Assembly: GCF_003097315.1 (NCBI RefSeq)
Contig: NZ_QDDL01000001.1
Coordinates: 992,001-1,056,000, forward strand
Length of the DNA stretch: 64,000 bases
Source: Pelagibaculum spongiae
GTDB lineage: Bacteria; Pseudomonadota; Gammaproteobacteria; Enterobacterales; Pelagibaculaceae
Direction of reading: 5' to 3'
Part shown: one piece after another, positions 1-64,000 of the stretch
Layout of the letters: each line of letters begins with the position of its first letter
Numbering within the stretch: position 1 is the first letter of the stretch
Position numbers and translations under genes: made by a program
The notes under the pieces: generated by a model
The model's input: the letters and a program-made list of their open reading frames with translations, nothing else
Databases searched by the model: none
Told to the model about the DNA's origin: nothing

Positions 1-560
1 GTAATTTTTCGCTTAAGAGATTTCAACCACCCATCGTCAAAAGTTTGCGATATCATTTGACACTTATGCAATAGTTCACCAGCATTTTTAATCGCCTGAA
101 GTCTTGGATCTAACTGCTGATTCTGGTGTAGCAATACAAACTTTTCGAAACCTTTTTCGTAGTGAAAATACTGAAAAAGAAGATATGCGATAGAAAAACA
201 ACAATGGTGATGCGGCAATTCAACCAGCACAGGTTTAGCCTGCTCGGCTTCATCTTCAACATCAAGCAACATCCGGTCTTCGATAGCAGAAAAATATTCC
301 TCAGCCTGCATCAAATTCATTGATTGAATCAAATGTGGTTCTAAATAAAAATCGACAACATTTTTCAGTGCTTGTGTGTTTTCATCATTATTTACTATAT
401 TTGAATCAATCGATTTTAGATCAACATGATTATAATCTTCTTCTTTAATGAAATGTAAAATCTTGTTTCTTTCAATAATAGGGTTTACTGATTGCGCTAA
501 CTTTTGGATTACTGTTAAATCAAATCTTGATTTAATTTCTTCTTCACTTGCATATTCCAT
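1..560 (-). CDS. Unidentified protein of the peptide-modification locus (partial, runs off left edge)
   Basis: An open frame starts at an ATG at 560 and stays open for 186 codons to the window edge, so its C-terminus is outside. A GAGG ribosome site lies 8 nt upstream, and the start is 21 nt after the HlyD stop, so it is very likely the next gene of the same minus-strand operon. The visible part is acidic at the N-terminus and otherwise looks soluble and helical. It has a His-His-His-Cys-Cys cluster at residues 117-121 followed by an aromatic-rich stretch. I do not recognise the family. By position it could be an accessory or immunity factor of the modified-peptide system, but that is inference from context only. 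Confidence 0.75.
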   Translation of the reverse strand, partial: MEYASEEEIKSRFDLTVIQKLAQSVNPIIERNKILHFIKEEDYNHVDLKSIDSNIVNNDENTQALKNVVDFYLEPHLIQSMNLMQAEEYFSAIEDRMLLDVEDEAEQAKPVLVELPHHHCCFSIAYLLFQYFHYEKGFEKFVLLHQNQQLDPRLQAIKNAGELLHKCQMISQTFDDGWLKSLKRKI

Positions 561-581
561 AACAGATACCTCATGAAACTT

Positions 582-2333
582 TTATTCGAAGTAACGAGTA
601 ATCAAGGGCAAGATCACTTCAATTGGAGGGACACTACCCACCCGAATTTTACTTTTAGTTGTGCTGCCTATCGCAAGAGGAATATCTGGTGGTTTCCCAT
701 CCCATTGATACCGTCCATTTTCATCCTTTTTCAGGTCAATAATTACTGCCACCCCCGATTGCTCCCCTGCAATTTTTTGCGCCAACTCAGATGTACCTAT
801 CAGAGCTTCTGCTTCAATTGAAGTAGTAATTAATTTACTTAATTGCCGTACGCTTGCTTTTAATTGAGCTCCCGCTAAAGTCTTTACATAATCTGGTTTG
901 ACTAACACACCATTACCCGGCGTAATTCTTTTCGCCTGATCTGAAGCCACCAGAGCAATATTAACTAACTCGCTGGTTTTCCATTGATCACCTATGATTT
1001 GTAACGATGAGAAAACCGGTGCCTTCTCAATATCTAACAAATCAAAATCTACTAGCTTAAGATATTTAATTCGATCACTTCCGTCATTTAAAGAAATAAC
1101 GAACCTATCGCCTTTTTGTTTAACAGAAATTAAATTAGGCTCAACATCTATTAAATCAGCTACTATGCGCTGCACCTGATATACAAATTGATAGGCTGAC
1201 TTCGTAAAATTGGCATCCAGTGTAATTTTTTTTTGCTGTGAGAAATATGAAAACTTCATATTGCCAGCAACCGCTCTTGGAGAAATTACTAGCATTTGCC
1301 TTACGTCTTGATCCACCATACCTAATAGTGCAACCGATTCACCTCTAACAACGCCTTGTCCGATTGTTTTATTTACAGCAAGTAGCTCACCAGAATAAGG
1401 AGCAATAATTCGTGAGCCACGCCATAAATCTCGTTCTTTCTGTAGCAGTGTTTGACGATACTTAAGCTCTTCAAGATTTAACTCATCTTTACCTGCTAAA
1501 AATGCTTCTCGAGTTTCTTCGATCTTATGATTTAATTCAATCAACTTGACATCCTGTTCAGCAATTAGCATTTGCAAGTCATAGATGTCTTTTTTCAACC
1601 TTTGCCGGTCAAGGCTAGAGCGAGGTGACCTTAACGACAATTCAGAGAATGATTGCAAAGTCACACTGTGCTGCTGTAAACCATCAAGATATTCCTGCTG
1701 ATTTACAAGATTACTCTTTTTTAACTTATCTAAATCAAATAGAAAGCTTTGGTATGCTGTCATTAATTTATTTAGAACTTTTCCCTGATCAGCAAGTGAT
1801 TGCTTTTGACGCTTAGAAAACACATCAGCAGCAGCAATCAAAGTATCTTTCAAATCGGCCAAGCTCTTTTTACTGCGTTCTATATTACTTATTTGCAACG
1901 CTATAGTATCAAGTGTCCGATTTTGGCTCGCTGTTGCATTGAGCTGACGATGAACCAATGCTTTTTTATTCTCTAAATAACTTCTTCTGGCCTGGAGAAA
2001 ATTTTCATCTGCACCCAAAGGCGATAACTCCAACAAGATATCACCTGCTTCAATTACTCGCTGCGGATCGCCCTGACGGGAAGTCACCACACCTTCACTA
2101 AAAGCATTTATTTCTCTTACACCACCTAGAGGCAACACCATTCCAGTCGCCTCAACTTCAATTGGTAATTCCGATAAAAACAACCATGCGGTAAGAGCAA
2201 ATAAAAAAAAGCTACTACTAAAAAGAAACGGCCAAAAAACTGATTCATTTCTTAATGGTATTAAAAGGCTTAACTGGCTTTCTTGATTTTGCTTTCTCTG
2301 TAATAGGAAAGACTTTCTGAATAATCGACTCAT
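582..2333 (-). CDS. HlyD-family periplasmic adaptor protein (peptide export)
   Basis: Membrane-fusion protein expected to link an inner-membrane ABC exporter to an outer-membrane channel. Residues 1-33 are cytoplasmic and basic, and 34-53 form one membrane segment. A barrel-sandwich half follows (about 60-115), then a long coiled coil (about 120-310) with many Leu/Lys/Gln residues, then the second half with the typical 'IIAPYSGELLAV' segment near 325. At 583 residues it is longer than classic HlyD; about 230 residues follow the second lipoyl half. That build, next to a radical SAM maturase and a precursor, resembles adaptors of NHLM-type bacteriocin exporters (inference). The ABC transporter itself is not in the window and may lie to the left. 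It is 40 nt after the radical SAM gene. Confidence 0.88.
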   Translation of the reverse strand: MSRLFRKSFLLQRKQNQESQLSLLIPLRNESVFWPFLFSSSFFLFALTAWLFLSELPIEVEATGMVLPLGGVREINAFSEGVVTSRQGDPQRVIEAGDILLELSPLGADENFLQARRSYLENKKALVHRQLNATASQNRTLDTIALQISNIERSKKSLADLKDTLIAAADVFSKRQKQSLADQGKVLNKLMTAYQSFLFDLDKLKKSNLVNQQEYLDGLQQHSVTLQSFSELSLRSPRSSLDRQRLKKDIYDLQMLIAEQDVKLIELNHKIEETREAFLAGKDELNLEELKYRQTLLQKERDLWRGSRIIAPYSGELLAVNKTIGQGVVRGESVALLGMVDQDVRQMLVISPRAVAGNMKFSYFSQQKKITLDANFTKSAYQFVYQVQRIVADLIDVEPNLISVKQKGDRFVISLNDGSDRIKYLKLVDFDLLDIEKAPVFSSLQIIGDQWKTSELVNIALVASDQAKRITPGNGVLVKPDYVKTLAGAQLKASVRQLSKLITTSIEAEALIGTSELAQKIAGEQSGVAVIIDLKKDENGRYQWDGKPPDIPLAIGSTTKSKIRVGSVPPIEVILPLITRYFE

Positions 2334-2373
2334 AACATTTCTTCATTAGCTTTTAACTGGAAATGATTTGTTT

Positions 2374-4071
2374 TCATGAAACATCTAATTGGTTAGGACG
2401 AGGGGTATTAGCATGTGTCACATCAACTATCGATATTTGCTGATCAATGTCTTCTGAAGCACTCCGGTTAATAAATTTTTGAACATCCAGACCGGTTTCT
2501 TCAAATACATGATTTCTGGCTGCTTGCATTGAATGCTGGTTGTGCCTAACACCTGATTGCTCTGCCAAGCAGGTAGCCTGTTCAGGTAACCATTCCGAAG
2601 CAACGACAACCCCTTTAGATTTTGCTCGAGAGAATAAGTACTCAGCAGTATTCCATTTCCAATCCGGGCATGGCAGCGCATGCTCATCACCTTCACCATG
2701 GAATACAAAACGATGCGGACAGTGGCCTCCGCACATAGGTAATATTTTACAACTACGGCAAACCTCGTTATCGAAAGGCGTCCATGCTTGCCACAATCTT
2801 CCATGATCACTTTCAGTTAAAGCTGCAACATCGCTAATATGCCCCACTCTTTTTTCTGAATCATGGGCGGTATCCCAACACTTATGCACATCACCCAAAT
2901 GGTTGATCACATAACCATTATCTTGTGCAGCAACACACATACCAAGAATTCCAGCAGGTGGCGTAGCTTCACCGGTTAAGCCGAGCGCTCTTGATTTTTC
3001 TGATAAGTCAGCGAGCGCCGCACTAAATTCAAGTTTGCTTAACCCGGTATCAAACGCAGTCCCACTCTCGACTGTTGCCGCATCAATTGGCGCGAAATAA
3101 ACAGAGAAATTTCCTTTTTCAGTAAATTTCCTATTTGCCAAATCAATTAACAATTCATGGCATTCCTGAACATTCTGTCGACCAACATTAACTCGCAAGC
3201 TAATAGCTAGCGGCGTTTGCTCGAGCACTTCAGCCAAATTACTCATAATAACGTCAAATGAACCACGGCCAGATAACATTGGTCTCATCGCATCATGGGT
3301 TTCTTGCAAACCATCAATTGTCACTTGTGCAGCATGACAGCGTCTTGAATAAAGTTGACTAGCAACTTCAGCAGTTAAAAAATAACCATTCGTAACAATC
3401 ATTGCGCTAAAATCAATCTGACCCTTGTCACAATATGAAATCATTCGATCGGACAGCTTGAATATTTCATTTTTTGCCATTAATGGCTCACCACCGTACC
3501 AGGTCACTGAAAGTCGCTTTAATCGTTCAGAACCATGATCAATCAACCCCATAATATGATCAGGGATATCTGCCGTTATTTTTTTAGTGTCTTTATCCTG
3601 CCCTTGAAAACAATAACCACAGGCCAAATTGCATGCCATAGTAGGAGCAATAGTTAAAGTCATTACTTCTGGATTTTTTCGCGCATAAAAATACTGGTTT
3701 TTTACTAGTTCTAACTCATCGATATTTTCATCGACTAAGAAACCATCCTGAGACAACCCTGCAATTAATGATATATCCGAATAATCTTCATACTTTTCAG
3801 TCCCCCCGTCTAAAAAGAGTAAATAGCTTTTATATTCTTCGACAGTCAGCTTTGACATCGCTCGGGTAACCGAGTTAAACAATAAAACATCACCTGTTGA
3901 TAGCTGGACAACAATATTATATTGAGAGATTTTTTGATTCTTAATCACAGAAAATTGAGAAGGTCTTTTGTAACGCTGCCGAAATCGCCTTGCCGTTTGT
4001 TTGATCGCTAATTTTTCTACCGATTCCTGATCTAGGTTTTTTATTTTTGGATTATGGGAGATATTTTTCAT
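2374..4071 (-). CDS. Radical SAM/SPASM peptide maturase
   Basis: A 565-residue radical SAM enzyme. The CxxxCxxC motif that binds the SAM-cleaving 4Fe-4S cluster is at C147, C151 and C154, followed by Phe-Gln. The 'WYGGEPL' segment is typical of SPASM proteins. The C-terminal third carries the SPASM auxiliary-cluster cysteines, including 'CKILPMCGGHCPHR' and a final 'CPDW'. The N-terminal 130 residues match the region where such enzymes bind precursor leaders. I chose the ATG at 4071, with GAGG 9 nt upstream, over an in-frame start at 4110. The gene directly follows the Cys-repeat precursor, which is its likely substrate. SPASM enzymes of this type make thioether or other Cys/side-chain crosslinks in RiPPs; the exact chemistry cannot be read here. 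Confidence 0.9.
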   Translation of the reverse strand: MKNISHNPKIKNLDQESVEKLAIKQTARRFRQRYKRPSQFSVIKNQKISQYNIVVQLSTGDVLLFNSVTRAMSKLTVEEYKSYLLFLDGGTEKYEDYSDISLIAGLSQDGFLVDENIDELELVKNQYFYARKNPEVMTLTIAPTMACNLACGYCFQGQDKDTKKITADIPDHIMGLIDHGSERLKRLSVTWYGGEPLMAKNEIFKLSDRMISYCDKGQIDFSAMIVTNGYFLTAEVASQLYSRRCHAAQVTIDGLQETHDAMRPMLSGRGSFDVIMSNLAEVLEQTPLAISLRVNVGRQNVQECHELLIDLANRKFTEKGNFSVYFAPIDAATVESGTAFDTGLSKLEFSAALADLSEKSRALGLTGEATPPAGILGMCVAAQDNGYVINHLGDVHKCWDTAHDSEKRVGHISDVAALTESDHGRLWQAWTPFDNEVCRSCKILPMCGGHCPHRFVFHGEGDEHALPCPDWKWNTAEYLFSRAKSKGVVVASEWLPEQATCLAEQSGVRHNQHSMQAARNHVFEETGLDVQKFINRSASEDIDQQISIVDVTHANTPRPNQLDVS

Positions 4072-4140
4072 TATGCAGCGCCTCGTATTTAAACTTATAA
4101 TAATATCCAAACCAGCGTCCTTGCTGACTTTATTTTTTAA

Positions 4141-5304
4141 TTAACAGGATGGTAGTAATGGAATAATATTAATAAGACATGCTGAAACAGGGTCTCCTGG
4201 AACATTAATCCCACAAACACCAACACCTATGCCGCCACCTGCATCAACACCGCATGCAGTAGCTAAAGCTGCACAAGGAATTTGTACATCCGCACCACAC
4301 GCGTTCGCATTCGCAGCACAAGCGCCCAAAGCACCTGTTTGAGCACCACAAACACCGGCATTTGCTGCGCAAGCATTTCCAACACCCGCATTTACACCAC
4401 AAGCACCTGAATTTACAGCACAAGCATTAAGCACGCCAGCTGCCGTACCACAAGCACTAGCATTGGCTGTACAAGGGCTAACCGCTGAAGCCGCTGCACC
4501 ACAAACACTTGCATTTAGCGCACAAGGGCTGATTATTGCTGTTTTAGCACCGCAAACAATAAAATCTGCAGCGCAGGGATTTCCAGCAGAAAGGTTCGTG
4601 CCACAAGCAATTGCACCTCCGAGAGTTATATTATTGAAGCTCTGGTTAATGCCACAGGCACCAACACTTCCCACCGATGCAGAACCACTACCAACATTAG
4701 AGCCGCAAGTTCCAGCATCAGCAGCACAAGCTCCGTCTAAAAGCGTGTGTTGTGAGCCACACTGGCTGCTATTTGCAGCACATGCAGCACCTACTGGAAT
4801 ACCATTCAACTGGAGTTCAATTTCCGAGATATTTCTGTCTTCCATTTCATCATCGTCATCCATCACCGACTCTGAAACATCTAACAAAATCCCTCTTGCA
4901 TACGCCATAAAAATATCTGGCGCTATTTCTAAATCAATTATTTTTTCGCCTGTTTCAAAATCTTCAGGCAAGCCCCGCATCGCGATTACTCGTTGATTAA
5001 CCGATAGCACTGTATAATCAGCGACACCACTAATTCTTATAGATAGTTGGCCACCTAATTGATCAAGATGTTCCGCTCGATATACTGCGGGCAACATTTC
5101 CAACATAGTAACGTCAAATGGAGCTTCTGGAGTATTATTGATCTGGATTGTTTGCCACCTGCTATCCAATAAAAAATCAGGCTCAATATTTATTCCTGAT
5201 GCAAAATTATTAAAAGCGGCAATACTGGATACTCTTTCAGAATCGAGTCGACAGACTTCCTGCTGACTTAATGCTAGCATCGATAAAGAGTCGATTTGTT
5301 GCAT
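4141..5304 (-). CDS. Cys-rich repeat precursor of a radical SAM-modified peptide (putative)
   Basis: A 387-residue protein in two parts. Residues 1-172 are ordinary and acidic, ending in an Asp/Glu run at 149-155; this looks like a long leader or folded domain. Residues 173-387 are almost only Ala, Gly, Asn, Val, Ser and Cys, with 23 cysteines. Nine units fit C-x6-C-G (first Cys at 175, 193, 244, 261, 278, 295, 312, 329 and 344). The middle ones repeat every 17 residues, and most have Asn three after the first Cys. Extra 'ACG' units occur at 217 and 234, and the chain ends in Cys. It sits immediately before a radical SAM/SPASM enzyme and exporter adaptor, so I infer an unusually long RiPP-type substrate with regular thioether-like crosslinks. 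I do not recognise a named family. Confidence 0.8.
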   Translation of the reverse strand: MQQIDSLSMLALSQQEVCRLDSERVSSIAAFNNFASGINIEPDFLLDSRWQTIQINNTPEAPFDVTMLEMLPAVYRAEHLDQLGGQLSIRISGVADYTVLSVNQRVIAMRGLPEDFETGEKIIDLEIAPDIFMAYARGILLDVSESVMDDDDEMEDRNISEIELQLNGIPVGAACAANSSQCGSQHTLLDGACAADAGTCGSNVGSGSASVGSVGACGINQSFNNITLGGAIACGTNLSAGNPCAADFIVCGAKTAIISPCALNASVCGAAASAVSPCTANASACGTAAGVLNACAVNSGACGVNAGVGNACAANAGVCGAQTGALGACAANANACGADVQIPCAALATACGVDAGGGIGVGVCGINVPGDPVSACLINIIPLLPSC

Positions 5305-5322
5305 TACTTTCTCCTTATTTAT

Positions 5323-6177
5323 TTAAATAATGGCCTCAAGATCACGTACAGAAGCCATCCTCCTACGTCTCACAATTACTTGCGGACGATTTTCTAGACT
5401 TTCATTTACTTTCTGATATTGAAAGTCGACAGACAACTCTTTATCGACACTGATTTCAGTAAAACTAATTTTTAATTTTTGTATTTTTTTTCGATGTAAA
5501 ATCCACCCACTTGCCGTTGCTATACAAAGCAAACAAAAAGGCATTACGACATAAAATGTAACAGATGGTATTGGAACGCTATTTTTGGCTACTAAGTAAG
5601 TAGCGAGGTTAACTAAGCTATGAAGAGTCATCAACGAAAGCAATGAGAAATTATACTGCCGTAATACTGACAACAGCACACCAAAAGTAAAAAAGTACGC
5701 TGTAAGCCAAATATCTTTGTGTATGTGGATTAATGCAAATGCCACGCTGCCAAACAAAACCGTTCTGAAAAATGAATGTTTCCATACAATAGAAGGGATC
5801 AATCGAAAAATAACTTCTTCTGGAAAAGCGACCCAAACTAAATAATAAATGGTCATACCAAAAATCTGATTAAGAGGTATTTCTATTCCATACTTATTAG
5901 ATATAACGTGAAAAACTGAAGCTAAAAATACCAGCAAGACAACATTAAAGAGCAGCTCTTTTTTTCCAGCTGAGATATCTTTCCTCGTTAAATATCCTTT
6001 AGCCATCGCAAAAGACACAAGACAAACAGAAACCAAAAAAACCAACAAGGGCAAGTAGTTAACAAAAACTCCTAACTGACTTTTAGAGAAGACAGCATTC
6101 AAAAAAAACATGCTTGCCAATGTCAACACGGATAAAAAATACAGCTGTCCACTACCCATATTTCTTCTTTCCCCCAT
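5323..6177 (-). CDS. CPBP-family intramembrane metalloprotease
   Basis: Multi-pass membrane protein of about 284 residues with seven or eight hydrophobic segments. The CPBP/Abi (CAAX protease and bacteriocin-processing) motifs are visible: a Glu-Glu-x3-Arg motif ('FPEEVIFRL') and a later Phe-x3-His ('FALIHIHKD'). The C-terminal 60 residues are charged and cytoplasmic. It is the first gene of the peptide operon, 18 nt before the precursor, so it may cleave the leader or act in self-immunity, both known roles for CPBP proteins near bacteriocins. The start is uncertain: an internal ATG at 6159 is equally possible and is preceded by a purine-rich GGGGGAAAG stretch. Confidence 0.85.
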   Translation of the reverse strand: MGERRNMGSGQLYFLSVLTLASMFFLNAVFSKSQLGVFVNYLPLLVFLVSVCLVSFAMAKGYLTRKDISAGKKELLFNVVLLVFLASVFHVISNKYGIEIPLNQIFGMTIYYLVWVAFPEEVIFRLIPSIVWKHSFFRTVLFGSVAFALIHIHKDIWLTAYFFTFGVLLSVLRQYNFSLLSLMTLHSLVNLATYLVAKNSVPIPSVTFYVVMPFCLLCIATASGWILHRKKIQKLKISFTEISVDKELSVDFQYQKVNESLENRPQVIVRRRRMASVRDLEAII

Positions 6178-6542
6178 AACTTCACAGCTTTCTCTTATAT
6201 ATTTTTTGAAAGTTTTTTATGATTTTTTTGTAAAGCTTGTTGTGTATCTAAATGTGCTCCATTCGCTTTTCTACTATTGACCACACAAAATCAGGCGATA
6301 CATTATGTAAATGAAGCACTATTTATGATTTGCTTGTTATCTCACTGCCAAGCATAAAATAAAAATAATTTAAGGGTAAGTGGCACAAGAAATCAGACAA
6401 GAAGGGATGACAATATTAAATTGATATTCTACGTAATTGTTTTTTATCTACGGCATACAAGTAGTGGATTACATGACATTTAATCCACTACTCGCTACAT
6501 CGAGGAAAATTAAGTTATGTGATAAATAGTAACTAATAAAGG
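6178..6542. other. Intergenic region between peptide operon and ribokinase
   Basis: About 365 bp, AT-rich. It must hold the promoter of the minus-strand peptide operon near 6180-6240, which is rich in A/T tracts, but no convincing -35/-10 pair stands out. The right part contains the inverted repeat listed at 6461-6491. I see no gene in it. Confidence 0.5.
6461..6491 (-). terminator. Inverted repeat, likely ribokinase terminator
   Basis: A perfect 11-bp stem (GTAGTGGATTA / TAATCCACTAC) around a 9-nt loop, 51 nt after the ribokinase stop. The U-run on the minus strand is weak, so termination may be inefficient or the hairpin may only protect the transcript end. Confidence 0.5.
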
Positions 6543-7532
6543 TTATTTAGCTGACTCTAAAAATTCATTAACATCTGTCAATTTTGGAATACTGCTTTGA
6601 GCGCCTGCTTTACTAACACACAAAGCCGCTGCCGCATGGGCAAACCTTGCTGCCGCTTCAATTGAATCGCCTTGTAATAGTCGAATAAAAAAAGCACCAT
6701 TAAAAGTATCACCAGCGGCTACAGTATCAACAACTTCAACTTTAAAACCGGCAATCTTTTGACCGGCTATTTTCTGATCTGAACTCTGCTGGCTGATCCA
6801 AACACCTTCTGCACCTAGAGTGATCATCACATTCGTCACTCCCTGCTGATGAAACCATCGCGAGGCTTGATCTGCCGAATGTTGGTCAATTATTGCAATA
6901 CCACTCAGCAACTCAACTTCGGTTTGATTGGGAGTGATCCAATCTAACAGCGGATACAAACTTGTAGGCAGTTCAGCTGCTGGTGCAGGATTCAATGCCA
7001 CAGCTATTTGATTGGCTTTGGCAATTGCAGCTGCTTGCACCACACCTTCCAATGGCGTTTCCAGCTGCATTAGTAATAATGAAGCTGATTCGAACAAACC
7101 GGCATGCTGTTTTATATGTTGCGAATCCAAAGCGGCATTAGCACCTGCGGCAAGCACAATCTGATTTTCGCCTTGAGCGTTTACCTGAATCATTGCAACG
7201 CCTGACGGCAACTCAGCGCTACAGCTTATTCCTTGGGCACTAATACCATCAGAAATAAGCGCCTGTTTTAATTGCAATCCAAGTGGATCACTTCCCAAGC
7301 AGGTAATAAATTCTACGCTGCCTTTATTACGACCATCTTTATCATGACTGTTTTTATCATAGTGAGTCACACAACCTAACGCTCTGGCCGCCGCGACGGC
7401 CTGGTTGGCACCTTTACCACCAAAGTGAACTTGATAATCACTGCCTGCCAAGGTTTCTCCTGGCTGCGGAAAGCGCGGCACTTGAACCACATGATCGATA
7501 TTAGAACTTCCTAACACTAAAAGTTTTGTCAT
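6543..7532 (-). CDS. rbsK: Ribokinase
   Basis: PfkB-family sugar kinase that makes D-ribose 5-phosphate from ribose and ATP in the cytoplasm. The N-terminal 'GSSNIDHV' strand and the substrate motif 'GGKGANQA' (about residues 41-48) are present, as is the C-terminal anion-hole/catalytic motif 'VDTVAAGDTFNGAF' with the catalytic Asp. An insert rich in Asp, Lys and Asn (about residues 62-76) after 'AAARALGC' is not usual for RbsK. I chose the ATG at 7532, where 'MTKLLVLGSSN' begins, over an upstream in-frame start at 7565. It is divergent from a nucleoside hydrolase, which fits a small pathway recovering ribose from nucleosides. Confidence 0.92.
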   Translation of the reverse strand: MTKLLVLGSSNIDHVVQVPRFPQPGETLAGSDYQVHFGGKGANQAVAAARALGCVTHYDKNSHDKDGRNKGSVEFITCLGSDPLGLQLKQALISDGISAQGISCSAELPSGVAMIQVNAQGENQIVLAAGANAALDSQHIKQHAGLFESASLLLMQLETPLEGVVQAAAIAKANQIAVALNPAPAAELPTSLYPLLDWITPNQTEVELLSGIAIIDQHSADQASRWFHQQGVTNVMITLGAEGVWISQQSSDQKIAGQKIAGFKVEVVDTVAAGDTFNGAFFIRLLQGDSIEAAARFAHAAAALCVSKAGAQSSIPKLTDVNEFLESAK

Positions 7533-7703
7533 TTTTTGTTCACCACTCCGAAGCGAAACATTCAATTATTTTAATGTTTCGCTAAAAGAATTTACATAGA
7601 TTTAAATTACGACATCAAAACAGATTCAGTTGATCAAACTGCACGATGCAGAATCAATTTTCGGCCATACTAGCTGCCATGATTAACCAAACTTAATGTG
7701 CTC
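7533..7703. promoter_or_regulatory. Divergent promoter region with palindrome (ribokinase / nucleoside hydrolase)
   Basis: The 171-bp region between two divergent genes holds a short perfect palindrome CTGCA-CGA-TGCAG at 7639-7651, itself flanked by GATTC (7623) and GAATC (7651). This is the arrangement expected for an operator of a regulator acting on both genes. The regulator is not in the window. Confidence 0.4.
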
Positions 7704-8645
7704 ATGGCAACAAAATTCATTATTGATACGGACCCAGGGATTGATGATGCACTCGCGATTGCTTGTGCTTTCGCCGATCCACAGATTGAAGTTCTGGCAT
7801 TGACCAGTGTATTTGGCAACGCATCGGTTACTCAAACCACTGAAAATGCATTACGCATTCTTGAAGTATTAGAACAAGATGTGCCAGTTTACCCCGGCGC
7901 ACATCGTCCATTAACTATGCCTGCCAAAGATTTCCCTGCGTTTGTTCATGGTGAAAATGGCTTGGGCAATATTCCGCAACCCAAGGCTAAACGCCAGCCA
8001 GAACCGATCAGTGCTGCCCAGTATATTGTGAATGCTGCCAATCAATACCCCGGCGAGATCACCATTGTAGCGCTTGGACCTTTAACCAACCTTGCATTAG
8101 CCGTGGCGTTGGATCCAACCGTGGCACAGAAAATTAAACGAGTGGTCAGCATGGGAGGCAACCTGCATGTACCGGGCAATGTTAGCGCCGCAGCAGAAGC
8201 CAATATTTATTGTGACCCTGATTCAGCAGACCAGGTTTATAATGCTGGCTGGCCAGTTAGTGTGGTTGGACTAGATGTTACTCATCAAGTGACCACCACC
8301 ATCGAATACTTCGAACAGTTAGAAAAAAAACAGCCGATTGTTGGTAAATTCCTTCATCAGATCACCCGCTTCTATATGGATTTTTATCAGGACTGCTATC
8401 AAATCGATGGTTGCCACATTCACGATTCTTCAGCAATTGCTTGTGCGACTCATCCAGAATGGTTTGGTATGGAAAGCGGGCAATTACGGGTAGTTTGTGA
8501 CGGTGAATGTAAGGGTAAGCTATTACTTCATAAAGACGCCGGTTATATTCACAAATTTAATCCATGGCTAGAAAAACCTGAAGTAGATGTGGCCGTTACC
8601 GTTGACGTGAAAGCCATAAGCAACTGGCTTGATACTATTTTTTGA
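7704..8645 (+). CDS. Nucleoside hydrolase (inosine-uridine preferring type)
   Basis: Cleaves the N-glycosidic bond of ribonucleosides to free base and ribose. The calcium-binding N-terminal signature 'DTDPGIDDALAI' is intact, followed by 'ALGPLTNLALA' and 'VSMGGN', and the C-terminal 'HDSSAIA' with the His-Asp pair, all as in the IU-nucleoside hydrolase family (RihA/B/C-like). Length (313 residues) is normal. A GTG at 7698 also lies in frame; I chose the ATG at 7704 because family members start close before the DTDPG motif. The ribose released would be the substrate of the divergent ribokinase. Confidence 0.92.
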   Translation: MATKFIIDTDPGIDDALAIACAFADPQIEVLALTSVFGNASVTQTTENALRILEVLEQDVPVYPGAHRPLTMPAKDFPAFVHGENGLGNIPQPKAKRQPEPISAAQYIVNAANQYPGEITIVALGPLTNLALAVALDPTVAQKIKRVVSMGGNLHVPGNVSAAAEANIYCDPDSADQVYNAGWPVSVVGLDVTHQVTTTIEYFEQLEKKQPIVGKFLHQITRFYMDFYQDCYQIDGCHIHDSSAIACATHPEWFGMESGQLRVVCDGECKGKLLLHKDAGYIHKFNPWLEKPEVDVAVTVDVKAISNWLDTIF

Positions 8646-8716
8646 TTGTTGGATTTAATCATTAAAAAATATTTTTACTAGCGTTTAGCTCAAGCTTTTC
8701 TATCCGCTATAAAAAC

Positions 8717-8745
8717 AATGCCCGTTTCTCGAACGGGCATTATTT
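8717..8745 (+). terminator. Rho-independent terminator after nucleoside hydrolase
   Basis: A perfect 10-bp stem (AATGCCCGTT / AACGGGCATT) with a TCTCG loop, then a short T-rich tail. It lies 72 nt after the stop. The remaining part of the gap to 8982 shows nothing I can assign. Confidence 0.75.
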
Positions 8746-8982
8746 ACATCTCAAGCCGCTTTATCTGCATGCAATTAATCCTGCAATCTGCCACTACAAT
8801 TTTTTTCTTGCCCATTTTTGCAGAAAAAATCTTTGATGACAGCAGATACTAAACTTCCAGCACCTACTGGCTTAACCTAATAGCAATAAAAAAAAATCTA
8901 CCCGACAACATGACCAATAGTAATTGCATTACTGGCAATGCCATCGGGAAATTTAAAACCATCAGCTTTTATTAACTGGCAC

Positions 8983-9822
8983 TTATAAAAAACTACTCAC
9001 CAAGCTACCTTGCGGAAAAGTTTTAGCAAAAACACCACTGTCAACAAATTTACGCTCTAGCGCCAGCCGCGCTTCTGCATTTTGTTTTTGCTCAGGTGCT
9101 TGTGGATTTGAAGCGACTAATTCTGTTTGGGGGTTACTACTAGCCGGGTGCTCATTTTTATTTTCATCAACCTGTCTTACTGCTTGCTGATCGGACACCG
9201 GTTCGTCAGACATAACTATACGCAACTCAGCTTGCTCAGATTTTTGCTGCATTTGCTGTAAATCGGCCAGTTCACCCATTGCATCATTTAACATAACTGA
9301 AGCCTGAGCAGCTACCTTGCGATCTTGAGCCGATGGCTGAGCCGGTGCATTAGCCGCTTGAATGACTGCCTGCATTTTTTCAACTGTCGCCTGAGGATCA
9401 CCAGAAATTTCTCCGGTATCAATGCTCACCTCACCATTTTTGGCATAAAGACGGCCATCAGGCCCTTTTTCATATTGAAAACTGGGGGAACTCGCATGGC
9501 CAGCACTAGCAGAAATATGTGCTTGCTCGTGGGTTTTAACTTCTTGGTCCCGACGTTTGAGCTGATCAACAACCGCTAAATCTTGTTGTGATAATTGCTG
9601 TTGCGGCGAATTTTTTGAAGTTTTTTTCTCAAGTGCTGACTGCTGCTCGGCTTGCTTAGTCGAATCGACCGGACGCTTGCTGATCGATTCTTCTTCTGAA
9701 GCTTGATGAACCGCTTCAGCAGTCACTGCAGGCACTGACTTATCCTGAGACTGTAGCTGCCGATTGGCTGAACAACTCGAATATAAGGCGCTGTTATCAG
9801 ATCCTATCGAAGCAATGTTCAT
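8983..9822 (-). CDS. SprA-related putative metalloprotease domain protein
   Basis: A 279-residue, Gln/Ala/Glu-rich protein. The core at residues 85-190 matches the SprA-related putative metalloprotease family: 'DQEVKTHEQAHISASAGHA', then 'YEKGPDGRLYAKNGEVSIDTG' and 'KMQAVIQAANAPAQPSAQDRKVAAQAS'. The His-Glu-x2-His motif (HEQAH) would bind zinc. Both flanks are low-complexity and charged, with no signal peptide or membrane segment. It follows an FKBP isomerase gene by 48 nt on the same strand and could be co-transcribed. The in vivo role of this family is not established. Confidence 0.8.
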   Translation of the reverse strand: MNIASIGSDNSALYSSCSANRQLQSQDKSVPAVTAEAVHQASEEESISKRPVDSTKQAEQQSALEKKTSKNSPQQQLSQQDLAVVDQLKRRDQEVKTHEQAHISASAGHASSPSFQYEKGPDGRLYAKNGEVSIDTGEISGDPQATVEKMQAVIQAANAPAQPSAQDRKVAAQASVMLNDAMGELADLQQMQQKSEQAELRIVMSDEPVSDQQAVRQVDENKNEHPASSNPQTELVASNPQAPEQKQNAEARLALERKFVDSGVFAKTFPQGSLVSSFL

Positions 9823-9870
9823 AAACTTACGGTCCCCTTTTCAATGGCCATTAATTTAAAAAATTAACGG

Positions 9871-10365
9871 TTACTCTTCTTCTATAGATAACAACTCAAC
9901 TTCAAAAATTAGAGTGGAGTTGGATGGTATTTTTCCGATAGAACGTTCGCTGTAACACAGCTCAGAAGGAATGCATAATTGAGCTTTTGCGCCGACAGAC
10001 ATCAATTGTAGGGCTTCCATCAAACCTGGAATAACTTCATTCAATCCAAAAAAAGCCGGCTTGCCACGATCCACCGAACTGTCGAGCACGGTACCGTCAA
10101 CTAGCGTGCCATGGTAGTGAGCTTTCACTCGACTGGTTGGGCTGGGATAATTTTTACCATCACCTTCTTCAATAATTTGGTACTGCAATCCACTACGGGT
10201 TGTTACCACCCCTTCTTTGCTTTTGTTCTGCTCTAAAAACGCTTGCTGCTCTTCTTGCAGCGCTAATGCTTTTTGTTTTTTTCGAGCCATTAGGCGTTGC
10301 CACATAAAAAACAAGAACATAGAAAAACCAATGGTTGAGCAAAGTACAATATATTCTTCGATCAT
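9871..10365 (-). CDS. FKBP-type peptidyl-prolyl cis-trans isomerase, membrane-anchored
   Basis: Catalyses cis-trans isomerisation of proline peptide bonds. One N-terminal membrane segment (about residues 5-24), a short charged linker, then an FKBP domain (about 55-160). The domain shows 'GLQYQIIEEGDG', 'VKAHYHGTLVDGTVLDSS', 'VIPGLMEALQLMSVGAKAQLCIP' and 'LIFEVELLSI'. It keeps the usual aromatic and Asp pocket residues and resembles FklB/Mip-type enzymes. The anchor suggests work at the membrane; orientation is uncertain. Confidence 0.9.
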   Translation of the reverse strand: MIEEYIVLCSTIGFSMFLFFMWQRLMARKKQKALALQEEQQAFLEQNKSKEGVVTTRSGLQYQIIEEGDGKNYPSPTSRVKAHYHGTLVDGTVLDSSVDRGKPAFFGLNEVIPGLMEALQLMSVGAKAQLCIPSELCYSERSIGKIPSNSTLIFEVELLSIEEE

Positions 10366-11026
10366 CTGGGTATCCGTCTTAGCTGCAAAGGATGGTCAGC
10401 CAACTGCTATTGCTAACCAACAGTAAACGCTTAATAGATAAAGCAAACTACTCGGCAACTTATCACGATTTAACGCTGAGGCTTTAGGTCAGTTCCACCA
10501 GCACTGGAAAATCTCAGATATAAGGCAGCTGAGGTAAAATAACTAGCTGTAAAATGGTCGGCCAGTAGATTCTTTTCTGAGCGCATTGCAACCTAGCCCA
10601 TTCCGTTAAAAGTGGCCTGACCTAGAGAAATTCCTGATTTCATCTGAATTCTGCAGCCTAATATGACCTGGGCATAGATTGATGCAGCCAAACCACTATC
10701 AATTAGTTAGCGAATACTTTATCAAACGAATCTGTGGATAACTTAGTGGATAGTACGCTTTATGAGGAACCAACTTTCATTAAGTTCATGTTTACATAGC
10801 GCAATCAGCATATTCTTAAAACTGTTCAAAAAACAACCAACACAAACTGCTTTTAAGGAATATTCTCAAACCAGCACTGCCTCCAATCATCCCAATAATG
10901 ACTCTAATCACTTCTTAGGTAATGAAGCCGCTAGCGAAGGTACGTTGTCGCATAAAACCTGCAAAACAACATTCAGCAGCAAAACCTTAGCCATGCAAAA
11001 ATTCGAGAATAAATTCAGACACAAGT
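10366..11026. other. Long intergenic region before the iron-regulated operon
   Basis: About 660 bp with no gene I can support. One 88-codon frame (10762-11028) has no good ribosome site or recognisable product. The right end runs into the two Fur-box-like sites. Confidence 0.5.
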
Positions 11027-11031
11027 GATAT

Positions 11032-11074
11032 TGAGAATGATTCCTATTGACCTTATGAATGAGAATGCATATCA
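11032..11074 (+). promoter_or_regulatory. Two Fur-box-like sites upstream of imelysin operon
   Basis: Two 15-mers resemble the 7-1-7 Fur core TGATAATnATTATCA: TGAGAATGATTCCTA at 11032-11046 and TGAGAATGCATATCA at 11060-11074. They lie 64-106 nt before the imelysin ATG, where a promoter is expected. Iron repression fits the imelysin/DUF1111 gene set that follows. The match is by eye. Confidence 0.6.
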
Positions 11075-11137
11075 TTTGCTTCGATTTTTCAAGCATCAAT
11101 TATTTTGGTATTCATAATACCGGTCGGGAGTCCTCTA

Positions 11138-12400
11138 ATGAAAAAAACCCTGTCTCTGGCAGCCGTATTGCTTTTCAGCGGTATCGCACACGCAGCGCCT
11201 ACCGAAAAAGCCGTAGTAACTCACTATGCGGATCTGGCACAGGTGATTTATCAGGATTCGCTGATTACGGCACAAAATTTAAAGTATTCCATTGACCGTT
11301 TAATAAAAGATCCTACTCAGAACAATTTGCTAGCAGCACGCGCCGCATGGAAAGCCGCTCGCCACCCGTATCAGCAAACCGAAGCTTACCGCTTTGGAAA
11401 TCCGGTTGTTGATGCATGGGAAGGTAAAGTAAATGCCTGGCCATTAGATGAAGGCTTAATTGATTATGTTGACGCTGGCTATGGCGACGAATCAGACGAA
11501 AACCCTTATTACATTGCCAACGTCATCGCTAATCCTAAATTGAAGCTTTCTGGCAAAACTATTAATGCTTCAAAGATCACACCACAGTTGTTAGAAAAAG
11601 ACCTGCACGAAGTGGATGAAGTTGAAGCCAACGTTGCCACGGGTTATCACGCAATTGAATTTTTACTGTGGGGCCAAGATTTAAATGGTACTGGCGCTGG
11701 CGCTGGTAATCGCCCAGCCAGCGATTTTAATACCAAAAATTGCACCCATGGTAATTGCGACCGCCGCATTGAATTTTTAAATGCATCAGTTGATTTATTG
11801 CTGACTGACCTGCAATGGATTGTGAAAGCTTGGGAAAAAGGCGGCGAAGCACGTAAAGATTTAATGTCTCAGTCACCAAAAGCTGCTGTTGCAAGAATTT
11901 TTACTGGCATGGGTTCTTTGTCATACGGTGAATTAGCCGGCGAGCGAATGAAGCTTGGCCTAATGCTAAAAGATCCAGAAGAAGAGCATGATTGCTTTTC
12001 AGACAATACGCATTGGTCACATTATGATGATGCACTGAGCGTAAAAATCGTTTACACCGGTAGCTATACCCGTATCGACGGCAGCCGTTTCAGCGGCCCC
12101 TCCGCTTCTGATTTAGTGATTGCAAGCAATCCAAAAGCCGATGCAGAAATGCGTAAGGCGCTGCATAAAACCATGAGCAAAATGCAAGTTTTGGTTGATA
12201 GTGCAGAGCTGGAAGGTATCGCATATGACCAGCTGATTAGCGATAACAATACCAGCGGCAATATGAAAGTGACTGAAGCGATTAATGCATTGCTGTCACA
12301 AACTAAATTGATTGAAAAAGCTGTGTCAGCGTTGAAACTTGAACCGGTTGCTTTTGAAGGTTCTGATAGCTTGGATTCACCAGAAGTGATTGGCACCTAA
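11138..12400 (+). CDS. Imelysin-family iron-regulated protein (IrpA/ICMP-like)
   Basis: Exported protein of 420 residues. A clean signal peptide ('MKKTLSLAAVLLFSGIAHA', cleaved near residue 19) precedes an all-helical imelysin domain. The family motif GxHxxE is intact at G169, H171 and E174 ('GYHAIEFLLWGQD'). Members are periplasmic or outer-membrane-linked, often iron-regulated, and some are described as insulin-cleaving metalloproteins; iron handling is the likely role. I chose the ATG at 11138 (GGGAG 7 nt before) over an in-frame upstream start at 11105. It is the first of four genes downstream of Fur-like sites. Confidence 0.9.
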   Translation: MKKTLSLAAVLLFSGIAHAAPTEKAVVTHYADLAQVIYQDSLITAQNLKYSIDRLIKDPTQNNLLAARAAWKAARHPYQQTEAYRFGNPVVDAWEGKVNAWPLDEGLIDYVDAGYGDESDENPYYIANVIANPKLKLSGKTINASKITPQLLEKDLHEVDEVEANVATGYHAIEFLLWGQDLNGTGAGAGNRPASDFNTKNCTHGNCDRRIEFLNASVDLLLTDLQWIVKAWEKGGEARKDLMSQSPKAAVARIFTGMGSLSYGELAGERMKLGLMLKDPEEEHDCFSDNTHWSHYDDALSVKIVYTGSYTRIDGSRFSGPSASDLVIASNPKADAEMRKALHKTMSKMQVLVDSAELEGIAYDQLISDNNTSGNMKVTEAINALLSQTKLIEKAVSALKLEPVAFEGSDSLDSPEVIGT

Positions 12401-12414
12401 TATCCGCTTTAATT

Positions 12415-12450
12415 AAATCAGGAGGCTGAACTAGCAACCTCCTGGTTTAA
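12415..12450 (+). terminator. Hairpin between imelysin and di-haem gene
   Basis: An 11-bp stem with one mismatch (AAATCAGGAGG / CCTCCTGGTTT), starting 15 nt after the imelysin stop. The T-run is short, so it may attenuate rather than stop transcription into the following gene. Confidence 0.45.
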
Positions 12451-12488
12451 AATACTTTTTAAAACTTATGTAGTAGAAGGATTGGTAC

Positions 12489-13949
12489 ATGCATTCCCGC
12501 CAGAATAAAAAAAATCTCACCGGCACTCTGCCGGTTTTGTTGTTTTTGGTCAGTAGCTTTTCTGCTATTGCCCAAACCAATCAACTTGAGCCAGGAGAGG
12601 CTTTTCCTGGCGGTGCTACAACGCATCAGAAAAAGCTTAATAAAAATTCTTTTTCCCATCCTTCGGCCAATATGTCATTTGAAAACCAATTAAATTTTCG
12701 GATTGGCAATGGTTTTTTTAAACGGTTATGGGTTTCTTCGCCAGCATCAACAAAAGCAGCCGATGGTTTAGGGCCGGTATATAACGCTCGGTCTTGCCAG
12801 CGTTGTCACTTAAAAGATGGTCGTGGCCACCCACCAGAAAATGCCCAAGATAATTCAGTTTCAATGTTTTTGCGTTTGAGTATTCCTGCGCAAAACCAGC
12901 AGCAACAACAATTATTAGATAGCGGCAGAGTCCCTGTGATTGCCGAGCCAACCTATGGCGGCCAATTGCAAGACTTTGCGGTACAGGGTCACAATGCTGA
13001 AGGTCGTATGGTGATTGAATATAGAGAAATACCGCTGCAATTAGCCGATGGCGAGGCAATCAGCTTGCGCATGCCTACTTACTCAGTTGCCGATTTAGGC
13101 TATGGCGCGATGCATCCCGATACCATGCTATCGCCTCGTATTGCGCCACAAATGATTGGCTTAGGATTACTAGAAGCGATCAAAGAAGAAGATTTACTGG
13201 CCAATGCCGATCCACAGGATAACAACAGCGATGGTATTTCCGGTAAGCCGAATAGGATTTGGAGTCCGCTGCACCAGCAAGTCATGCTCGGGCGCTACGG
13301 CTGGAAAGCCGGTAATGCCGGAGTAGACGAGCAATCGCAAGGCGCATTTTCTGGTGATATGGGTTTATCAACACCACTGCATCCAAATGGTTTTGGTGAA
13401 TGTACCACCCATCAGAAAACCTGTACTGACGCCCTAAACGGCAATAGCCCGCAATATGAAAATCTGGAAGTCCACCAGCAAATTTCTGACTTGGTTTTAT
13501 TTTATTCACGAAACTTAGCTGTGCCAGCCAGAAGAAACCCAACCAATGCCAACGTATTAGCAGGTAAAAAGCTATTTAATCAAACCGGCTGTGCCGCATG
13601 CCACACTCCAAGCTATACCACCGGCCAGCGTGACGATTTACCCGAACAATCTAATCAGAAGATCTGGCCTTATACCGATTTAATGTTGCACGATATGGGC
13701 CCGGGTTTGGCAGATAATCGCCCGGAAGGTTTAGCCAGCGGGCAAGAATGGAAAACTCCTCCATTGTGGGGTATCGGCTTAACGCCAATCGTCAATAATC
13801 ATAGCTATTACTTGCATGACGGCCGTGCCCGTAGCTTGCTGGAAGCAGTTTTGTGGCATGGCGGTGAAGCGCAACCCGCGCGAGATAAGGTAGTTGCCAT
13901 GAGCAAAGTCGAGCGCCAGCAACTGATCCAATTTATTGAGTCATTATAA
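12489..13949 (+). CDS. Di-haem oxidoreductase, DUF1111 (thiol oxidoreductase-like)
   Basis: Exported 486-residue c-type cytochrome related to di-haem peroxidases. A signal peptide ends near residue 29. Two CxxCH haem sites are present: C103/C106/H107 ('CQRCHLKDGRGHPP') and C368/C371/H372 ('GCAACHTPSY'). The C-terminal 'TPPLWGIGL' and 'YYLHDGRARSLLEAVLWHGGEA' segments are typical of the DUF1111 family. It lies between two imelysin genes, a known conserved neighbourhood, which suggests a redox step (for example iron oxidation or reduction) in the same uptake process; that part is inference. Confidence 0.9.
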   Translation: MHSRQNKKNLTGTLPVLLFLVSSFSAIAQTNQLEPGEAFPGGATTHQKKLNKNSFSHPSANMSFENQLNFRIGNGFFKRLWVSSPASTKAADGLGPVYNARSCQRCHLKDGRGHPPENAQDNSVSMFLRLSIPAQNQQQQQLLDSGRVPVIAEPTYGGQLQDFAVQGHNAEGRMVIEYREIPLQLADGEAISLRMPTYSVADLGYGAMHPDTMLSPRIAPQMIGLGLLEAIKEEDLLANADPQDNNSDGISGKPNRIWSPLHQQVMLGRYGWKAGNAGVDEQSQGAFSGDMGLSTPLHPNGFGECTTHQKTCTDALNGNSPQYENLEVHQQISDLVLFYSRNLAVPARRNPTNANVLAGKKLFNQTGCAACHTPSYTTGQRDDLPEQSNQKIWPYTDLMLHDMGPGLADNRPEGLASGQEWKTPPLWGIGLTPIVNNHSYYLHDGRARSLLEAVLWHGGEAQPARDKVVAMSKVERQQLIQFIESL

Positions 13950-13958
13950 TTTTTCAAT

Positions 13959-13994
13959 TTTGCCGCCAACACTGATTAAAGCACTAGCGGCAAA
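13959..13994 (+). terminator. Hairpin between di-haem gene and second imelysin
   Basis: An 8-bp stem TTTGCCGC / GCGGCAAA with a 20-nt loop, followed by TTATTTTTA, 24 nt before the next ATG. It looks like a weak terminator or attenuator inside the operon. Confidence 0.45.
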
Positions 13995-14017
13995 TTATTT
14001 TTAGCGAGCATTGCTTA

Positions 14018-15103
14018 ATGAAAAAACAGGCTTTAATTGGAATCAGCTTACTCTGTTCCAGCCATTTATTTTCGACACCAATATTTGCTGCCGATTGGAC
14101 TAAAACCAACCAGCAGTTAATTGATCAACAAATTATTCCTTCTTATCAAAAGCTCAGTGCCAGCAGCGCTCAACTTGCTCAGCTGAGCCAACAGTTTTGT
14201 CAATCACCCAATCAAGCGGGTTTGCAAAGCTTGCAGCAACAATGGAAGCAGGTGATGGCCGACTGGACACAAGCTCAGCCAGTGCGCTTTGGTCCAGCAG
14301 ATAGTTTTTTGCGCCATTACCGAATTGAAATGTGGCCAGATAAACGCAACACCGGTGGCCGGCAATTTAATAAAATGATTGCCAAAGCAGACCCAGCACT
14401 GCTTGAAACTAAAAAGTTTTCACGTTCTAGTGTTGCGCTGCAGGGCTTGACGGCATCTGAACGACTACTTTTCGGCAAAAAATCACAAGCCAGTTTATTT
14501 GGTGGTTCAGATAAAAATCAGTTTCGCTGTAACTTACAACTCGCCATTGCCAGTAATTTACAAGGCATCACCAGTAAAATTAAAGATGAATGGCAAACCG
14601 GCGAACAAAGCTATCGAGCGCTTTTATTGTCGACCGGACAAAAAGGTAACGATTTTTTCAGTTCCGATAGTGAAATTACCGCGCGTTTTTTAAATAACCT
14701 CTATACCCAGCTGCAATCTATCGTTGACCAAAAACTATTAGCGCCATTAGGCAGCAGTTTAGAAAAAGCCAAAGGCAAAAAGTCAGAATCATGGCGCAGT
14801 AAAAACTCACTAGAAAATATTAAAAACAACCTACTGGCCACCCAGCAATGGTATTTAATTGCTTTTGCTCCAGAGTTAAAAGGTCAGGCATTAGACGGCG
14901 ATATTAAAGCAGCCTTCACTACTGCATTACTATCCGTCGATGCGATTAAATTACCTCTAGTACAAGCCGTCGCCGATGCAACACAGCGCGCTAAGGTGCA
15001 AACGCTGGTGAAAAATACCAGCAGCCTTAAAAATTTGATTGGAAGCAAGTTGCCCAGCGCAATCAATTTACCTTTGGGCTTTAACAGCCTAGATGGCGAT
15101 TAG
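14018..15103 (+). CDS. Imelysin-family protein, second paralogue
   Basis: A 361-residue exported helical protein with a signal peptide ending near residue 24 ('FAADW'). It has imelysin features such as 'QAQPVRFGPADSF' and 'WPDKRN'. At the GxHxxE position it reads 'QGLTASERLLFG', so the His is absent. This is seen in many second-copy imelysin-like proteins and suggests a different metal or partner use. It lies 68 nt after the DUF1111 gene and 32 nt before the DUF1513 gene. Confidence 0.85.
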   Translation: MKKQALIGISLLCSSHLFSTPIFAADWTKTNQQLIDQQIIPSYQKLSASSAQLAQLSQQFCQSPNQAGLQSLQQQWKQVMADWTQAQPVRFGPADSFLRHYRIEMWPDKRNTGGRQFNKMIAKADPALLETKKFSRSSVALQGLTASERLLFGKKSQASLFGGSDKNQFRCNLQLAIASNLQGITSKIKDEWQTGEQSYRALLLSTGQKGNDFFSSDSEITARFLNNLYTQLQSIVDQKLLAPLGSSLEKAKGKKSESWRSKNSLENIKNNLLATQQWYLIAFAPELKGQALDGDIKAAFTTALLSVDAIKLPLVQAVADATQRAKVQTLVKNTSSLKNLIGSKLPSAINLPLGFNSLDGD

Positions 15104-15135
15104 TTTTGTTTTAGCCTTTTTTGAGAAGTACTACC

Positions 15136-16257
15136 ATGATGAATCGCCGTTCCTTTTTAATGACAGCCGCTGCTACAACTGCCGCTATATTGCTGCCAAC
15201 TAGCTTGCTGGCAGCAATCAGTCAGCAGCATACTGACAAACAGTTTTATAGCGGAATGGCCGATAGCCAGGGCAACTACTTTCTTTCAGCGACTGATTTA
15301 TCAGGGAAAAAGTTATTTGAAATTCCGTTACCAGCACGCGGGCATGCCCCCACATTAAGTCCAGATGGCAAGCAGCTGGTAATGGTCGCAAGGCGGCCAG
15401 AAAACTGGCTATTAGTTGCCAATTTACAAACCGGACAAAGCCAAACCTTGCAAGGTCACCCCAACCGACATTTGCATGGCCATGGTGTTTTTTCTGCGAA
15501 TGGACAATGGTTTTACACTACTGAGAATGACTTTGATAACCAACGAGGTGTCATTGGAATTTATGATGTAGAAAACCAGTTCGAGCGTACCGGTGAATTT
15601 GCATCGGGCGGTATTGGCCCGCATGAATTATTGCTGTCACCTGATGGGCAATACTTGATTATCGCTAATGGTGGCATATTAACTCATCCAGATACTGGCC
15701 GTGCTAAGTTAAATCTCGAAAGTATGCAACCAAACCTAGCCATTATAGAGCGCACTACCGGCAAGCAAGTGATTCGCCAGCAGTTAGATAAAAAATACCA
15801 TCAGCTGAGTATTCGTCATATTGCTGTCAATCAAGATTTCAGTGTAGGTATTGCCTTGCAGTACCAAGGTAAAAAATCTGACCGACATCCATTAATTGCT
15901 TTATGGAAGCCTGGCAGCGAGATTAAACTATTAGACATTCCCGCCAACAAGCTCGATCGCATGCGTAATTATTGCGGTAGCATCACTATGGATAGTAACG
16001 GCCAAGTAATGGCGGTTTCTTCTCCTCGCGGTGGATTAATTAGTTACTGGTCTACCGATAATGGTCAATGGCTCGGCCATTCAGATTTAGCCGATGGTTG
16101 TGGCATTGCCGCCAGCGGTAAAGCCGGTGAGTTTCTAATTTCCGGTGGTCGTGGCGATTTAATATTGTACCGCCCATGCAATGACCGATCAGGCGTCAGC
16201 GAACAATCCATCACGATTGGCAAGTTCGACGGCCGCTGGGATAATCATTTAGTATAA
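15136..16257 (+). CDS. DUF1513 protein, Tat-exported beta-propeller
   Basis: A 373-residue protein with a twin-arginine signal ('NRRSFLMTAAATTAAILLP'), so it is exported folded to the periplasm, possibly with a cofactor. The rest has WD/propeller-like repeats ('HAPTLSPDGKQL', 'HGHGVFSANGQWFYTTEND', 'GPHELLLSPDGQYLIIANGG') typical of DUF1513. The ATG at 15136 was chosen, with GAGAAG 9 nt before it. It closes the imelysin-DUF1111-imelysin-DUF1513 set, a neighbourhood conserved in other gammaproteobacteria. Molecular function unknown. Confidence 0.87.
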   Translation: MMNRRSFLMTAAATTAAILLPTSLLAAISQQHTDKQFYSGMADSQGNYFLSATDLSGKKLFEIPLPARGHAPTLSPDGKQLVMVARRPENWLLVANLQTGQSQTLQGHPNRHLHGHGVFSANGQWFYTTENDFDNQRGVIGIYDVENQFERTGEFASGGIGPHELLLSPDGQYLIIANGGILTHPDTGRAKLNLESMQPNLAIIERTTGKQVIRQQLDKKYHQLSIRHIAVNQDFSVGIALQYQGKKSDRHPLIALWKPGSEIKLLDIPANKLDRMRNYCGSITMDSNGQVMAVSSPRGGLISYWSTDNGQWLGHSDLADGCGIAASGKAGEFLISGGRGDLILYRPCNDRSGVSEQSITIGKFDGRWDNHLV

Positions 16258-16261
16258 TCCG

Positions 16262-16605
16262 CAAAAAATCGATCGATAAAACCTTTATGACTTGAACTAT
16301 ACTTTTTTTATAGCAATGAAGTTTAACTGCTTTAACTAAAGATCCCTTCAACTCAAATTGATGGCTTAGGGCTGTAGAATTTAATAAGCACTCTATTTTT
16401 AGTGTCATTTAATTCCATGCATCGTAGATTAGACAAGACCAGAAATGTTCTTTTCATTTCTTAGCGTTTCCGCTATCCATGGTAGTCAATCAACGCATAC
16501 GGCATAATTACGTTATTTGTCAGAAAGCGTTGTGTTTTTTAATATCTACAGTGATCAGGATAATTTTAATTTCTGCGACCTTGCCATGTTTGCAAGGAGT
16601 ACACC
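16262..16605 (+). repeat. Duplicated leader/promoter region, copy 1
   Basis: The roughly 344 bp before the first S8 protease are closely similar to 22022-22360 before the second. Shared blocks include 'GACTTGAACTATAC', 'TTTAATAAGCACTCTATT' and 'ACAGTGATCAGGATAATTTT', ending in the same AAGGAG ribosome site. A TATACT at 16298-16303 could be a -10 box, which would give a 5' leader of about 300 nt. No gene is evident inside. Confidence 0.7.
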
Positions 16606-19185
16606 TTGAAAATAATCCATTATTTTTTATACAGTGCTATTTACGCCTTGGTATATATTGGATCAAGCCAACCTTCCCATGCAACACAATACAGCACTGC
16701 CATTGAAGGAGAGTATATCGTTGTATACCATTCTCCGAATGAAAAAAACCTCCTATCTATTAATCAACGTAAAAATTATGCAAGGGAAATATCCCAACGT
16801 CTGGCATCAAGTTTTAATACTGAATTATTAAAAACTTTCGGCGATACCCTAGATGGCGTTTTAATGAGGGGCGCTCCCGCTCAAATTAATGCGCTTCGCC
16901 TTAATCCCAATGTTAGATACATACTGCCTAATGTCGTTATACAAGTTAACCCAGGTGGCATGACACAAGTTGATGATCTTGTGACGCCTTTAAGCTGGGG
17001 GCTTGATCGAATCGATCAACGTGAAGCCTTACTAAACAATAGCTACCACTATGATTATGACGGTACTGGTATTACAGCCTATGTGCTTGATACCGGCGTT
17101 AATATAAATCATCAAGAATTTTCAGGTCGCGCAAGTTCTGGCTATAACGCCGTTGATAACAACGAACTAGCGCTGGATTGTCACGGTCATGGTACACATG
17201 TAGCCGGTATATTAGGTGGAGAGCAACACGGCGTTGCAAAAAATGTCAATATTGTTGCTGTCAAAGCACTTGATTGTGACGGTGCAGGTAGCATTGCAAA
17301 TATTATTGACAGTATTGATTGGGTAGTTAATAACGCACAAATGCCTGCTGTGGTAAATATAAGCGCTCAAATTTATGACTATATCGCCGTAGATGAAGCT
17401 GTAGCCCGATTAATCGCGAGTGGTGTTCATGTTATTGGCGCTGCAGGCAATAATAATAATACTGCTTGTAGTTATAGCCCTGGCCGATTGCCCGGTGTGA
17501 TTAATGTTGGCGCAACAACCATATCTGATGAAAGAGCAGACTATTCTAACTATGGTTATTGTGTCGATATATTTGCACCCGGCAGCGATATTCCTTCAGC
17601 AAACTATGCAACTGACGATGGAATAATTAATATGAGCGGCACTTCTATGGCTGCTCCCCATGTTGCTGGTATCGCTGCATTATATCTAGAAGAAAACAGT
17701 AACTTAAGTACAAACCAACTCCGGGATTTAATTAAAGCTAGAGCATCAAGTCAACTACTGACAGGAATTAATTCAGATAGTCCTAATCGACTCGCGTTCT
17801 CGCTCGTTGAAGCAGAAGAAGATTGTATAACAAACTGCCCTACCCCTACTGTTCCACCCACAATACTGGTAGAGAACACACCTTTAGTTATTTCTAGCGC
17901 TGAAAATCAGCGCATTAATTTTCAGATAGAAATACCTGAAAGAGCAATAAATTTAACATTTACCTTGCAAGGTGGCACAGGAGATATTGACCTCTACGTG
18001 AAGTATCTTACTCCGCCAGATATAAACCGAGAAGTCTATGATTGTATTTCATTTTATAGTGGCAATAATGAACGATGCACTTTTGCATCACCTGCTATTG
18101 GCACTTGGTATCTTACGACTGAAGCTTTTTTCACATCTGAAAATGCGATATTAACGGTTACTTACGACAGAGAGCCTGAAACACCTGTGGTTTCTCAATA
18201 CACAGTAACAAAAGATGTTTTTGTGAGAGGGGGCGATTCAAGTGATAGGAATTTTGATCGGAGCTTTCTTCTTGCTCAAGCGTCATCGCCTGCAGACACC
18301 CGCCTTAGCTATATAGCTTTTGACTTTGATAATAATCAACTATCTGATCAAAACACGCTTTTATTAAGGTTGAATGTAAAATCTACAAACAAAGTAGCGC
18401 GTCTTCGGATAAGGGAAACTGAAAACAATTGGACAGTGGGTGATATAAGCTACAATAACCAACCCGAAATTTACGATGATAGTATTTATATCGATGTTTC
18501 TAAAGCGGATGCATTCGAATGGATAGAAGTTGATATATCGCCCTTTCTTGAAGACGGGAATTTTAGCGGTTCTATCGTAATCAGCAATGAAACTAATGGT
18601 GCTTACACAGCTTTAAAGGCATCAGAATCAGACCGCGCACCTTCATTACAATTAACATCTAACAGTGCAGAGATTCGCCATGCTGTTCCCGCTACATCAC
18701 CACGTATTTTAGAATCAACTGATAGTACTTTCGTACAAGGCGGTTATTTTCAAGATCGTGTTTTAAATATCAATAGAATGATATTAAATACGGGTTACAA
18801 CCCTCAAAATGCAATACATGGCTTAATCAATTATGATTTAAATAGCATTAACATTGAGCCATCATCACAAATATTTGTTCGATTCAGGTTTGATCGCTTA
18901 CCATACAATGTAGACATTACTTTGCAAGAAGTTAGCACTAACTGGAACGAAGATAATGTTACATGGAACACCCAGCCGACAAACATAAATAACAAAACTG
19001 TAACACAGTCTATTCAGAGAAATGAATATCATTGGGTAGATGTCGATGTAACTTCATTAATAACTGAAGGTAATTTAACCGGAGCTTTTCGGTTAAGTGT
19101 TCAAGCCCCTGGCTCGGTCAGAGTCTTCAGTTCTGGCTCTCGATTTACCCCAGAGCTCGTGATTACAACACTTAATGAAGAGTAA
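16606..19185 (+). CDS. Secreted S8 (proteinase K-type) serine protease with PPC and two DNRLRE domains, active copy
   Basis: Secreted subtilase of 859 residues, started by TTG at 16606 with AAGGAG 7 nt upstream; no better start exists. Order: signal peptide (1-26), inhibitor I9 propeptide (about 35-110), S8 catalytic domain (about 128-395), PPC domain (about 415-525), then two DNRLRE-type beta domains (about 530-690 and 700-859), which share 'W..GDISYNNQPE' and 'WNEDNVTWNTQP' type segments. The triad is intact: D162, H195 (HGTHVAG) and S347 (GTSMAAPHVAG), with oxyanion N282. Expected to digest extracellular protein, with the C-terminal domains binding polymer or surface. Its paralogue at 22361 has lost the Ser. 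Confidence 0.93.
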   Translation: MKIIHYFLYSAIYALVYIGSSQPSHATQYSTAIEGEYIVVYHSPNEKNLLSINQRKNYAREISQRLASSFNTELLKTFGDTLDGVLMRGAPAQINALRLNPNVRYILPNVVIQVNPGGMTQVDDLVTPLSWGLDRIDQREALLNNSYHYDYDGTGITAYVLDTGVNINHQEFSGRASSGYNAVDNNELALDCHGHGTHVAGILGGEQHGVAKNVNIVAVKALDCDGAGSIANIIDSIDWVVNNAQMPAVVNISAQIYDYIAVDEAVARLIASGVHVIGAAGNNNNTACSYSPGRLPGVINVGATTISDERADYSNYGYCVDIFAPGSDIPSANYATDDGIINMSGTSMAAPHVAGIAALYLEENSNLSTNQLRDLIKARASSQLLTGINSDSPNRLAFSLVEAEEDCITNCPTPTVPPTILVENTPLVISSAENQRINFQIEIPERAINLTFTLQGGTGDIDLYVKYLTPPDINREVYDCISFYSGNNERCTFASPAIGTWYLTTEAFFTSENAILTVTYDREPETPVVSQYTVTKDVFVRGGDSSDRNFDRSFLLAQASSPADTRLSYIAFDFDNNQLSDQNTLLLRLNVKSTNKVARLRIRETENNWTVGDISYNNQPEIYDDSIYIDVSKADAFEWIEVDISPFLEDGNFSGSIVISNETNGAYTALKASESDRAPSLQLTSNSAEIRHAVPATSPRILESTDSTFVQGGYFQDRVLNINRMILNTGYNPQNAIHGLINYDLNSINIEPSSQIFVRFRFDRLPYNVDITLQEVSTNWNEDNVTWNTQPTNINNKTVTQSIQRNEYHWVDVDVTSLITEGNLTGAFRLSVQAPGSVRVFSSGSRFTPELVITTLNEE

Positions 19186-19256
19186 CTAATTAAAGCATCT
19201 AGTTTTAACTAAAGCATTAAACTCAAAAAATTACTTAACCTTTACGACAAAAAGTG

Positions 19257-21878
19257 ATGATTATGAAAAAACTATTATTACTGTTAGCGTTTATTGGAGT
19301 GCTGGTTTCTTGCGGAAAAGGAGATTTTGATGATGTCGAAAAAGATGTCCAGAATGTTCAAATAAGTGAGCTTCCAGATGGTGTATACAGCCTTGAAGGA
19401 GATGTAGTAGAAGATGACATACCGAGAGGCTCTCTATTTACAGCGGCTAGCAGCGCTCCAGATCCGACGTTCTTTGTAGACCCTGAATTACTTCCATATT
19501 TTGAAGAATTTTTAGCAGACGCTCTGAGTCGAGGGTTTGATTTAAGCTACTTATACGATAGAAACGTATATATAGGTATTCATGAAAGTGCCGATGCACT
19601 AGGATTTGTATCGAAGTGCAGCAATTCTAGATATATTGATATGACTATTCAAAGAGCGTTCCTAAACCGTGAATGGGGCGGTGCAGTAAAATGGTTTTTT
19701 TATCATGAACTAGGGCATGCTTTATTTAACATGGGTCATAATCCTGGCGAAAGAAACCACATTATGAATGCTCTGTTTGATTCGCACTATGCATATTGGA
19801 ATATTAATTCTCATTTAGATCAGTTTTGGGCTGATGCTACAGGTAATAGCTACGGATATTTCTATGGGTGTGGACCCTTTCAAGTGTTTGAAGAAAACAG
19901 TTGGAACAGCGGAGGGTGGACAGCTATAGACGAAAATATTATTGAAAAAAGGTTTGATGAATATCCATTGGAAACTGCGGCATGGATTAAAGATAACGTC
20001 AAAAGAATATATGCTGAAGAGACTCCAAATATAAATATTACTCGAGTGGTTAAAGATGTTGAGCGGGTTTATAGTTATAATGGCGATGTAATTGGTGCGC
20101 GATTTATTATGCTACAAAATCAATTTGACATTGGAAGTGTTTATTCTATTTCAGCAAATAATCCGCCCATAGCTCCGCATCAAGTCGTCGGGTTAGGCCC
20201 AATTGGTAATGATAGTAATTACACTTTAAATTGGATTACCAAGCTTAATAACATTACGGCGACATTTAAGTTCTTCGACAATAGACCTAATATTGTTTCT
20301 GTTATACCTAGTTCGGATGAAATTCCCATTGTAGATGATCCTCATAAAGAAATATCAAGCATATTTTTTGAAGGAACTACCGATGCTGGCGTACTCCTCA
20401 GAGGGCAAGTTATTATTCCTAAATTCATGCCTAATTTGGTTGATGCAGGGGAGCTTAATGCGCACGGTGATTACAACCTAGTATGGTCTGAACATGTTTC
20501 TAACATGACCGTGACTGTTGTTCGTAAAGATGGCGGAACCTGGACTGGGCGTGGTATGGATTCTAACAATATCCCTAGTCTTAATGGAACGGCTGCTGTT
20601 GATCGTGCAACCTTTAAAGGTTACTTAGATGATGGCACTTTCGTTGCGGGAACAGTGCATAACCATGATCCTGAATGGGAGTCTCACGGATGGTACAGGA
20701 ATGGCCATAATAGTTTTTCTAAAGGCTGGGCAACTAATGCTTTAGCAGAGGAAAAAGCCCAATGGATTAGGGAGAATATTGCATATTTATATACAGGTCG
20801 CTTAGGGTCGGTGGAACAGAATCCAATAACATATGTTGAAATTGCGGAAGGATACAGAGTTATTGTGCGTCTCGCTAATGGCTATTCGCCTATACACACC
20901 ACAAGTCCTTACACCCTAACTTTGAGGGGTAACTATAGGAATGCAAGCAACCCATATGTCGCTATTGGAGATAGTGGTGTAGCTGGCCCAAGGGAGATTA
21001 GCGGATTTGTGGTGGAGCATGTGTCTGGAAGCACCAATTCTCTTGTTAAAAGATATGGACTAGGCGCTCAAGGCTTAGCTAGAGCACAAGCTGACATGAC
21101 CTTTATACAAGACGCAGGATCTTTTAGTACGAGTCAGAATCCTGATCATCAGCTGCATTGGAATAGTATTTATTGGAATTCCGATATAAATACCGGAGAA
21201 TATTTCCTGTCTATTAATTTTCCTAATATAGGGTTTGTAGAAGGAGATACTTTAGATATATACCCAAATAATTCTTGTGATTGCGAAAGATTCAGCGTTG
21301 GAGGGGCCATTACTAATCCCCCTAGCTATTCAACAGAAACAGAGTTTAGATTTGGAACTTCAGATCAAGATTTAACTAACCTTAAGCGTATTAGAGATGC
21401 AAATAATGCCGGTGCTACATTTTCAGTAAACGGGATTCCCTTTACGATCGAAAGATTCTCATGGACAATATATTCTAATTATTTATACGCCAATGAGGAT
21501 CTTGGTATATCTGTCGGCCGATGGACTATTGATGTTGAGATCGCTTATGATCCGTCGCGGCCAGAACCAGAACCAAGTGAATGTATAAGACAAGATCTAG
21601 GCTTCTGGATAGGGCACCTCGACTTAGACTACGACCTAGTGTTATTTAAAACGTTTGATACCTTAGCTAAAGCTGAAGCGCTTGCAAATGAGGTTACGTC
21701 TATATACTTCTCTAACGACCCAAATGTGGCTATTGAAGTAGAATCTTCATCTGCCGACACATTTAGCTCGTTTGGAGGGTATCAGGTCCTCCTTGACCCT
21801 ACTGGGGATTATACTATCACTCTGGATGGAAACTATCATGTATACAGAGATATTTATTGCCCTGAGCACCAGCAATAA
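19257..21878 (+). CDS. Lipoprotein with HExxH metallopeptidase motif
   Basis: A 873-residue lipoprotein: hydrophobic signal with lipobox 'VLVSC' (Cys19). A putative zinc site HELGH at 150-154 is followed by a further His at 161 ('HELGHALFNMGHN') and a Met-turn-like 'HIMN', recalling metzincin-like peptidases though spacing differs from HExxHxxGxxH. The long C-terminal part (about 200-870) is beta-rich. It contains at least two related units, each starting 'GW.t' with 'AAWIKDNV' / 'AQWIRENI' helices. ATG codons at 19257 and 19263 are both possible. It is 71 nt after the active S8 gene and before a strong terminator, so the two may be co-expressed. Family not recognised. Confidence 0.8.
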   Translation: MIMKKLLLLLAFIGVLVSCGKGDFDDVEKDVQNVQISELPDGVYSLEGDVVEDDIPRGSLFTAASSAPDPTFFVDPELLPYFEEFLADALSRGFDLSYLYDRNVYIGIHESADALGFVSKCSNSRYIDMTIQRAFLNREWGGAVKWFFYHELGHALFNMGHNPGERNHIMNALFDSHYAYWNINSHLDQFWADATGNSYGYFYGCGPFQVFEENSWNSGGWTAIDENIIEKRFDEYPLETAAWIKDNVKRIYAEETPNINITRVVKDVERVYSYNGDVIGARFIMLQNQFDIGSVYSISANNPPIAPHQVVGLGPIGNDSNYTLNWITKLNNITATFKFFDNRPNIVSVIPSSDEIPIVDDPHKEISSIFFEGTTDAGVLLRGQVIIPKFMPNLVDAGELNAHGDYNLVWSEHVSNMTVTVVRKDGGTWTGRGMDSNNIPSLNGTAAVDRATFKGYLDDGTFVAGTVHNHDPEWESHGWYRNGHNSFSKGWATNALAEEKAQWIRENIAYLYTGRLGSVEQNPITYVEIAEGYRVIVRLANGYSPIHTTSPYTLTLRGNYRNASNPYVAIGDSGVAGPREISGFVVEHVSGSTNSLVKRYGLGAQGLARAQADMTFIQDAGSFSTSQNPDHQLHWNSIYWNSDINTGEYFLSINFPNIGFVEGDTLDIYPNNSCDCERFSVGGAITNPPSYSTETEFRFGTSDQDLTNLKRIRDANNAGATFSVNGIPFTIERFSWTIYSNYLYANEDLGISVGRWTIDVEIAYDPSRPEPEPSECIRQDLGFWIGHLDLDYDLVLFKTFDTLAKAEALANEVTSIYFSNDPNVAIEVESSSADTFSSFGGYQVLLDPTGDYTITLDGNYHVYRDIYCPEHQQ

Positions 21879-21922
21879 ATGAAAGATAACAACATGCACT
21901 AGCCATAAATTGATTGATTTAT

Positions 21923-21970
21923 AAAGCCCCCAAGAATTAATTATTTTAATTTCTTAGCGGGGCTTTTGTT
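21923..21970 (+). terminator. Strong terminator after the S8 protease / lipoprotein pair
   Basis: GC stem AAAGCCCC / GGGGCTTTT extended by CAAGAA / TTCTTAG, then TTTTGTTTT, 44 nt after the lipoprotein stop. It separates the first S8 module from the second. Confidence 0.85.
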
Positions 21971-22021
21971 TTATATGCCACTATCAAATCAAACAATCGT
22001 TAAAACAATCACTTAACACAC

Positions 22022-22360
22022 CGCGAAAATTTCTTAATAAATTCATATGACTTGAACTATACTTTTTTTCTTAGCAATGGAGATTGACTGCCTTAGCTAA
22101 AACCCCCTTCAACTTAAATTGATAATTTAGGGCTACAGAATTTAATAAGCACTCTATTTTTAGAGTCATTTATTCCGTGCATTGTATATTAGGCAAGACT
22201 TTAAATGATCACTCCATTTTTTTGGGCGCTTTCGCCATTCATGGTGGTCACACAGCACAACACGTTATGTTATTTATCACAAAGCGTTGTAGTTTCTCTA
22301 ATCTACAGTGATCAGGATAATTTTAATTTCTGTGAGCTTGATGTCTGCAAGGAGTACATC
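22022..22360 (+). repeat. Duplicated leader/promoter region, copy 2
   Basis: Homologous to 16262-16605 over its whole length with scattered changes. It keeps 'GACTTGAACTATAC', 'AATAAGCACTCTATTTTTAG' and the final 'CAAGGAGTACA' ribosome site. An ORF reading through it from 22205 has no homologous counterpart in copy 1, so I treat it as untranslated leader. Confidence 0.7.
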
Positions 22361-24976
22361 TTGAAAATACTACATTATTTTTTATACAGCATTATTTATG
22401 CATTAGTCTATATAGGATCAATTCAACTCTCCCACGCAACGCAGCAAAACTTCCCCATTCCAGAAGAGTATATCGTTGTATACCATTCTCCAGATGAAGC
22501 AAACTATTTATCTGTTAGTCAACGTAGAAATTATGCTCGGGATATGACACAACGTTTGGCTCTGAGTTTAAATATTGAATTATTAGAATCTTTTGGCGAT
22601 GCCCTAGACGGTGTTTTAATAAGGGGAGATCAAACTGAAATTGATGAACTTCGTGACAACTCTAATGTTAGATACATAGTACCTAATGTCTCTTTCCAAC
22701 TGATCCCACAGAGCATGATGCAAACTGGAGGCCCTGAAACACCGATAAGTTGGGGGCTTGATCGAATCGATCAGCGTGAAGCCACGCTAAACAATAGCTA
22801 TCATTATGATTATAACGGCACCGGCATTACGGCTTATGTACTTGACTCTGGTATTAATATAAACCATCAAGAATTCTCAAGCCGCGCAAGCTCTGGTTAT
22901 AATTCAATTAATAACCAGCAAGCAGCTATTGATTGTATCGGTCATGGTACACATGTGGCTGGCACGATAGGTGGAACACAATATGGTGTTGCAAAAGATG
23001 TTAACATTGTTGCTGTTGGAGTGCTCAATTGTGATGGCTATGGCAACGTCGCAAATGTTATTAAAGCTATTGACTGGCTAATAAATAATGCAGAAACGCC
23101 TGCCATTGCAAATTTTAGTTTTAGTATTAATAGCCACCTTGCTTTAGATGAAGCAGTAGCACGATTAATCAAGAGTGGTGTTCATGTTATTAGCGCTGCA
23201 GGTAATAACAATGATTCCGCTTGTGATTACAGCCCAGGTCGATTACCCGGTGTTATAAATGTTGCTGCAACAACCATTACTGATGTAAAAGCAGATTTTT
23301 CAAATCATGGCTATTGTGTTGATATATTTGCACCTGGAAGCAATATCCCATCAGCTAACAATCAAGATGTGACTGGTACGAAAAATATGAGTAGCACTGC
23401 AGTGTCTGCTGCACATGTTGCTGGTATTGCTGCATTATATTTACAAGAGAATAACGATTTAAATACAAGCGAGCTACATGATTTAATTTTAAACCGAGCA
23501 TCTACATTTACTCAGTTTACAGATATCACCCTATATACTACTAATCGACTCGCATTCTCACTTGATAGAGCTGAAGAACCTTGCATAATAAACTGCCTTA
23601 TTCCTATTTCAGCACCCACAACATTAGTAAAAAACACGTCTTTAATTATTTCTGATACCACAGGAGAACAAAAATATTATCAAATAGAAATTCCTGATGG
23701 CGCGATGAATCTAACATTTATCACAGAAGGTGGCGATGGAAATTTAGATCTCTTTGTACAATACCTCTCTCCACCAGAGACAACTACAAGTTCAACTACA
23801 AGTTCAAGTTCAAGTTCAACTACAAGTCCAATACCCATTAATTGCGCTTCAATTTTAACTGGTAATAACGAAGAATGCTCTTTTGAATTACCCGAAACTG
23901 GTACTTGGTACGTTTTAATCAATGCTTTTCGGACATATAGTGATGCGACACTAAGAGTGACCTATGAAATGGAAACGCCTGTAGTTTCTCAACACACAGC
24001 AACTAAAGATGTCTTTGTGCAAGGGGGAAGATCAAGCAATAGGAGTTTTAATCGGAGTTTTCTGCTCGCTAAAACATCGTCGCCTGCCGAAACTCGCCAT
24101 AGTTATTTAGCTTTTAGCTTTGATAATGATCAATTACTAAATAAAAACACACTTGTATTAAGATTGTATGTACAATCAACAAACAAAGTAGCGCGCCTTC
24201 GCATAAGAGAAACTGAAAACAATTGGACGATGGGTGATATAAGCTACAATAACCAACCTGAAATTTACGATGACAGTATTTATATCGATGTTTCTAAAGC
24301 GGATGCATTCGAATGGATAGAAGTTGATATATCACCTTTTCTTAAAGACGGGAGTTTTAGCGGTTCTATCGTAATCAGCAATGAAACTGATGGTGCTTAC
24401 ACAAGCTTGAGGGCGTCAGAATCTGGCAGGGCACCTTCATTACAATTAACATCCAGTTATACACGTACTAGCCATACTCCTCCTGCAGCAATACGTACTT
24501 TAGAATCCACTGACAGTACTTTTGTACAAAGCGGTTATCTTCAAGATCGCGTTTTAAATATCAGAAGAATGATATTAAATTCAGGCTACAACCCTCAAAA
24601 CTCTATGCATGGTTTAATCAATTATGATTTAAGCGGCATTGACCTTGAATCGTCACCACAAATATTTGTTCGCCTCAGGTTCGATCGATTACCGTATAAC
24701 GCAGAGATTACCATACAAGAAGTTAGCGCTGACTGGAACGAAGACAGCGTGACATGGAATACCCAGCCAGAAACTATAAACAATAAAACAGTATCACAGT
24801 CTGTTCGTAGAAATGAATATCGCTGGGTAGATGTAGATGTAACCTCATTAATTACTGAAAATAATTTAACCGGAGCCTTTCGATTAAACGTTCAAGCCCC
24901 TGGTTCGGCCAGAGTCTTCAGTTCTGGTTCACGATTTACGCCAGAGCTCGTGATTACGGCAATTAATAAAGAGTGA
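22361..24976 (+). CDS. Secreted S8 family paralogue with nucleophile Ser replaced by Ala (putative pseudoprotease)
   Basis: An 871-residue paralogue of the protease at 16606, aligning without gaps through residue 360. TTG start with AAGGAG upstream. Signal peptide, I9 domain, S8 domain, PPC and two DNRLRE domains are all kept, as are D162 and H195. The Ser motif is changed: where copy 1 reads G345-T-S347-M-A-A-P351, this copy reads S-T-A-V-S-A-A. Codon 347 is GCA, so the nucleophile is Ala. The frame is open and the downstream domains remain similar, so it does not look like a decaying pseudogene. A Thr/Ser-rich linker (about residues 475-490) replaces a short loop of copy 1. It is expected to be secreted but proteolytically inactive; a binding, decoy or inhibitor role is inference. 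Confidence 0.9.
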   Translation: MKILHYFLYSIIYALVYIGSIQLSHATQQNFPIPEEYIVVYHSPDEANYLSVSQRRNYARDMTQRLALSLNIELLESFGDALDGVLIRGDQTEIDELRDNSNVRYIVPNVSFQLIPQSMMQTGGPETPISWGLDRIDQREATLNNSYHYDYNGTGITAYVLDSGININHQEFSSRASSGYNSINNQQAAIDCIGHGTHVAGTIGGTQYGVAKDVNIVAVGVLNCDGYGNVANVIKAIDWLINNAETPAIANFSFSINSHLALDEAVARLIKSGVHVISAAGNNNDSACDYSPGRLPGVINVAATTITDVKADFSNHGYCVDIFAPGSNIPSANNQDVTGTKNMSSTAVSAAHVAGIAALYLQENNDLNTSELHDLILNRASTFTQFTDITLYTTNRLAFSLDRAEEPCIINCLIPISAPTTLVKNTSLIISDTTGEQKYYQIEIPDGAMNLTFITEGGDGNLDLFVQYLSPPETTTSSTTSSSSSSTTSPIPINCASILTGNNEECSFELPETGTWYVLINAFRTYSDATLRVTYEMETPVVSQHTATKDVFVQGGRSSNRSFNRSFLLAKTSSPAETRHSYLAFSFDNDQLLNKNTLVLRLYVQSTNKVARLRIRETENNWTMGDISYNNQPEIYDDSIYIDVSKADAFEWIEVDISPFLKDGSFSGSIVISNETDGAYTSLRASESGRAPSLQLTSSYTRTSHTPPAAIRTLESTDSTFVQSGYLQDRVLNIRRMILNSGYNPQNSMHGLINYDLSGIDLESSPQIFVRLRFDRLPYNAEITIQEVSADWNEDSVTWNTQPETINNKTVSQSVRRNEYRWVDVDVTSLITENNLTGAFRLNVQAPGSARVFSSGSRFTPELVITAINKE
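23782..23834 (+). repeat. Short tandem repeat coding a Thr/Ser linker
   Basis: Repeats of ACAAGTTCA and AGTTCA units encode a Thr/Ser-only run in the PPC region of the second S8 protein. The first copy has no such run at the matching place, so it arose after the duplication. Confidence 0.75.
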
Positions 24977-25432
24977 TCGAGCGGAACATTCAGTGTGTTT
25001 CGATAAATAAATAGAGGAACATAAAGCAGAAACATGGACGTTTCTTTCTACCAATACGAGTTGGGCGCTAACCTCTTTCGCCGACACTCTCAATATAATG
25101 GTTTACTCTCCAGTTAATCAAAAGCAAGCCCGCTATTTCTTGTTTTACTCGCTTCTTTCACCTCGTATCCTTGCCAGCAATCATTTAGCCTGAATCCAGT
25201 CCAGCAACCTAGTCCTGGCAACCTATTCAATTCAAAGCTTTACTTTTATTTCTCTGCTGATACTCTTTGTTCATACTATCAATTTAAAACCTAGTGCTTC
25301 CAATGTTGCTATCGATTTTATCAAAACTATTTCACCGCTGGCTATCTCGCCTAACGAGGTGGCGGCCGTATGGTTTTGCTGAAATCAAACAGTTCAGGCG
25401 AGTAACCTGACAAGCACTGACTTCAGAATTCT
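24977..25432 (+). other. Intergenic region before EamA gene; possible leader RNA
   Basis: About 455 bp without a supported gene. It ends in a strong hairpin terminator just before the EamA gene. The part 25340-25430 has several short GC-rich complementary runs (for example CTCGCC, AGGCGAG) that could fold. I could not match it to a known riboswitch consensus. Confidence 0.4.
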
Positions 25433-25468
25433 AACGGCTGCCTTTACAGGCAGCCGTTTTTTTTGGCT
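25433..25468 (+). terminator. Strong terminator upstream of EamA gene
   Basis: A perfect 11-bp stem AACGGCTGCCT / AGGCAGCCGTT with TTAC loop and an eight-T tail, ending 75 nt before the EamA ATG. No gene clearly ends before it, so it could terminate a small RNA or act as an attenuator. Confidence 0.85.
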
Positions 25469-25538
25469 GACTGAAAGTAATCGAGAGAAATAGCGACCAA
25501 TAAAAAAAATAATCACAACACAAAACCAGGACACTAAA

Positions 25539-26474
25539 ATGGATACGACCAAACCACCACAAGATCAAAGAACTACTGATCAACTATACAAACAAGGGAT
25601 TATTTTGGGTTTGCTCGGCACGCTATTTTTTAGTTTTAAGCCGATTATTATCAAGCTGAGCTACCTAGAAAATGCTGATATTTATACGCCGGAAACTATT
25701 CTTTTTTTGCGCATGATATTTGCTCTGCCCATATTTTTATTGATTGCTCGAAAGAACTTTAAAACATCATCACAGCTGCTAACGCCGAAAATATTGGCGC
25801 TTGGGCTATTAATTGGCTTGCCGGGTTACTGGCTTGCTAGCTGGTTAGATTTTAAAGGGCTGGAATTAATTAGCGCTCAGTTAGAACGTTTAATTTTATT
25901 TAGTTACCCATTAATGGTCGCATTACTAGCAAAGATTATATGGAGACAAAAACTCGACAAGTACTTTTGGATTGCATTAATTATTTGCTATAGCGGTATT
26001 GCGATATTATTTAGTCAAGAATTGCACTCAATTGGTGCTCAGGCAATCACTGGCGGTTTTTATATTTTTGCTTCGGCCATCAGTTTTTCCTGCTACTTGA
26101 TTGCCAGCAAACCACTGATCACTCGCTTGGGCAGTGGCTTGTTCACCAGCTTAGCAATGATCGGCTCTAGCGTAGCCATTATTAGTCATTTTTTTCTGGT
26201 GACGCCTTTTCAAAAAGTATTAGAAATCCCTATCAACACCACATCGTTGTTAATAGGTGGCGGACTGAGCATATTCTGTACTGTCATACCAGCTTATCTG
26301 GTTAGTCGTTCTATTGAATTAATTGGCCCAGCTAAATTAGCAGGAATCAATATGACTGGCCCTGTTATTACTAGTATGTTAGCGGTGTTCTTGCTAAATG
26401 AGCATTTCAGTATGTACCACGTAATTGCTTTGATAATGGTTACTTATGGTGCATTTTTATTATCGAAGAAATAG
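25539..26474 (+). CDS. EamA/DMT-family transporter
   Basis: Inner-membrane protein of 311 residues with ten predicted hydrophobic segments in two five-helix halves, the drug/metabolite transporter fold. Typical points include 'GTLFFSFKPI' in helix 1, 'FLRMIFALPIFLL' in helix 2, and 'GPAKLAGINMTGPVITSMLAVFLLNEHF' near the end. Substrate cannot be told; relatives export amino acids or other small metabolites. The gene is alone, preceded by a terminator-like hairpin. Confidence 0.87.
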   Translation: MDTTKPPQDQRTTDQLYKQGIILGLLGTLFFSFKPIIIKLSYLENADIYTPETILFLRMIFALPIFLLIARKNFKTSSQLLTPKILALGLLIGLPGYWLASWLDFKGLELISAQLERLILFSYPLMVALLAKIIWRQKLDKYFWIALIICYSGIAILFSQELHSIGAQAITGGFYIFASAISFSCYLIASKPLITRLGSGLFTSLAMIGSSVAIISHFFLVTPFQKVLEIPINTTSLLIGGGLSIFCTVIPAYLVSRSIELIGPAKLAGINMTGPVITSMLAVFLLNEHFSMYHVIALIMVTYGAFLLSKK

Positions 26475-26589
26475 AAGGTAAAATGTAACGACTGAAGCAT
26501 CCGCAAACATTTTTTATGCTTCAAGTCATGCAATTTGAGCGAATTCGCAGTATATTAGCACCTATTCTAAAGAACACCCCAGCAGTTGC

Positions 26590-28197
26590 ATGGCGCCAAA
26601 AAATAACAATTACAAGCGAGCCACGCTCATTTTGAGCTTTCTTACTAGCCTGTTTTTATCCTGCTCCTCTTTTGCAGAAGAAGCTGTCACCTTACAATTG
26701 CGCTGGAAGCATCAGCCTCAATTCGCTGGTTTTTATATGGCCAAAGCAAAAGGTTTTTACCAACAAGCCAATCTAGATGTATCGATTCTTGCTGGCAGCC
26801 AAAGAAAAATACCAACAACCGAAGTACTCGAACAGCGTGCAAATTTTGGCGTTGGCAATACTGAAGTACTGCGAGAGCGGCTTAATGGTAAGGGTTTGAT
26901 TGCTTTAGCTGCTGTTTTTCAACATTCACCTTCTGTCTACCTGACCAAGAAAGAAAGCGGCATTCGCACAGTTCGTGACATGATCGGCAAGCGAGTGATG
27001 ATGTATCCGAAAAAGCAGGATGCCGAATTACTCGCCATGTTGAATAATTATCAAGTTAGCCTCGATCAAATCAAACAAATACCTACTTCACTTCAATTAG
27101 AAGATTTACTTGAAGATCGAGTCGATGTTTTTAATGCTTATCTAATTAATGAACCTTACCGATTGGAAGAGTTGAATATCGATTATCGAGTGATCAATCC
27201 TCGTAACTTCGGCATAGATTTCTATAGCGACTATTTGTTCACCAGCAAACAGTTTCTTCGCTCACAACCAGATATCGTTGCTAGGTTTCGCGAAGCGAGT
27301 ATCAAAGGTTGGAGATATGCTTTAGATCATCCGGAAGAAACTGTGCAGTGGATCATTACCAACTATCCGGTTGAGAAAAGCCTCGAGCACATGCGTTATG
27401 AATTAAAAATGGCAGCAGAGTTTATTAGCAGTGATCTGGTAGAAATTGGTTACATTAATCCGCAACGAATCAGTGAGATAAGCCAAACGCTTATTACGCT
27501 GGGTCTAGCAAAAAATAATTTTTATCAAAGTGGCTTTATCTATCAACCTTCACTTAGCTTTAGCTGGGAGAGCATTCGTCCTTGGTTAATTACAGGCTCT
27601 TTATTGCTAGTTGTTAACTTGTGTTGGATGATTTATTTAATGGCGGTTAATCAACGTTTACGCAACCAAGTGCGCCTTCGTAAAAACCTTGAAACTGAAG
27701 CACGTCACCTAGCCTATCATGACCATCTTACTGGCCTACCTAACCGTCATTATCTAATGCAAGAACTTGAGCAGGTTGTCGAAGAATGCAACAACCAAGA
27801 TTGCCCCTACGTATTATTTTTAGATTTAGATAAATTCAAAGAAATCAATGATGAGCATGGTCATGTAGTGGGCGATCAGCTGCTTTGTAAAATCTGTCAG
27901 AAAATTCATGATCATCTACCAGAAGACAGCTTTTTTGCTCGCTTGGCAGGTGATGAATTCATTATCATTTTGCGTCATATGAACCAGGTTCAAGTAGAAG
28001 CTTTTTCCAAACGGTTAAAAAATCGAGTCGGCCAAACCATTGATATCGATAAGCTGCAGCTAAACATTGGCGTCAGCATTGGTATTGCTCAACTGACCGA
28101 AACTATGGATGTAGATGATTTACTGCATTTGGCTGATCAAAGAATGTATCAGCAAAAGAAAACTGCGGATAAAGCCAGCGAAGAAACAACTATTTGA
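26590..28197 (+). CDS. NMT1/THI5-like periplasmic sensor with GGDEF domain (putative diguanylate cyclase)
   Basis: A 535-residue sensor. Signal sequence (1-29), then an NMT1/SsuA-like substrate-binding domain (about 33-250; 'LQLRWKHQPQFAGFYMAKAKGFY' region). A membrane helix (about 335-357) precedes a short coil and a GGDEF domain (about 370-530). The signature reads AGDEF ('FARLAGDEFIII'), a form found in active diguanylate cyclases, and 'HDHLTGLPNRHYL' and 'DLDKFKEINDEHGHVVGD' are intact. No RxxD inhibitory site is seen five residues before the signature. It likely couples binding of a pyrimidine-like or other small ligand in the periplasm to cyclic-di-GMP synthesis; the ligand is unknown. 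Confidence 0.9.
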   Translation: MAPKNNNYKRATLILSFLTSLFLSCSSFAEEAVTLQLRWKHQPQFAGFYMAKAKGFYQQANLDVSILAGSQRKIPTTEVLEQRANFGVGNTEVLRERLNGKGLIALAAVFQHSPSVYLTKKESGIRTVRDMIGKRVMMYPKKQDAELLAMLNNYQVSLDQIKQIPTSLQLEDLLEDRVDVFNAYLINEPYRLEELNIDYRVINPRNFGIDFYSDYLFTSKQFLRSQPDIVARFREASIKGWRYALDHPEETVQWIITNYPVEKSLEHMRYELKMAAEFISSDLVEIGYINPQRISEISQTLITLGLAKNNFYQSGFIYQPSLSFSWESIRPWLITGSLLLVVNLCWMIYLMAVNQRLRNQVRLRKNLETEARHLAYHDHLTGLPNRHYLMQELEQVVEECNNQDCPYVLFLDLDKFKEINDEHGHVVGDQLLCKICQKIHDHLPEDSFFARLAGDEFIIILRHMNQVQVEAFSKRLKNRVGQTIDIDKLQLNIGVSIGIAQLTETMDVDDLLHLADQRMYQQKKTADKASEETTI

Positions 28198-28244
28198 ATT
28201 ACAAGCCCAAACCGGAAAGGCTGATTCCTTTTGATGAAATAAAA

Positions 28245-28274
28245 AAACGCAGCCTTATAAGCTGCGTTTTTTTT
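28245..28274. terminator. Bidirectional terminator between GGDEF gene and msrA
   Basis: AAACGCAGC / GCTGCGTTT stem with 7-nt loop; A-run on the left and T-run on the right, so it can serve both converging genes. Confidence 0.85.
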
Positions 28275-28286
28275 ATGATTCGTTTG

Positions 28287-28931
28287 TTAAATCGCTGAAC
28301 TGCCTGGACAACTGATGCCAGTACCACCCAAACCACAATAACCTCCTGGGTTTTTGGCCAAATACTGCTGGTGATATTCTTCTGCGAAGTAATACACTCC
28401 CAAAGTTTCAATCTCGGTAGTTACCGAATCCATTCCTTGAGCTTGCAAGGCTTGCTGGTAATCTTTGCGAGAACTTTCTGCCTGTAATAAATGCTGCTCG
28501 CTATCGGTTAAAATAATCGAACGATATTGCGAGCCTTTATCATTACCTTGACGTAAACCTTGAGTTGGGTCGTGATTTTCCCAGAAGGTTTTTAGTAATT
28601 GTTGGTAGCTAATTTTTTTTGGGTCAAAGAAAACCTGAACCACTTCTGAATGACCGGTATCACCACTACAGACTTCACGGTAAGTTGGGTTCGGCGTATA
28701 ACCCGCGGCATAACCAACTGACGTTGACCAAACACCCTCCAACTTCCAAAACAAACGCTCAGCCCCCCAAAAACATCCCATCCCAAACACTGTTTTTTCG
28801 AGCCCTTGTGGCATTTTCTTCATATCGTTCTTGCTAACAAAGTGCTCATAATTCAAGCTAATCGCCGTATCGCGACCGGGTAATGCATCCTCTGGACGCA
28901 CCATTTGTTGTTTATTTAAAAATTGCAGCAT
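28287..28931 (-). CDS. msrA: Peptide methionine sulfoxide reductase A
   Basis: Reduces methionine-S-sulfoxide in proteins. The 'GMGCFWGAERLFW' motif with the catalytic Cys is at about residues 51-63. The family segments 'VGYAGG'-like 'VGYAAGYTPNPTYREVCSGDTGHSEVV' region, 'WENHDPTQGLRQGNDKGSQYRS' region and a C-terminal Gly/Cys tail with two resolving Cys ('YCGLGGTGISCPG') are present. Length of 214 is typical of the longer E. coli-like form. Cytoplasmic. Confidence 0.95.
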   Translation of the reverse strand: MLQFLNKQQMVRPEDALPGRDTAISLNYEHFVSKNDMKKMPQGLEKTVFGMGCFWGAERLFWKLEGVWSTSVGYAAGYTPNPTYREVCSGDTGHSEVVQVFFDPKKISYQQLLKTFWENHDPTQGLRQGNDKGSQYRSIILTDSEQHLLQAESSRKDYQQALQAQGMDSVTTEIETLGVYYFAEEYHQQYLAKNPGGYCGLGGTGISCPGSSAI

Positions 28932-29456
28932 TGGGCAAGTCTCAGTATGTGTGGGTGCTTGATTGATTCATTGGACAGACCGATATATTTAAGATATCGA
29001 GATAGAAAATCAACCCATTTTAAGCCTTAGTCATTAACCGACTATCTGACTCAGCTATTCCCCAAGAGTTCATTATCTGACAAAACAGGTCAAGCCTAAG
29101 CGGTTAAATGTTGCCAGAAACCGACCAGATGCACCTTGCTCGTGCAAGCCAAACCACAACTAGTCATTTCTGCGCATAAACATTCGACTATTGGCATTCG
29201 TGAGCAATTGGAATGACTTGTCAACAAAATGACTTATATCAGACTCCATCAAGCATGAATCTGCTAAAAAGATATTTCCCAAGCCCGGCCTAACGCCTGT
29301 GGTATCTGGAGCCAACAATAAAAATCAAAAAGTTAGTTCAAAAAATTAGCATCAGCACTTTACAACCTCTTTCTGCCATTAGTAATTGTCTGAAAGCTTC
29401 GCGTGCGCGGTTTTCAAACAAGTATTGTCTTTGAATTGTGCATAAAAGGGGAAAAC
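28932..29456. other. Intergenic region between msrA and symporter
   Basis: About 525 bp between divergent genes; no gene, tRNA or clear regulatory element seen. It must carry promoters for both flanking genes. Confidence 0.5.
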
Positions 29457-30728
29457 ATGAGCTCAATAGCTAAAAGCGATGGCGGGTTTCTGTCATCGAT
29501 GCCGTTATGGCAACAAATTCTGATCGGCATGATTGCTGGTATAGCACTAGGTGCCTTTTTAGGGCCAAAAGCCGAAATGGTTAAGCCAATTGGCAGCCTG
29601 TTTATTAATGCGATCAAAATGTTGATTGTGCCATTGGTGTTCTGTTCATTGATCACCGGCGTGACTTCAATGAAAGACACTAAAAAAATGGGCCGGATCG
29701 GCTTAAAATCGGTTGCGATCTATTTATTAACCACCGCAGTAGCCATCACAATTGGCTTATTACTCGGCACCCTCATGGAACCGGGCGCGGGCTTGAACAT
29801 GGTTGCTGATAAAGTAATGGTTGCTAAAGAAGCACCTTCACTAGTTAGCACCATCATTAACTTGATTCCAAAAAATCCAATTGATGCGTTAGCTTCTGGC
29901 AGAATGCTGCAGATCATCGTTTTCGCTTTATTCCTTGGCGTAGCAATTAATCTGTCTGGTGATAAAGGTAAGCCTGTGGCCAAGCTGTTCGAGAGCTTGT
30001 CTGAAGTAATGTACAAACTGACTGAAATGATCATGAAGTTTGCACCTATCGGCGTATTTGCCTTAATGGCATGGGTTGCAGGTAAATACGGCATGAGCCT
30101 GTTGTTACCACTGGCTAAAGTAATTGCTGCGGTTTATATCGGTTGTATTGTGCACGCATTGGTTGTTTATGGCGGTCTGGTTTCTGCTATCTCCAAGTTG
30201 CCTTTACCACGCTTTTTCAAAGGCATTTTAAATGCGCAAATGGTCGCATTCACCAGCACTTCGAGCGCCGGCACCTTGCCTGTTTCAATGCGTTGCGCAC
30301 GTGAAAACTTAGGTTGCTCTAAGAGCGTTTCCAGTTTTGTATTGCCATTAGGCGCTACGATTAATATGGATGGCACGGCGCTTTACCAAGGTGTTTGCGC
30401 ATTGTTCGTTGCCCAGCTGTTTGGCATCGACCTGAGCACTGGCCAATACCTGACCATTATTGCAACGGCAACGCTGGCTTCTATTGGTACTGCTGGTGTT
30501 CCTGGTGCAGGTTTGATTATGCTGTCGCTGGTATTAACTGCTGTTGGCTTACCAATGGAAGGTGTCGCGATTATTGCTGGTATCGACCGTATTTTAGATA
30601 TGGCACGAACCACGCTGAACGTAACAGGCGATTTAATGGTAACGACTGTTATTGCACGTACTGAAGGTGAGCTGGACATTGAGCCAGTAGCAAATATTGC
30701 AGGCACACCGGTTACTCAAAAGGTTTAA
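29457..30728 (+). CDS. Dicarboxylate/amino acid:cation symporter (DAACS)
   Basis: Inner-membrane symporter for C4-dicarboxylates, glutamate/aspartate or similar, driven by Na+ or H+. Of 423 residues, it has the family hallmarks: the serine-rich reentrant loop ('AFTSTSSAGTLPVSM'), the ion-binding 'NMDGTALYQG' and the second loop 'TAGVPGAGLIML'. The C-terminal 'DRILDMARTTLNVTGD' segment contains the substrate-binding Asp, Arg and Asn. The ATG at 29457 has AGGGG 7 nt upstream and fits family length better than the in-frame GTG at 29403. Substrate choice between GltP-, SstT- and DctA-like is not decided. Confidence 0.93.
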   Translation: MSSIAKSDGGFLSSMPLWQQILIGMIAGIALGAFLGPKAEMVKPIGSLFINAIKMLIVPLVFCSLITGVTSMKDTKKMGRIGLKSVAIYLLTTAVAITIGLLLGTLMEPGAGLNMVADKVMVAKEAPSLVSTIINLIPKNPIDALASGRMLQIIVFALFLGVAINLSGDKGKPVAKLFESLSEVMYKLTEMIMKFAPIGVFALMAWVAGKYGMSLLLPLAKVIAAVYIGCIVHALVVYGGLVSAISKLPLPRFFKGILNAQMVAFTSTSSAGTLPVSMRCARENLGCSKSVSSFVLPLGATINMDGTALYQGVCALFVAQLFGIDLSTGQYLTIIATATLASIGTAGVPGAGLIMLSLVLTAVGLPMEGVAIIAGIDRILDMARTTLNVTGDLMVTTVIARTEGELDIEPVANIAGTPVTQKV

Positions 30729-30759
30729 CTGGCACGCAAACCATTAAAAGCAAAACATC

Positions 30760-30793
30760 AAAGCCGCGCGGGTAATGCTAGCGCGGCTTTTTT
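30760..30793 (+). terminator. Terminator after symporter
   Basis: AAAGCCGCGC / GCGCGGCTTT stem with an 11-nt loop and a six-T tail, 31 nt after the stop. Confidence 0.85.
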
Positions 30794-30926
30794 ATTTCAA
30801 AGTCATTGTATTTTTGGAGATTTATAATGCAGCACGAATCACTGAACATGTATTTTTAAGCTTAATAATATTTGCACTGATAATTCTCTACAATTAATTC
30901 AATAAAAAATAATATGGGAAATAAAA

Positions 30927-31691
30927 CTAAACAGGTTTGAACGGCTGACTAGAGTCTTGCTGATCCAGTGGCTTTAGAATGATAACCTTTGCATTAGAAT
31001 GCCTATCGATCACGCCACTTTTTAGTAGATAATCATCTGAAATTTCCCTAAAAAAATAATTACTGTAATTTGAAACTTTAAATTTTTTATCGTTAACATA
31101 TTCAACGCCAAACTTTCCAACTAGTGGATCAAAAAAAACCGCTGAATGCTCATTTTGGGCAAATACGAAGTATCTTCTCGCCGAAGGATAGGCAACATTC
31201 ACCAGAGCCACGCAGCCTTTTTTTTGCGCAACGGCTTTAAAATAACTCACAAAATCAGACATTTTTATTGTACTAGGAGGAGAATATAAAAAACCTTTGA
31301 AAAAACGAGCACCGATATCGCCCATTTCATCATTCCTTTTAAGAATCATGCGATAGCTTTGATATACAGCCTCTAAACTTGGGTTGGTTTCCTTCTCCGT
31401 CATATATTCTAAAAATCTTTTAAAATTGCAACCAGTCTGAATAAATGTAATCGCAAGCGCTCCTAGGTTACCTAATAGCATTTGTGGCTTACCATTCTGG
31501 AAAAGGCAGCTCTTCCATTCTCTTTCCAAACTTTTCTCTGCCAGAACTCCAAAAAGACCAACACTAAGAGAAACGGTTTGTTCTATGGTATCTACACCTA
31601 TAAAAGGCCCATGAGGTTCGAGGTTTTGCTGGGCTTCCACTAAATTTTCTCCAGCACTCCCAGCACTCCCATCGCTTTCAGAACTATCCAT
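30927..31691 (-). CDS. Unknown 254-residue protein
   Basis: No family recognised. It starts with a Ser/Gly/Glu-rich tail (1-28), has no signal peptide or membrane helix, and a mixed alpha/beta body. The end reads 'RYFVFAQNEHSAVFFDPLVGKFGV', which by eye recalls the 'FFDPN-G' end of YopT/C58-like or other papain-fold effector cysteine proteases. However, I see no clear catalytic His at the usual place, and the Cys candidates (about residues 82, 108, 173) lack the usual context. It stands alone, with long AT-rich flanks, and could be laterally acquired. The start ATG at 31691 is the first in frame. Confidence 0.65.
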   Translation of the reverse strand: MDSSESDGSAGSAGENLVEAQQNLEPHGPFIGVDTIEQTVSLSVGLFGVLAEKSLEREWKSCLFQNGKPQMLLGNLGALAITFIQTGCNFKRFLEYMTEKETNPSLEAVYQSYRMILKRNDEMGDIGARFFKGFLYSPPSTIKMSDFVSYFKAVAQKKGCVALVNVAYPSARRYFVFAQNEHSAVFFDPLVGKFGVEYVNDKKFKVSNYSNYFFREISDDYLLKSGVIDRHSNAKVIILKPLDQQDSSQPFKPV

Positions 31692-31822
31692 AACAAAGCT
31701 ATTTCAATTTTATAATCATAAAATATTGGCTTAACAAACGACACCTGTCAAAATCATTAGATTCTACATGTGATTTTGTATAGAAGTTAAGAACAAATAA
31801 ACAATAGCTTACGATGAAAAGT

Positions 31823-31855
31823 GCTTAGTAGATTGTGTTTAGCAATCTACTAAGC
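31823..31855 (-). terminator. Inverted repeat, likely rhlE terminator
   Basis: A perfect 13-bp stem GCTTAGTAGATTG / CAATCTACTAAGC with a 7-nt loop, 48 nt after the RhlE stop on the minus strand. The T-run is short (CTTTTC), so it may work with Rho or only stabilise the mRNA end. Confidence 0.6.
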
Positions 31856-31903
31856 GGTTATAGATTCTGCAATCTGTACATCATTGACCAAAAATTAATA
31901 AAA

Positions 31904-33217
31904 CTAGCGCTTTCCGCCTCGGCCTTTACTCGTAACTTTACTAAAAGCGCGTTTCTTCGCCCGCTGTTTTTCAGCTGAACGACTATTTTTACGGTTGGCA
32001 GGAATTTCACGGGTTAAATCTGGCTCATAGCCTTTTAGCCACTGCTGAGGCAACCGATCTCCCATTAACACTTCTATCTCTTCTAGCAAATATTCTTCGC
32101 CCATACTCATCAGAGTAATCGCTAAGCCCAATTGCCCTGCTCGGCCAGTACGACCAATTCGGTGAACATAATCATCAGCGATATAAGGCAAGTCAAAGTT
32201 GATCACCACATTTAATTGCGCAATATCCAAACCTCGCGCAGCAACATCGGTCGCCACCAATACTCGTACTTCACCGGCTTTAAATTGAGCTAATCCGCGT
32301 TCACGGGCACCTTGCGATTTATCGCCATGAATTGCAACCGTTTTCAAACCGTCTTTACACATTTCTTTAGCCAGTTCATCGGCGCCTTGCTTGGTACGAC
32401 TGAACACCAACACTTGCCGCCAATTTTTACTACCAATTAAATGCGATACCAATTCGCGCTTACGCTCTGGGTCAACCAAATAGACTTTTTGTTCTACGGT
32501 TACCGCTGCACTATGGCTAGCATCAACCGCAATTCGCTTTGGCTGATTCATAAAGCTTTTAGCTAATTTAAATACCGAATCATTAAACGATGCAGAAAAC
32601 AGCATGGTTTGCCGTAGCTTCGGCAACTGGCGAATAATTTTTTGGATCTCATCGTTAAAACCCATATCGAGCATTCGATCGGCTTCATCTAAAACAAAAT
32701 ATGACAAATGGCGAATATTAATTGCTTTTTTAAATACCAAATCTAACAAACGTCCCGGCGTTGCAACCAGTACATCAGCACCATCTTTAAGTGCTTTTAA
32801 TTGCGGCGTTAAGCTGACCCCACCATAAGCCAGCTGACAATTTAAGCCAGTGTGCTCACCATATTTCACAAAGCTGGCATGCACCTGCTGCGCTAATTCA
32901 CGGGTCGGCGTTAGTACCAACGCTTTAATTTGAGGGGTTGGCTTTTGCGCTGGATAAAAGTCATCTGACTCGGCTTCAACTTCAAACCCAGCGCTAACTT
33001 CAACTGCTAGCGCATCACGACGCGTCAGCAAACCTTGCAAAATCGGCAGTGCAAAAGCAGCCGTTTTACCTGTGCCAGTTTGCGCACCGGCCATTAGGTC
33101 ATAGCCTGCCAGCACTTCTGGGATGGCTTGTTGCTGAACCGGTGTCGGCTCAAGGTAGTTCAGTTCTGCCAAAGCTTTTAACAGGGAGGCATCGAGGGCA
33201 AGGGATTGAAAACTCAT
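31904..33217 (-). CDS. rhlE: ATP-dependent DEAD-box RNA helicase RhlE
   Basis: RNA helicase of ribosome assembly and RNA turnover. Motifs in order: Q-motif region 'LNYLEPTPVQQQAIP', Walker A 'AQTGTGKTAAF' (about 46-56), 'PTRELAQQV', 'TPGRLLD', DEAD 'LDEADRMLDMGF', motif III 'SAS' (rather than SAT), 'FSRTKQGADELA', 'VATDVAARGLDI' and motif VI 'HRIGRTGRAG'. The tail is short and basic with Lys/Arg and a Gly-rich end. A 25-residue acidic insert after 'LLTRRDALAVEV' is longer than usual. No strong ribosome site precedes the ATG. Confidence 0.92.
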   Translation of the reverse strand: MSFQSLALDASLLKALAELNYLEPTPVQQQAIPEVLAGYDLMAGAQTGTGKTAAFALPILQGLLTRRDALAVEVSAGFEVEAESDDFYPAQKPTPQIKALVLTPTRELAQQVHASFVKYGEHTGLNCQLAYGGVSLTPQLKALKDGADVLVATPGRLLDLVFKKAINIRHLSYFVLDEADRMLDMGFNDEIQKIIRQLPKLRQTMLFSASFNDSVFKLAKSFMNQPKRIAVDASHSAAVTVEQKVYLVDPERKRELVSHLIGSKNWRQVLVFSRTKQGADELAKEMCKDGLKTVAIHGDKSQGARERGLAQFKAGEVRVLVATDVAARGLDIAQLNVVINFDLPYIADDYVHRIGRTGRAGQLGLAITLMSMGEEYLLEEIEVLMGDRLPQQWLKGYEPDLTREIPANRKNSRSAEKQRAKKRAFSKVTSKGRGGKR

Positions 33218-33375
33218 CAGGAGGTACTGGCGCTAATATTCTAAAGAGGGGCAGTTTAGCACGATGACGCACTACAACTGAGTTTTCAGACAGATAGTCT
33301 GATCAGTTATCTAGCCTTGGTGGAGTTGTGGTTGGCAGCAGTTTTGTTTTAACGCATGCTAGGCCCACATATCGT

Positions 33376-33428
33376 TCTTTTCTTATGCCACGTTCTTTTC
33401 TTATGCTAGGCACGTTCTTTTCTTATGT
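33376..33428 (+). repeat. Tandem short repeats (TTCTTTTCTTATGCCACG-like), array A
   Basis: Three imperfect tandem copies of about 18 nt, each ending in a TATGCCA/TATGCTA/TATGTCA half-site. They lead directly into direct repeat A. The half-site is the left part of the small palindrome that recurs around the nearby transposase. Confidence 0.7.
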
Positions 33429-33429
33429 C

Positions 33430-33566
33430 AGGCATAATTTATTTTATCCAGCACAACTAAAGATTAATTATTTTAATTTTCCCGAGGAAAATTTATTTTA
33501 TATAACTCTCAATAAAACATATTCACCTATAGACCTTTAAGAAAAAGTGTGCAGAAGAAAAATGTA
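33430..33566 (+). repeat. 137-bp direct repeat, copy A
   Basis: Nearly the same sequence recurs at 33769-33905 with the same length and scattered substitutions. A degenerate partial third copy lies at about 33573-33625. Short reading frames inside are products of the repeat, not genes. Confidence 0.8.
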
Positions 33567-33710
33567 TCAAGCACAATTTATTTTATATGACTCGCAACAA
33601 ATTACACCCACTTATAGATCTTTAAATAATCGATCCGAACCTGAACCACTGACCAAAAACTGTTTTAATTTAAGTGCACACTTCCTCAGCGAGGCCAAAC
33701 AACCCATGCT

Positions 33711-33768
33711 TTTCTTATGCGCTTTTCTTATGCCACGCTTTTCTTATGCCACACGCTTTTCTTATGCC
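33711..33768 (+). repeat. Tandem short repeats, array B
   Basis: Four imperfect copies of a CTTTTCTTATGCCACG-like unit preceding direct repeat B, matching array A. The number differs (four against three), a sign of slippage or unequal exchange. Confidence 0.7.
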
Positions 33769-33905
33769 AGGCATAATTTATTTTATCCAGCACAACCAAG
33801 GATTAATTATTTTAATTTTACCGAGGAAAATTTATTTTATATAACTTGCAATAAAACATATTCACTTATGGATCTTTAATAAAAAGTGTGCAGAGGAAAA
33901 ATGTA
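33769..33905 (+). repeat. 137-bp direct repeat, copy B
   Basis: Partner of 33430-33566. Its left edge is inside a perfect TATGCCAGGCATA palindrome (33763-33775). A further palindrome at 33916-33928 begins the transposase unit. Confidence 0.8.
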
Positions 33906-33915
33906 TGAGAGATTA

Positions 33916-33928
33916 TATGCCAGGCATA
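33916..33928. repeat. Palindrome at left end of transposase unit
   Basis: TATGCCAGGCATA, a 6-bp perfect hairpin around one base, followed by AATATT. Its inverted counterpart, TATGCCTGGCAT after AATAAATT, lies at 35137, on the other side of the transposase gene. The pair looks like subterminal REP-like hairpins used by a Y1 transposase. Confidence 0.65.
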
Positions 33929-33960
33929 AATATTTTTATGTAACTTACGGCAGATTCATT

Positions 33961-35031
33961 TTAATCATACAGCGAATCCGAGTTAGTACCACTCACCCAA
34001 CGTTGCTTAATATTCTTGGCATGCGTTCGCAAAGCGGACAAGCTGCCGATGGCTCGGTGAAAATGATTACCACCAGGTCTCATGGTTGTGATCCAAACGG
34101 TTTCATCTATTTTCAATCGCTGAATAATCGGTGGTAATGAGCAATCCATTGATGACCTACCTTCTCTGACAATTTTTGCTGTGGCGTTGACCAACTGTAA
34201 GTAATCTGGATAAGAAAAAGGAATATTTTCTTTCAGCTCATCCTTGCTCTTGAAAGGTTTTAGCTTAGGTTTGACTGACGGCTTATCTGGTGATGATTTC
34301 TTGTGTTTCTTTGAATTCCGGTCAATTCTCTGCTTGATTGAGGTAAATTCAGATGTTTCTGGCGTACCCGCAATACCGGCTCGCAAGGGGTTTAAATCAA
34401 CATAAGCCATACAGGTTAAGATTGCTTGCTGATCCAACAATGCTTGGACTTTAAATCGCCCTTCCCAAAAATGACCTGTGCATTTATCTTCTTTATTAAT
34501 TCTTCGTGCAATCGGTTCATTTAAGCTACGCATAAACCAACTAATGTCAGTTAATCTTTGCCGATATTCTTCCACAAAACTTTCAACGTAATTCACTTCA
34601 TCTGCTAATAAATTTTCTCCGTCCAAATAGCGCTGAACCATTTCAGGGCCTTTATAGACCTTGCACCACCGGCGTAGCACCTGATCTCCCGACCAACTAT
34701 TGGCTTTTTCCAGATTGACACACAATACCAAATGGTAATGATTACTCATGATCGCGTAACTGGCTATTTCAATTGAAAATGCATCAGCCAACAGCGCCAA
34801 CCGATCAACAATCCATTGCTGCCGATACTGATAATCTTCTCCTGTATCGGGGTCAACCCCACACAACCACGCTTTTCTACATACCCTATTGATGCAGTGG
34901 AACCATCGACAATACTCTGTATTCATAATTGTACGACGTGGCCCAACCCGAGCAATCTCAACCGTATCTTTATACGATTCGTTGGTTAAGCTTTGCTGGT
35001 TTGGATTAGAAGCATCAGATTGATTCGACAT
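33961..35031 (-). CDS. REP-associated tyrosine transposase-like protein (Y1/HUH, RAYT)
   Basis: A 356-residue Y1 transposase of the IS200-like superfamily. The N-terminal part has 'RWFHCINRVCRKAWLCG', the HUH metal site 'SNHYHLVLCV' (about residues 96-105) and the catalytic-Tyr helix region ending in 'MAYVDLNPLRAGIAGTPE'. This is the layout of chromosomal REP-associated transposases. A 100-residue Lys-rich tail follows. Small palindromes (33916, 35137) flank it, and its 5' end with flank is duplicated at 35385-35742. It may mobilise or maintain these palindromes. Confidence 0.88.
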   Translation of the reverse strand: MSNQSDASNPNQQSLTNESYKDTVEIARVGPRRTIMNTEYCRWFHCINRVCRKAWLCGVDPDTGEDYQYRQQWIVDRLALLADAFSIEIASYAIMSNHYHLVLCVNLEKANSWSGDQVLRRWCKVYKGPEMVQRYLDGENLLADEVNYVESFVEEYRQRLTDISWFMRSLNEPIARRINKEDKCTGHFWEGRFKVQALLDQQAILTCMAYVDLNPLRAGIAGTPETSEFTSIKQRIDRNSKKHKKSSPDKPSVKPKLKPFKSKDELKENIPFSYPDYLQLVNATAKIVREGRSSMDCSLPPIIQRLKIDETVWITTMRPGGNHFHRAIGSLSALRTHAKNIKQRWVSGTNSDSLYD

Positions 35032-35032
35032 A

Positions 35033-35157
35033 GCACTACAGACCTTCGCTATTTACTTGAATCAAATAGAATATATAAAGAAACTGGCGTTGCAAAATCA
35101 AACGTATTAATCAGATTAGAGAACCATTAATAAATTTATGCCTGGCATTCATTGTTG
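35033..35157 (-). repeat. 125-bp transposase 5'-flank repeat, unit 1
   Basis: Directly upstream of the transposase start. It begins GCACTACAGACCTTCGC and ends just after the palindrome TATGCCTGGCAT (35137-35148). Units 2 (35158-35282), 3 (35283-35383, 5' truncated) and 4 (35619-35742, diverged) repeat it. Confidence 0.8.
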
Positions 35158-35282
35158 GCACTACAGACCTTCGCTATTCACTTGAATCAAATAGAATATA
35201 TAAAGAAACTGCCGTTGAAAAATCAAACGTATTAATCAGATTAGAGAACCATTAATAAATTTATGCCTGGCATTTATTGTCG
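35158..35282 (-). repeat. 125-bp transposase 5'-flank repeat, unit 2
   Basis: Tandem to unit 1, same length and almost the same sequence; palindrome at 35262-35273. Confidence 0.8.
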
Positions 35283-35383
35283 CTTGAATCAAATAGAATA
35301 TATAAAGAAACTGCCGTTGAAAAATCAAACGTATTAATCAGATTAGAGAACCATTAATAAATTTATGCCTGGCATTTATTGTC
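35283..35383 (-). repeat. Transposase 5'-flank repeat, unit 3 (truncated)
   Basis: Lacks the first 24 bp of the unit; otherwise matches unit 2. Palindrome at 35364-35375. It joins abruptly to transposase-like sequence at 35385. Confidence 0.8.
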
Positions 35384-35384
35384 G

Positions 35385-35617
35385 AACCGATCAACAATCC
35401 ATTGCTGCCGATACTGATAATCTTCACCTGTATCGGGATCAACCCCACACAGCCACGCTTTTCTACATACCCTATTAATACAGTGGAACCAACGACAATA
35501 CTCTGTATTCATAATTGCACGGCGGGGCCCAACCCGAGCAATCTCGACCATATCTTTATATGATTCGTCGGTTAAGCTTTGCTGGTTTGGATTAGAAGCA
35601 TCAGATTGATTTGACAT
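35385..35617 (-). pseudogene. Truncated 5' copy of the RAYT transposase
   Basis: This segment repeats 34799-35031, the first 77 or so codons of the full transposase, with few changes, including the N-terminal 'MSNQSDASNPNQQSL' and 'RWFHCINRVCRKAWLCG'. It is cut off inside the N-terminal domain, before the HUH motif, where it runs into flank unit 3 and meets a stop at 35363. It cannot encode an active transposase. Few differences suggest a recent duplication. Confidence 0.85.
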
Positions 35618-35618
35618 A

Positions 35619-35742
35619 GCACTACAGACCTTCGCTATTCATTTGAATCAAACAGAATATATAAGAAGATCGCCGTTGAAAAATCAAACATATTAATCAA
35701 AACAGTGGGTGATTAATTTATTTATGCCCGGCACTTATTGTT
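35619..35742 (-). repeat. Transposase 5'-flank repeat, unit 4 (diverged)
   Basis: Flank of the truncated copy. It is the most diverged unit; its palindrome reads TATGCCCGGCAC (35723-35734). This suggests that the element at this edge is the older one. Confidence 0.7.
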
Positions 35743-35752
35743 CATATGGCAC

Positions 35753-36895
35753 TTATTGTTCGTTTTTCACTATCTCATTCCACCAGTTGTTGAGTACGCC
35801 ATTCACAAAGTAGCTGAATGTATTCATCGATATTGGTAAATCATCCGATGCCCAACTAGCACCAAGAGTGTGAACCGCTAAAGATAAACAGCCCTTTTCA
35901 GCTAAACCTTCCGCTGCACTGTATTGCTCAGGTGGTCTGCAAAGTGGTGCTGGGAACGGTGTACCTGCATGTAAAGCTATAGAACGATATTTATACACTT
36001 TATTGAGGATCGATCTGAACCCTTTTTTACTCCAATTCACTCGTGCAAATTCAGTAGGTCGTTCCTTTGGAGAAACAGGCAAAAATTCGAGACAGAACTT
36101 AATAAACTTATTCGTTGCTCCCAAAGTGGGAGCAATATCTTCTGCAATTGCTTCTAATAGTCCTTCACCACCTTTCGAAAGGATAAGTTTAGAAAGCTCT
36201 GGCTTTGACTTCCTCATTTTTTCAGTAGGAGATAAGTCTTGCATTGACCATTCATTTGCTGCTGTTTCGATAGCTGATACCAACATTAACCATGCTAATT
36301 CTGGTTCACTCTCTGCCATCCAGATTGCATCTTGATATTGTCTTGCAGCTCGTACCAATGAAGTAAATTGCGAAGACGTTACATTTTTTAAATTTTGTAT
36401 GTCTTTAAGTGATTCGATATTTACAGTTTTTACCACTCCTGGAAGGATAGGCTTTCTTTCTTTGAAAAATATTTCAGGTCTTTTCTTACAGGAAGCTCTA
36501 GGGGTACCTAATGGATCATCGCTATAACTACCGAAGAGACGCACATTTTCTCCAGCTTTTAATCTTATACCTAAACGCAGTGATGCTAACGCTGCTATTT
36601 CATCGGTAGCCCATCCACCATGGTAGTTAGAATAATCTGTTTTTACTTCATATGTTCCTTGACCATCAATAAACCATGCCAAACGCAACATGATCGATTC
36701 ATTTATAACACCTGGCTCATTTACATGAGAGGTTAGGTTTAAAAATTGATATGGTCCGGTGTCGTCATTTACATTACCTGTTATATGAGCATCACTAAAT
36801 AGTGGAAATTCCGAAATTTGATTGGGCTGCATATTTTTATCAAATTCGATCATATTCCAATATGAAAGAATGCTAGATTTGTCTTCTTCTTTCAA
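35753..36895 (-). CDS. Hypothetical protein with HEPN-type RxxxxH motif
   Basis: A 380-residue soluble protein. The N-terminal half (about 1-165) is beta-rich with no family I recognise. The C-terminal half is helical and contains 'AWLMLVSAIETAANEW' and 'YKYRSIALHAG', with R304-x4-H309. These two segments are the usual pair in HEPN-like (ApeA/Abi-related) domains, many of which are RNases in defence or toxin systems. The TTG at 36895 is the best start: GGAG lies 7 nt before it. It sits beside the RAYT island, with no partner nucleotidyltransferase visible. HEPN assignment by eye only. Confidence 0.7.
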   Translation of the reverse strand: MKEEDKSSILSYWNMIEFDKNMQPNQISEFPLFSDAHITGNVNDDTGPYQFLNLTSHVNEPGVINESIMLRLAWFIDGQGTYEVKTDYSNYHGGWATDEIAALASLRLGIRLKAGENVRLFGSYSDDPLGTPRASCKKRPEIFFKERKPILPGVVKTVNIESLKDIQNLKNVTSSQFTSLVRAARQYQDAIWMAESEPELAWLMLVSAIETAANEWSMQDLSPTEKMRKSKPELSKLILSKGGEGLLEAIAEDIAPTLGATNKFIKFCLEFLPVSPKERPTEFARVNWSKKGFRSILNKVYKYRSIALHAGTPFPAPLCRPPEQYSAAEGLAEKGCLSLAVHTLGASWASDDLPISMNTFSYFVNGVLNNWWNEIVKNEQ

Positions 36896-37461
36896 GGATA
36901 CACTCCGATGGTGATTTGGTAGCTAACGCTTAATAGTATGCATGCTCAATATGCCGGTTAGTCAGTAGACCAGTCCACCCACAATAGATTGAAATTCAAT
37001 TAGTTTTTCTTTGTCCAGCTAATCTCGGCTACAAAACCGCGCATTACCAAGGTACTACTGAGTTAAAACGCGCACAAAGAATCTACAAAGATCCAGAGAC
37101 ACTGTTCATACATACAGCATTTGAGTGCAATGCATCTAATCGCAATTGATACAATTGGTTTTATCTATTGCTGCCTGATATGAAAGAGCGTATTTAAATC
37201 TACTCGTATAAAAATATATTAACGCTAGCCCACTGAAAACCAATACTTACATTTTATATTTACCGTTTTACATTTACAAGTCAGGGCTTATGAATTAAAT
37301 AGCATCAACTTAAGCAATAAACATTTTAATTAAAAAGATTTTAGTTTTAATTTATGACTTCCGAGTTGCCATCCCTAGCGTCTGGATTCCGGCATCCATG
37401 CTCGGAATGACGGGTTCGGAGCACGCCGCTGGGCTCATCATCCTGCCAGAAATGCATCAGC
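36896..37461. other. Intergenic region with protein fragment and REP-like repeat
   Basis: About 565 bp. A plus-strand frame at 36988-37149 reads 'GYKTAHYQGTTELKRA' and ends at a TGA. It has no start and may be a remnant of a lost gene, but I do not recognise it. The right half carries the REP-like hairpin at 37386-37408. No intact gene. Confidence 0.45.
37369..37418. repeat. REP-like dispersed repeat
   Basis: Contains ATTCCGGCAT-CC-ATGC-T-CGGAAT (37386-37408), an imperfect palindrome with one bulge, within a 'CGTCATTCCG...GGATGCCGGAATCCAG'-type sequence seen between genes in many bacteria. Here it lies just after the cbiA stop and could act as mRNA 3'-end protection. Confidence 0.6.
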
Positions 37462-38886
37462 CTACTCGCTATCAGCAACAAGCATTCCCCCAAACAACCC
37501 CACAAAAAACTCCGGGCAGCTAGGGAAGTACCAATGCACATAACTGGCAACCAGCTTTTTTTGTTTCCACACCGGGTCAGTTTTTCTACCACGAAGTGAG
37601 ACGGGCTGTTGCCATACCGGCAAGTCGGTTTCGGTCTTTGAATAATGAAAAGTATGGCCACGAGGTATTTGGCCATCATCGCTCATTAACGCTGGTAAAC
37701 TAACCATACCTAACGCCGCTAGCTTGGGCTGCATCGCTACTTTTCCATCGAGAATTCCACACAAATTTTCTGTTCGGGCAGCGATATTATCTGTTGCCAA
37801 TGTGGTGAGTGATTGCATTAAATAAATCATGCCACCACATTCTGCTAGCGCCGGTTTTTCTGCATCGATATGTTGCTTAATTTGTTGGATTAATGCTTGA
37901 TTAGCCGCCAATGGCTCAATATTCAGCTCCGGGTAACCACCCGGTAAATAGAGCGCATTACACTCAGGTAAAGCATCGCCATCAATCGGTGCAAAGAAAA
38001 CTAATTCTGCACCCTGCTGGCGAAGAAAATCTAAATTCGCCTGATAAATAAAGCTAAATGATTTATCACGGGCGATTGCAATGACTTTGCCGGTTAGCGC
38101 TGGCGTAGATTGAACGTTTGTGACTAATTCTGGCGCTGGTAATGCTTGAGGAAAGGTAAAATCAACTGCCGCTGGTAGTGGAATTTGCTGGCCTTGCTCA
38201 GTAAAACTTTGGCTAATTAATTCAGCGGCATGATTTAATCGATCATTTAAATCGGTCAGTTCTTGCGCTTGCACCAAACCTAAATGCCGTTCTGGCAGTT
38301 CAATTTTCTGGTCTTTAGCCAGCCAACCACAAAATGCCAAATGCTTGGGTAAGGCTTCTTCTAGCATTTGCGCATGATTAGCCGAGCCCACCCGGTTAGC
38401 CACCACGCCAAACATTTTAATGTCATCACGGTAACTGGCCAAACCATGGGCGATTGCACCAAACGTTTGCGCCATGGCTTTGGCATCAATCACTGCCAAT
38501 ACCGGAATATTAAAAATTGCCGCGATATCGGCGCTTGAGCAAGGGCCGTCAAACATGCCCATCACACCTTCAATTAATATCAGGTCTGATTCTACTGCGG
38601 CTTGCGCTAATAACTGCCGGCAATGGGCTAATGCAATCTCTGACTGATCACCGGCCATCCATAAATCGAGTTGATAAACTGGCGCACCAGAAGCGAACTC
38701 TAAAAAACATGGGTCGATAAAATCTGGCCCGGTTTTAAATACCCGAACTTTTTTACCTTGATTTCGGAAGTAACGTGCTAATGCGGCAACTACGGTAGTT
38801 TTACCGCTACCAGAAGATGGCGCAGCAACGACTAAGGCGGGACATGAATTTGCAGCAAACGGAGGGATATTAATATTGTCAGGCAT
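37462..38886 (-). CDS. cbiA: Cobyrinate a,c-diamide synthase
   Basis: ATP- and glutamine-dependent amidation of the a and c side chains of (cobalt-)cobyrinate. The N-terminal P-loop 'APSSGSGKTTVV' starts the dethiobiotin synthetase-like ATPase domain (about 14-200). The C-terminal glutaminase domain (about 265-474) has the nucleophile Cys in 'ALAECGGMIYL' and a late 'HTFHYSKTE' with the catalytic His. The ATG at 38886 is preferred to a TTG at 38898. It is the last gene of the cobalamin cluster, after a palindromic element. Named CbiA because the neighbouring genes are of the anaerobic pathway. Confidence 0.93.
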   Translation of the reverse strand: MPDNINIPPFAANSCPALVVAAPSSGSGKTTVVAALARYFRNQGKKVRVFKTGPDFIDPCFLEFASGAPVYQLDLWMAGDQSEIALAHCRQLLAQAAVESDLILIEGVMGMFDGPCSSADIAAIFNIPVLAVIDAKAMAQTFGAIAHGLASYRDDIKMFGVVANRVGSANHAQMLEEALPKHLAFCGWLAKDQKIELPERHLGLVQAQELTDLNDRLNHAAELISQSFTEQGQQIPLPAAVDFTFPQALPAPELVTNVQSTPALTGKVIAIARDKSFSFIYQANLDFLRQQGAELVFFAPIDGDALPECNALYLPGGYPELNIEPLAANQALIQQIKQHIDAEKPALAECGGMIYLMQSLTTLATDNIAARTENLCGILDGKVAMQPKLAALGMVSLPALMSDDGQIPRGHTFHYSKTETDLPVWQQPVSLRGRKTDPVWKQKKLVASYVHWYFPSCPEFFVGLFGGMLVADSE

Positions 38887-38903
38887 GGATGGTTTCAACC
38901 TTG

Positions 38904-38981
38904 GTAGGTTTGATGAGCGCCAGCGTAATCAGACACAAAACAGCTCAGTGTCTGATTGCGCCTTCGGCTTATCAAACCTAC
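38904..38981. repeat. Dispersed palindromic element (GTAGGTTTGAT family), copy 1
   Basis: Inverted repeat with arms of about 33 nt, GTAGGTTTGATGAGC... and ...GCTTATCAAACCTAC, with inner TCAGACAC/GTGTCTGA. It lies between the DUF3010 gene and cbiA. The same family occurs at 42080-42161, 53410-53494 and, as a half element, at 59806-59839. Confidence 0.8.
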
Positions 38982-38991
38982 ATCATACGAA

Positions 38992-39444
38992 TTATTGACC
39001 GCAATGCTTTAAATATGCCTGATGATGCAACCACGCAAAGCCGGTTTGAAATGCCACTTCGTGGAATTTCTTTAAACCAACATCTTTTAAATCAACAAAC
39101 ATCGGTGTTTTTTTCAATTGCTCTTTCATTAAGCTGGTTGGCATAACATCAACATTTAAATCAGCAATTAATTGAATCGCTGCTTCCATTTTAAAGCCAA
39201 CCGCACCACCAGCAAATTTGCCACCTTTTGGTCGCTCACGAATCACCACATGTTCAATGCTGTAATCTTGCATTAACTTGGCAAAAGCAAACTGAAATGC
39301 ATTCATGCTTTCGGAGTCATCAGGCGATTTCAAAGTGATTTTTGACTGGCGACAGTCATGCACTTCAAACAGTCCTTCATCAGTTAAGGTCATCATGCAT
39401 AACACGGCATCACTGCCTTTCAGGTCTACGCTACATGCTTTCAT
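38992..39444 (-). CDS. DUF3010 family protein
   Basis: A 150-residue cytoplasmic protein of the DUF3010 family: N-terminal 'MKACSVDLKGSDAVLCMM', central 'IRERPKGGKFAGGAVGFKME' and a tail ending near 'FAWLHHQAY'. The fold looks RNase H-like, with acidic residues at strand starts, but function is unknown. It lies 63 nt after cbiF and before cbiA, on the same strand, so it is probably co-transcribed with cobalamin genes. A cobalamin role is not established. Confidence 0.85.
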   Translation of the reverse strand: MKACSVDLKGSDAVLCMMTLTDEGLFEVHDCRQSKITLKSPDDSESMNAFQFAFAKLMQDYSIEHVVIRERPKGGKFAGGAVGFKMEAAIQLIADLNVDVMPTSLMKEQLKKTPMFVDLKDVGLKKFHEVAFQTGFAWLHHQAYLKHCGQ

Positions 39445-39507
39445 TTTTTACGATCCAGTTGGGAGTGCTGATTAACATTGGCGCAGAATACACGCCTTTT
39501 CAGTGAG

Positions 39508-40278
39508 TTACTCACCTTCAGTAACCCGAGCCTTGCGACAAGCATGGCTGAAGGTCGGATCATACAGCTTTGAGTCGTTAAAATCCTGCATATCCAGCAC
39601 TTTAGAGACAATGATCATCGCAGTTGCTTTGATACCTGCCTGCTCCATTTGATCACCGATAGTCGCCAATGTGCCACGCAAAATTCGCTGCTCTGGATGC
39701 GACGCCTTCTCGACCACCGCTACCGGCCAGTTTTCTGGATAAACATCTAGCAATTCACGCACCACCTTACGAATCAAGCTGGCACTAAGAAACAAGCACA
39801 AAGTCGCTTCATGGCTGGCCAATGATTTAAGGTTTTCTTTATCTGGAACCGGTGTTCTGCCAGAAGCACGAGAGAGAATAATCGTCTGGCATTTTTCCGG
39901 CAAAGTCAGCTCTTGGCCTAATGCCGCAGCCGATGCCTGAAAAGAAGAAACACCTGGAATAACCTGCCAATCAATGCCCAGTTGATCCAGACGGCGCGAC
40001 TGTTCTGCCAGCGATGAGTAAATCGATAAATCACCGGTTTGTACTCGCGCCACATCTTGATTATTAGCAAATGCAGTTTGATAAACCTCGGTAATTTGGT
40101 CTAAATCCATATCGGCTGAATTATAGATTTTGGCATCATCACGCGCCCGCTCAATAACCGCTTTCGGCACCAAGCTTCCGGCGTACATGACTACCGGACA
40201 ACGCTCAACCAATTTCGCGCCCTTAACCGTAATCAAATCCGGGTCACCCGGGCCTGCACCAATAAAATAAACTGTCAT
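39508..40278 (-). CDS. cbiF: Cobalt-precorrin-4 (C11)-methyltransferase
   Basis: SAM-dependent methylation at C11 of the corrin ring. Uroporphyrin-III methyltransferase-like fold with the N-terminal 'VYFIGAGPGDPDLITVKG', then 'VVMYAGSLV', 'VARVQTGDLSIYSSLAEQ' and 'VIPGVSSFQASAAALGQELT', all diagnostic of CobM/CbiF. Start ATG at 40278 was chosen because the family begins right before 'VYFIGAG'; an in-frame ATG at 40299 is less likely. It is 32 nt after cbiH. Confidence 0.95.
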   Translation of the reverse strand: MTVYFIGAGPGDPDLITVKGAKLVERCPVVMYAGSLVPKAVIERARDDAKIYNSADMDLDQITEVYQTAFANNQDVARVQTGDLSIYSSLAEQSRRLDQLGIDWQVIPGVSSFQASAAALGQELTLPEKCQTIILSRASGRTPVPDKENLKSLASHEATLCLFLSASLIRKVVRELLDVYPENWPVAVVEKASHPEQRILRGTLATIGDQMEQAGIKATAMIIVSKVLDMQDFNDSKLYDPTFSHACRKARVTEGE

Positions 40279-40310
40279 AATTAAATCGCTACCATTCAAA
40301 TTCGAAAAAA

Positions 40311-41135
40311 CTAACCCGCTAATGCCGCACCACGTTTTTGCCCATCACGAACCGCACCATCATCAAGCTGATATTTTTTGCCATAACCGCGTGGGGTAAC
40401 AATCCAGTTATCCAGCATATAGCTACTGCTATTACCAACAATCACCGCAGCATTCATGCCAAATTCTAAATCGGTGAATTGGTCCAACCGACTAATTTGA
40501 ATTAATTGCTCATCTCGATAGGCTGCATTAACGATGGCTACTGGCGTATCGGCAGCTCGGTGTTGTAATAAAATATTCTGTGCCTGAACAATTTGCTGGG
40601 TACGTTTTTTCGAGCGCGGATTATAAAAAGTAATCGCAAAATCTGCGCTGGCCGCAGCGGCAATTCTTTTTTCAATCACTTGCCATGGCGTTAATAAATC
40701 AGACAGTGAAATAGTACAGCTGTCATGCCCTAAAGGCGCACCCACTAATGAGGCACAAGCATTTGCCGCAGTAATTCCGGGAATAATTTCAATTTCAGGC
40801 TGCTGGGATGTATCAAGCTTTTGCTCACTGAGCAATTCAAATACCAAGGGTGCCATGGCGTACATGCCCGCATCACCAGAACAAACTAGTGCAACATAAT
40901 CACCAGCTTTTGCCCGCTCCAATGCAGCAGCAGCTCTATCCCATTCGCGGGTCATGCCACTTTGAATCACTTCTTGCTCACTTTCCAACAAGTGTTCAAT
41001 TAGCTGAATATACGTTTTATATCCGGCAATCACATTGGCTTTAATAATAGTTTCTATTGCGGCGGGAGTAATCAACTGACTAGAGCCCGGGCCAAGCCCA
41101 ACCAATGAAAGCTTTCCTTTTAACACTTGAGTCAT
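40311..41135 (-). CDS. cbiH: Cobalt-precorrin-3 (C17)-methyltransferase
   Basis: Methylates C17 and drives ring contraction. It shows 'LSLVGLGPGSSQLITPAA', 'VIAGYKTYIQLI', 'LVCSGDAGMYAMAPLVFEL', 'IIPGITAANACASLVGAPLGHD' and 'ITFYNPRSKKRTQQIVQ', all matching CobJ/CbiH. Length 274 residues, normal for the stand-alone form without the C-terminal Fe-S domain. It lies 20 nt after cbiK. Confidence 0.95.
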   Translation of the reverse strand: MTQVLKGKLSLVGLGPGSSQLITPAAIETIIKANVIAGYKTYIQLIEHLLESEQEVIQSGMTREWDRAAAALERAKAGDYVALVCSGDAGMYAMAPLVFELLSEQKLDTSQQPEIEIIPGITAANACASLVGAPLGHDSCTISLSDLLTPWQVIEKRIAAAASADFAITFYNPRSKKRTQQIVQAQNILLQHRAADTPVAIVNAAYRDEQLIQISRLDQFTDLEFGMNAAVIVGNSSSYMLDNWIVTPRGYGKKYQLDDGAVRDGQKRGAALAG

Positions 41136-41155
41136 AATATTTATTCCTTAACTGC

Positions 41156-42067
41156 CTATTCCTTAACTGCCAGCTCAGATGACTCGGCTTTAATCCGAAT
41201 TAAACCTTCATCTATTTGCTTTTCTATTACTGCGTGTAATTCAGGTAAATCTAACATGCAGAACTTTTTATTGACGATTTGTTTATTGACGACCTGTTTA
41301 TTAACTGTTTGCTTGCTTTCAACCGGCTCAGCAATCACCACATCAAAATGATCATCCAATCTAGCTTTAATTGATACCAAATCTTTTTCAAAATGATTAC
41401 CAGAAACTAATAACATAGGAATCAACCGCAGTGTTGGCTTACTCTCAGCTTCCGGCAGTTTTCTATGTTTACAAAAACTGTTCATTTGCTGAATTAAACT
41501 ATCTGCGAGCAATTCAAAGGGGTAAGCACCTTCTAAAGAACAACAGAAATTACCCGGATTCAACTGCCGCAGTAGATTATCGCAATAATTTTGCGACTGA
41601 TAACCGGGGTTATCTAATGATGGCGAGCCATGTTGAATATATAAATTCAATGGTTGTGCGGTAAAGCGCTGGTCTAATGCCGATAAAATATTGCTGGCTG
41701 AACCGGTTTTTTGCAAAATGGCTGGCGTCGCTTGAATGTTAGCTAAAGAGAATTGATTAAAACCATCAACCATTTTATTAAGCTGTAAATGTTCATCGGT
41801 TGGGAATAAGTAGCAAGAAACCACTAGAATTCTCTGGTGCCCTTCTGCATCTAAATTAGCCAGCACTTGTGGCAAGGTATGGAAAGTTTGCTGCTGCGCC
41901 AGTTTCTTAATCACCATCCGTGAACTAACGGCCAATTCAATATGGCAGTTCGGATAACGAAGACTAATTTCATTTTTAAGCGCAATAAAACGCGCCATTT
42001 CTATCACTGAGCCAAAGCAACTCAATACGATGGCAGTACCTTTTTTGTAGTGACGCAAACGTTTCAT
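41156..42067 (-). CDS. cbiK: Sirohydrochlorin cobaltochelatase, CbiK type
   Basis: Inserts Co2+ into sirohydrochlorin, the committing step of the early-cobalt pathway. Class II chelatase fold: 'GTAIVLSCFGSVIEMARF' at the start, then 'YIQHGSPS', 'SLEGAYPF' and 'LIPMLLVSGNHFEKDL'. These carry the two His and the Glu expected at the metal site. The start at 42067 has GGGAAG 7 nt upstream; in-frame sequence beyond it to 42127 is part of a palindromic repeat and is not coding. The C-terminus has a short tandem repeat (VNKQ units, 41260-41315) coding a basic tail. Confidence 0.87.
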   Translation of the reverse strand: MKRLRHYKKGTAIVLSCFGSVIEMARFIALKNEISLRYPNCHIELAVSSRMVIKKLAQQQTFHTLPQVLANLDAEGHQRILVVSCYLFPTDEHLQLNKMVDGFNQFSLANIQATPAILQKTGSASNILSALDQRFTAQPLNLYIQHGSPSLDNPGYQSQNYCDNLLRQLNPGNFCCSLEGAYPFELLADSLIQQMNSFCKHRKLPEAESKPTLRLIPMLLVSGNHFEKDLVSIKARLDDHFDVVIAEPVESKQTVNKQVVNKQIVNKKFCMLDLPELHAVIEKQIDEGLIRIKAESSELAVKE

Positions 42068-42079
42068 AAAAACTTCCCT

Positions 42080-42161
42080 GTAGATTTGATAAGCCAGAGG
42101 CGAAATCAGACATTCGGTAATGACCAAATGTCTGATTTCGCCTCTGGCTTATCAAACCTAC
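42080..42161. repeat. Dispersed palindromic element (GTAGGTTTGAT family), copy 2
   Basis: Near-perfect long palindrome: GTAGATTTGATAAGCCAGAGG... against ...CCTCTGGCTTATCAAACCTAC, inner AATCAGACATT / AATGTCTGATT type core. It sits between cbiG and cbiK. Its edge supplies the TAG stop codon of the cbiG fusion gene (42158-42160). Confidence 0.85.
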
Positions 42162-43843
42162 ATTAATTCTGGAGACTGAATATCAATATGGTGTTGCTCG
42201 GCAATCAGCGTTTTTACTGGCTGATGATCTGCCAATGCCTGGAATAATTCGCGCCATTGATCTTCGGTAAACAAGTCAATGCTTTTAAGCCATAAGCCAT
42301 TATTCACTGGTGTTTCATCTGTCGTTAAACGTTCGTAAATCACCATAGCAATTTTATTGCGGCAACTTCCGGCACACTGGCTACGGCTGATTTTAATTCG
42401 CTGCTTGCCTTTATTCAGACCCATTTGCTTTAGCAATGATCGCAACTGGTGCGCTAATTGTTCACTGCCTTCTTGCTGACAGCGCTTGCCATCACATAAT
42501 AACAAGTGATGACGGTGATAAAGCATGGGGCGATTCAGATCGACATGCCTAGCTGAATGTTTAGCTGCACATTTTGTACCCACTGTGTCAGCGTTTGTAT
42601 TTGCTGTTGTATTAGATGTGTGTTTTTTACTTGCTGGCCAACTACCATCTGGCTTAAGCCAGTTTTTAAAACCATGTTTTAACAGCGGCGTGGTAAACGG
42701 AATACGAACACAGGCTAATGTCATATTAAAACCGTCTTGTAAAAACTTAGTTTTACCGACTAACAGTTGATTATGATCGGCTTTTTTTAATGCTGCGGCT
42801 TCAGCGACCGATGCAACGCCGGTAATTTTTTTGACATATTCTGAAGGGTTTTCGATACCTTCAATATCAGCCAATTCAGCAGGCTCAAAACAATCAAACC
42901 GCCACTGGTTTTGTTGCGCCAGCTGTAAAATACCCGGCTCTTTAGCTTTTAATTGAATACTAGCCAAACTAGAAATCGAGCTTTTAGCCAGATTATTTTC
43001 AGCTAAAAATTTTTCTATCCCTGCTTCTAATGTTGAAATCGGCGTGTTTTTATCGCAACCAATCCCCAGCACTAACGACTTTGGCCGCCAAACCACGGTT
43101 TTTTCTGGATAGCATAAATCTTCGATATGCTGCTGGTCGCTAATCACCACTAAACCCGCAAGCTCACTTTGCTGCAGTTTCGATAGTTGGTTATAACAAC
43201 CAATATGCAATGGCATTTTCTTTTTAAATTTCCACCACTCTGTTTCACCAGCAGCTTGTACCACTACCACTGGTTGCTGGTTAACCACCGCAGCAGAAAC
43301 TGGAGTAATTGCAGATTCAAAAGCCGGGTCTAATTGCCAACCAAACGGTGCACCTAGCATATCTATCGATAACGTTTCAGAGCTATCTGAAGCCGTAGTT
43401 AACACCGGGGTTGCTTGCAATATTTCGCTTACTCGCAGCGCCATGGCATTGGCACCACCGCGATGACCGCTTAATAAGGGAATAACAAAACGCGCTTGTT
43501 CATCGAGGCAAATGACAGCTGGATCGGTTTTCTTATCGGATCGGCTATCTGCAACTAACGGCGCAATACTTCGATTAATAATCCCGGCAGAAAAAATACA
43601 AATATGCTGATGATACTGATAAAAATTTTCAGTCAATTGCGACTTCACCGGTAAATCAAATACCTGACAATTTTCCGGCAATGTCACTTCACATTGTGGG
43701 TCATCCAATAAAGCATTAGCTGCCTTTAAACTGACGAATAGTGAAACACCTGCTAAAGATTGCTGCAGTTTAATCGCCTGAACAATGGCATTTTTAGTGA
43801 TGCAATAGATCGCTGTCTTTTGCAGCAACTGGCTCTGCATCAT
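42158..43843 (-). CDS. cbiG: Cobalt-precorrin-5A hydrolase fused to a 2Fe-2S ferredoxin-like domain
   Basis: A 561-residue fusion. Residues 1-370 are CbiG, which opens the delta-lactone of cobalt-precorrin-5A and releases acetaldehyde. Marks are 'IFSAGIINRSIAPLV', 'PLLSGHRGGANAMALRVSEIL', 'VLGIGCDKNTP' and 'KEPGILQLA...'. An Asn/Thr-rich linker (about 385-415) leads to a thioredoxin-like 2Fe-2S ferredoxin domain (about 425-545) with 'HHLLLCDGKRCQQEGSEQL' and 'SRSQCAGSCRNKIAMVIY', which gives four Cys for the cluster. The fused domain may donate electrons to a pathway step. Overlaps cbiL by 4 nt. Its stop is contributed by a palindromic repeat. Confidence 0.9.
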   Translation of the reverse strand: MMQSQLLQKTAIYCITKNAIVQAIKLQQSLAGVSLFVSLKAANALLDDPQCEVTLPENCQVFDLPVKSQLTENFYQYHQHICIFSAGIINRSIAPLVADSRSDKKTDPAVICLDEQARFVIPLLSGHRGGANAMALRVSEILQATPVLTTASDSSETLSIDMLGAPFGWQLDPAFESAITPVSAAVVNQQPVVVVQAAGETEWWKFKKKMPLHIGCYNQLSKLQQSELAGLVVISDQQHIEDLCYPEKTVVWRPKSLVLGIGCDKNTPISTLEAGIEKFLAENNLAKSSISSLASIQLKAKEPGILQLAQQNQWRFDCFEPAELADIEGIENPSEYVKKITGVASVAEAAALKKADHNQLLVGKTKFLQDGFNMTLACVRIPFTTPLLKHGFKNWLKPDGSWPASKKHTSNTTANTNADTVGTKCAAKHSARHVDLNRPMLYHRHHLLLCDGKRCQQEGSEQLAHQLRSLLKQMGLNKGKQRIKISRSQCAGSCRNKIAMVIYERLTTDETPVNNGLWLKSIDLFTEDQWRELFQALADHQPVKTLIAEQHHIDIQSPELM

Positions 43844-44670
43844 GCGGCCTCTTCACAGCGTGTTTTTTCGAGCACTAACGAAGCATCTACCGACTGGTTC
43901 GATGGGCAGATTTTTCCATGGCGCAACACACCGCGGCGGGATCTAATTGATAACTGCACCATTGAGAAATATCTATGGCCTTTCGGTACATCGCGTAAAT
44001 CGTGATAGACCTGTTGTTTGTCGGTAGTGGCATTACAAACATAACTAGCACAATCCAGCATATTCAGGCTTTCTAACAGCTCGATTAACTGGGGAATAAT
44101 CCGACCTGCCTTGATCAACATAATAGTATCGAATTCTTCGATTAATCGCGGCAAACAATCTAAGCCCCAAGTCGCAGGCACGACACAGAAGCGTTCTTGG
44201 CCATCAGCTAACGGAATAGCGGTTTGCGCAGGAATCGCGGTAATCGAAGTAATACCTGGTACAATCACAGGTTTTAATTCAGGTAAAATATCTTGCAGCT
44301 CTTCTTGAATATAAGCCCAAGTAGAAAACACTGACGGATCGCCCTCGGTAATAAATGCAACATTTTTACCTTGGGTGATTCGCTCAGCAATTTTTCTTGC
44401 TGCAGACTGCCAAGCAGGCACAGTAACGGAAGCATCACGAGTCATTGGAAAATGTAAGAACAGCTTCTCACCGGGCATATCTTGTGGATTTAAAGCACCG
44501 GTGACGATTTCCCAAGCAAAAGAATCTGCCTCACCAGCAGTTTTCTCTGGGATCGCAATGCTATCGACTTCAGATAATAATCGAGCCGCTTTCAGAGTTA
44601 ATAATTCACTATCACCGGTGCCAACACCGATGGCATAAAGCGTTCCGAAACTAGATTTAATATCAGACAT
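43840..44670 (-). CDS. cbiL: Cobalt-factor II / precorrin-2 (C20)-methyltransferase
   Basis: Methylates C20. Shows 'LYAIGVGTGDSELLTLKA', 'AFITEGDPSVFSTWAYI', 'VIVPGITSITAIPAQTAIPLA' and 'IMLIKAGRIIPQL', diagnostic of CobI/CbiL. Length 276 is slightly longer than usual, with a 30-residue tail. It overlaps cbiG by 4 nt and cbiET by 8 nt, a tight operon arrangement. Symbol by pathway context; do not confuse with the small transport protein also called CbiL in some genomes. Confidence 0.94.
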   Translation of the reverse strand: MSDIKSSFGTLYAIGVGTGDSELLTLKAARLLSEVDSIAIPEKTAGEADSFAWEIVTGALNPQDMPGEKLFLHFPMTRDASVTVPAWQSAARKIAERITQGKNVAFITEGDPSVFSTWAYIQEELQDILPELKPVIVPGITSITAIPAQTAIPLADGQERFCVVPATWGLDCLPRLIEEFDTIMLIKAGRIIPQLIELLESLNMLDCASYVCNATTDKQQVYHDLRDVPKGHRYFSMVQLSIRSRRGVLRHGKICPSNQSVDASLVLEKTRCEEAA

Positions 44671-45904
44671 TGTCTACTTCCTTGCTAAAGCTGAACAGGT
44701 GGATTGGGTTTTCCGCTTGATATCGTATGTAATGCGCTAAAGGTGCTGAATAGGAAACATTAATTAACTGCACTTGCGGCTGAATATTTTGTTTTTTAGC
44801 CCATTGAAACAATTCACTGACTGAATCGAGCGTTACCGCCGTCGCAATAATCACACCGTCATCTAGCAGTCGCTGCCAACAGACATCTAAAATTCTGTTC
44901 ATGGCACCTCGACTACCACCAATAAATACCGCGTTAGGTCGAGGTAAATTTATTAATGCATCCGGAGCCATGCCTTTAATTAGTTGAAGATTATCGGTGG
45001 CGTGGGCCAAACGATTCGCCTCAATGCCCTCATAACATTGCGAGTTAGCTTCTATAGAAAACACTTCGCCTTGCCAAGCTTGCTTAGCCGCTTCTATGCC
45101 GACAGAACCAGAGCCTGCGCCGACATCCCAGATACAATGTTCTGGCTGAATCTGCATTTCTGTCAAAGCCAAATGACGCACTGAGCGATTAGTGATCAGA
45201 CCTTTTTTTGGCATGCGCTTGGCAAATTGATCGTCCTGGGCATATTGCCCTTGACCGGACCATTTCTTTTGTTTTGATGAATTTCTTTTAGCAATTACAA
45301 TATTTAATCCAGAAAAATCACTTTCAACACTCGCTAATTGACCAACAGAAAAAGAGTCAACTTGCTCAGATTGTCCACCAAGGTTTTGGCAAACAGTAAG
45401 CTGCCAATCGGCCTGATTAAATTGTAATAAGTGCCTAGCAATAATTTGTGGGGTATTTTTAGTATCAGTTAAAATCGCAAACAGATCGTTTTGCTGCATT
45501 CTGCTAACTAATACTTTCAATGGCCTGCCATGTAATGAAATAGCACGGCAATTTTGCCAAGGTAGCACCAACCGGCTGCAGGCCAACTGCATTGAACTGG
45601 GTGATGGAATGACTTTTAACTGACCGGGGAATAATTGGTCCAGCTTATCGCCAATGCCAAAAAATAAAGGGTCGCCCGATGCTAAAACGGCTATGTCGCC
45701 TTCTTCTGCTTCATCAATTAATTGATCTAGCCAGACTTTATAACCATCATCCATTAACAGTTTTTTGCCATTAAACTGGGGAAACCATTGCATTAGCCGT
45801 GAATGACCTGCCAATACTCGAGCACTGCAAGCGGCATTGACCGCTTTACTGCTCAAGCTGTTACAGCCATCTTCAGGTACACCAATTAACGTAATAAGCG
45901 CCAT
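44663..45904 (-). CDS. cbiET: Cobalt-precorrin C5,C15-methyltransferase/decarboxylase, CbiET fusion
   Basis: A 413-residue bifunctional enzyme. The N-terminal CbiE part (about 1-205) methylates C5; 'VLASGDPLFFGIGDKL' and 'VIPSPSSMQLACSRLVLPW' are typical. The CbiT part (about 225-405) methylates C15 and decarboxylates; it has the SAM-binding 'CIWDVGAGSGSVGIEAA' and 'PNAVFIGGSRG'. The fused form corresponds to CobL. The gene starts 2 nt after the cbiC stop and overlaps cbiL by 8 nt. Confidence 0.94.
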   Translation of the reverse strand: MALITLIGVPEDGCNSLSSKAVNAACSARVLAGHSRLMQWFPQFNGKKLLMDDGYKVWLDQLIDEAEEGDIAVLASGDPLFFGIGDKLDQLFPGQLKVIPSPSSMQLACSRLVLPWQNCRAISLHGRPLKVLVSRMQQNDLFAILTDTKNTPQIIARHLLQFNQADWQLTVCQNLGGQSEQVDSFSVGQLASVESDFSGLNIVIAKRNSSKQKKWSGQGQYAQDDQFAKRMPKKGLITNRSVRHLALTEMQIQPEHCIWDVGAGSGSVGIEAAKQAWQGEVFSIEANSQCYEGIEANRLAHATDNLQLIKGMAPDALINLPRPNAVFIGGSRGAMNRILDVCWQRLLDDGVIIATAVTLDSVSELFQWAKKQNIQPQVQLINVSYSAPLAHYIRYQAENPIHLFSFSKEVDNV

Positions 45905-45906
45905 AA

Positions 45907-46557
45907 TCAGACTGCTTCTGTTAATAACGCATGAATACTGGAAACCACGAGCGGGCTACCACCCTTGCGACCATGGCTGGTTATAAATTCCAGCGATGAA
46001 TGAGCTAAAGCTTCTTTAGCGGTATCGGCTTTAACAAAACCGACTGGAATTCCAATTACCAACGCGGGTTTTGCTTCACCTGCTTCAGCCATCCGCAAGA
46101 TTTCATATAGCGCGGTGGGTGCATTTCCAATCGCTACAATCGCCCCATCTAATAAGCCAAGATCGCGCGCATGGCGCATCGACCAAATCGCACGGGTTTC
46201 ACCGGTTTGTTTGGCTTTAGCAATTACTTGTGGATCGCTAATAAAACAATGGGCACGGTTACGATAAACCGATAACCGCTGCTGACTTAAACCACTGGTA
46301 ATCATCGTCACATCAGAAATAATCGGCGCGCCATTTTTAAGTGCTCCAATACCTGCTTGAGTCGCATTCTCGCTGAACTGATACAGCTTGGCGAATTCAA
46401 AGTCACCACTGGTATGAATCGCTCGGCGCACCACATTCCACTGCTGTGGATCAAATGTATGGCCGCCATGTAAGCTATCGATCTCATGATCGATAATGGC
46501 AAAGGAATTATTCTCAATTTTTCGACCATCTCGGGTCATTTGCTGCATTTTATCCAT
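45907..46557 (-). CDS. cbiC: Cobalt-precorrin-8 methylmutase
   Basis: Moves a methyl group from C11 to C12 to give cobyrinate. Diagnostic segments: 'VVRRAIHTSGDFEF' with the catalytic His, 'PIISDVTMITSGL', 'APTALYEIL' and 'ALVIGIPVGFVKADTAKEAL', ending in 'FITSHGRKGGSPLVVS'. A much longer open frame extends upstream to 46719, overlapping cbiD. The ATG at 46557 is right, with AAGGA 9 nt before it, 31 nt after the cbiD stop. Confidence 0.95.
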   Translation of the reverse strand: MDKMQQMTRDGRKIENNSFAIIDHEIDSLHGGHTFDPQQWNVVRRAIHTSGDFEFAKLYQFSENATQAGIGALKNGAPIISDVTMITSGLSQQRLSVYRNRAHCFISDPQVIAKAKQTGETRAIWSMRHARDLGLLDGAIVAIGNAPTALYEILRMAEAGEAKPALVIGIPVGFVKADTAKEALAHSSLEFITSHGRKGGSPLVVSSIHALLTEAV

Positions 46558-46588
46558 TGGGTAATTCCTTTTATTGGCGGTATAAATT

Positions 46589-47791
46589 TTAAGAACAATC
46601 ACTGCTCGCAATAAGTTGACCTTCAAAATCAACCAGATAAAATTCAATCGGTAATTGCTGGTCAATATAAGCAGATGCATGCTGCTTAGCCTGTTTGCAT
46701 AACAGATCAAGATAGCCATCCAGCGGCTGCTGAAAATATATTTGTAGTAAATGCCTGCCAGTATTTGCCGCGGCTATTTTCTGTGAAAATGAGTGCTGGG
46801 AGCCAATTTCATTGGCTAATTTTGACAGTAAGTTAAAATCAATTTTTTCACCAGAAACATGAGTCATCAAATGGCCTGCAACCATTTTACAAAGCTTGCC
46901 AACCATCACCACTATTGAGACTTGCTCGGCCTGATAACGCCTTGCCGAACGCAGTCCGACCCCGACAAAATCACCTGCCTGTATGAATGACATGCCTGAT
47001 AATTCGGGGAATATTGTTTTAGCGGCTTTTTCTGTTCGGCTACCGGTGGTTAACACCAAATGCCGAGTTTGATTGGTGGTAGCAACCTGAATGGCTTGTC
47101 GCACCGATGAAGCAAAAGCCGATGTTGAATAGGGTTTAACAGTTCCCCGAGTACCCAAAATCGAAATACCACCAATTAAGCCCAGTCGCTCAGCAATAGT
47201 TTGTTTAGCCAGTTCAACGCCATTTGGCACGCGAATTTCTACCGATAAACCTAAGTATTTTTTATCAATGGTTGCTGGTCTTAAATGCCATTCTTTTTCG
47301 ACCATCTGCAAAATATTTTTTCTAGGCACTGGGTTAATTGCCGCCATACCGACCGGTAATTCCAGACCCGGCAAGGTCACTTTAGCAACCCCTTCACCGC
47401 CATCAATACGAATACCTGCTTGCTGCGAATAGGTAACTAATGACTGAATTTCTGCGCCATGGGTACAATCAGGATCGTCGCCGGCATCTTTAATAATACC
47501 AGCCAGCACGCCATTTTCAGCTTGCTGCAAACGGACTAATTTAAAAGTGGCTTGCTCACCAATCGGCAAGGTAATCGTAATCTGCTCAATCTGATTGCCG
47601 GTTAATAAATAATGAGCTGCTGCCCGGCTGGCCGCCGCGGCACATGCGCCGGTAGTAAAACCACTACGCAATTCAGCTGAATTTTTAGACCGTTTAATTT
47701 TGGCCGATGATTTTTTAATAACCGTGCCTTGTTTAACATTCGGACTAGCGTCAGGACTAATGTCGGAAGGTAGACTAGTTTGCTCTGTCAT
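46589..47791 (-). CDS. cbiD: Cobalt-precorrin-5B (C1)-methyltransferase
   Basis: Methylates C1 in the anaerobic pathway; CbiD has no counterpart in the aerobic route, so it is a key pathway marker. It shows 'RSGFTTGACAAAASRAA' (about 43-59), 'IKDAGDDPDCTHGAEI', 'GEGVAKVTLPGLELPVG', 'NPVPRKNI' and 'GISILGTRGTVKPYS'. The first 40 residues are a Ser/Lys-rich extension longer than usual. The gene starts 3 nt after the cbiO stop. Confidence 0.95.
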   Translation of the reverse strand: MTEQTSLPSDISPDASPNVKQGTVIKKSSAKIKRSKNSAELRSGFTTGACAAAASRAAAHYLLTGNQIEQITITLPIGEQATFKLVRLQQAENGVLAGIIKDAGDDPDCTHGAEIQSLVTYSQQAGIRIDGGEGVAKVTLPGLELPVGMAAINPVPRKNILQMVEKEWHLRPATIDKKYLGLSVEIRVPNGVELAKQTIAERLGLIGGISILGTRGTVKPYSTSAFASSVRQAIQVATTNQTRHLVLTTGSRTEKAAKTIFPELSGMSFIQAGDFVGVGLRSARRYQAEQVSIVVMVGKLCKMVAGHLMTHVSGEKIDFNLLSKLANEIGSQHSFSQKIAAANTGRHLLQIYFQQPLDGYLDLLCKQAKQHASAYIDQQLPIEFYLVDFEGQLIASSDCS

Positions 47792-47794
47792 GAT

Positions 47795-48511
47795 TCAAAC
47801 TTGATCATCATGGCGGTTATTTTTCCGCTGCAATGTCAGCTGGCCATTTTCCATCCAGTATTGTTTATTAACCAATTTTTCGCGCAACTGGGCATCGTGG
47901 CTGACCAGAATTAATGGCAAGTCTAAAGACTGAATAATTTCAATCAATCGCTGCTGGGCAGACATATCTAAATCATTGGAAGGTTCATCAAGAATTAAAA
48001 CTTGAGGATCCATCGCCAGTACAGTAGCCAGTGCAACAATTCGTTTTTGTCCACCCGACAACTGCCACGGCACCTGATTTTGCAAATGTTCAATTTTCAA
48101 ACGCTGCATTATTTGCCGCGCTTTGTCTCTCGCTTGCTGCGCAGTTAAGCCCTGATTTAACGGGCCAAAGCAAATATCTTCCAGCACGGTAGGGCAAAAA
48201 AGCTGATCGTCAGCATTTTGAAATACTAGGCCGATACGGGTTCGATACTGAGCAAAATCTTTTTCTTCAAAGCACAAGTTACCAAATAGCCGCACACATC
48301 CTTGCTGCAATTCAGTTAAACCGGTAATTAACGATAACAAGCTACTTTTTCCGCAGCCGTTATTACCGTTAATAGCTACTTTTTCGCCCGCTAGCAATGA
48401 GAAATCTAATTGATTAATCATTGGTTCAGTTGAGTTAGTTGCAGTATTGGAAGGATGGTCAAATACTATTTGGGTTAGCTCTATTAGCGGCTGATTATCG
48501 GTAATACTCAT
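47795..48511 (-). CDS. cbiO: Cobalt ECF transporter ATPase
   Basis: ATP-binding subunit of the energy-coupling factor transporter for Co2+. Motifs: Walker A 'GNNGCGKSSLLS', Q-loop 'VFQNADDQLFCPTVLEDICFGP', signature 'LSGGQKRIVALATVLA' and Walker B 'VLILDEPSNDLD', plus H-loop 'LILVSHD'. The 'ADDQLF' Q-loop segment is typical of CbiO-type ECF ATPases. The ATG at 48511 overlaps the cbiQ TGA (ATGA), so translation is coupled; an in-frame start at 48529 is less likely. Confidence 0.93.
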   Translation of the reverse strand: MSITDNQPLIELTQIVFDHPSNTATNSTEPMINQLDFSLLAGEKVAINGNNGCGKSSLLSLITGLTELQQGCVRLFGNLCFEEKDFAQYRTRIGLVFQNADDQLFCPTVLEDICFGPLNQGLTAQQARDKARQIMQRLKIEHLQNQVPWQLSGGQKRIVALATVLAMDPQVLILDEPSNDLDMSAQQRLIEIIQSLDLPLILVSHDAQLREKLVNKQYWMENGQLTLQRKNNRHDDQV

Positions 48512-49338
48512 ATGATGCCCTGGACCCATTGACTAATTGTTTGTATTATTGACGGTGGCATCGGCTGTATAAAAAACTGTATAACCGTCCCAAGCAACAG
48601 CGCACTGACTATCGAAATAATCACCGCACTAAATATCAATCGGTCTTTAGTTTTAATGGTTTGCACTTCTGGCGATAAAAATTTCCCGTTATAACCCCGG
48701 CTTTTCATTGCCAACCAAATCCTATCTGCTCTTTCCATGGCTCGAATAATCATTACGCCAAATAAATAACCGTAGCTTTTCCAAGTATGTAAATTAGATT
48801 TTGGCTGAAAACCGCGACACTTCATGGCTTGTCTAAGACGGAAAAATTCTTGCTGCATGACTTGAATATATCGAATACAAAACTGCATCAAAATGACTAA
48901 TTTTGAAGGCATTTTTAATTCAGACAAGGCATGCGCCAGTTGCAATGCATTACAGCCTCGGCTTAACGCCATTACCGCCAGCATTACAATATTGGCTTTA
49001 GCAATAATCATTGCTGCCAGTAACAAGCCATTTTTAGAAATTGAGAAACCAAGCACTTCTACCCATGGCGGACCGGAAACGGTAAAAGGAAGTAAAGCCA
49101 CAGTTAAAATTACAATACCATCAAACAGTAATAGTTGTTTTAAGCCGCGCAATAAAGGCACGTGTGCAGCCAAACATAAACTGAGCGAAATGCTGGCAAG
49201 CGATGCCAAAGAAAACCAATTTTTGGTCAGTACCACGGCAATGGCAACTAACAACATTAGCACCACGGCCAAGCGGATTTGCAGCAAAGTTTTTACTGCC
49301 GCGCTTCCATCTTGGCCTCGATAGAGTGCATCGATCAC
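48508..49338 (-). CDS. cbiQ: Cobalt ECF transporter transmembrane subunit
   Basis: A 276-residue EcfT/CbiQ membrane protein with about five or six hydrophobic segments. The cytoplasmic coupling helices that contact the ATPase carry the Ala/Lys-x-Arg-Gly pair: 'AMKCRGFQ' (about 168) and 'AMKSRGYNG' (about 207). It overlaps the upstream small protein by 4 nt and cbiO by 4 nt. Confidence 0.92.
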   Translation of the reverse strand: MIDALYRGQDGSAAVKTLLQIRLAVVLMLLVAIAVVLTKNWFSLASLASISLSLCLAAHVPLLRGLKQLLLFDGIVILTVALLPFTVSGPPWVEVLGFSISKNGLLLAAMIIAKANIVMLAVMALSRGCNALQLAHALSELKMPSKLVILMQFCIRYIQVMQQEFFRLRQAMKCRGFQPKSNLHTWKSYGYLFGVMIIRAMERADRIWLAMKSRGYNGKFLSPEVQTIKTKDRLIFSAVIISIVSALLLGTVIQFFIQPMPPSIIQTISQWVQGII

Positions 49339-49949
49339 TGGTCAGATGCCTGGTGTTTATTACTACAGCATTTTCCGGTTGGTTTTTTTCCTGCACGCAG
49401 TGCCATCCACAAACCAAAAAATCCAAACAAATAACCAATACCACCTAAAATATCGTGAAGCCGGGTTTTGGCTTCATATTGGTCCAACTGTTTTCTCAAT
49501 GGCAATACCGCTTTGGTAATGATTTTTTGTACTTGCTGTGCCGTCACTCCAGAATGAACAACCACAGAACGGCTGCTATCAGCTGTTCTGTTAATATCGA
49601 TTGATGATGGATTTTCTATACTGGTATCGCTGGCAATCGGGCCAATTTGCACATCAATCGTTGAAATATGACCTTGACCTGCATTGGCTCTTACTTGGTA
49701 TTCACCTGCCTGCAATTTTTTAAATACAAAATCCCCTGCAGCATTGGCTTGAGTTTTCGCAAATGGCTGTTGATTTAAATAGAGTTCAATTTCAGAATTT
49801 TTCGCCGCACCGGCACCGGCATAATAAGCCTGCCCTTGAATCTGGTCACTTTCAGACCAAGCGAATACTTTCATTCGATGTGCCAATGCGTTGCCAGCAA
49901 CGATTAGCAGTAGCAAAACACCGACAATTTTTTTCAATGAATTACACAT
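49335..49949 (-). CDS. Small exported cobalt-transport accessory protein (NikL/CbiL-like)
   Basis: A 204-residue protein with a signal peptide (1-23, cut before 'HRMKVFAWS'), a carboxypeptidase-regulatory-like beta sandwich (about 24-105), a linker with coil ('VQKIITKAVLPLRKQL') and a C-terminal membrane helix (about 166-185). The tail is Cys/Lys-rich. This architecture matches the NikL/CbiL extra component of nickel/cobalt ECF transporters, which stands in for CbiN. The conserved His after the signal peptide may bind metal. It overlaps cbiM by 8 nt and cbiQ by 4 nt. Confidence 0.82.
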   Translation of the reverse strand: MCNSLKKIVGVLLLLIVAGNALAHRMKVFAWSESDQIQGQAYYAGAGAAKNSEIELYLNQQPFAKTQANAAGDFVFKKLQAGEYQVRANAGQGHISTIDVQIGPIASDTSIENPSSIDINRTADSSRSVVVHSGVTAQQVQKIITKAVLPLRKQLDQYEAKTRLHDILGGIGYLFGFFGLWMALRAGKKPTGKCCSNKHQASDQ

Positions 49950-50619
49950 TGGCGGTTCCTTTCGCTGCTTGAGCCGGTGCTAATTCTGAGCAGAATTCTT
50001 GCGGTAATGGCCTAGCACGTGCAATAGATATTGGCTGTAACAGCCCAGGGCGAACCTTTCCCATTAGCGCTAATGCAAACCCGGAAACAACACCTTCAAT
50101 CAAGGCAACCGGCAAATGCCCCAATACGACTAATTTAGCACTGGCGACAAAACCTTCGCTCGAGAACGCCAAGGTTAGAGAAACCATTAATGAAGTTAGA
50201 AAAACAGCCAAAAAACCAGCGGTAAAACCTTTACCCCAGTCGGGTAGAGCATATGCTAAATGCCGAATTAAATAACCGACAAGTACCGCTGGTAGCGCAA
50301 TGTTCAAGCAGTTAATACCCAAAACCACTATGCCGCCAAAGCCAAAAAACAATGCTTGTAAAATCAAAGCAATTAATATGACTGGAAATGCAGCCCAACC
50401 TAATAGCAAACCGATTAAACCGTTAAATATTAAATGGACGCTGGTAAAACCTAATGGTAAATGAATTAATGACGCTACAAAAAAACAAGCAGATAAAACA
50501 CCAGCTTGAGGAATTTGTCGGTCTTCAATTTTTTTTAAACCAATCGCAGTGGCAGCAACCGTGGCAACGATACCAACGCCCAACACTGGAATTGACAGAA
50601 CACCTTCAGCAATATGCAT
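49942..50619 (-). CDS. cbiM: Cobalt ECF transporter substrate-binding membrane protein
   Basis: Substrate-specific subunit of the cobalt ECF transporter. The mature N-terminus 'MHIAEGVLS' with His2 is the CbiM hallmark: the free amino group and His2 bind the metal. About seven hydrophobic segments follow, with 'GFTSVHLIFNGLIGLLLGW' carrying the second conserved His, and 'LPVALIEGVVSGFALALM'. The ATG at 50619 is certain, since the N-terminal Met-His is required; GAGG is 11 nt upstream. A frame extending to 50655 is not used. Confidence 0.94.
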   Translation of the reverse strand: MHIAEGVLSIPVLGVGIVATVAATAIGLKKIEDRQIPQAGVLSACFFVASLIHLPLGFTSVHLIFNGLIGLLLGWAAFPVILIALILQALFFGFGGIVVLGINCLNIALPAVLVGYLIRHLAYALPDWGKGFTAGFLAVFLTSLMVSLTLAFSSEGFVASAKLVVLGHLPVALIEGVVSGFALALMGKVRPGLLQPISIARARPLPQEFCSELAPAQAAKGTANV

Positions 50620-50630
50620 AGCACAACCCT

Positions 50631-51407
50631 CTAGTGATCCTGCGCCTGAAGCCACAATACGCCAGCCTGCTCCAGCAGATATTTTTTGCCGTTCAATTCA
50701 AAACCGTTTTCAGTTTCAAATAAAGCGGCAATGCCCCACCAGCCAGACTTGGTTAAAGTCACGGTAAATTCACCTTGGCTGTTAGTGATTACTTCTTGGT
50801 TAGCCCATGCATCGGAAGGCAAAGCATCATGAGCAGCATTGTAATGCTCCATTTCCACGGTAACGCCTGCTGCTGGTTGGCCATTAACTAAAACCTGGCC
50901 GGTGAAACTGCTGCCAGTCCACAGGGCAAATGGACGAGTCAGCGGCATAATTTCAACCGGTGAGGCTACTTTGGTTTGCCAATCACCTTCACCAGCAAAG
51001 CTGCTGATTATCGTTTTTGGATATTGGATCAGCACCGCTTGCTCGGTTGGATCGAAATAAGGTTGTTGTTCAGCAAAGAAGGTATAAATGCCCGGACGGC
51101 GGATCGAATAATCCAACTGCCAGCCCTGTTTACCAGAAAATTGTTTGCTGATTAATTGTTCCGTCAAATCCGATGTTTTTTGCCCTAACCGTACCGCCAA
51201 CTTAGCTGGCTTTTGCATATCCATGCTTGGGCCCATGGTGGCGGGATGAGTGAAATAAACCGGCATTTGAAGCTGGCGGGAATCCCCCTGATCAACCACT
51301 TGTTTTTGTGGGAATAGGGTCAAAAAGTGTGCACTGGCTGCTGAGGTACCCAATGCGAAAACTGCGCCTGCTAGTGTCAGTTGAGCCAAAAAATTACGTG
51401 CTGACAT
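50631..51407 (-). CDS. DUF4198 periplasmic protein of the cobalt/nickel transporter (NikK-like)
   Basis: A 258-residue exported protein: signal peptide (1-26, cut before 'HFLTLFPQ'), then beta-rich DUF4198 body with 'PAKLAVRLG', 'YTFFAEQQPYFDPTE' and a second Ig-like half 'GQVLVNGQPAAGVTVEMEHYN' and 'GEFTVTLTKSGWWGIAAL'. Related proteins (NikK) precede nickel/cobalt ECF genes and are thought to help metal delivery. First gene after the cobalamin riboswitch, 11 nt before cbiM, so cobalt is the likely metal. Confidence 0.87.
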   Translation of the reverse strand: MSARNFLAQLTLAGAVFALGTSAASAHFLTLFPQKQVVDQGDSRQLQMPVYFTHPATMGPSMDMQKPAKLAVRLGQKTSDLTEQLISKQFSGKQGWQLDYSIRRPGIYTFFAEQQPYFDPTEQAVLIQYPKTIISSFAGEGDWQTKVASPVEIMPLTRPFALWTGSSFTGQVLVNGQPAAGVTVEMEHYNAAHDALPSDAWANQEVITNSQGEFTVTLTKSGWWGIAALFETENGFELNGKKYLLEQAGVLWLQAQDH

Positions 51408-51524
51408 TACAACTCCAAAGTTAGTATTTACTTACCCTGGAATACGTGATTTATTGCCGATAACGGCATTTTTTAAGTGTGTGCCACCGAGTAGTCCCGC
51501 TCAGTATTCCAGGCATGATTGAAT

Positions 51525-51721
51525 TGCAGGTCTCCTGGCTCATGACTCAAACGCAACTACTGCCTTCCCGGCTTTCCAACCAGTGGCGCTAGTAAATACT
51601 CGTCAATTACAGTTGCGGGTACAGCCCAGGCGTTTAACCTGATTCCCTTTTAGCCACAGCGTGTGCGAATAGCGGCACAACTCAATACACCTACAAACAT
51701 AAACGTTATACGCACCTAACG
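51525..51721 (-). ncRNA. Cobalamin (B12) riboswitch
   Basis: On the minus strand, in order: AAAGGGAATCAGGTT, the core 'CTGTACCCGCAACTGTAA', the B12-box-like 'GCGCCACTGG', and the closing 'GAGCCAGGAGACCTGC'. This is the canonical conserved order of the cobalamin riboswitch. It lies about 120 nt upstream of the DUF4198 gene and should shut the cobalt-transport and cobalamin genes when B12 is plentiful. I see no strong intrinsic terminator before the gene, so translation control is more likely. Confidence 0.94.
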
Positions 51722-51845
51722 GTTTGACAGATATCAGCCTGATCGCAAGCAAATAGCGAAATTATTATCAAATGAACGAAACAGGTAAAGAAAACAACTT
51801 TTGCTGCCGATAGATTAGAACACCGTCTAAACCAGTTAGCATGAT

Positions 51846-53219
51846 ATGAAAGAAGTAAAATTTCGCTGGATCGATAAATACTTGATTCAGTTACGTGTTA
51901 AAAGCAAATTCATGATCTTAGGAGCCATGGCAATTCTGGCTTTGGTCGGTCAAACCTATTGGTTGGTCAGCCACTATGAGAATGGTTTTGTTGCTTACCA
52001 ACAAAGAATGGATCAGCAGTACCAGCAGCAAGTGCAACAATTGATTGATAGCGCGCCGGGTAATTTGCAACCATCGCAGCAATCTCAACTTACTCAAGCA
52101 TTACAGCAGCAACCCAAACTTTCGTCTGTAGTAACAGAAGAGCAAGCCGGTTTTTATCAAAAAATCCTATTAGCCTTAACTTTTATGATTAGCTTAATTG
52201 CGATAGGTAATTATTACATTTCAACCTTTGTCGGTGGCGCGCTGTTCACTACAGTCAATGCACTAAAAAATGCTGCCAATGGTGATTTAACCGGCCGATT
52301 AAAGTTTTTCGAAGTGCCTGATGAATTTAGTATTCTAGCAGTCAGCATCGACGCTCTAGTTGAGCGTCAACATAAGTTGGTTTCTCAAATCACTCAAGCT
52401 AGCAGCCATATAAATCAGATAGTGGAAACCTTCAGAGGCAATGCCAACCAGGGTAAAGATATGGCGGAAAACCAACGCCAGCACCTGGATTCGTTAGCCG
52501 TCGCCATGAGCCAAATGACTGAAGCAGTTTCTGAGGTGGCTAGAAATGCCGAACTTTCATCGAATGAAACCCATTTAAGTAATCAGCAAGTCGCTACTGG
52601 CTCAAACGATATTTTGCAGACAGTTGATGCGATTAATCAGCTATCGACTGAAATTAGTGATGCTTCAAATGCCGTGACTGATTTAAATGAAAATGCCAGC
52701 CGAATTGATGAAGTAGTAACTACTATTAATGGTATTTCTGAGCAAACCAATTTGTTGGCACTGAATGCTGCGATTGAAGCAGCCCGTGCAGGAGAACAAG
52801 GGCGAGGTTTTGCGGTAGTTGCTGATGAAGTACGAACCTTGGCAGGTCGCACCCAGCAAGCAACGGTTGAAATCAAGTCGATGATCGAGGCGTTGCAAAC
52901 TGGCAGCCATAATCTAACACAAGTAATTAGCAGCACCGTAGAAAGAGCAGAATTTGGTAAACAAAATGTTTCTCAAACCGGTGACGATCTACAAAAAATT
53001 GCACTGCATAGCGGAAAAATACTGGAAATGAGCGCTTTAATCGCAACCTCTGCTGACCAACAGTCATCAGTCGCTAGCGATATTTCAGCCAGCATTTTAA
53101 AGATCCGCGACCAATCACTAGATGTTGAAACCTCTGCAACCGGCGCGGTTGCAGGCTGCGATGAGTTACAGCAAACCTCTGATCGAATGCAGTCGTTACT
53201 GACTGGATTGAAGATTTAA
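51846..53219 (+). CDS. Methyl-accepting chemotaxis protein
   Basis: A 457-residue chemoreceptor. Two membrane helices (about 22-42 and 100-122) enclose a short, Gln-rich periplasmic part of about 55 residues, too small for a typical ligand-binding domain. A HAMP-like linker follows (about 123-180), then the signalling coiled coil with the conserved hairpin '[38 protein letters not shown]' region (about 298-338). It may sense membrane state or an internal or partner signal. No chemotaxis genes lie nearby. Confidence 0.92.
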
Positions 53220-53239
53220 CAGTTAATACGCTTTAATTA

Positions 53240-53277
53240 AAATGCTCAAACAGTATTATAATGTTTGAGCATTTTTA
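53240..53277 (+). terminator. Terminator after chemoreceptor gene
   Basis: AAATGCTCAAAC / GTTTGAGCATTT, a 12-bp stem with an 11-nt loop, then TTATG; 20 nt after the stop. Confidence 0.75.
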
Positions 53278-53409
53278 TGTCACCACATGCTGTTAAACAA
53301 CTGAAAAAATATCAGCAACGCCAGAATTTATATATTATTTTTCATCCGACTAGGGCTGTTAAAATATAACAAACGACCTGCCTTAGATGCACCGAACTTT
53401 ATGTTATGT

Positions 53410-53494
53410 GTAGGTTTGATGAGCCAAAGACACAATCAGACATCTTTAAATTAATTACCCGATATCTGGTTTCGCTAACACTCATCAAACCTAC
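53410..53494. repeat. Dispersed palindromic element (GTAGGTTTGAT family), copy 3
   Basis: Outer arms GTAGGTTTGATGAGC and CTCATCAAACCTAC pair well; the inside is more diverged than in copies 1 and 2. It lies between the convergent chemoreceptor and RlmA genes. Confidence 0.75.
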
Positions 53495-53516
53495 GATTGG
53501 TTCGTTATTAATTTAA

Positions 53517-54353
53517 TTATGCGTTTATTGAACTTGCCAACTTAAAACGCCTCACCAACACATCAATAGTTAAATCCATCGACATTTTTTCAGCCAAAGC
53601 CTGTTTTACTTCTTCACTGGCGCTCCAGTAATAGGGCGTCATTAGCAGCAAATTCTGTAACGCTTGCTGGTCCAGGGTAATGACTTGTTTTACCCGGTGA
53701 GTTTCTATTTGCCATAACTCACCATTAATTCTGTTTAACTGGGCATTTTCATCATGAGCTTTTGGCTCACGATAAATCATTTGTCGTAATTCTTGTAAAT
53801 GATCTTGACCGGGATTGACTGAAATAATCACTCCACCTTCTTTTAGCAAAGGGCGCCAAGCGACAAAATCGTCACGACAAAAAATAACTGTGATTAAATC
53901 AAGACTATTCGGTTGAATTGGCGGGCGGGTAATACTGGCAACCAGCCAATGCAAATTGGCTTGCTTTGGCTTGGCTGCTGCCTGAATTGCTGGGCGGGAA
54001 ATATCCAACGCATAAACTTGTGGGGCTGTTGGCTGTTGGTTGGCAATCGCTTGCGCCAAACCTCGAGTGTACCAACCTTCGCCACAGCCACAGTCCATCA
54101 ATTGTTCAATGGGCTGTGATGGCAACATACTGATCACACCATCAAGAATCGGTTGATAATGACCGCCGTGTAAATATGACTGACGCGCCAACACCATATC
54201 TTTATTGTCGCCCGGATCTTTGCTCTTTTTATGCTGTGCCAACAACAGGTTGGTATAACCCTGCTTCGCCATATCAAAGCAATGGTTAGCCGGGCAACGG
54301 TAGGTTTTTTGATCGAGCGTTAAGGCTTGTTGGCAAACTGGGCAAGCGAGCAT
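53517..54353 (-). CDS. rlmA: 23S rRNA (guanine-N1)-methyltransferase RlmA
   Basis: Methylates G745 of 23S rRNA (E. coli numbering). N-terminal zinc site C4, C7, C20 and H24 ('CPVC', 'RCPANH'), then the substrate segment 'KQGYTNLLLAQHKKSKDPGDNKDMV' and a Rossmann methyltransferase with 'LMDCGCGEGWYTRGLA' and 'YALDISRPAIQAAAK'. Length 278, normal. It may be the only gene of its transcript. Confidence 0.92.
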   Translation of the reverse strand: MLACPVCQQALTLDQKTYRCPANHCFDMAKQGYTNLLLAQHKKSKDPGDNKDMVLARQSYLHGGHYQPILDGVISMLPSQPIEQLMDCGCGEGWYTRGLAQAIANQQPTAPQVYALDISRPAIQAAAKPKQANLHWLVASITRPPIQPNSLDLITVIFCRDDFVAWRPLLKEGGVIISVNPGQDHLQELRQMIYREPKAHDENAQLNRINGELWQIETHRVKQVITLDQQALQNLLLMTPYYWSASEEVKQALAEKMSMDLTIDVLVRRFKLASSINA

Positions 54354-54497
54354 GGTAGGTTCCGGTTAGAAACTGAGCAGATAGCAACTGGCTGAATAGA
54401 CCGCCAGATATAGAAGGCGCAGTATCATAAACCATCAGCAATAAACCAAGTATTATCTGCGCTAATGGGAGGTTCAGCCTGATTCGAGGAGGCGTTT

Positions 54498-55829
54498 TTA
54501 CGCCGGCGCAGATATTTTCTCAATTTCATTTGCTTTGCCGGTAGCAACCTCAACCACCTGCCACAACCGATCCTGCCCCCAAGCCATTGCACCATTATGC
54601 TCAATGACCGGCACGCCCCAAAAGCCAGCTTCACTAATCGTTTGGCGGTGCTCGGTGAGCAGTGGCAGCCAATCTTGGCGCTGCAAACAACTAAGGTTCA
54701 ATTGACCAGATAACCCTGATTGTTCAATTAATTTATCTAGCTGATCGATATCGGCTAAGTCTTTTCCTTGCGCCCAGGCTGCTTTCATTAATCGATACAA
54801 AACTTCATCTGCTAACTCTGGAGTTTGTTGCAAGGTTTCAAACCAGATTGCGTAGCCGTTTTCAACCCCTTTTCCTAGCGGATCACAAACCGGGCCAAAT
54901 GGAATATTCTGCAACCAAGCTTCTCTGGCAGCATCTTTTAAAATATAAAATTTCTTGGCAGATGGCACGGGTAAGCCACGCATTACCATTGGCAGCAATG
55001 GCTTTAAATTCAGTTTAATGAGCTGCTGATCGGCCAATGTTTTTAGTCGATAAAACAGCAACCAAGAATAAGGGCTGCGCAGGGATAGATACAAAGTGAT
55101 TTCTGACGGCTGTTTTTTAGCAACCATTAACTGATTAAACCACTGCCATTCAAACTCTATTCTTTTTGAGAAATCGTCGATTGGGTTATTTTTTGCTAAC
55201 TGCAATTGATTTAATCGTTGCTGCAAATGATTTAACCGGTCGATACCCCAGTAAAACTCGCCATCATATTGAATCATTGCTGCGAGGTAATGGCCGGACT
55301 TTTGCAGAGCTTGCAGGTTATTATCAAGATTTTCTTGTATTTGAGTCGGCATTAACTGCGAATGCATTGATTGCTGATCATGATAGACATTAATCGATTG
55401 TTCACTATGAAAAGCCGTAAATAGCTGTAGTAGCTTTTTAATATCTGACTGACTATTGAGCAGCGCCTGCTGCCATTCAATAGTAACTGTTCGTGGAATG
55501 GCAGGCTGTAGCTGATAAAAATCAGCTAAGGCTTTTGCATCACTGAAAGACCAGCTTCGATAAGCAACCGGTTCTACTTGAACTGCTTCGACTGGCTTTT
55601 CAATAATCAATATTTCCAGTTCGACCTGATATTGCTGCTGCAAACTGGGCAACTGTTGTAGCAATAAATAACTGAAAGGATCATCCAGCTGCAGCCAAAC
55701 TTTTAACACATGTGGTTTTTGAGACAAATGAGTTAATTGAAATAGCTTCCTTTGCCAATTAAGTAATGTTGGCTGAGTTGCTAAAGGGCTAAACCAGCTT
55801 TGGAATTTGGCTTTGGATATTTTTTTCAT
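54498..55829 (-). CDS. Tandem DsbA/HCCA-isomerase-like thioredoxin-fold protein
   Basis: A 443-residue cytoplasmic protein with two DsbA-like thioredoxin-fold domains of the 2-hydroxychromene-2-carboxylate isomerase/kappa GST type. Domain 1 (about 40-215) starts with 'LQLDDPFSYLLLQQL' and domain 2 (about 235-435) with 'LSLRSPYSWLLFYRL', both giving the Ser/Asp-Pro-x-Ser-Tyr-Leu start of the HCCA family. Domain 2 ends with the cis-Pro segment 'GFWGVPVIEHNGAMAWGQDRL'. No CxxC, so disulfide exchange is unlikely; a glutathione-linked isomerase or transferase role is inferred. Confidence 0.8.
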   Translation of the reverse strand: MKKISKAKFQSWFSPLATQPTLLNWQRKLFQLTHLSQKPHVLKVWLQLDDPFSYLLLQQLPSLQQQYQVELEILIIEKPVEAVQVEPVAYRSWSFSDAKALADFYQLQPAIPRTVTIEWQQALLNSQSDIKKLLQLFTAFHSEQSINVYHDQQSMHSQLMPTQIQENLDNNLQALQKSGHYLAAMIQYDGEFYWGIDRLNHLQQRLNQLQLAKNNPIDDFSKRIEFEWQWFNQLMVAKKQPSEITLYLSLRSPYSWLLFYRLKTLADQQLIKLNLKPLLPMVMRGLPVPSAKKFYILKDAAREAWLQNIPFGPVCDPLGKGVENGYAIWFETLQQTPELADEVLYRLMKAAWAQGKDLADIDQLDKLIEQSGLSGQLNLSCLQRQDWLPLLTEHRQTISEAGFWGVPVIEHNGAMAWGQDRLWQVVEVATGKANEIEKISAPA

Positions 55830-55993
55830 ATTAATTCTATTTTTTATGGATAGCTACATTGTTGAGTGCCTTCTCGTAGGCCATCCCTGAGCCTCGGTGA
55901 AGCGTGACGTTTTGTTGACAAGGCGCTATTCACTTCGCTCATGACGACCTTCAGTGTATTTCTTTCTACACAGTTTAAAAATCAACCGGTTTT

Positions 55994-56028
55994 CGTAGCC
56001 TGGGTAAGCCTGTCGTCGCACCCGGGGA
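55994..56028. repeat. REP-like dispersed repeat
   Basis: TCGTAGCCTGGGTAAGCC...GCACCCGGGGA belongs to the widely dispersed 'GTAGCCCGGGTAAG...CACCCGGG' type of intergenic repeats. It lies in the 254-bp gap after the small exported protein gene, which otherwise shows no gene. Confidence 0.55.
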
Positions 56029-56083
56029 TTTTCGCTTCAAATTACCGGCCACACCAACATATCAAACAAACACATTAAACCAA

Positions 56084-56512
56084 TTACTTATAAATAATCG
56101 GCTTATATTCCCAAGCTATTTTTATATCTTCTGACTTGATCTTTTTTGACTCAAGTTTAATCAACTCTGAATATTTTCCTTTAAGTCGACTTTTTAGTTT
56201 TATTTTATGACTCTTACCAAATTTATCAGTACCATTAACCTTAATAATCAAGGTGCCTGCTCGTTGCGCTCGCATTACTCTACCCTGCAATTGCAAACGC
56301 TGGCTTTCATTGTCATACACCAATGAAGCTCGAATACATAACAGCAGTTTTGCATCACAGATTCGTTGATTAGAAAAAACTTTAGTATCAGCCAGGGCAG
56401 GTGGGCTCAAAAACATCGTAAAAAATAGGGGTAGCGATAGAAGCGCTAACTTGCGCTTGATAGCCGATATTGGCTGCAGCTGTTTTGAAGATCCGTCTGA
56501 TGAATTGTCCAT
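56084..56512 (-). CDS. Small exported hypothetical protein
   Basis: A 142-residue protein with a basic N-region, a hydrophobic stretch (about 22-40) and a signal peptidase-like site before 'DTKVFSNQRIC'. Two Cys in the mature part (about 52 and 58, 'ICDAKLLLC') could form a disulfide. The C-terminal half is rich in Lys and beta strands and may be a single Ig-like domain. Family not recognised. It starts after a gap of 200 nt from the alcohol dehydrogenase terminator and appears to be a single gene. Confidence 0.7.
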   Translation of the reverse strand: MDNSSDGSSKQLQPISAIKRKLALLSLPLFFTMFLSPPALADTKVFSNQRICDAKLLLCIRASLVYDNESQRLQLQGRVMRAQRAGTLIIKVNGTDKFGKSHKIKLKSRLKGKYSELIKLESKKIKSEDIKIAWEYKPIIYK

Positions 56513-56633
56513 GAAGTAATTTTTTATTCTTCTGTATCTAACTGAAGGTGCTGATTATCTTCGCTTGCTGCTAACCGTCTGGCAAGTAGTCTTTGCTTTT
56601 GGCGGCAAATTCCCTCTAAGTCAATTCATTCCA

Positions 56634-56690
56634 TAAAAAAAGCTCCATTACTACAGGTTGGTTTAATACCAACAGTAGCAATGGAGCTTT
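56634..56690 (-). terminator. Terminator after alcohol dehydrogenase gene
   Basis: Long stem AAAGCTCCATT.CTAC..TTGGT / ACCAA..GTAG.AATGGAGCTTT with few mismatches, then seven T on the minus strand, 26 nt after the stop. Confidence 0.88.
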
Positions 56691-56715
56691 CGGTGTTTTT
56701 ACTAACCGCTACAGA

Positions 56716-57873
56716 TTACAGCGCTTGCATTAATATCTCACGGCTGATTTCTGGAGTGATTTCTCCTTGCTCACCCAAAGTAGTCATGCCGTGCAGCGTC
56801 AGATTTTTAATTAGTGTATCGACATCTTTTTCTGTCAAATCCACTTCAGACAAGCGAACTGGAACTTGCATCTGGCTGAAGAATTGCTCAGTTTTGGTAA
56901 TTGCTAGGTCAATTCTTGCGTCATCATCACCATCAGTAATCTGCCAAACACGCTCGGCATATTGCAGCAATTTTTCACGCTTTTGCTCACGACGTACTTT
57001 CATTACACCTGGCAATACAATCGATAAAGTTCTTGCATGGTCAATACCATAAGCGGCGGTTAATTCGTGGCCAATCATGTGAGTTGACCAATCTTGAGGT
57101 ACACCGGCACCGATTAAGCCATTTAATGCCATGGTGGCAGACCACATGATATTTGAACGAATTTCTAGATCTTCTTTAGTTTCTGAAGCCAGTGCTTTTG
57201 GCCCTTCTTCAATCAGTGTTTGCAACAAACCTTCAGAGAAACGATCCTGCACCTTGCCATTAACGCTATAGGTCAGATATTGCTCCATGATGTGAATAAA
57301 GGCATCGACTACACCATTACCAATTTGTCGATCAGATAATGACAATGTCACCTGTGGGTCCAATACCGCAAATTGTGGACGAACCAACGGGCTACCAAAA
57401 GGTAGTTTGCAGCCATCACGAGTAACCACCGAGCCACCATTACTTTCTGAGCCAGTCGCTGGCAACGTCAGTACCGCACCCATTGGCAATGCTTGTTTGA
57501 TGGGTGCTTGCTTAGCAACGATGTCCCATGGATCATCACCTTCAAATAAGGCTGCAGCAGCAATAAATTTAGTGCCGTCAATTACCGAACCGCCGCCGAC
57601 TGCCAGCAAATAATCAATATCATGCTGTTCAATTAATGCTTGGGCCTTAATTAAAGTGTCGTAACTTGGGTTTGGTTCAATACCTGAAAATTCAAACCAG
57701 CTATGATCTTTCAGCGCTTCAACCACCTGATCATAAACACCATTAGATTTAATTGAACCACCACCATAGGTGACCAACACCTTGGCATTTGCCGGGATTT
57801 CTTTGGCAACGGCTTTAATTTGCCCTTCACCAAAATGAATTCGAGTCGGATTTTGGAAGGTAAAGTTCAACAT
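56716..57873 (-). CDS. Iron-containing alcohol dehydrogenase, YqhD-like aldehyde reductase
   Basis: NADPH-dependent reductase of short and toxic aldehydes. Of 385 residues; 'YGGGSIKSNGVYDQV' (NADPH site), 'AVGGGSVIDGTKFIA' and 'LPATGSESNGGSVVT' are typical. Metal ligands are expected at the Asp and His of 'VVDAFIHIMEQYL', 'MIGHELTAAYGIDHARTLSIVLP'. The 'SIKSNG' and 'GSESNGGSV' forms point to the YqhD group. It lies 134 nt after a DJ-1/Hsp31-like gene on the same strand, both divergent from a LysR regulator; together they suit detoxification of methylglyoxal and similar aldehydes. Confidence 0.93.
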   Translation of the reverse strand: MLNFTFQNPTRIHFGEGQIKAVAKEIPANAKVLVTYGGGSIKSNGVYDQVVEALKDHSWFEFSGIEPNPSYDTLIKAQALIEQHDIDYLLAVGGGSVIDGTKFIAAAALFEGDDPWDIVAKQAPIKQALPMGAVLTLPATGSESNGGSVVTRDGCKLPFGSPLVRPQFAVLDPQVTLSLSDRQIGNGVVDAFIHIMEQYLTYSVNGKVQDRFSEGLLQTLIEEGPKALASETKEDLEIRSNIMWSATMALNGLIGAGVPQDWSTHMIGHELTAAYGIDHARTLSIVLPGVMKVRREQKREKLLQYAERVWQITDGDDDARIDLAITKTEQFFSQMQVPVRLSEVDLTEKDVDTLIKNLTLHGMTTLGEQGEITPEISREILMQAL

Positions 57874-58007
57874 AATAGGGTTCCTGAAAGTGAAAAAATA
57901 TCTTCAAAAGTTCAATCGTTAGAACTACAAATAGGGCTGCTTAGATTGATATCAAGCCTGCAGCCCTATGTTTAAATTTTTATTTACACAAACAACCGGT
58001 TAATTAA

Positions 58008-58697
58008 CTAAGCGTTAATCTGAGTCAATAATTTTTGTGCCGCTAATTCAGAACTGGCTGGGTTCTGACCACTAATTAACAAGCCATCTTGTACGGCGAA
58101 AGCATTCCAGTCAGCGCCCTTCTGGTAATCACCACCGCGTTGCAACAATTCATCTTCCAGTAAGAAAGGCACAATTTCGCTTAGCTGAACCGCATCTTCT
58201 TCACTGTTACTAAAGCCGGTAACTGCCTTGCCTTTAACCAAATATTCGCCTTGCTGATCTTTTACATTAAGAAAAGCGGCGGTTGCATGACAAACTGCGG
58301 CAACAGGCTTTCCATTATTTATTAATGATGCAATCAATTTAATTGAATCTTTATTGTCGGTTAAATCCCATAATGGGCCGTGGCCACCTGGGTAAAATAC
58401 CGCATCAAAATCATCTGCTGCAATATCCGCTAATTTAACGGTATTTTCCAGCTCTGCTTGGGCAGGTTTGTCTTCATCAAAGCGGCGAGTTGCATCGGTC
58501 TGGAAATCAGCCAGTTCACTTTTAGGATCAATCGGTGGCTGGCCACCCGCTGGGGATGCTAAAACAACCTCAACACCGGCATCTTTCAACACGTAATAAG
58601 GTGCTGCAAATTCTTCAACCCAAAAACCGGTTTTCTCTCCGCTCGAACCTAGCTGGTCATGTGAAGTCAGTACCATCAAAACTTTTTTTGCGTTCAT
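58008..58697 (-). CDS. DJ-1/PfpI family protein, Hsp31-like (putative glyoxalase III)
   Basis: Class I glutamine amidotransferase-like fold, 229 residues. The nucleophile elbow 'PVAAVCHATAAF' (Cys about 137) and 'AVFYPGGHGPLWDLTDN' are those of Hsp31-like proteins, many of which convert methylglyoxal to lactate without cofactor or act in protein deglycation. The N-terminal 'VLMVLTSHDQLGSSGEKTGFWVEE' segment is also typical. Adjacent to the YqhD-like gene and 189 nt from the divergent LysR gene. Confidence 0.9.
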   Translation of the reverse strand: MNAKKVLMVLTSHDQLGSSGEKTGFWVEEFAAPYYVLKDAGVEVVLASPAGGQPPIDPKSELADFQTDATRRFDEDKPAQAELENTVKLADIAADDFDAVFYPGGHGPLWDLTDNKDSIKLIASLINNGKPVAAVCHATAAFLNVKDQQGEYLVKGKAVTGFSNSEEDAVQLSEIVPFLLEDELLQRGGDYQKGADWNAFAVQDGLLISGQNPASSELAAQKLLTQINA

Positions 58698-58886
58698 AAT
58701 TGATTGATCCTTAGCGAAGCTAGTAGTTAAGAGTGAAGTCAGTGACTAAAAGAGGCACCTGTTCAAGCGATGAATCCATATTAGACCTCGCATAACAATC
58801 AAACAATGCAGACAAAATCTAATTCATTAGTCAGTTTTTTGATACAATCGAGCGCATCTAATCAATTTGCTCGATCTGGAGTCACA

Positions 58887-59801
58887 ATGGATCTGTCATT
58901 CGATCAACTGAAAAGCATGGTAGTGTTTGCCAAGGTAGTAGAGCACGGCAGCTTAAGTGCTGCAGCCAGACAGCTGAAGCTTTCCAGAGCTGTGGTCAGC
59001 TACCATTTAAAGAAGCTAGAACAGCAACTTGAAGTGAAACTACTTAACCGCTCTACCCGTAGCATTTCATTAACCGATACCGGTGAAGCCTATTATCAGC
59101 GCTGTCGAATTATTACCGAGCAAGCGACTGCGGCGAACCAGCAAATTGAAAATCTTAAAAATGAACCAGTCGGCTTATTAAAAATCACCTGCCCGGTCAA
59201 TATTGGCCTGCAGACGATTGTTCCGGCATTAAACGAATTCCGCGGTTTATATCCAAAAATTGAACTCGATGTAATGCTGACCGATGAAGTGGTCAATATT
59301 CTCCAGCAGGGAATCGACCTAGCAATTCGCGGTGCGCCGTTAAAAGACTCCGGCTTACAGGCCAGCAAATTATCAACACTATCTACCTGTTTATGCGGTT
59401 CGCCAGAATACTTCAAAAAACACGGCCGACCCACCTGCCCCGCTGATTTAAATCAACACCAATGGGTTATTTATAAACTGACTTCAGGAGCGCTGGAACT
59501 TAGCAAGGGTAGCCGTTCTTACAGCATTGAAGTTAAAGGCAGCATCAGCACCAACAATGCCGCAGCAAGAACCGCTTTTATTGAAGGTGGACATGGCTTG
59601 GGCAGAATACCGACTTACGACGCACTGCCCAGAATAAAGCAAGGCAAGCTGGAATCAGTTTTAGATGATTTTCAGTTAAGCGACATTAATGTTTACGGCG
59701 TGTTTCCACCGGGTGCCGCCAACTCGAAAAAGCTAAGATTATTAATTGATTATTTAAAGCAGTATTTTATACAACAGCAAGGGCAATGGCAGCGGTTGTA
59801 A
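58887..59801 (+). CDS. LysR-family transcriptional regulator
   Basis: A 304-residue regulator. N-terminal winged helix-turn-helix (about 1-62; 'MVVFAKVVEHGSLSAAARQLKLSRAVVSYHLKKLEQQL' region), then linker and an effector-binding domain (about 90-295) like those of the CrgA/AaeR group. The ATG at 58887 has GGAG 7 nt before it; the in-frame ATG at 58806 is less likely. Being divergent from the DJ-1 and YqhD-like genes, it probably controls them in response to aldehyde or electrophile stress. Confidence 0.92.
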   Translation: MDLSFDQLKSMVVFAKVVEHGSLSAAARQLKLSRAVVSYHLKKLEQQLEVKLLNRSTRSISLTDTGEAYYQRCRIITEQATAANQQIENLKNEPVGLLKITCPVNIGLQTIVPALNEFRGLYPKIELDVMLTDEVVNILQQGIDLAIRGAPLKDSGLQASKLSTLSTCLCGSPEYFKKHGRPTCPADLNQHQWVIYKLTSGALELSKGSRSYSIEVKGSISTNNAAARTAFIEGGHGLGRIPTYDALPRIKQGKLESVLDDFQLSDINVYGVFPPGAANSKKLRLLIDYLKQYFIQQQGQWQRL

Positions 59802-59805
59802 GTGC

Positions 59806-59839
59806 GTAGGTTTGAGAAGCCTAAGGCGCAATCAGACAT
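59806..59839 (+). repeat. Half element of the GTAGGTTTGAT palindrome family
   Basis: GTAGGTTTGAGAAGCCTAAGGCGCAATCAGACAT; the left arm alone, directly after the LysR stop. The matching right arm is not found within the following 200 bp. Confidence 0.7.
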
Positions 59840-59962
59840 TTTTATTTTCACAAGACATGAGTGTTTTTATAATCTTGCAGATGTAAGCTGGACTAGACTA
59901 GAAATGATCCTTTCATTTTTAGCAGGCTCTATTAATCTCATTTTTTCGCCTAACGCCTGAAT

Positions 59963-59988
59963 CAAACGCCGCATAATGCGGTCGTTTG
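59963..59988 (-). terminator. Hairpin after HerA gene
   Basis: A 12-bp stem CAAACG-CCGCAT / ATGCGG-CGTTTG with one bulged base, 24 nt after the HerA stop. There is no T-run on the minus strand, so it may be a REP-like hairpin rather than a true terminator. Confidence 0.4.
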
Positions 59989-60011
59989 CATTCACTCGCT
60001 ATAATCTTCGA

Positions 60012-61847
60012 TTAACTTGTCATTCTTTTAGTTATTCTATCTAACTCTGTTGCCGTTAAACGAGGCATAGCCCAGCCTTCCGCGAACGGTATAGTGCTTG
60101 ACCTTGGTAATTTACTTTCTTCCAAATCTCTAATTTTTATTCTAGATGGAATCGAAGCGCCTTCACCGACAAATATTGCTTCTTGTTGAGATAGGATTGA
60201 AAGTGCACTCACCATTCCCGACAAGCCATCTGGTAAAAACCGAGCAACATGCTGCTGATCTGCAGAATTCGTTAATCGCAGTACGACCCAAGTTCCACAC
60301 TGAGAAATTACAGTACTATCTACATCTGCAGGTCTCTGACTAACAAGCATAAGACCAATTCCATATTTACGTCCTTCACGCGCTATTCTTCTAATTGCAT
60401 TTTGAGCAGCAAAATATTGAGCCTCACCTTTATCTGGAACATACCTATGGGCTTCTTCGCAAACTAATAGTATTGGGTCTTTGATTTTTTCACTCTGCTT
60501 TTGATACACCTTGTATTGAAATAACAATCTAGCGATTACGGCTGTTAATGGCCCTGCAACTTCGTTTGGCAATCCTGAAATATCAACAATCCTAATATCT
60601 TTTCCAGCTTTTGGACTGACACCTACAAATTGATTTAATATTTTAGAAAGGCAATCGTCATCATGTTTCCAATTATTCATTAAGAATGCCAATCTTGAAT
60701 CTTTTCTAAGTACTTTTAATTTGTCTAGCACTGAAGCAGCTGAAGATTTTGAATATTCGCTTGGTGGAATTGTTTCATGTATTTTTTTTGTGTTTTTTCG
60801 ACCTGCCTGAATAAATCGAACATGCCTTTCAAACTCGTCAAGTGAAAATGGTCGTGGTTTATCTCGATCAAATGATAAGACTTCAGTAATTTCATGTCCA
60901 TCCATTAATTGCGGGGAATCAATATCCTCCAATTCATTAAACTCATCAGTACCAAACATTGATGGACAAGGCTTTAGAATTCCTTCTGCCACCATACGTG
61001 CATGACTCAATGCTTTGTAAACAACATTATTTTGGCTGGTTGCACTAAATTCTGTTTTACCAATAATTAAATTTGATAGTTCATCGCTAGACATTAACCA
61101 ATAGGGTAAGTTGATTTCTATTTGCTCATCTTTATCGTCAGCAAGCACATCATAAGCTCGGTATAGTAATCCCCTGTGCTTAAATGCCTGACCATACTCG
61201 CCGTGTGGGTCAATTATTATTATTTGAGGAGATAAAAAATCATTATTATGTTTATGCTCTAGTACACTATGCAATATAGCTGCTACTGTTCCAGATTTCC
61301 CTGAACCAGTTGAACCTAAAACGGCACAATGCATTCCAAACATTTTATTAATGTTCACTCTACACACTGATGATTCAGATGCACTGTATGTTGCAAAAGG
61401 AACTAGAGGATTTACTTTATCATCCACAGCACCTTCTGCAGACTGATAAAGTTTAGATGTTTCCTCGCTAGTTAAGAGATAAACACTTTGAAGTGGCAGT
61501 GGATAAGTCTTTATACCCCTTTTAAAAGAAAGCGTACATGATGAGCTTTTCCAATGGCCTTCGGCTAACAGTTGAACTTCCATTACCCGCTGATCTGAAT
61601 CTGAAGTTATTGGTTGCCCGGCATCCAATAACTCTTCAGATCGCATTCGCAACATAGCAACTATTCAGAAAATAATCTTTCGGCCATAATGTATTTTTAT
61701 CATGCTCCCAATTTGGCCAATTGGATACACCCTACCTTCAAATGTGCTAGACAATTCCGAGATACTGTTAGAAAGTTCTACCTTTAGCGATGTACCAGAT
61801 ACTTCAACAACATGCCCAATTTTTAATTCATCAATAGGATTAAACAC
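60012..61847 (-). pseudogene. herA: HerA-like ATPase of a SIR2-HerA system, interrupted by an in-frame TGA
   Basis: HerA/FtsK-fold translocase subunit of a SIR2-HerA anti-phage pair. A GTG start at 61847, with GAGGT 9 nt before, opens a 60-codon HAS-barrel piece ('GHVVEVSGTSLKVELSN', 'GQIGSMIKIHYGRKIIF'). A TGA follows at 61667-61665 in the same frame. Reading on gives ATA-GTT-GCT-ATG and a 547-residue ATPase (60012-61655) with Walker A 'GSTGSGKSGT' and Walker B 'LLVCEEAHRYVP', plus 'REGRKYGIGLMLVSQRP'. The two pieces add up to a normal HerA. TGA is one change from GGA (Gly), which would give 'IIFGIVAM'. Either a nonsense mutation or readthrough; the ATPase part could still be made from the internal ATG at 61655. 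Confidence 0.85.
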
Positions 61848-61849
61848 TT

Positions 61850-63019
61850 TTATACCTCACAGCCGTTTTGAAGGATTTCAGTCAGGCCTTTGAATGTCCA
61901 CCAAAGGTCATCATCCTTTCTCTTAAATGGGCCTTCAGCCCCAACATATAGCCCATTGATAGTTGCAATGAACACACGTTTACCAAACGAAGAGTTACGC
62001 CATTTTTCCAAATCCATAGGTATTAAATCTTTACATTCAACAAATGCTAGCAGCACTGTTTTGTTATTAATTTTAGACATGGCAACTTCAATTTCATTAT
62101 TTATATGTTCATCGCCAAAGCTATAACCACAAACAGCCAGTACATTCCTACTTCTTGAGTTAAGTGTATTTCTAAATAAATCAAATTGTGTTGAAAAGGG
62201 ATCTTGCTGAGTAGCGATATATTTTGTTGACTGCGGGTATATTAAAACTCGCTTATTTGCTTTAGGATATTTGTCGTTTGCTCTAACGCGCCAAACGTAT
62301 CCTTTCTCACAAAGAAACCAATCAATTGAACCATGCATTTTAATTACATTTGCTCTACAGCCACTTGTAGGCAGATTATCACCATATGCAACTGTTCGAT
62401 AAGCTACCGATCCACCTGAAAACCCATCCCAACAAGGGATTCTATTTAAAGCCAGCGCGTCTTCAATTAAAGTGTCATAGTTAGTTGTAAATAAATTTAT
62501 CGGCTTCCTTCTATCTTGAATTCCAGCTTGCTGATGATTAAAGAGTATTTCAATGAATTTGTTATGTGCGTCTATCGATACAATTGGATTATCCGGACTC
62601 CCTTCTTCTAAAACATTACCATCCTTACCTTCAACATAACCTGATCTAATAGTATCAGATATAATCTTAAGTATTTTATTGTGAATAATTTCCAATTCAT
62701 TTTTAGTGAAAATATTATCACTAATCTTTATCTGTTTTGATTTACTCCGTTCAGAAAGAGCAATGTAGTCGCCAAGATGGCTGAGTATATGCTCTACATG
62801 ACAATCATCTGGCAATTCAGATTTAAGTGGTACTAAGCAGTTATTAAACGCTTCTAGATCATTTTCTTTTAATAGATTACTTACACGGTTTGTAAGTGGA
62901 TACATTAATGGAAGCTTTGCATCATAGCTAATACCAGCCCCTAGAAGCCAACTTAACTCAGAGCATTGTAAGTTTTTTTCCAGTTGGGATATCAGCTCAT
63001 TATTAGACATGTCGTCCAT
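61850..63019 (-). CDS. SIR2-like NADase of a SIR2-HerA defence pair
   Basis: A 389-residue SIR2-fold protein. NAD-binding 'WLLGAGISY' (G27-A28-G29), 'TTNYDTLIEDAL' with N180, and 'KMHGSIDW' with the catalytic His 229 are intact, so NAD+ cleavage is plausible. The region 'VLAVCGYSFGDEHIN' completes the Rossmann fold. SIR2-HerA pairs are a described anti-phage system that depletes NAD+ on infection. The gene is 2 nt before the HerA start. ATG at 63019 has GGAGAG just upstream. Neighbouring toxin-antitoxin genes add to the defence-island picture. Confidence 0.92.
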   Translation of the reverse strand: MDDMSNNELISQLEKNLQCSELSWLLGAGISYDAKLPLMYPLTNRVSNLLKENDLEAFNNCLVPLKSELPDDCHVEHILSHLGDYIALSERSKSKQIKISDNIFTKNELEIIHNKILKIISDTIRSGYVEGKDGNVLEEGSPDNPIVSIDAHNKFIEILFNHQQAGIQDRRKPINLFTTNYDTLIEDALALNRIPCWDGFSGGSVAYRTVAYGDNLPTSGCRANVIKMHGSIDWFLCEKGYVWRVRANDKYPKANKRVLIYPQSTKYIATQQDPFSTQFDLFRNTLNSRSRNVLAVCGYSFGDEHINNEIEVAMSKINNKTVLLAFVECKDLIPMDLEKWRNSSFGKRVFIATINGLYVGAEGPFKRKDDDLWWTFKGLTEILQNGCEV

Positions 63020-63380
63020 GATCTCTCCGACGAGGTATAGGCATATAACAGCTCAATAGTATACATGCTCGGCCTACTATTATACCGGTATAACAGTAGA
63101 TTATTGATTCGGTAACACTGAGAAACTAACTCAGTCTTCATCTACACCACTAACCCTACCCATCAAACCGTGCATGCCTGTTTTGCCAAGATAACAGACT
63201 TCTCATTAACGTGGAACAATATCCAGGCAACCACTTGATTTTATGACTATTCGGCAAACTATGCTTTACTAAACCACCGTTGAAGCAAAGCGCCTAGATT
63301 GTCAGCTGCGCGAAGCTCGGGCCGTTTGGTGGAAGGCTGGAACGAAATTCATCGCTTTGCTGTATGTGCTTTGCTACACT
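63020..63380. other. Intergenic region with possible group II intron scar
   Basis: About 360 bp without a gene. On the minus strand, 63150-63185 reads 'GCATGCACGGTTTGATGGG', which recalls the 'GCATGTACGGTTTGATG'-type sequence upstream of the reverse transcriptase end in group II introns. Only this fragment is seen. An element 'GCAAAGC' recurs in the right part (63285, 63357). Nothing else is assignable. Confidence 0.35.
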
Positions 63381-63409
63381 TTGCATTACATTGTAAAACA
63401 TTTGATACT
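63381..63409 (+). promoter_or_regulatory. Toxin-antitoxin promoter with palindromic operator
   Basis: TTGCAT (63381-63386) and GATACT (63404-63409) are separated by 17 bp, a sound sigma-70 promoter 11 nt before the antitoxin ATG. A perfect palindrome TTACA-T-TGTAA lies at 63386-63396 in the spacer, where the antitoxin or the complex is expected to bind for autorepression. Confidence 0.65.
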
Positions 63410-63420
63410 TTGGCGGCACC

Positions 63421-63699
63421 ATGAAAACTGAAATGCTGAGCACCCGAATAGACCTCGATACCAAGTTAGCTTTTACTAGCGTGTGTGAAGATCTCGGGTT
63501 AAGCCCTTCACAAGCCATCAAGCTCTTTGCTAAAGCCGTCATTAATTATGGCGGCATTCCATTTGAACTAAAAACCCAGCAGCCGAACTCATCAACCGCT
63601 GCAGCAATTGCAGAGCTAGAGTCCGACCAAGGTAATACTGCAGCTAATGTTGATGAATTATTCAACGACCTAAGCATGGGTAAGCTTAATGATGCTTAA
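63421..63699 (+). CDS. RelB/DinJ family antitoxin
   Basis: A 92-residue antitoxin. N-terminal ribbon-helix-helix ('MLSTRIDLDTKLAFTSVCEDLGLSPSQAIKLFAKAV', residues about 5-40), typical of DinJ, for DNA binding and dimerisation; the C-terminal part (45-92) is flexible and acidic and should wrap the toxin. Overlaps the toxin gene by 11 nt. Expected to neutralise the YafQ-like protein and repress its own promoter. Confidence 0.92.
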   Translation: MKTEMLSTRIDLDTKLAFTSVCEDLGLSPSQAIKLFAKAVINYGGIPFELKTQQPNSSTAAAIAELESDQGNTAANVDELFNDLSMGKLNDA

Positions 63700-63964
63700 G
63701 CTTGAATATTCCACTCAGTTCAAGAAGGATTTCAAAAAAATAGCGAAGCTACCAATCCCCGATATTGTTGAAGCCGGACACGTGGTCAAACAACTTCAGC
63801 TTGAAGCACCATTACATGAAAAGTATGTCGACCATGCCCTCTCTGGTAACTGGAACAATTACAGAGATTGTCACATAAAACCGGATTTAGTTTTAATCTA
63901 TAAGATCGAAAGTGGCTCGCTCAAACTTGCCCGAATTGGACCGCACAGCGAATTATTTCGATAG
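63689..63964 (+). CDS. YafQ-family mRNA interferase toxin
   Basis: A 91-residue RelE-superfamily endoribonuclease that cuts mRNA in the ribosome. Features: 'YSTQFKKDFKKIAKL', 'LHEKYVDHALSGNWNNYRDCHIKPDLVLIYKI' region with the catalytic-type His residues (about 50, 63) and Asp, and the C-terminal 'LARIGPHSELF' with the conserved His and Phe, matching YafQ. Two ATG codons (63689, 63692) are possible. Reading overlaps dinJ, so translation is coupled. The active-site residues appear intact. Confidence 0.93.
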   Translation: MMLKLEYSTQFKKDFKKIAKLPIPDIVEAGHVVKQLQLEAPLHEKYVDHALSGNWNNYRDCHIKPDLVLIYKIESGSLKLARIGPHSELFR

Positions 63965-64000
63965 CATGTAGCGCTTAACAGTGCACTCTAAGGGCCGTGG

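What the first reader, a model, noticed from the sequence alone, without database searches (positions are those of the whole stretch)
4141..5304. Very long Cys-repeat precursor next to a radical SAM/SPASM enzyme
Seen: 23 cysteines in the last 215 residues, nine C-x6-C-G units, a 17-residue period in the middle units, few amino acid types, terminal Cys, and a 172-residue N-terminal part. Known: SPASM enzymes install thioether and other crosslinks in RiPPs. Inferred: a multiply crosslinked, possibly rod- or fibre-like secreted polypeptide rather than a short bacteriocin. I cannot match it to a named RiPP class.
Basis: partly seen in the sequence, partly recalled or inferred. Interest (0 to 1): 0.8.

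Follow-up and report, generated by a model that had tools for sequence, protein, structure and literature searches.

The report
Cysteine-repeat protein with radical-SAM maturation genes
A bacterial gene encodes a long, regularly spaced cysteine-repeat protein that sits with a radical-SAM enzyme and an exporter in an operon partly shared by distant relatives; it looks like a secreted or surface protein that is chemically cross-linked before export, which would be an unusually large product for this chemistry.

Summary
It is not an isolated oddity. The adjacent radical SAM/SPASM enzyme is nearest TIGR04463 ("rSAM_vs_C_rich"), and 18 of 19 loci in its clade carry a comparable Cys-repeat protein (the 19th contig starts inside the rSAM). 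These proteins share a C-terminal tag (26 of 28) and usually an N-terminal one, while the domain between differs: SCP2-like, LysM, PPC, ricin-B/crystallin. The N-terminal part here is SCP2-like, fused in three loci, a separate gene in sixteen. A partner present in all 20 clade loci is predicted to have the LpxM/PatA acyltransferase fold. Fused forms end in a double-glycine-like site and come with HlyD and a C39 ABC exporter. Best reading: the rSAM cross-links repeat Cys residues of a scaffold protein that is then cut from its leader and exported. Chemistry and function are unproven. NCBI already names a sister type (CefA with TIGR04463), so this is a new variant of a known kind.

The parts
4141..5304 (-). 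Precursor: SCP2-like domain, leader-type junction and Cys-repeat region (387 aa)
   Evidence: no NCBIfam or Pfam hit at E<=1
4831..5304 (-). SCP2-like N-terminal domain (about residues 1-158); a separate gene in 16 relatives
   Evidence: homologues; AF2 pLDDT mostly 88-98 over residues 1-150; SCP2 folds among the best structural matches of this part, weak; profile match to the group-2 domain, E 3.5e-7, of which 3 of 4 hit Pfam SCP2 weakly
4783..4830 (-). Leader-type junction (ISEIELQLNGIPVGA), probable C39 cleavage region
   Evidence: aligned with ...GMPSGG and ...GMPAGG of L009 and L025; cleavage itself inferred
4144..4782 (-). Cys-repeat region, residues 175-387; 23 Cys, nine C-x6-C-G
   Evidence: alignment with relatives
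4144..4212 (-). Conserved C-terminal tag (...DPVSACLINIIPLLPSC)
   Evidence: pattern [IVLF][IL]PxxP[SGF][CIT] at the end of 26 of 28 Cys-repeat ORFs
2374..4071 (-). Radical SAM/SPASM enzyme, 565 aa
   Evidence: TIGR04463 468.6 bits, E 1.8e-140, cut-off 525; PF04055 3.3e-12; CxxxCxxC and seven further cluster-type Cys invariant in three enzymes
582..2333 (-). HlyD-type export adaptor
   Evidence: TIGR03794 87 bits, below cut-off 156.2; HlyD_3 5.3e-5
1..560 (-). First part of a 285-aa partner with predicted LpxM/PatA-like acyltransferase fold; the rest lies outside the window (L002:17703-18560)
   Evidence: present in 20 of 20 clade loci (window operon plus 19); AF2 mean pLDDT 84.3; PatA Z 11.6-12.3, LpxM Z 11.3-11.5, next row 7.9
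5323..6177 (-). CPBP (Rce1-like) membrane protease, upstream neighbour; not conserved with the system
   Evidence: PF02517 4e-9; no homologue at E<=1e-4 in the stretches held for L008-L035, 0 of 28

Best explanation
This is a RiPP-like protein-modification system. The precursor consists of an SCP2-like N-terminal domain, a double-glycine-like cleavage junction and a Cys-repeat region built from C-[GA]-x-[DN] half-units spaced 7 and 9-10. The neighbouring TIGR04463-type radical SAM/SPASM enzyme acts on the cytosolic precursor, probably docking through the shared N-terminal (M-x-x-[IV]-D) and C-terminal (IPxxPSC) tags, and converts repeat Cys residues into intramolecular thioethers, one Cys at a time. 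The C39 peptidase-ABC transporter with its partner ABC and HlyD then removes the SCP2-like part and exports the roughly 211-residue Cys-repeat polypeptide, which serves as a rigid cell-surface or secreted element. The acyltransferase-fold partner may acylate the product or a membrane target. Shown: the sequences, the operon, conservation of the parts, fused versus split architecture; fold predictions are computed models. Inferred: thioether chemistry, docking tags, cleavage point, export, surface role, acylation.
For: The rSAM's best family is TIGR04463, and below it come Clo7bot, CefB and PapB maturases; the closest solved chain is 5wgg (E 9e-9), a radical SAM protein that I recall as the thioether-forming CteB. 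PapB is reported to link Cys to Asp or Glu in Cys-Xn-Asp with n 0-6 (abstract of PMC9413430), and here D or N follows Cys at +3 in 84% of first and 76% of second Cys of a pair in 13 chosen proteins. Pairing: 18 of 19 relatives in the clade plus the window; 6 of 6 loci found through the SCP2-like domain. In five aligned Bradyrhizobium homologues Cys columns are invariant 44 of 44, Asp 32 of 34, Asn 14 of 16, against Ala 68 of 107, Gly 43 of 59 (gapped columns dropped). Gene order precursor, rSAM, HlyD, 285-aa, ABC, C39 ABC is the same in window, L009 and L025. 3 of 3 fused precursors have HlyD and a strong C39 ABC match; 0 of 16 split systems have HlyD in the stretch held. The core has an odd number of Cys (23) and 13 places in the family keep Cys 17 apart with none between, so obligatory Cys-Cys pairing is unlikely.
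Against: No mass data. D or N at +3 is sometimes still there where the Cys is missing (5 of 13 single-Cys units at the +10 place, 3 of 13 at +7; and IGAD, IGVN, IGVD at 7 and 10 spacing in a Cys-free stretch of L019), so D/N may be partly structural and not the cross-link partner. The window rSAM is below the TIGR04463 cut-off (468.6 of 525). Split systems with LysM have no HlyD homologue in the stretch held, and by eye no obvious signal peptide, so their export is unexplained. Two more distant loci with this wider rSAM type have other partners: L031 about one Cys per 16 residues, L033 a small Cys peptide.
Confidence: 0.58

Rival explanations
1. The Cys-repeat protein is a metal-binding product (metal buffer or metallophore); the rSAM makes a metal-binding group or the thiols stay free.
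For: 12 to 65 Cys per ORF; other modified RiPPs, bufferins, chelate copper according to the start of the abstract of PMC12452194 seen in a search listing.
Against: No metal-transport or metal-sensing family was hit for the operon proteins searched. At the +10 place of 13 single-Cys units the residue is Thr in 6 and Ser in 2, and L019 has Ile in register. LysM, PPC and lectin domains on some homologues point to binding of cell wall or sugars.
Confidence: 0.15
2. The repeat is an adhesin- or ice-binding-like solenoid held by disulfides; the rSAM modifies something else in it.
For: AF2 puts strands through residues 214-353 at block pLDDT mostly 52-74; best structural rows include an ice-binding protein of Lolium (Z 9.8, rmsd 8.3, 114 aligned) and left-handed beta-helix enzymes. 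Cys places can be Ile in register in L019, as for an inward-facing position.
Against: Low-confidence model; repeats easily give such models. The odd Cys number and single-Cys units argue against strict disulfide pairing. The rSAM was present at 6 of 6 loci found without using it as query.
Confidence: 0.15
3. It is a bacteriocin or signalling RiPP, processed further into short peptides.
For: The C39 exporter is nearest the NHLM type used for bacteriocins; L028 and L030 have GG leaders of the classical kind, and L028, L030 get weak bacteriocin-family hits.
Against: Length of homologues and LysM/PPC/ricin-B domains on some; no immunity gene recognised in the window operon; no second protease conserved (CPBP in 0 of 28 loci).
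Confidence: 0.1

Closest known systems
TIGR04463 family radical SAM/SPASM RiPP maturase (NCBIfam rSAM_vs_C_rich)
   Same: Best family for the enzyme, nearly full model length; named for C-rich targets; L028 (553.2 bits) and L032 (589) pass its cut-off and lie beside Cys-repeat ORFs
   Different: Window enzyme scores 468.6 of 525 and sits in a separate clade of 20 with SCP2-like domain and acyltransferase-fold partner
Cys-every-fifth RiPP peptide CefA (NF038108), annotated beside a TIGR04463 maturase on a Methylomagnum plasmid
   Same: Long Cys-Gly repeat, end DIIPIIPGI, large N-terminal part, TIGR04463 neighbour; L032 passes the CefA model with 66.7 bits
   Different: Cys spacing mainly 5 and 10 in L032, against 7 and 10 here; window precursor does not hit the model; plasmid neighbours include a radical SAM C-methyltransferase and a 2OG-Fe(II) oxygenase
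Ranthipeptide maturases (PapB, SCIFF maturase)
   Same: Radical SAM/SPASM enzyme acting on repeated Cys with acidic residues near by
   Different: Their substrates as I recall are short peptides; window enzyme far below their cut-offs (107.5 of 340, 76.8 of 425 bits); chemistry here unknown
NHLP/NHLM bacteriocin export (TIGR03794/03796/03797)
   Same: HlyD, C39 ABC and second ABC in one operon
   Different: All below curated cut-offs; leader is SCP2-like and no NHLP leader model was hit

Membership tests
TIGR04463 rSAM family | Score at or above the curated cut-off 525 | tested here: not met
   468.6 bits; relatives L009 415.7, L025 430.7, L014 443.4 and L034 471.9, L029 523.7 also below; L028 553.2 and L032 589 above
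TIGR04463 rSAM family | Radical SAM and SPASM cluster-binding Cys pattern (pattern recalled) | tested here: met
   C147, C151, C154, C379, C398, C438, C441, C447, C451, C468 invariant in three enzymes; PF04055 passes, PF13186 15.3 bits is below its 21.5
TIGR04463 rSAM family | C-rich target encoded next door | tested here: met
CefA (NF038108) | Model hit at or above cut-off 30, Cys every fifth residue | tested here: not met
   no hit at E<=1; spacing 7/10
Ranthipeptide or sactipeptide | Thioether from Cys to a carbon of another residue | not testable with these tools
   needs mass spectrometry or NMR
RiPP system in general | Precursor with removable leader beside maturase and exporter | tested here: inconclusive
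   architecture present; cleavage and modification not shown
NHLP/NHLM system | Exporter and leader models above cut-off | tested here: not met
   TIGR03796 275.5 of 853.3, TIGR03797 118.4 of 709.4, TIGR03794 87 of 156.2; no NHLP leader hit for the precursor
SCP2 (N-terminal domain) | Pfam SCP2 above gathering score | tested here: not met
   none of 15 in A4; 3 of 4 group-2 homologues at best E 0.0037, 15.4 and 18.6 bits where printed, below 21.3
SCP2 (N-terminal domain) | Structural similarity | tested here: inconclusive
   Foldseek top rows UbiJ-SCP2 at E 0.88 and worse; VIA Z 3.3-4.1, for example 4av7_B rmsd 2.9 over 73 and 8af2_B rmsd 3.7 over 79 residues
LPLAT acyltransferases (285-aa partner) | LpxM/PatA fold, by predicted model | tested here: met
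   first 8 VIA rows, Z 11.3-12.3 over 202-220 residues, then a drop to 7.9; Foldseek best E 2.4e-6
LPLAT acyltransferases (285-aa partner) | HX4D/E catalytic pair (motif recalled) | tested here: not met
   invariant H118 and S123, that is HX4S, in 12 of 12; the position is assigned by sequence, not by a residue-level superposition

The most novel reading that the evidence does not exclude
Bacteria attach a portable Cys-repeat module, marked by short tags at both ends, to wall-, sugar- or lipid-binding domains and have a radical SAM enzyme staple it into a rigid cross-linked solenoid or rod with tens of thioethers per chain; an acyltransferase-fold partner and an SCP2-like domain, working in cis or in trans, add or handle lipid so that the product is anchored at the cell surface. 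This would be radical SAM chemistry used for structural proteins, not for small peptides.
Probability: 0.22. Interest if true: 0.87.

Novelty: new variant of a known kind. Interest (0 to 1): 0.63.

Why it matters
Radical SAM RiPP enzymes are, as I recall, known mainly from short peptides. Here the same enzyme class co-occurs with repeat proteins of 12 to 65 Cys, some carrying LysM, PPC, lectin or SCP2-like domains. If the repeats are cross-linked, this is a natural way to make very stiff, thiol-stapled protein material. The fused and split forms of the SCP2-like domain are a ready-made test of how the enzyme recognises its substrate, and the acyltransferase-fold partner suggests a lipid step not expected in these systems.

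Tried and rejected
Chance or low-complexity artefact: rejected, since the spacing exceeds 5,000 random placements at lags 7 and 17 (not at lag 10 alone) and the repeat, tags and neighbours recur in distant genera.

A copy elsewhere in the same genome: none found. Precursor relatives among 40 genomes of the 'relatives' draw: only the genome itself, 1 of 40. Viral contigs: no relative with the window enzyme as query; two distant rSAM loci with the alignment.

CPBP protease as part of the system: rejected as a general part, 0 of 28 loci L008-L035 in the stretches held.

Solved structures by sequence for the precursor, the group-2 leader profile and the 285-aa profile: none at E<=1. Pfam for the 285-aa family: one stray hit each for 3 families among 12 members. 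SCP2-like domain of the window on plasmids: no match at E<=1e-3.

Solenoid fold of the repeat: left open; block pLDDT is 52-74 over residues 211-350 and below 50 at the C-terminal end. Families not listed by the structural searches are not excluded.

Literature: eight searches. One search was aimed at thioether chemistry, the other seven at this system or its labels. None of the papers listed was about it, but the listings were partial: 20 of 295 papers, 15 of 26, 10 of 20. The library lacks most subscription journals, so no absence in print is claimed beyond that.

Screen limits: the Cys-repeat screen is tuned to this type; it missed L034, which I found by hand, and other Cys-rich partners may be missed in L035-L088.

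Full report
OBSERVATION. The gene lies on the minus strand at 4141-5304. The count of 23 Cys in the last 215 residues, nine C-x6-C-G units, a terminal Cys and a long N-terminal part are all correct. Cys pairs 17 apart number 13, against a mean of 2.2 and a maximum of 8 in 5,000 random placements; lag 7 gives 9 against a maximum of 8, lag 10 gives 6 against a maximum of 8. The period is 7+10 in the middle of the array; two gaps of 17 show units with a single Cys.

NEIGHBOURHOOD. The window lies in an unnamed 4.99-Mb genome. On the minus strand, in order: CPBP protease (5323-6177), precursor, radical SAM/SPASM enzyme (2374-4071), HlyD-type adaptor (582-2333), a 285-aa protein starting at window base 560 and continuing outside, an ABC transporter without peptidase, an ABC transporter with C39-type N-terminus, and a 254-aa protein. 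The enzyme's best family is TIGR04463 (rSAM_vs_C_rich), 468.6 bits against a cut-off of 525; Clo7bot 240.5, CefB 203.7, PapB 107.5 are among those that follow. Ten cluster-type Cys are invariant in the first three enzymes aligned. The C39 ABC is nearest TIGR03796 (275.5 of 853.3 bits). The precursor itself hits nothing in NCBIfam, Pfam or PDB sequences at E<=1.

RELATIVES. A search of a sample of the phylum for TIGR04463 at E<=1e-90 found 3 of 398 genomes: the own genome, G103 and G232; all three have a Cys-repeat ORF beside the enzyme. A scan of genome contigs with the aligned enzymes kept the best 80 of 121 loci, L009-L088. I screened all of them for Cys-repeat ORFs and tallied L008-L035. 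In a tree of 42 enzymes the window falls in a clade of 20 (support 100/99), the window and L009-L027. In that clade a Cys-repeat ORF and an SCP2-like domain are found in 19 of 20 and the 285-aa protein in 20 of 20; the one miss, L016, is a contig that starts inside the rSAM gene. L011 and L020 show only the end of the Cys-repeat gene, at contig ends. Outside the clade, L008, L028, L029, L030, L032 and L034 have Cys-repeat ORFs with mainly 5/10 spacing; L034 was missed by the screen and found by hand. L031 has about one Cys per 16 residues, L033 only a small Cys peptide, L035 a 99-codon frame with 9 Cys near by. In L036-L088 the few ORFs that passed the screen (L073, L086, L088) look like unrelated frames; the screen is tuned to this type and may miss others.

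BOTH-WAY TEST OF PAIRING. Searching by the SCP2-like domain (A4) and not by the enzyme found 1 of 369 genomes of the own class, 3 of 297 of the order of G232 and 3 of 295 of its family; the six distinct loci all hold a Cys-repeat ORF and the rSAM. One of them (G1101) carries a stop inside the matched stretch. Several are probably the same species as loci already fetched, and the model was built from them, so this is not an independent sample. No homologue without the enzyme was seen.

ANATOMY OF THE PRECURSORS. (a) C-terminus: [IVLF][IL]PxxP[SGF][CIT] ends 26 of 28 Cys-repeat ORFs, the exceptions being L031 and L034. (b) N-terminus: a start followed by [IV]D within residues 3-7 is available in 20 of 24 ORFs (not in L010_6820, L027, L031, L032) and in the window; the background for the first Met of long ORFs in the same loci is 71 of 1,834. 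I chose the start codons by eye and many of the ORFs are close relatives, so the enrichment is overstated. Most separate SCP2-like proteins also begin M-x-x-[IVL]-D. (c) Middle: SCP2-like domain (window, L009, L025; L008, L028-L030 in the other group), LysM (L007 by Pfam 5.7e-8; other Bradyrhizobium and several Methylobacterium proteins by eye), PPC domains in L009 (8.7e-16), ricin-B and crystallin domains in L032. (d) Repeat: C-[GA]-A-[DN]; D/N at +3 in 84% of first (n 186) and 76% of second (n 185) Cys in 13 chosen clade proteins. In five Bradyrhizobium proteins, over 363 columns without gaps, Cys columns are invariant 44 of 44, Asp 32 of 34, Asn 14 of 16, Ala 68 of 107, Gly 43 of 59, Val 17 of 28. 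(e) Register without Cys: 13 cases of Cys 17 apart with none between; the residue at +10 is Thr in 6 and Ser in 2, followed by G/A in 7 and with D/N at +3 in 5. L019 has Ile-Gly-x-[DN] at 7 and 10 spacing in a Cys-free stretch. The scaffold does not depend on every Cys and strict Cys-Cys pairing is unlikely; D/N is kept in some of these places, which weakens it somewhat as the cross-link partner.

THE N-TERMINAL DOMAIN. AF2 gives residues 1-150 block pLDDT 80-98, mostly above 88. Structural matches for this part are SCP2 proteins and the SCP2-like domains of alkylsulfatases, Z about 4, with UbiJ-SCP2 first in Foldseek at a poor E of 0.88. None of 15 group-1 domains hits Pfam SCP2, but their profile matches the group-2 domain (hhalign probability 93, E 3.5e-7), and 3 of 4 of those hit SCP2 at best E 0.0037, below the gathering score where bits are printed. 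I take it as SCP2-like, moderately sure. It is fused to the repeat in the window, L009 and L025 and is a separate gene near the rSAM in the 16 other testable clade members, in L027 on the opposite strand. Only the fused forms continue into E-D-R-x-[IVL]-S-x-x-E-L-x-L-x-G-[MI]-P-x-G-[GA], and only they have HlyD and a strong C39 ABC match (3 of 3, against 0 of 16 for HlyD; L015 and L027 have weak ABC matches). That makes cleavage and export of the repeat part the likely fate here.

THE 285-AA PARTNER. No NCBIfam match, no convincing Pfam match and no PDB sequence match. The AF2 model (pLDDT 84.3, pTM 0.85) matches PatA and LpxM with Z 11.3-12.3 and then drops to 7.9. H117, H118 and S123 are invariant in 12 of 12, an HX4S arrangement where acyltransferases of this fold are recalled to have HX4D or HX4E. 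A lipid step is plausible and unproven; the protein could also have lost activity.

WHAT IS KNOWN. NCBI already names the TIGR04463 maturase and annotates a 'Cys-every-fifth RiPP peptide CefA' (679 residues) beside one on a Methylomagnum plasmid; that protein ends in DIIPIIPGI. So the general kind is known to annotators. The 7/10 spacing, SCP2-like domain in cis or trans, and acyltransferase-fold partner define a variant that no model used here names. For chemistry I saw the abstract and outline of PMC9413430 (PapB, Cys-Xn-Asp thioethers) and passages of PMC9062424 (a TVGG-repeat precursor that an rSAM enzyme turns into cyclopropylglycine), the latter a reminder that repeat precursors can receive quite other modifications.

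MECHANISM AND LIMITS. The most likely reading is cytosolic thioether formation on repeat Cys, removal of the SCP2-like part, export, and a structural or adhesive role. None of these steps has been shown, nor expression. The repeat model's solenoid is low confidence. The system is rare and patchy in the samples searched.

Noticed in passing
L089:4516-9185 and L090:4609-9257 (IMG/VR contigs): An ORF of about 1,150 residues on a viral contig ends in a Cys-every-fourth repeat (CQTTCQSSC...) in L089 and is followed directly by a radical SAM gene whose best NCBIfam match is PapB (120.5 of 340 bits); a possible phage structural protein with its own maturase. L090 was only screened, not read.
   Followed up: partly
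L010:5561-9290: Three Cys-repeat ORFs in tandem (65, 45 and 24 Cys by open frame, the second frame partly out of phase with the first) before one SCP2-like gene and one rSAM in Rhodomicrobium.
   Followed up: no
L007:10612-14157: Beside the LysM Cys-repeat gene of Bradyrhizobium lies a 1,181-residue ORF that also looks LysM-like near its start (by eye).
   Followed up: no
window 11105-13949 (+): By eye, an imelysin-like protein followed by a di-heme-oxidase-like protein, reminiscent of iron-uptake pairs; recalled resemblance, not searched.
   Followed up: no
L091:1-12838: Methylomagnum plasmid cluster with CefA, TIGR04463 maturase, radical SAM C-methyltransferase and 2OG-Fe(II) oxygenase, next to a filamentous haemagglutinin-family gene.
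   Followed up: partly
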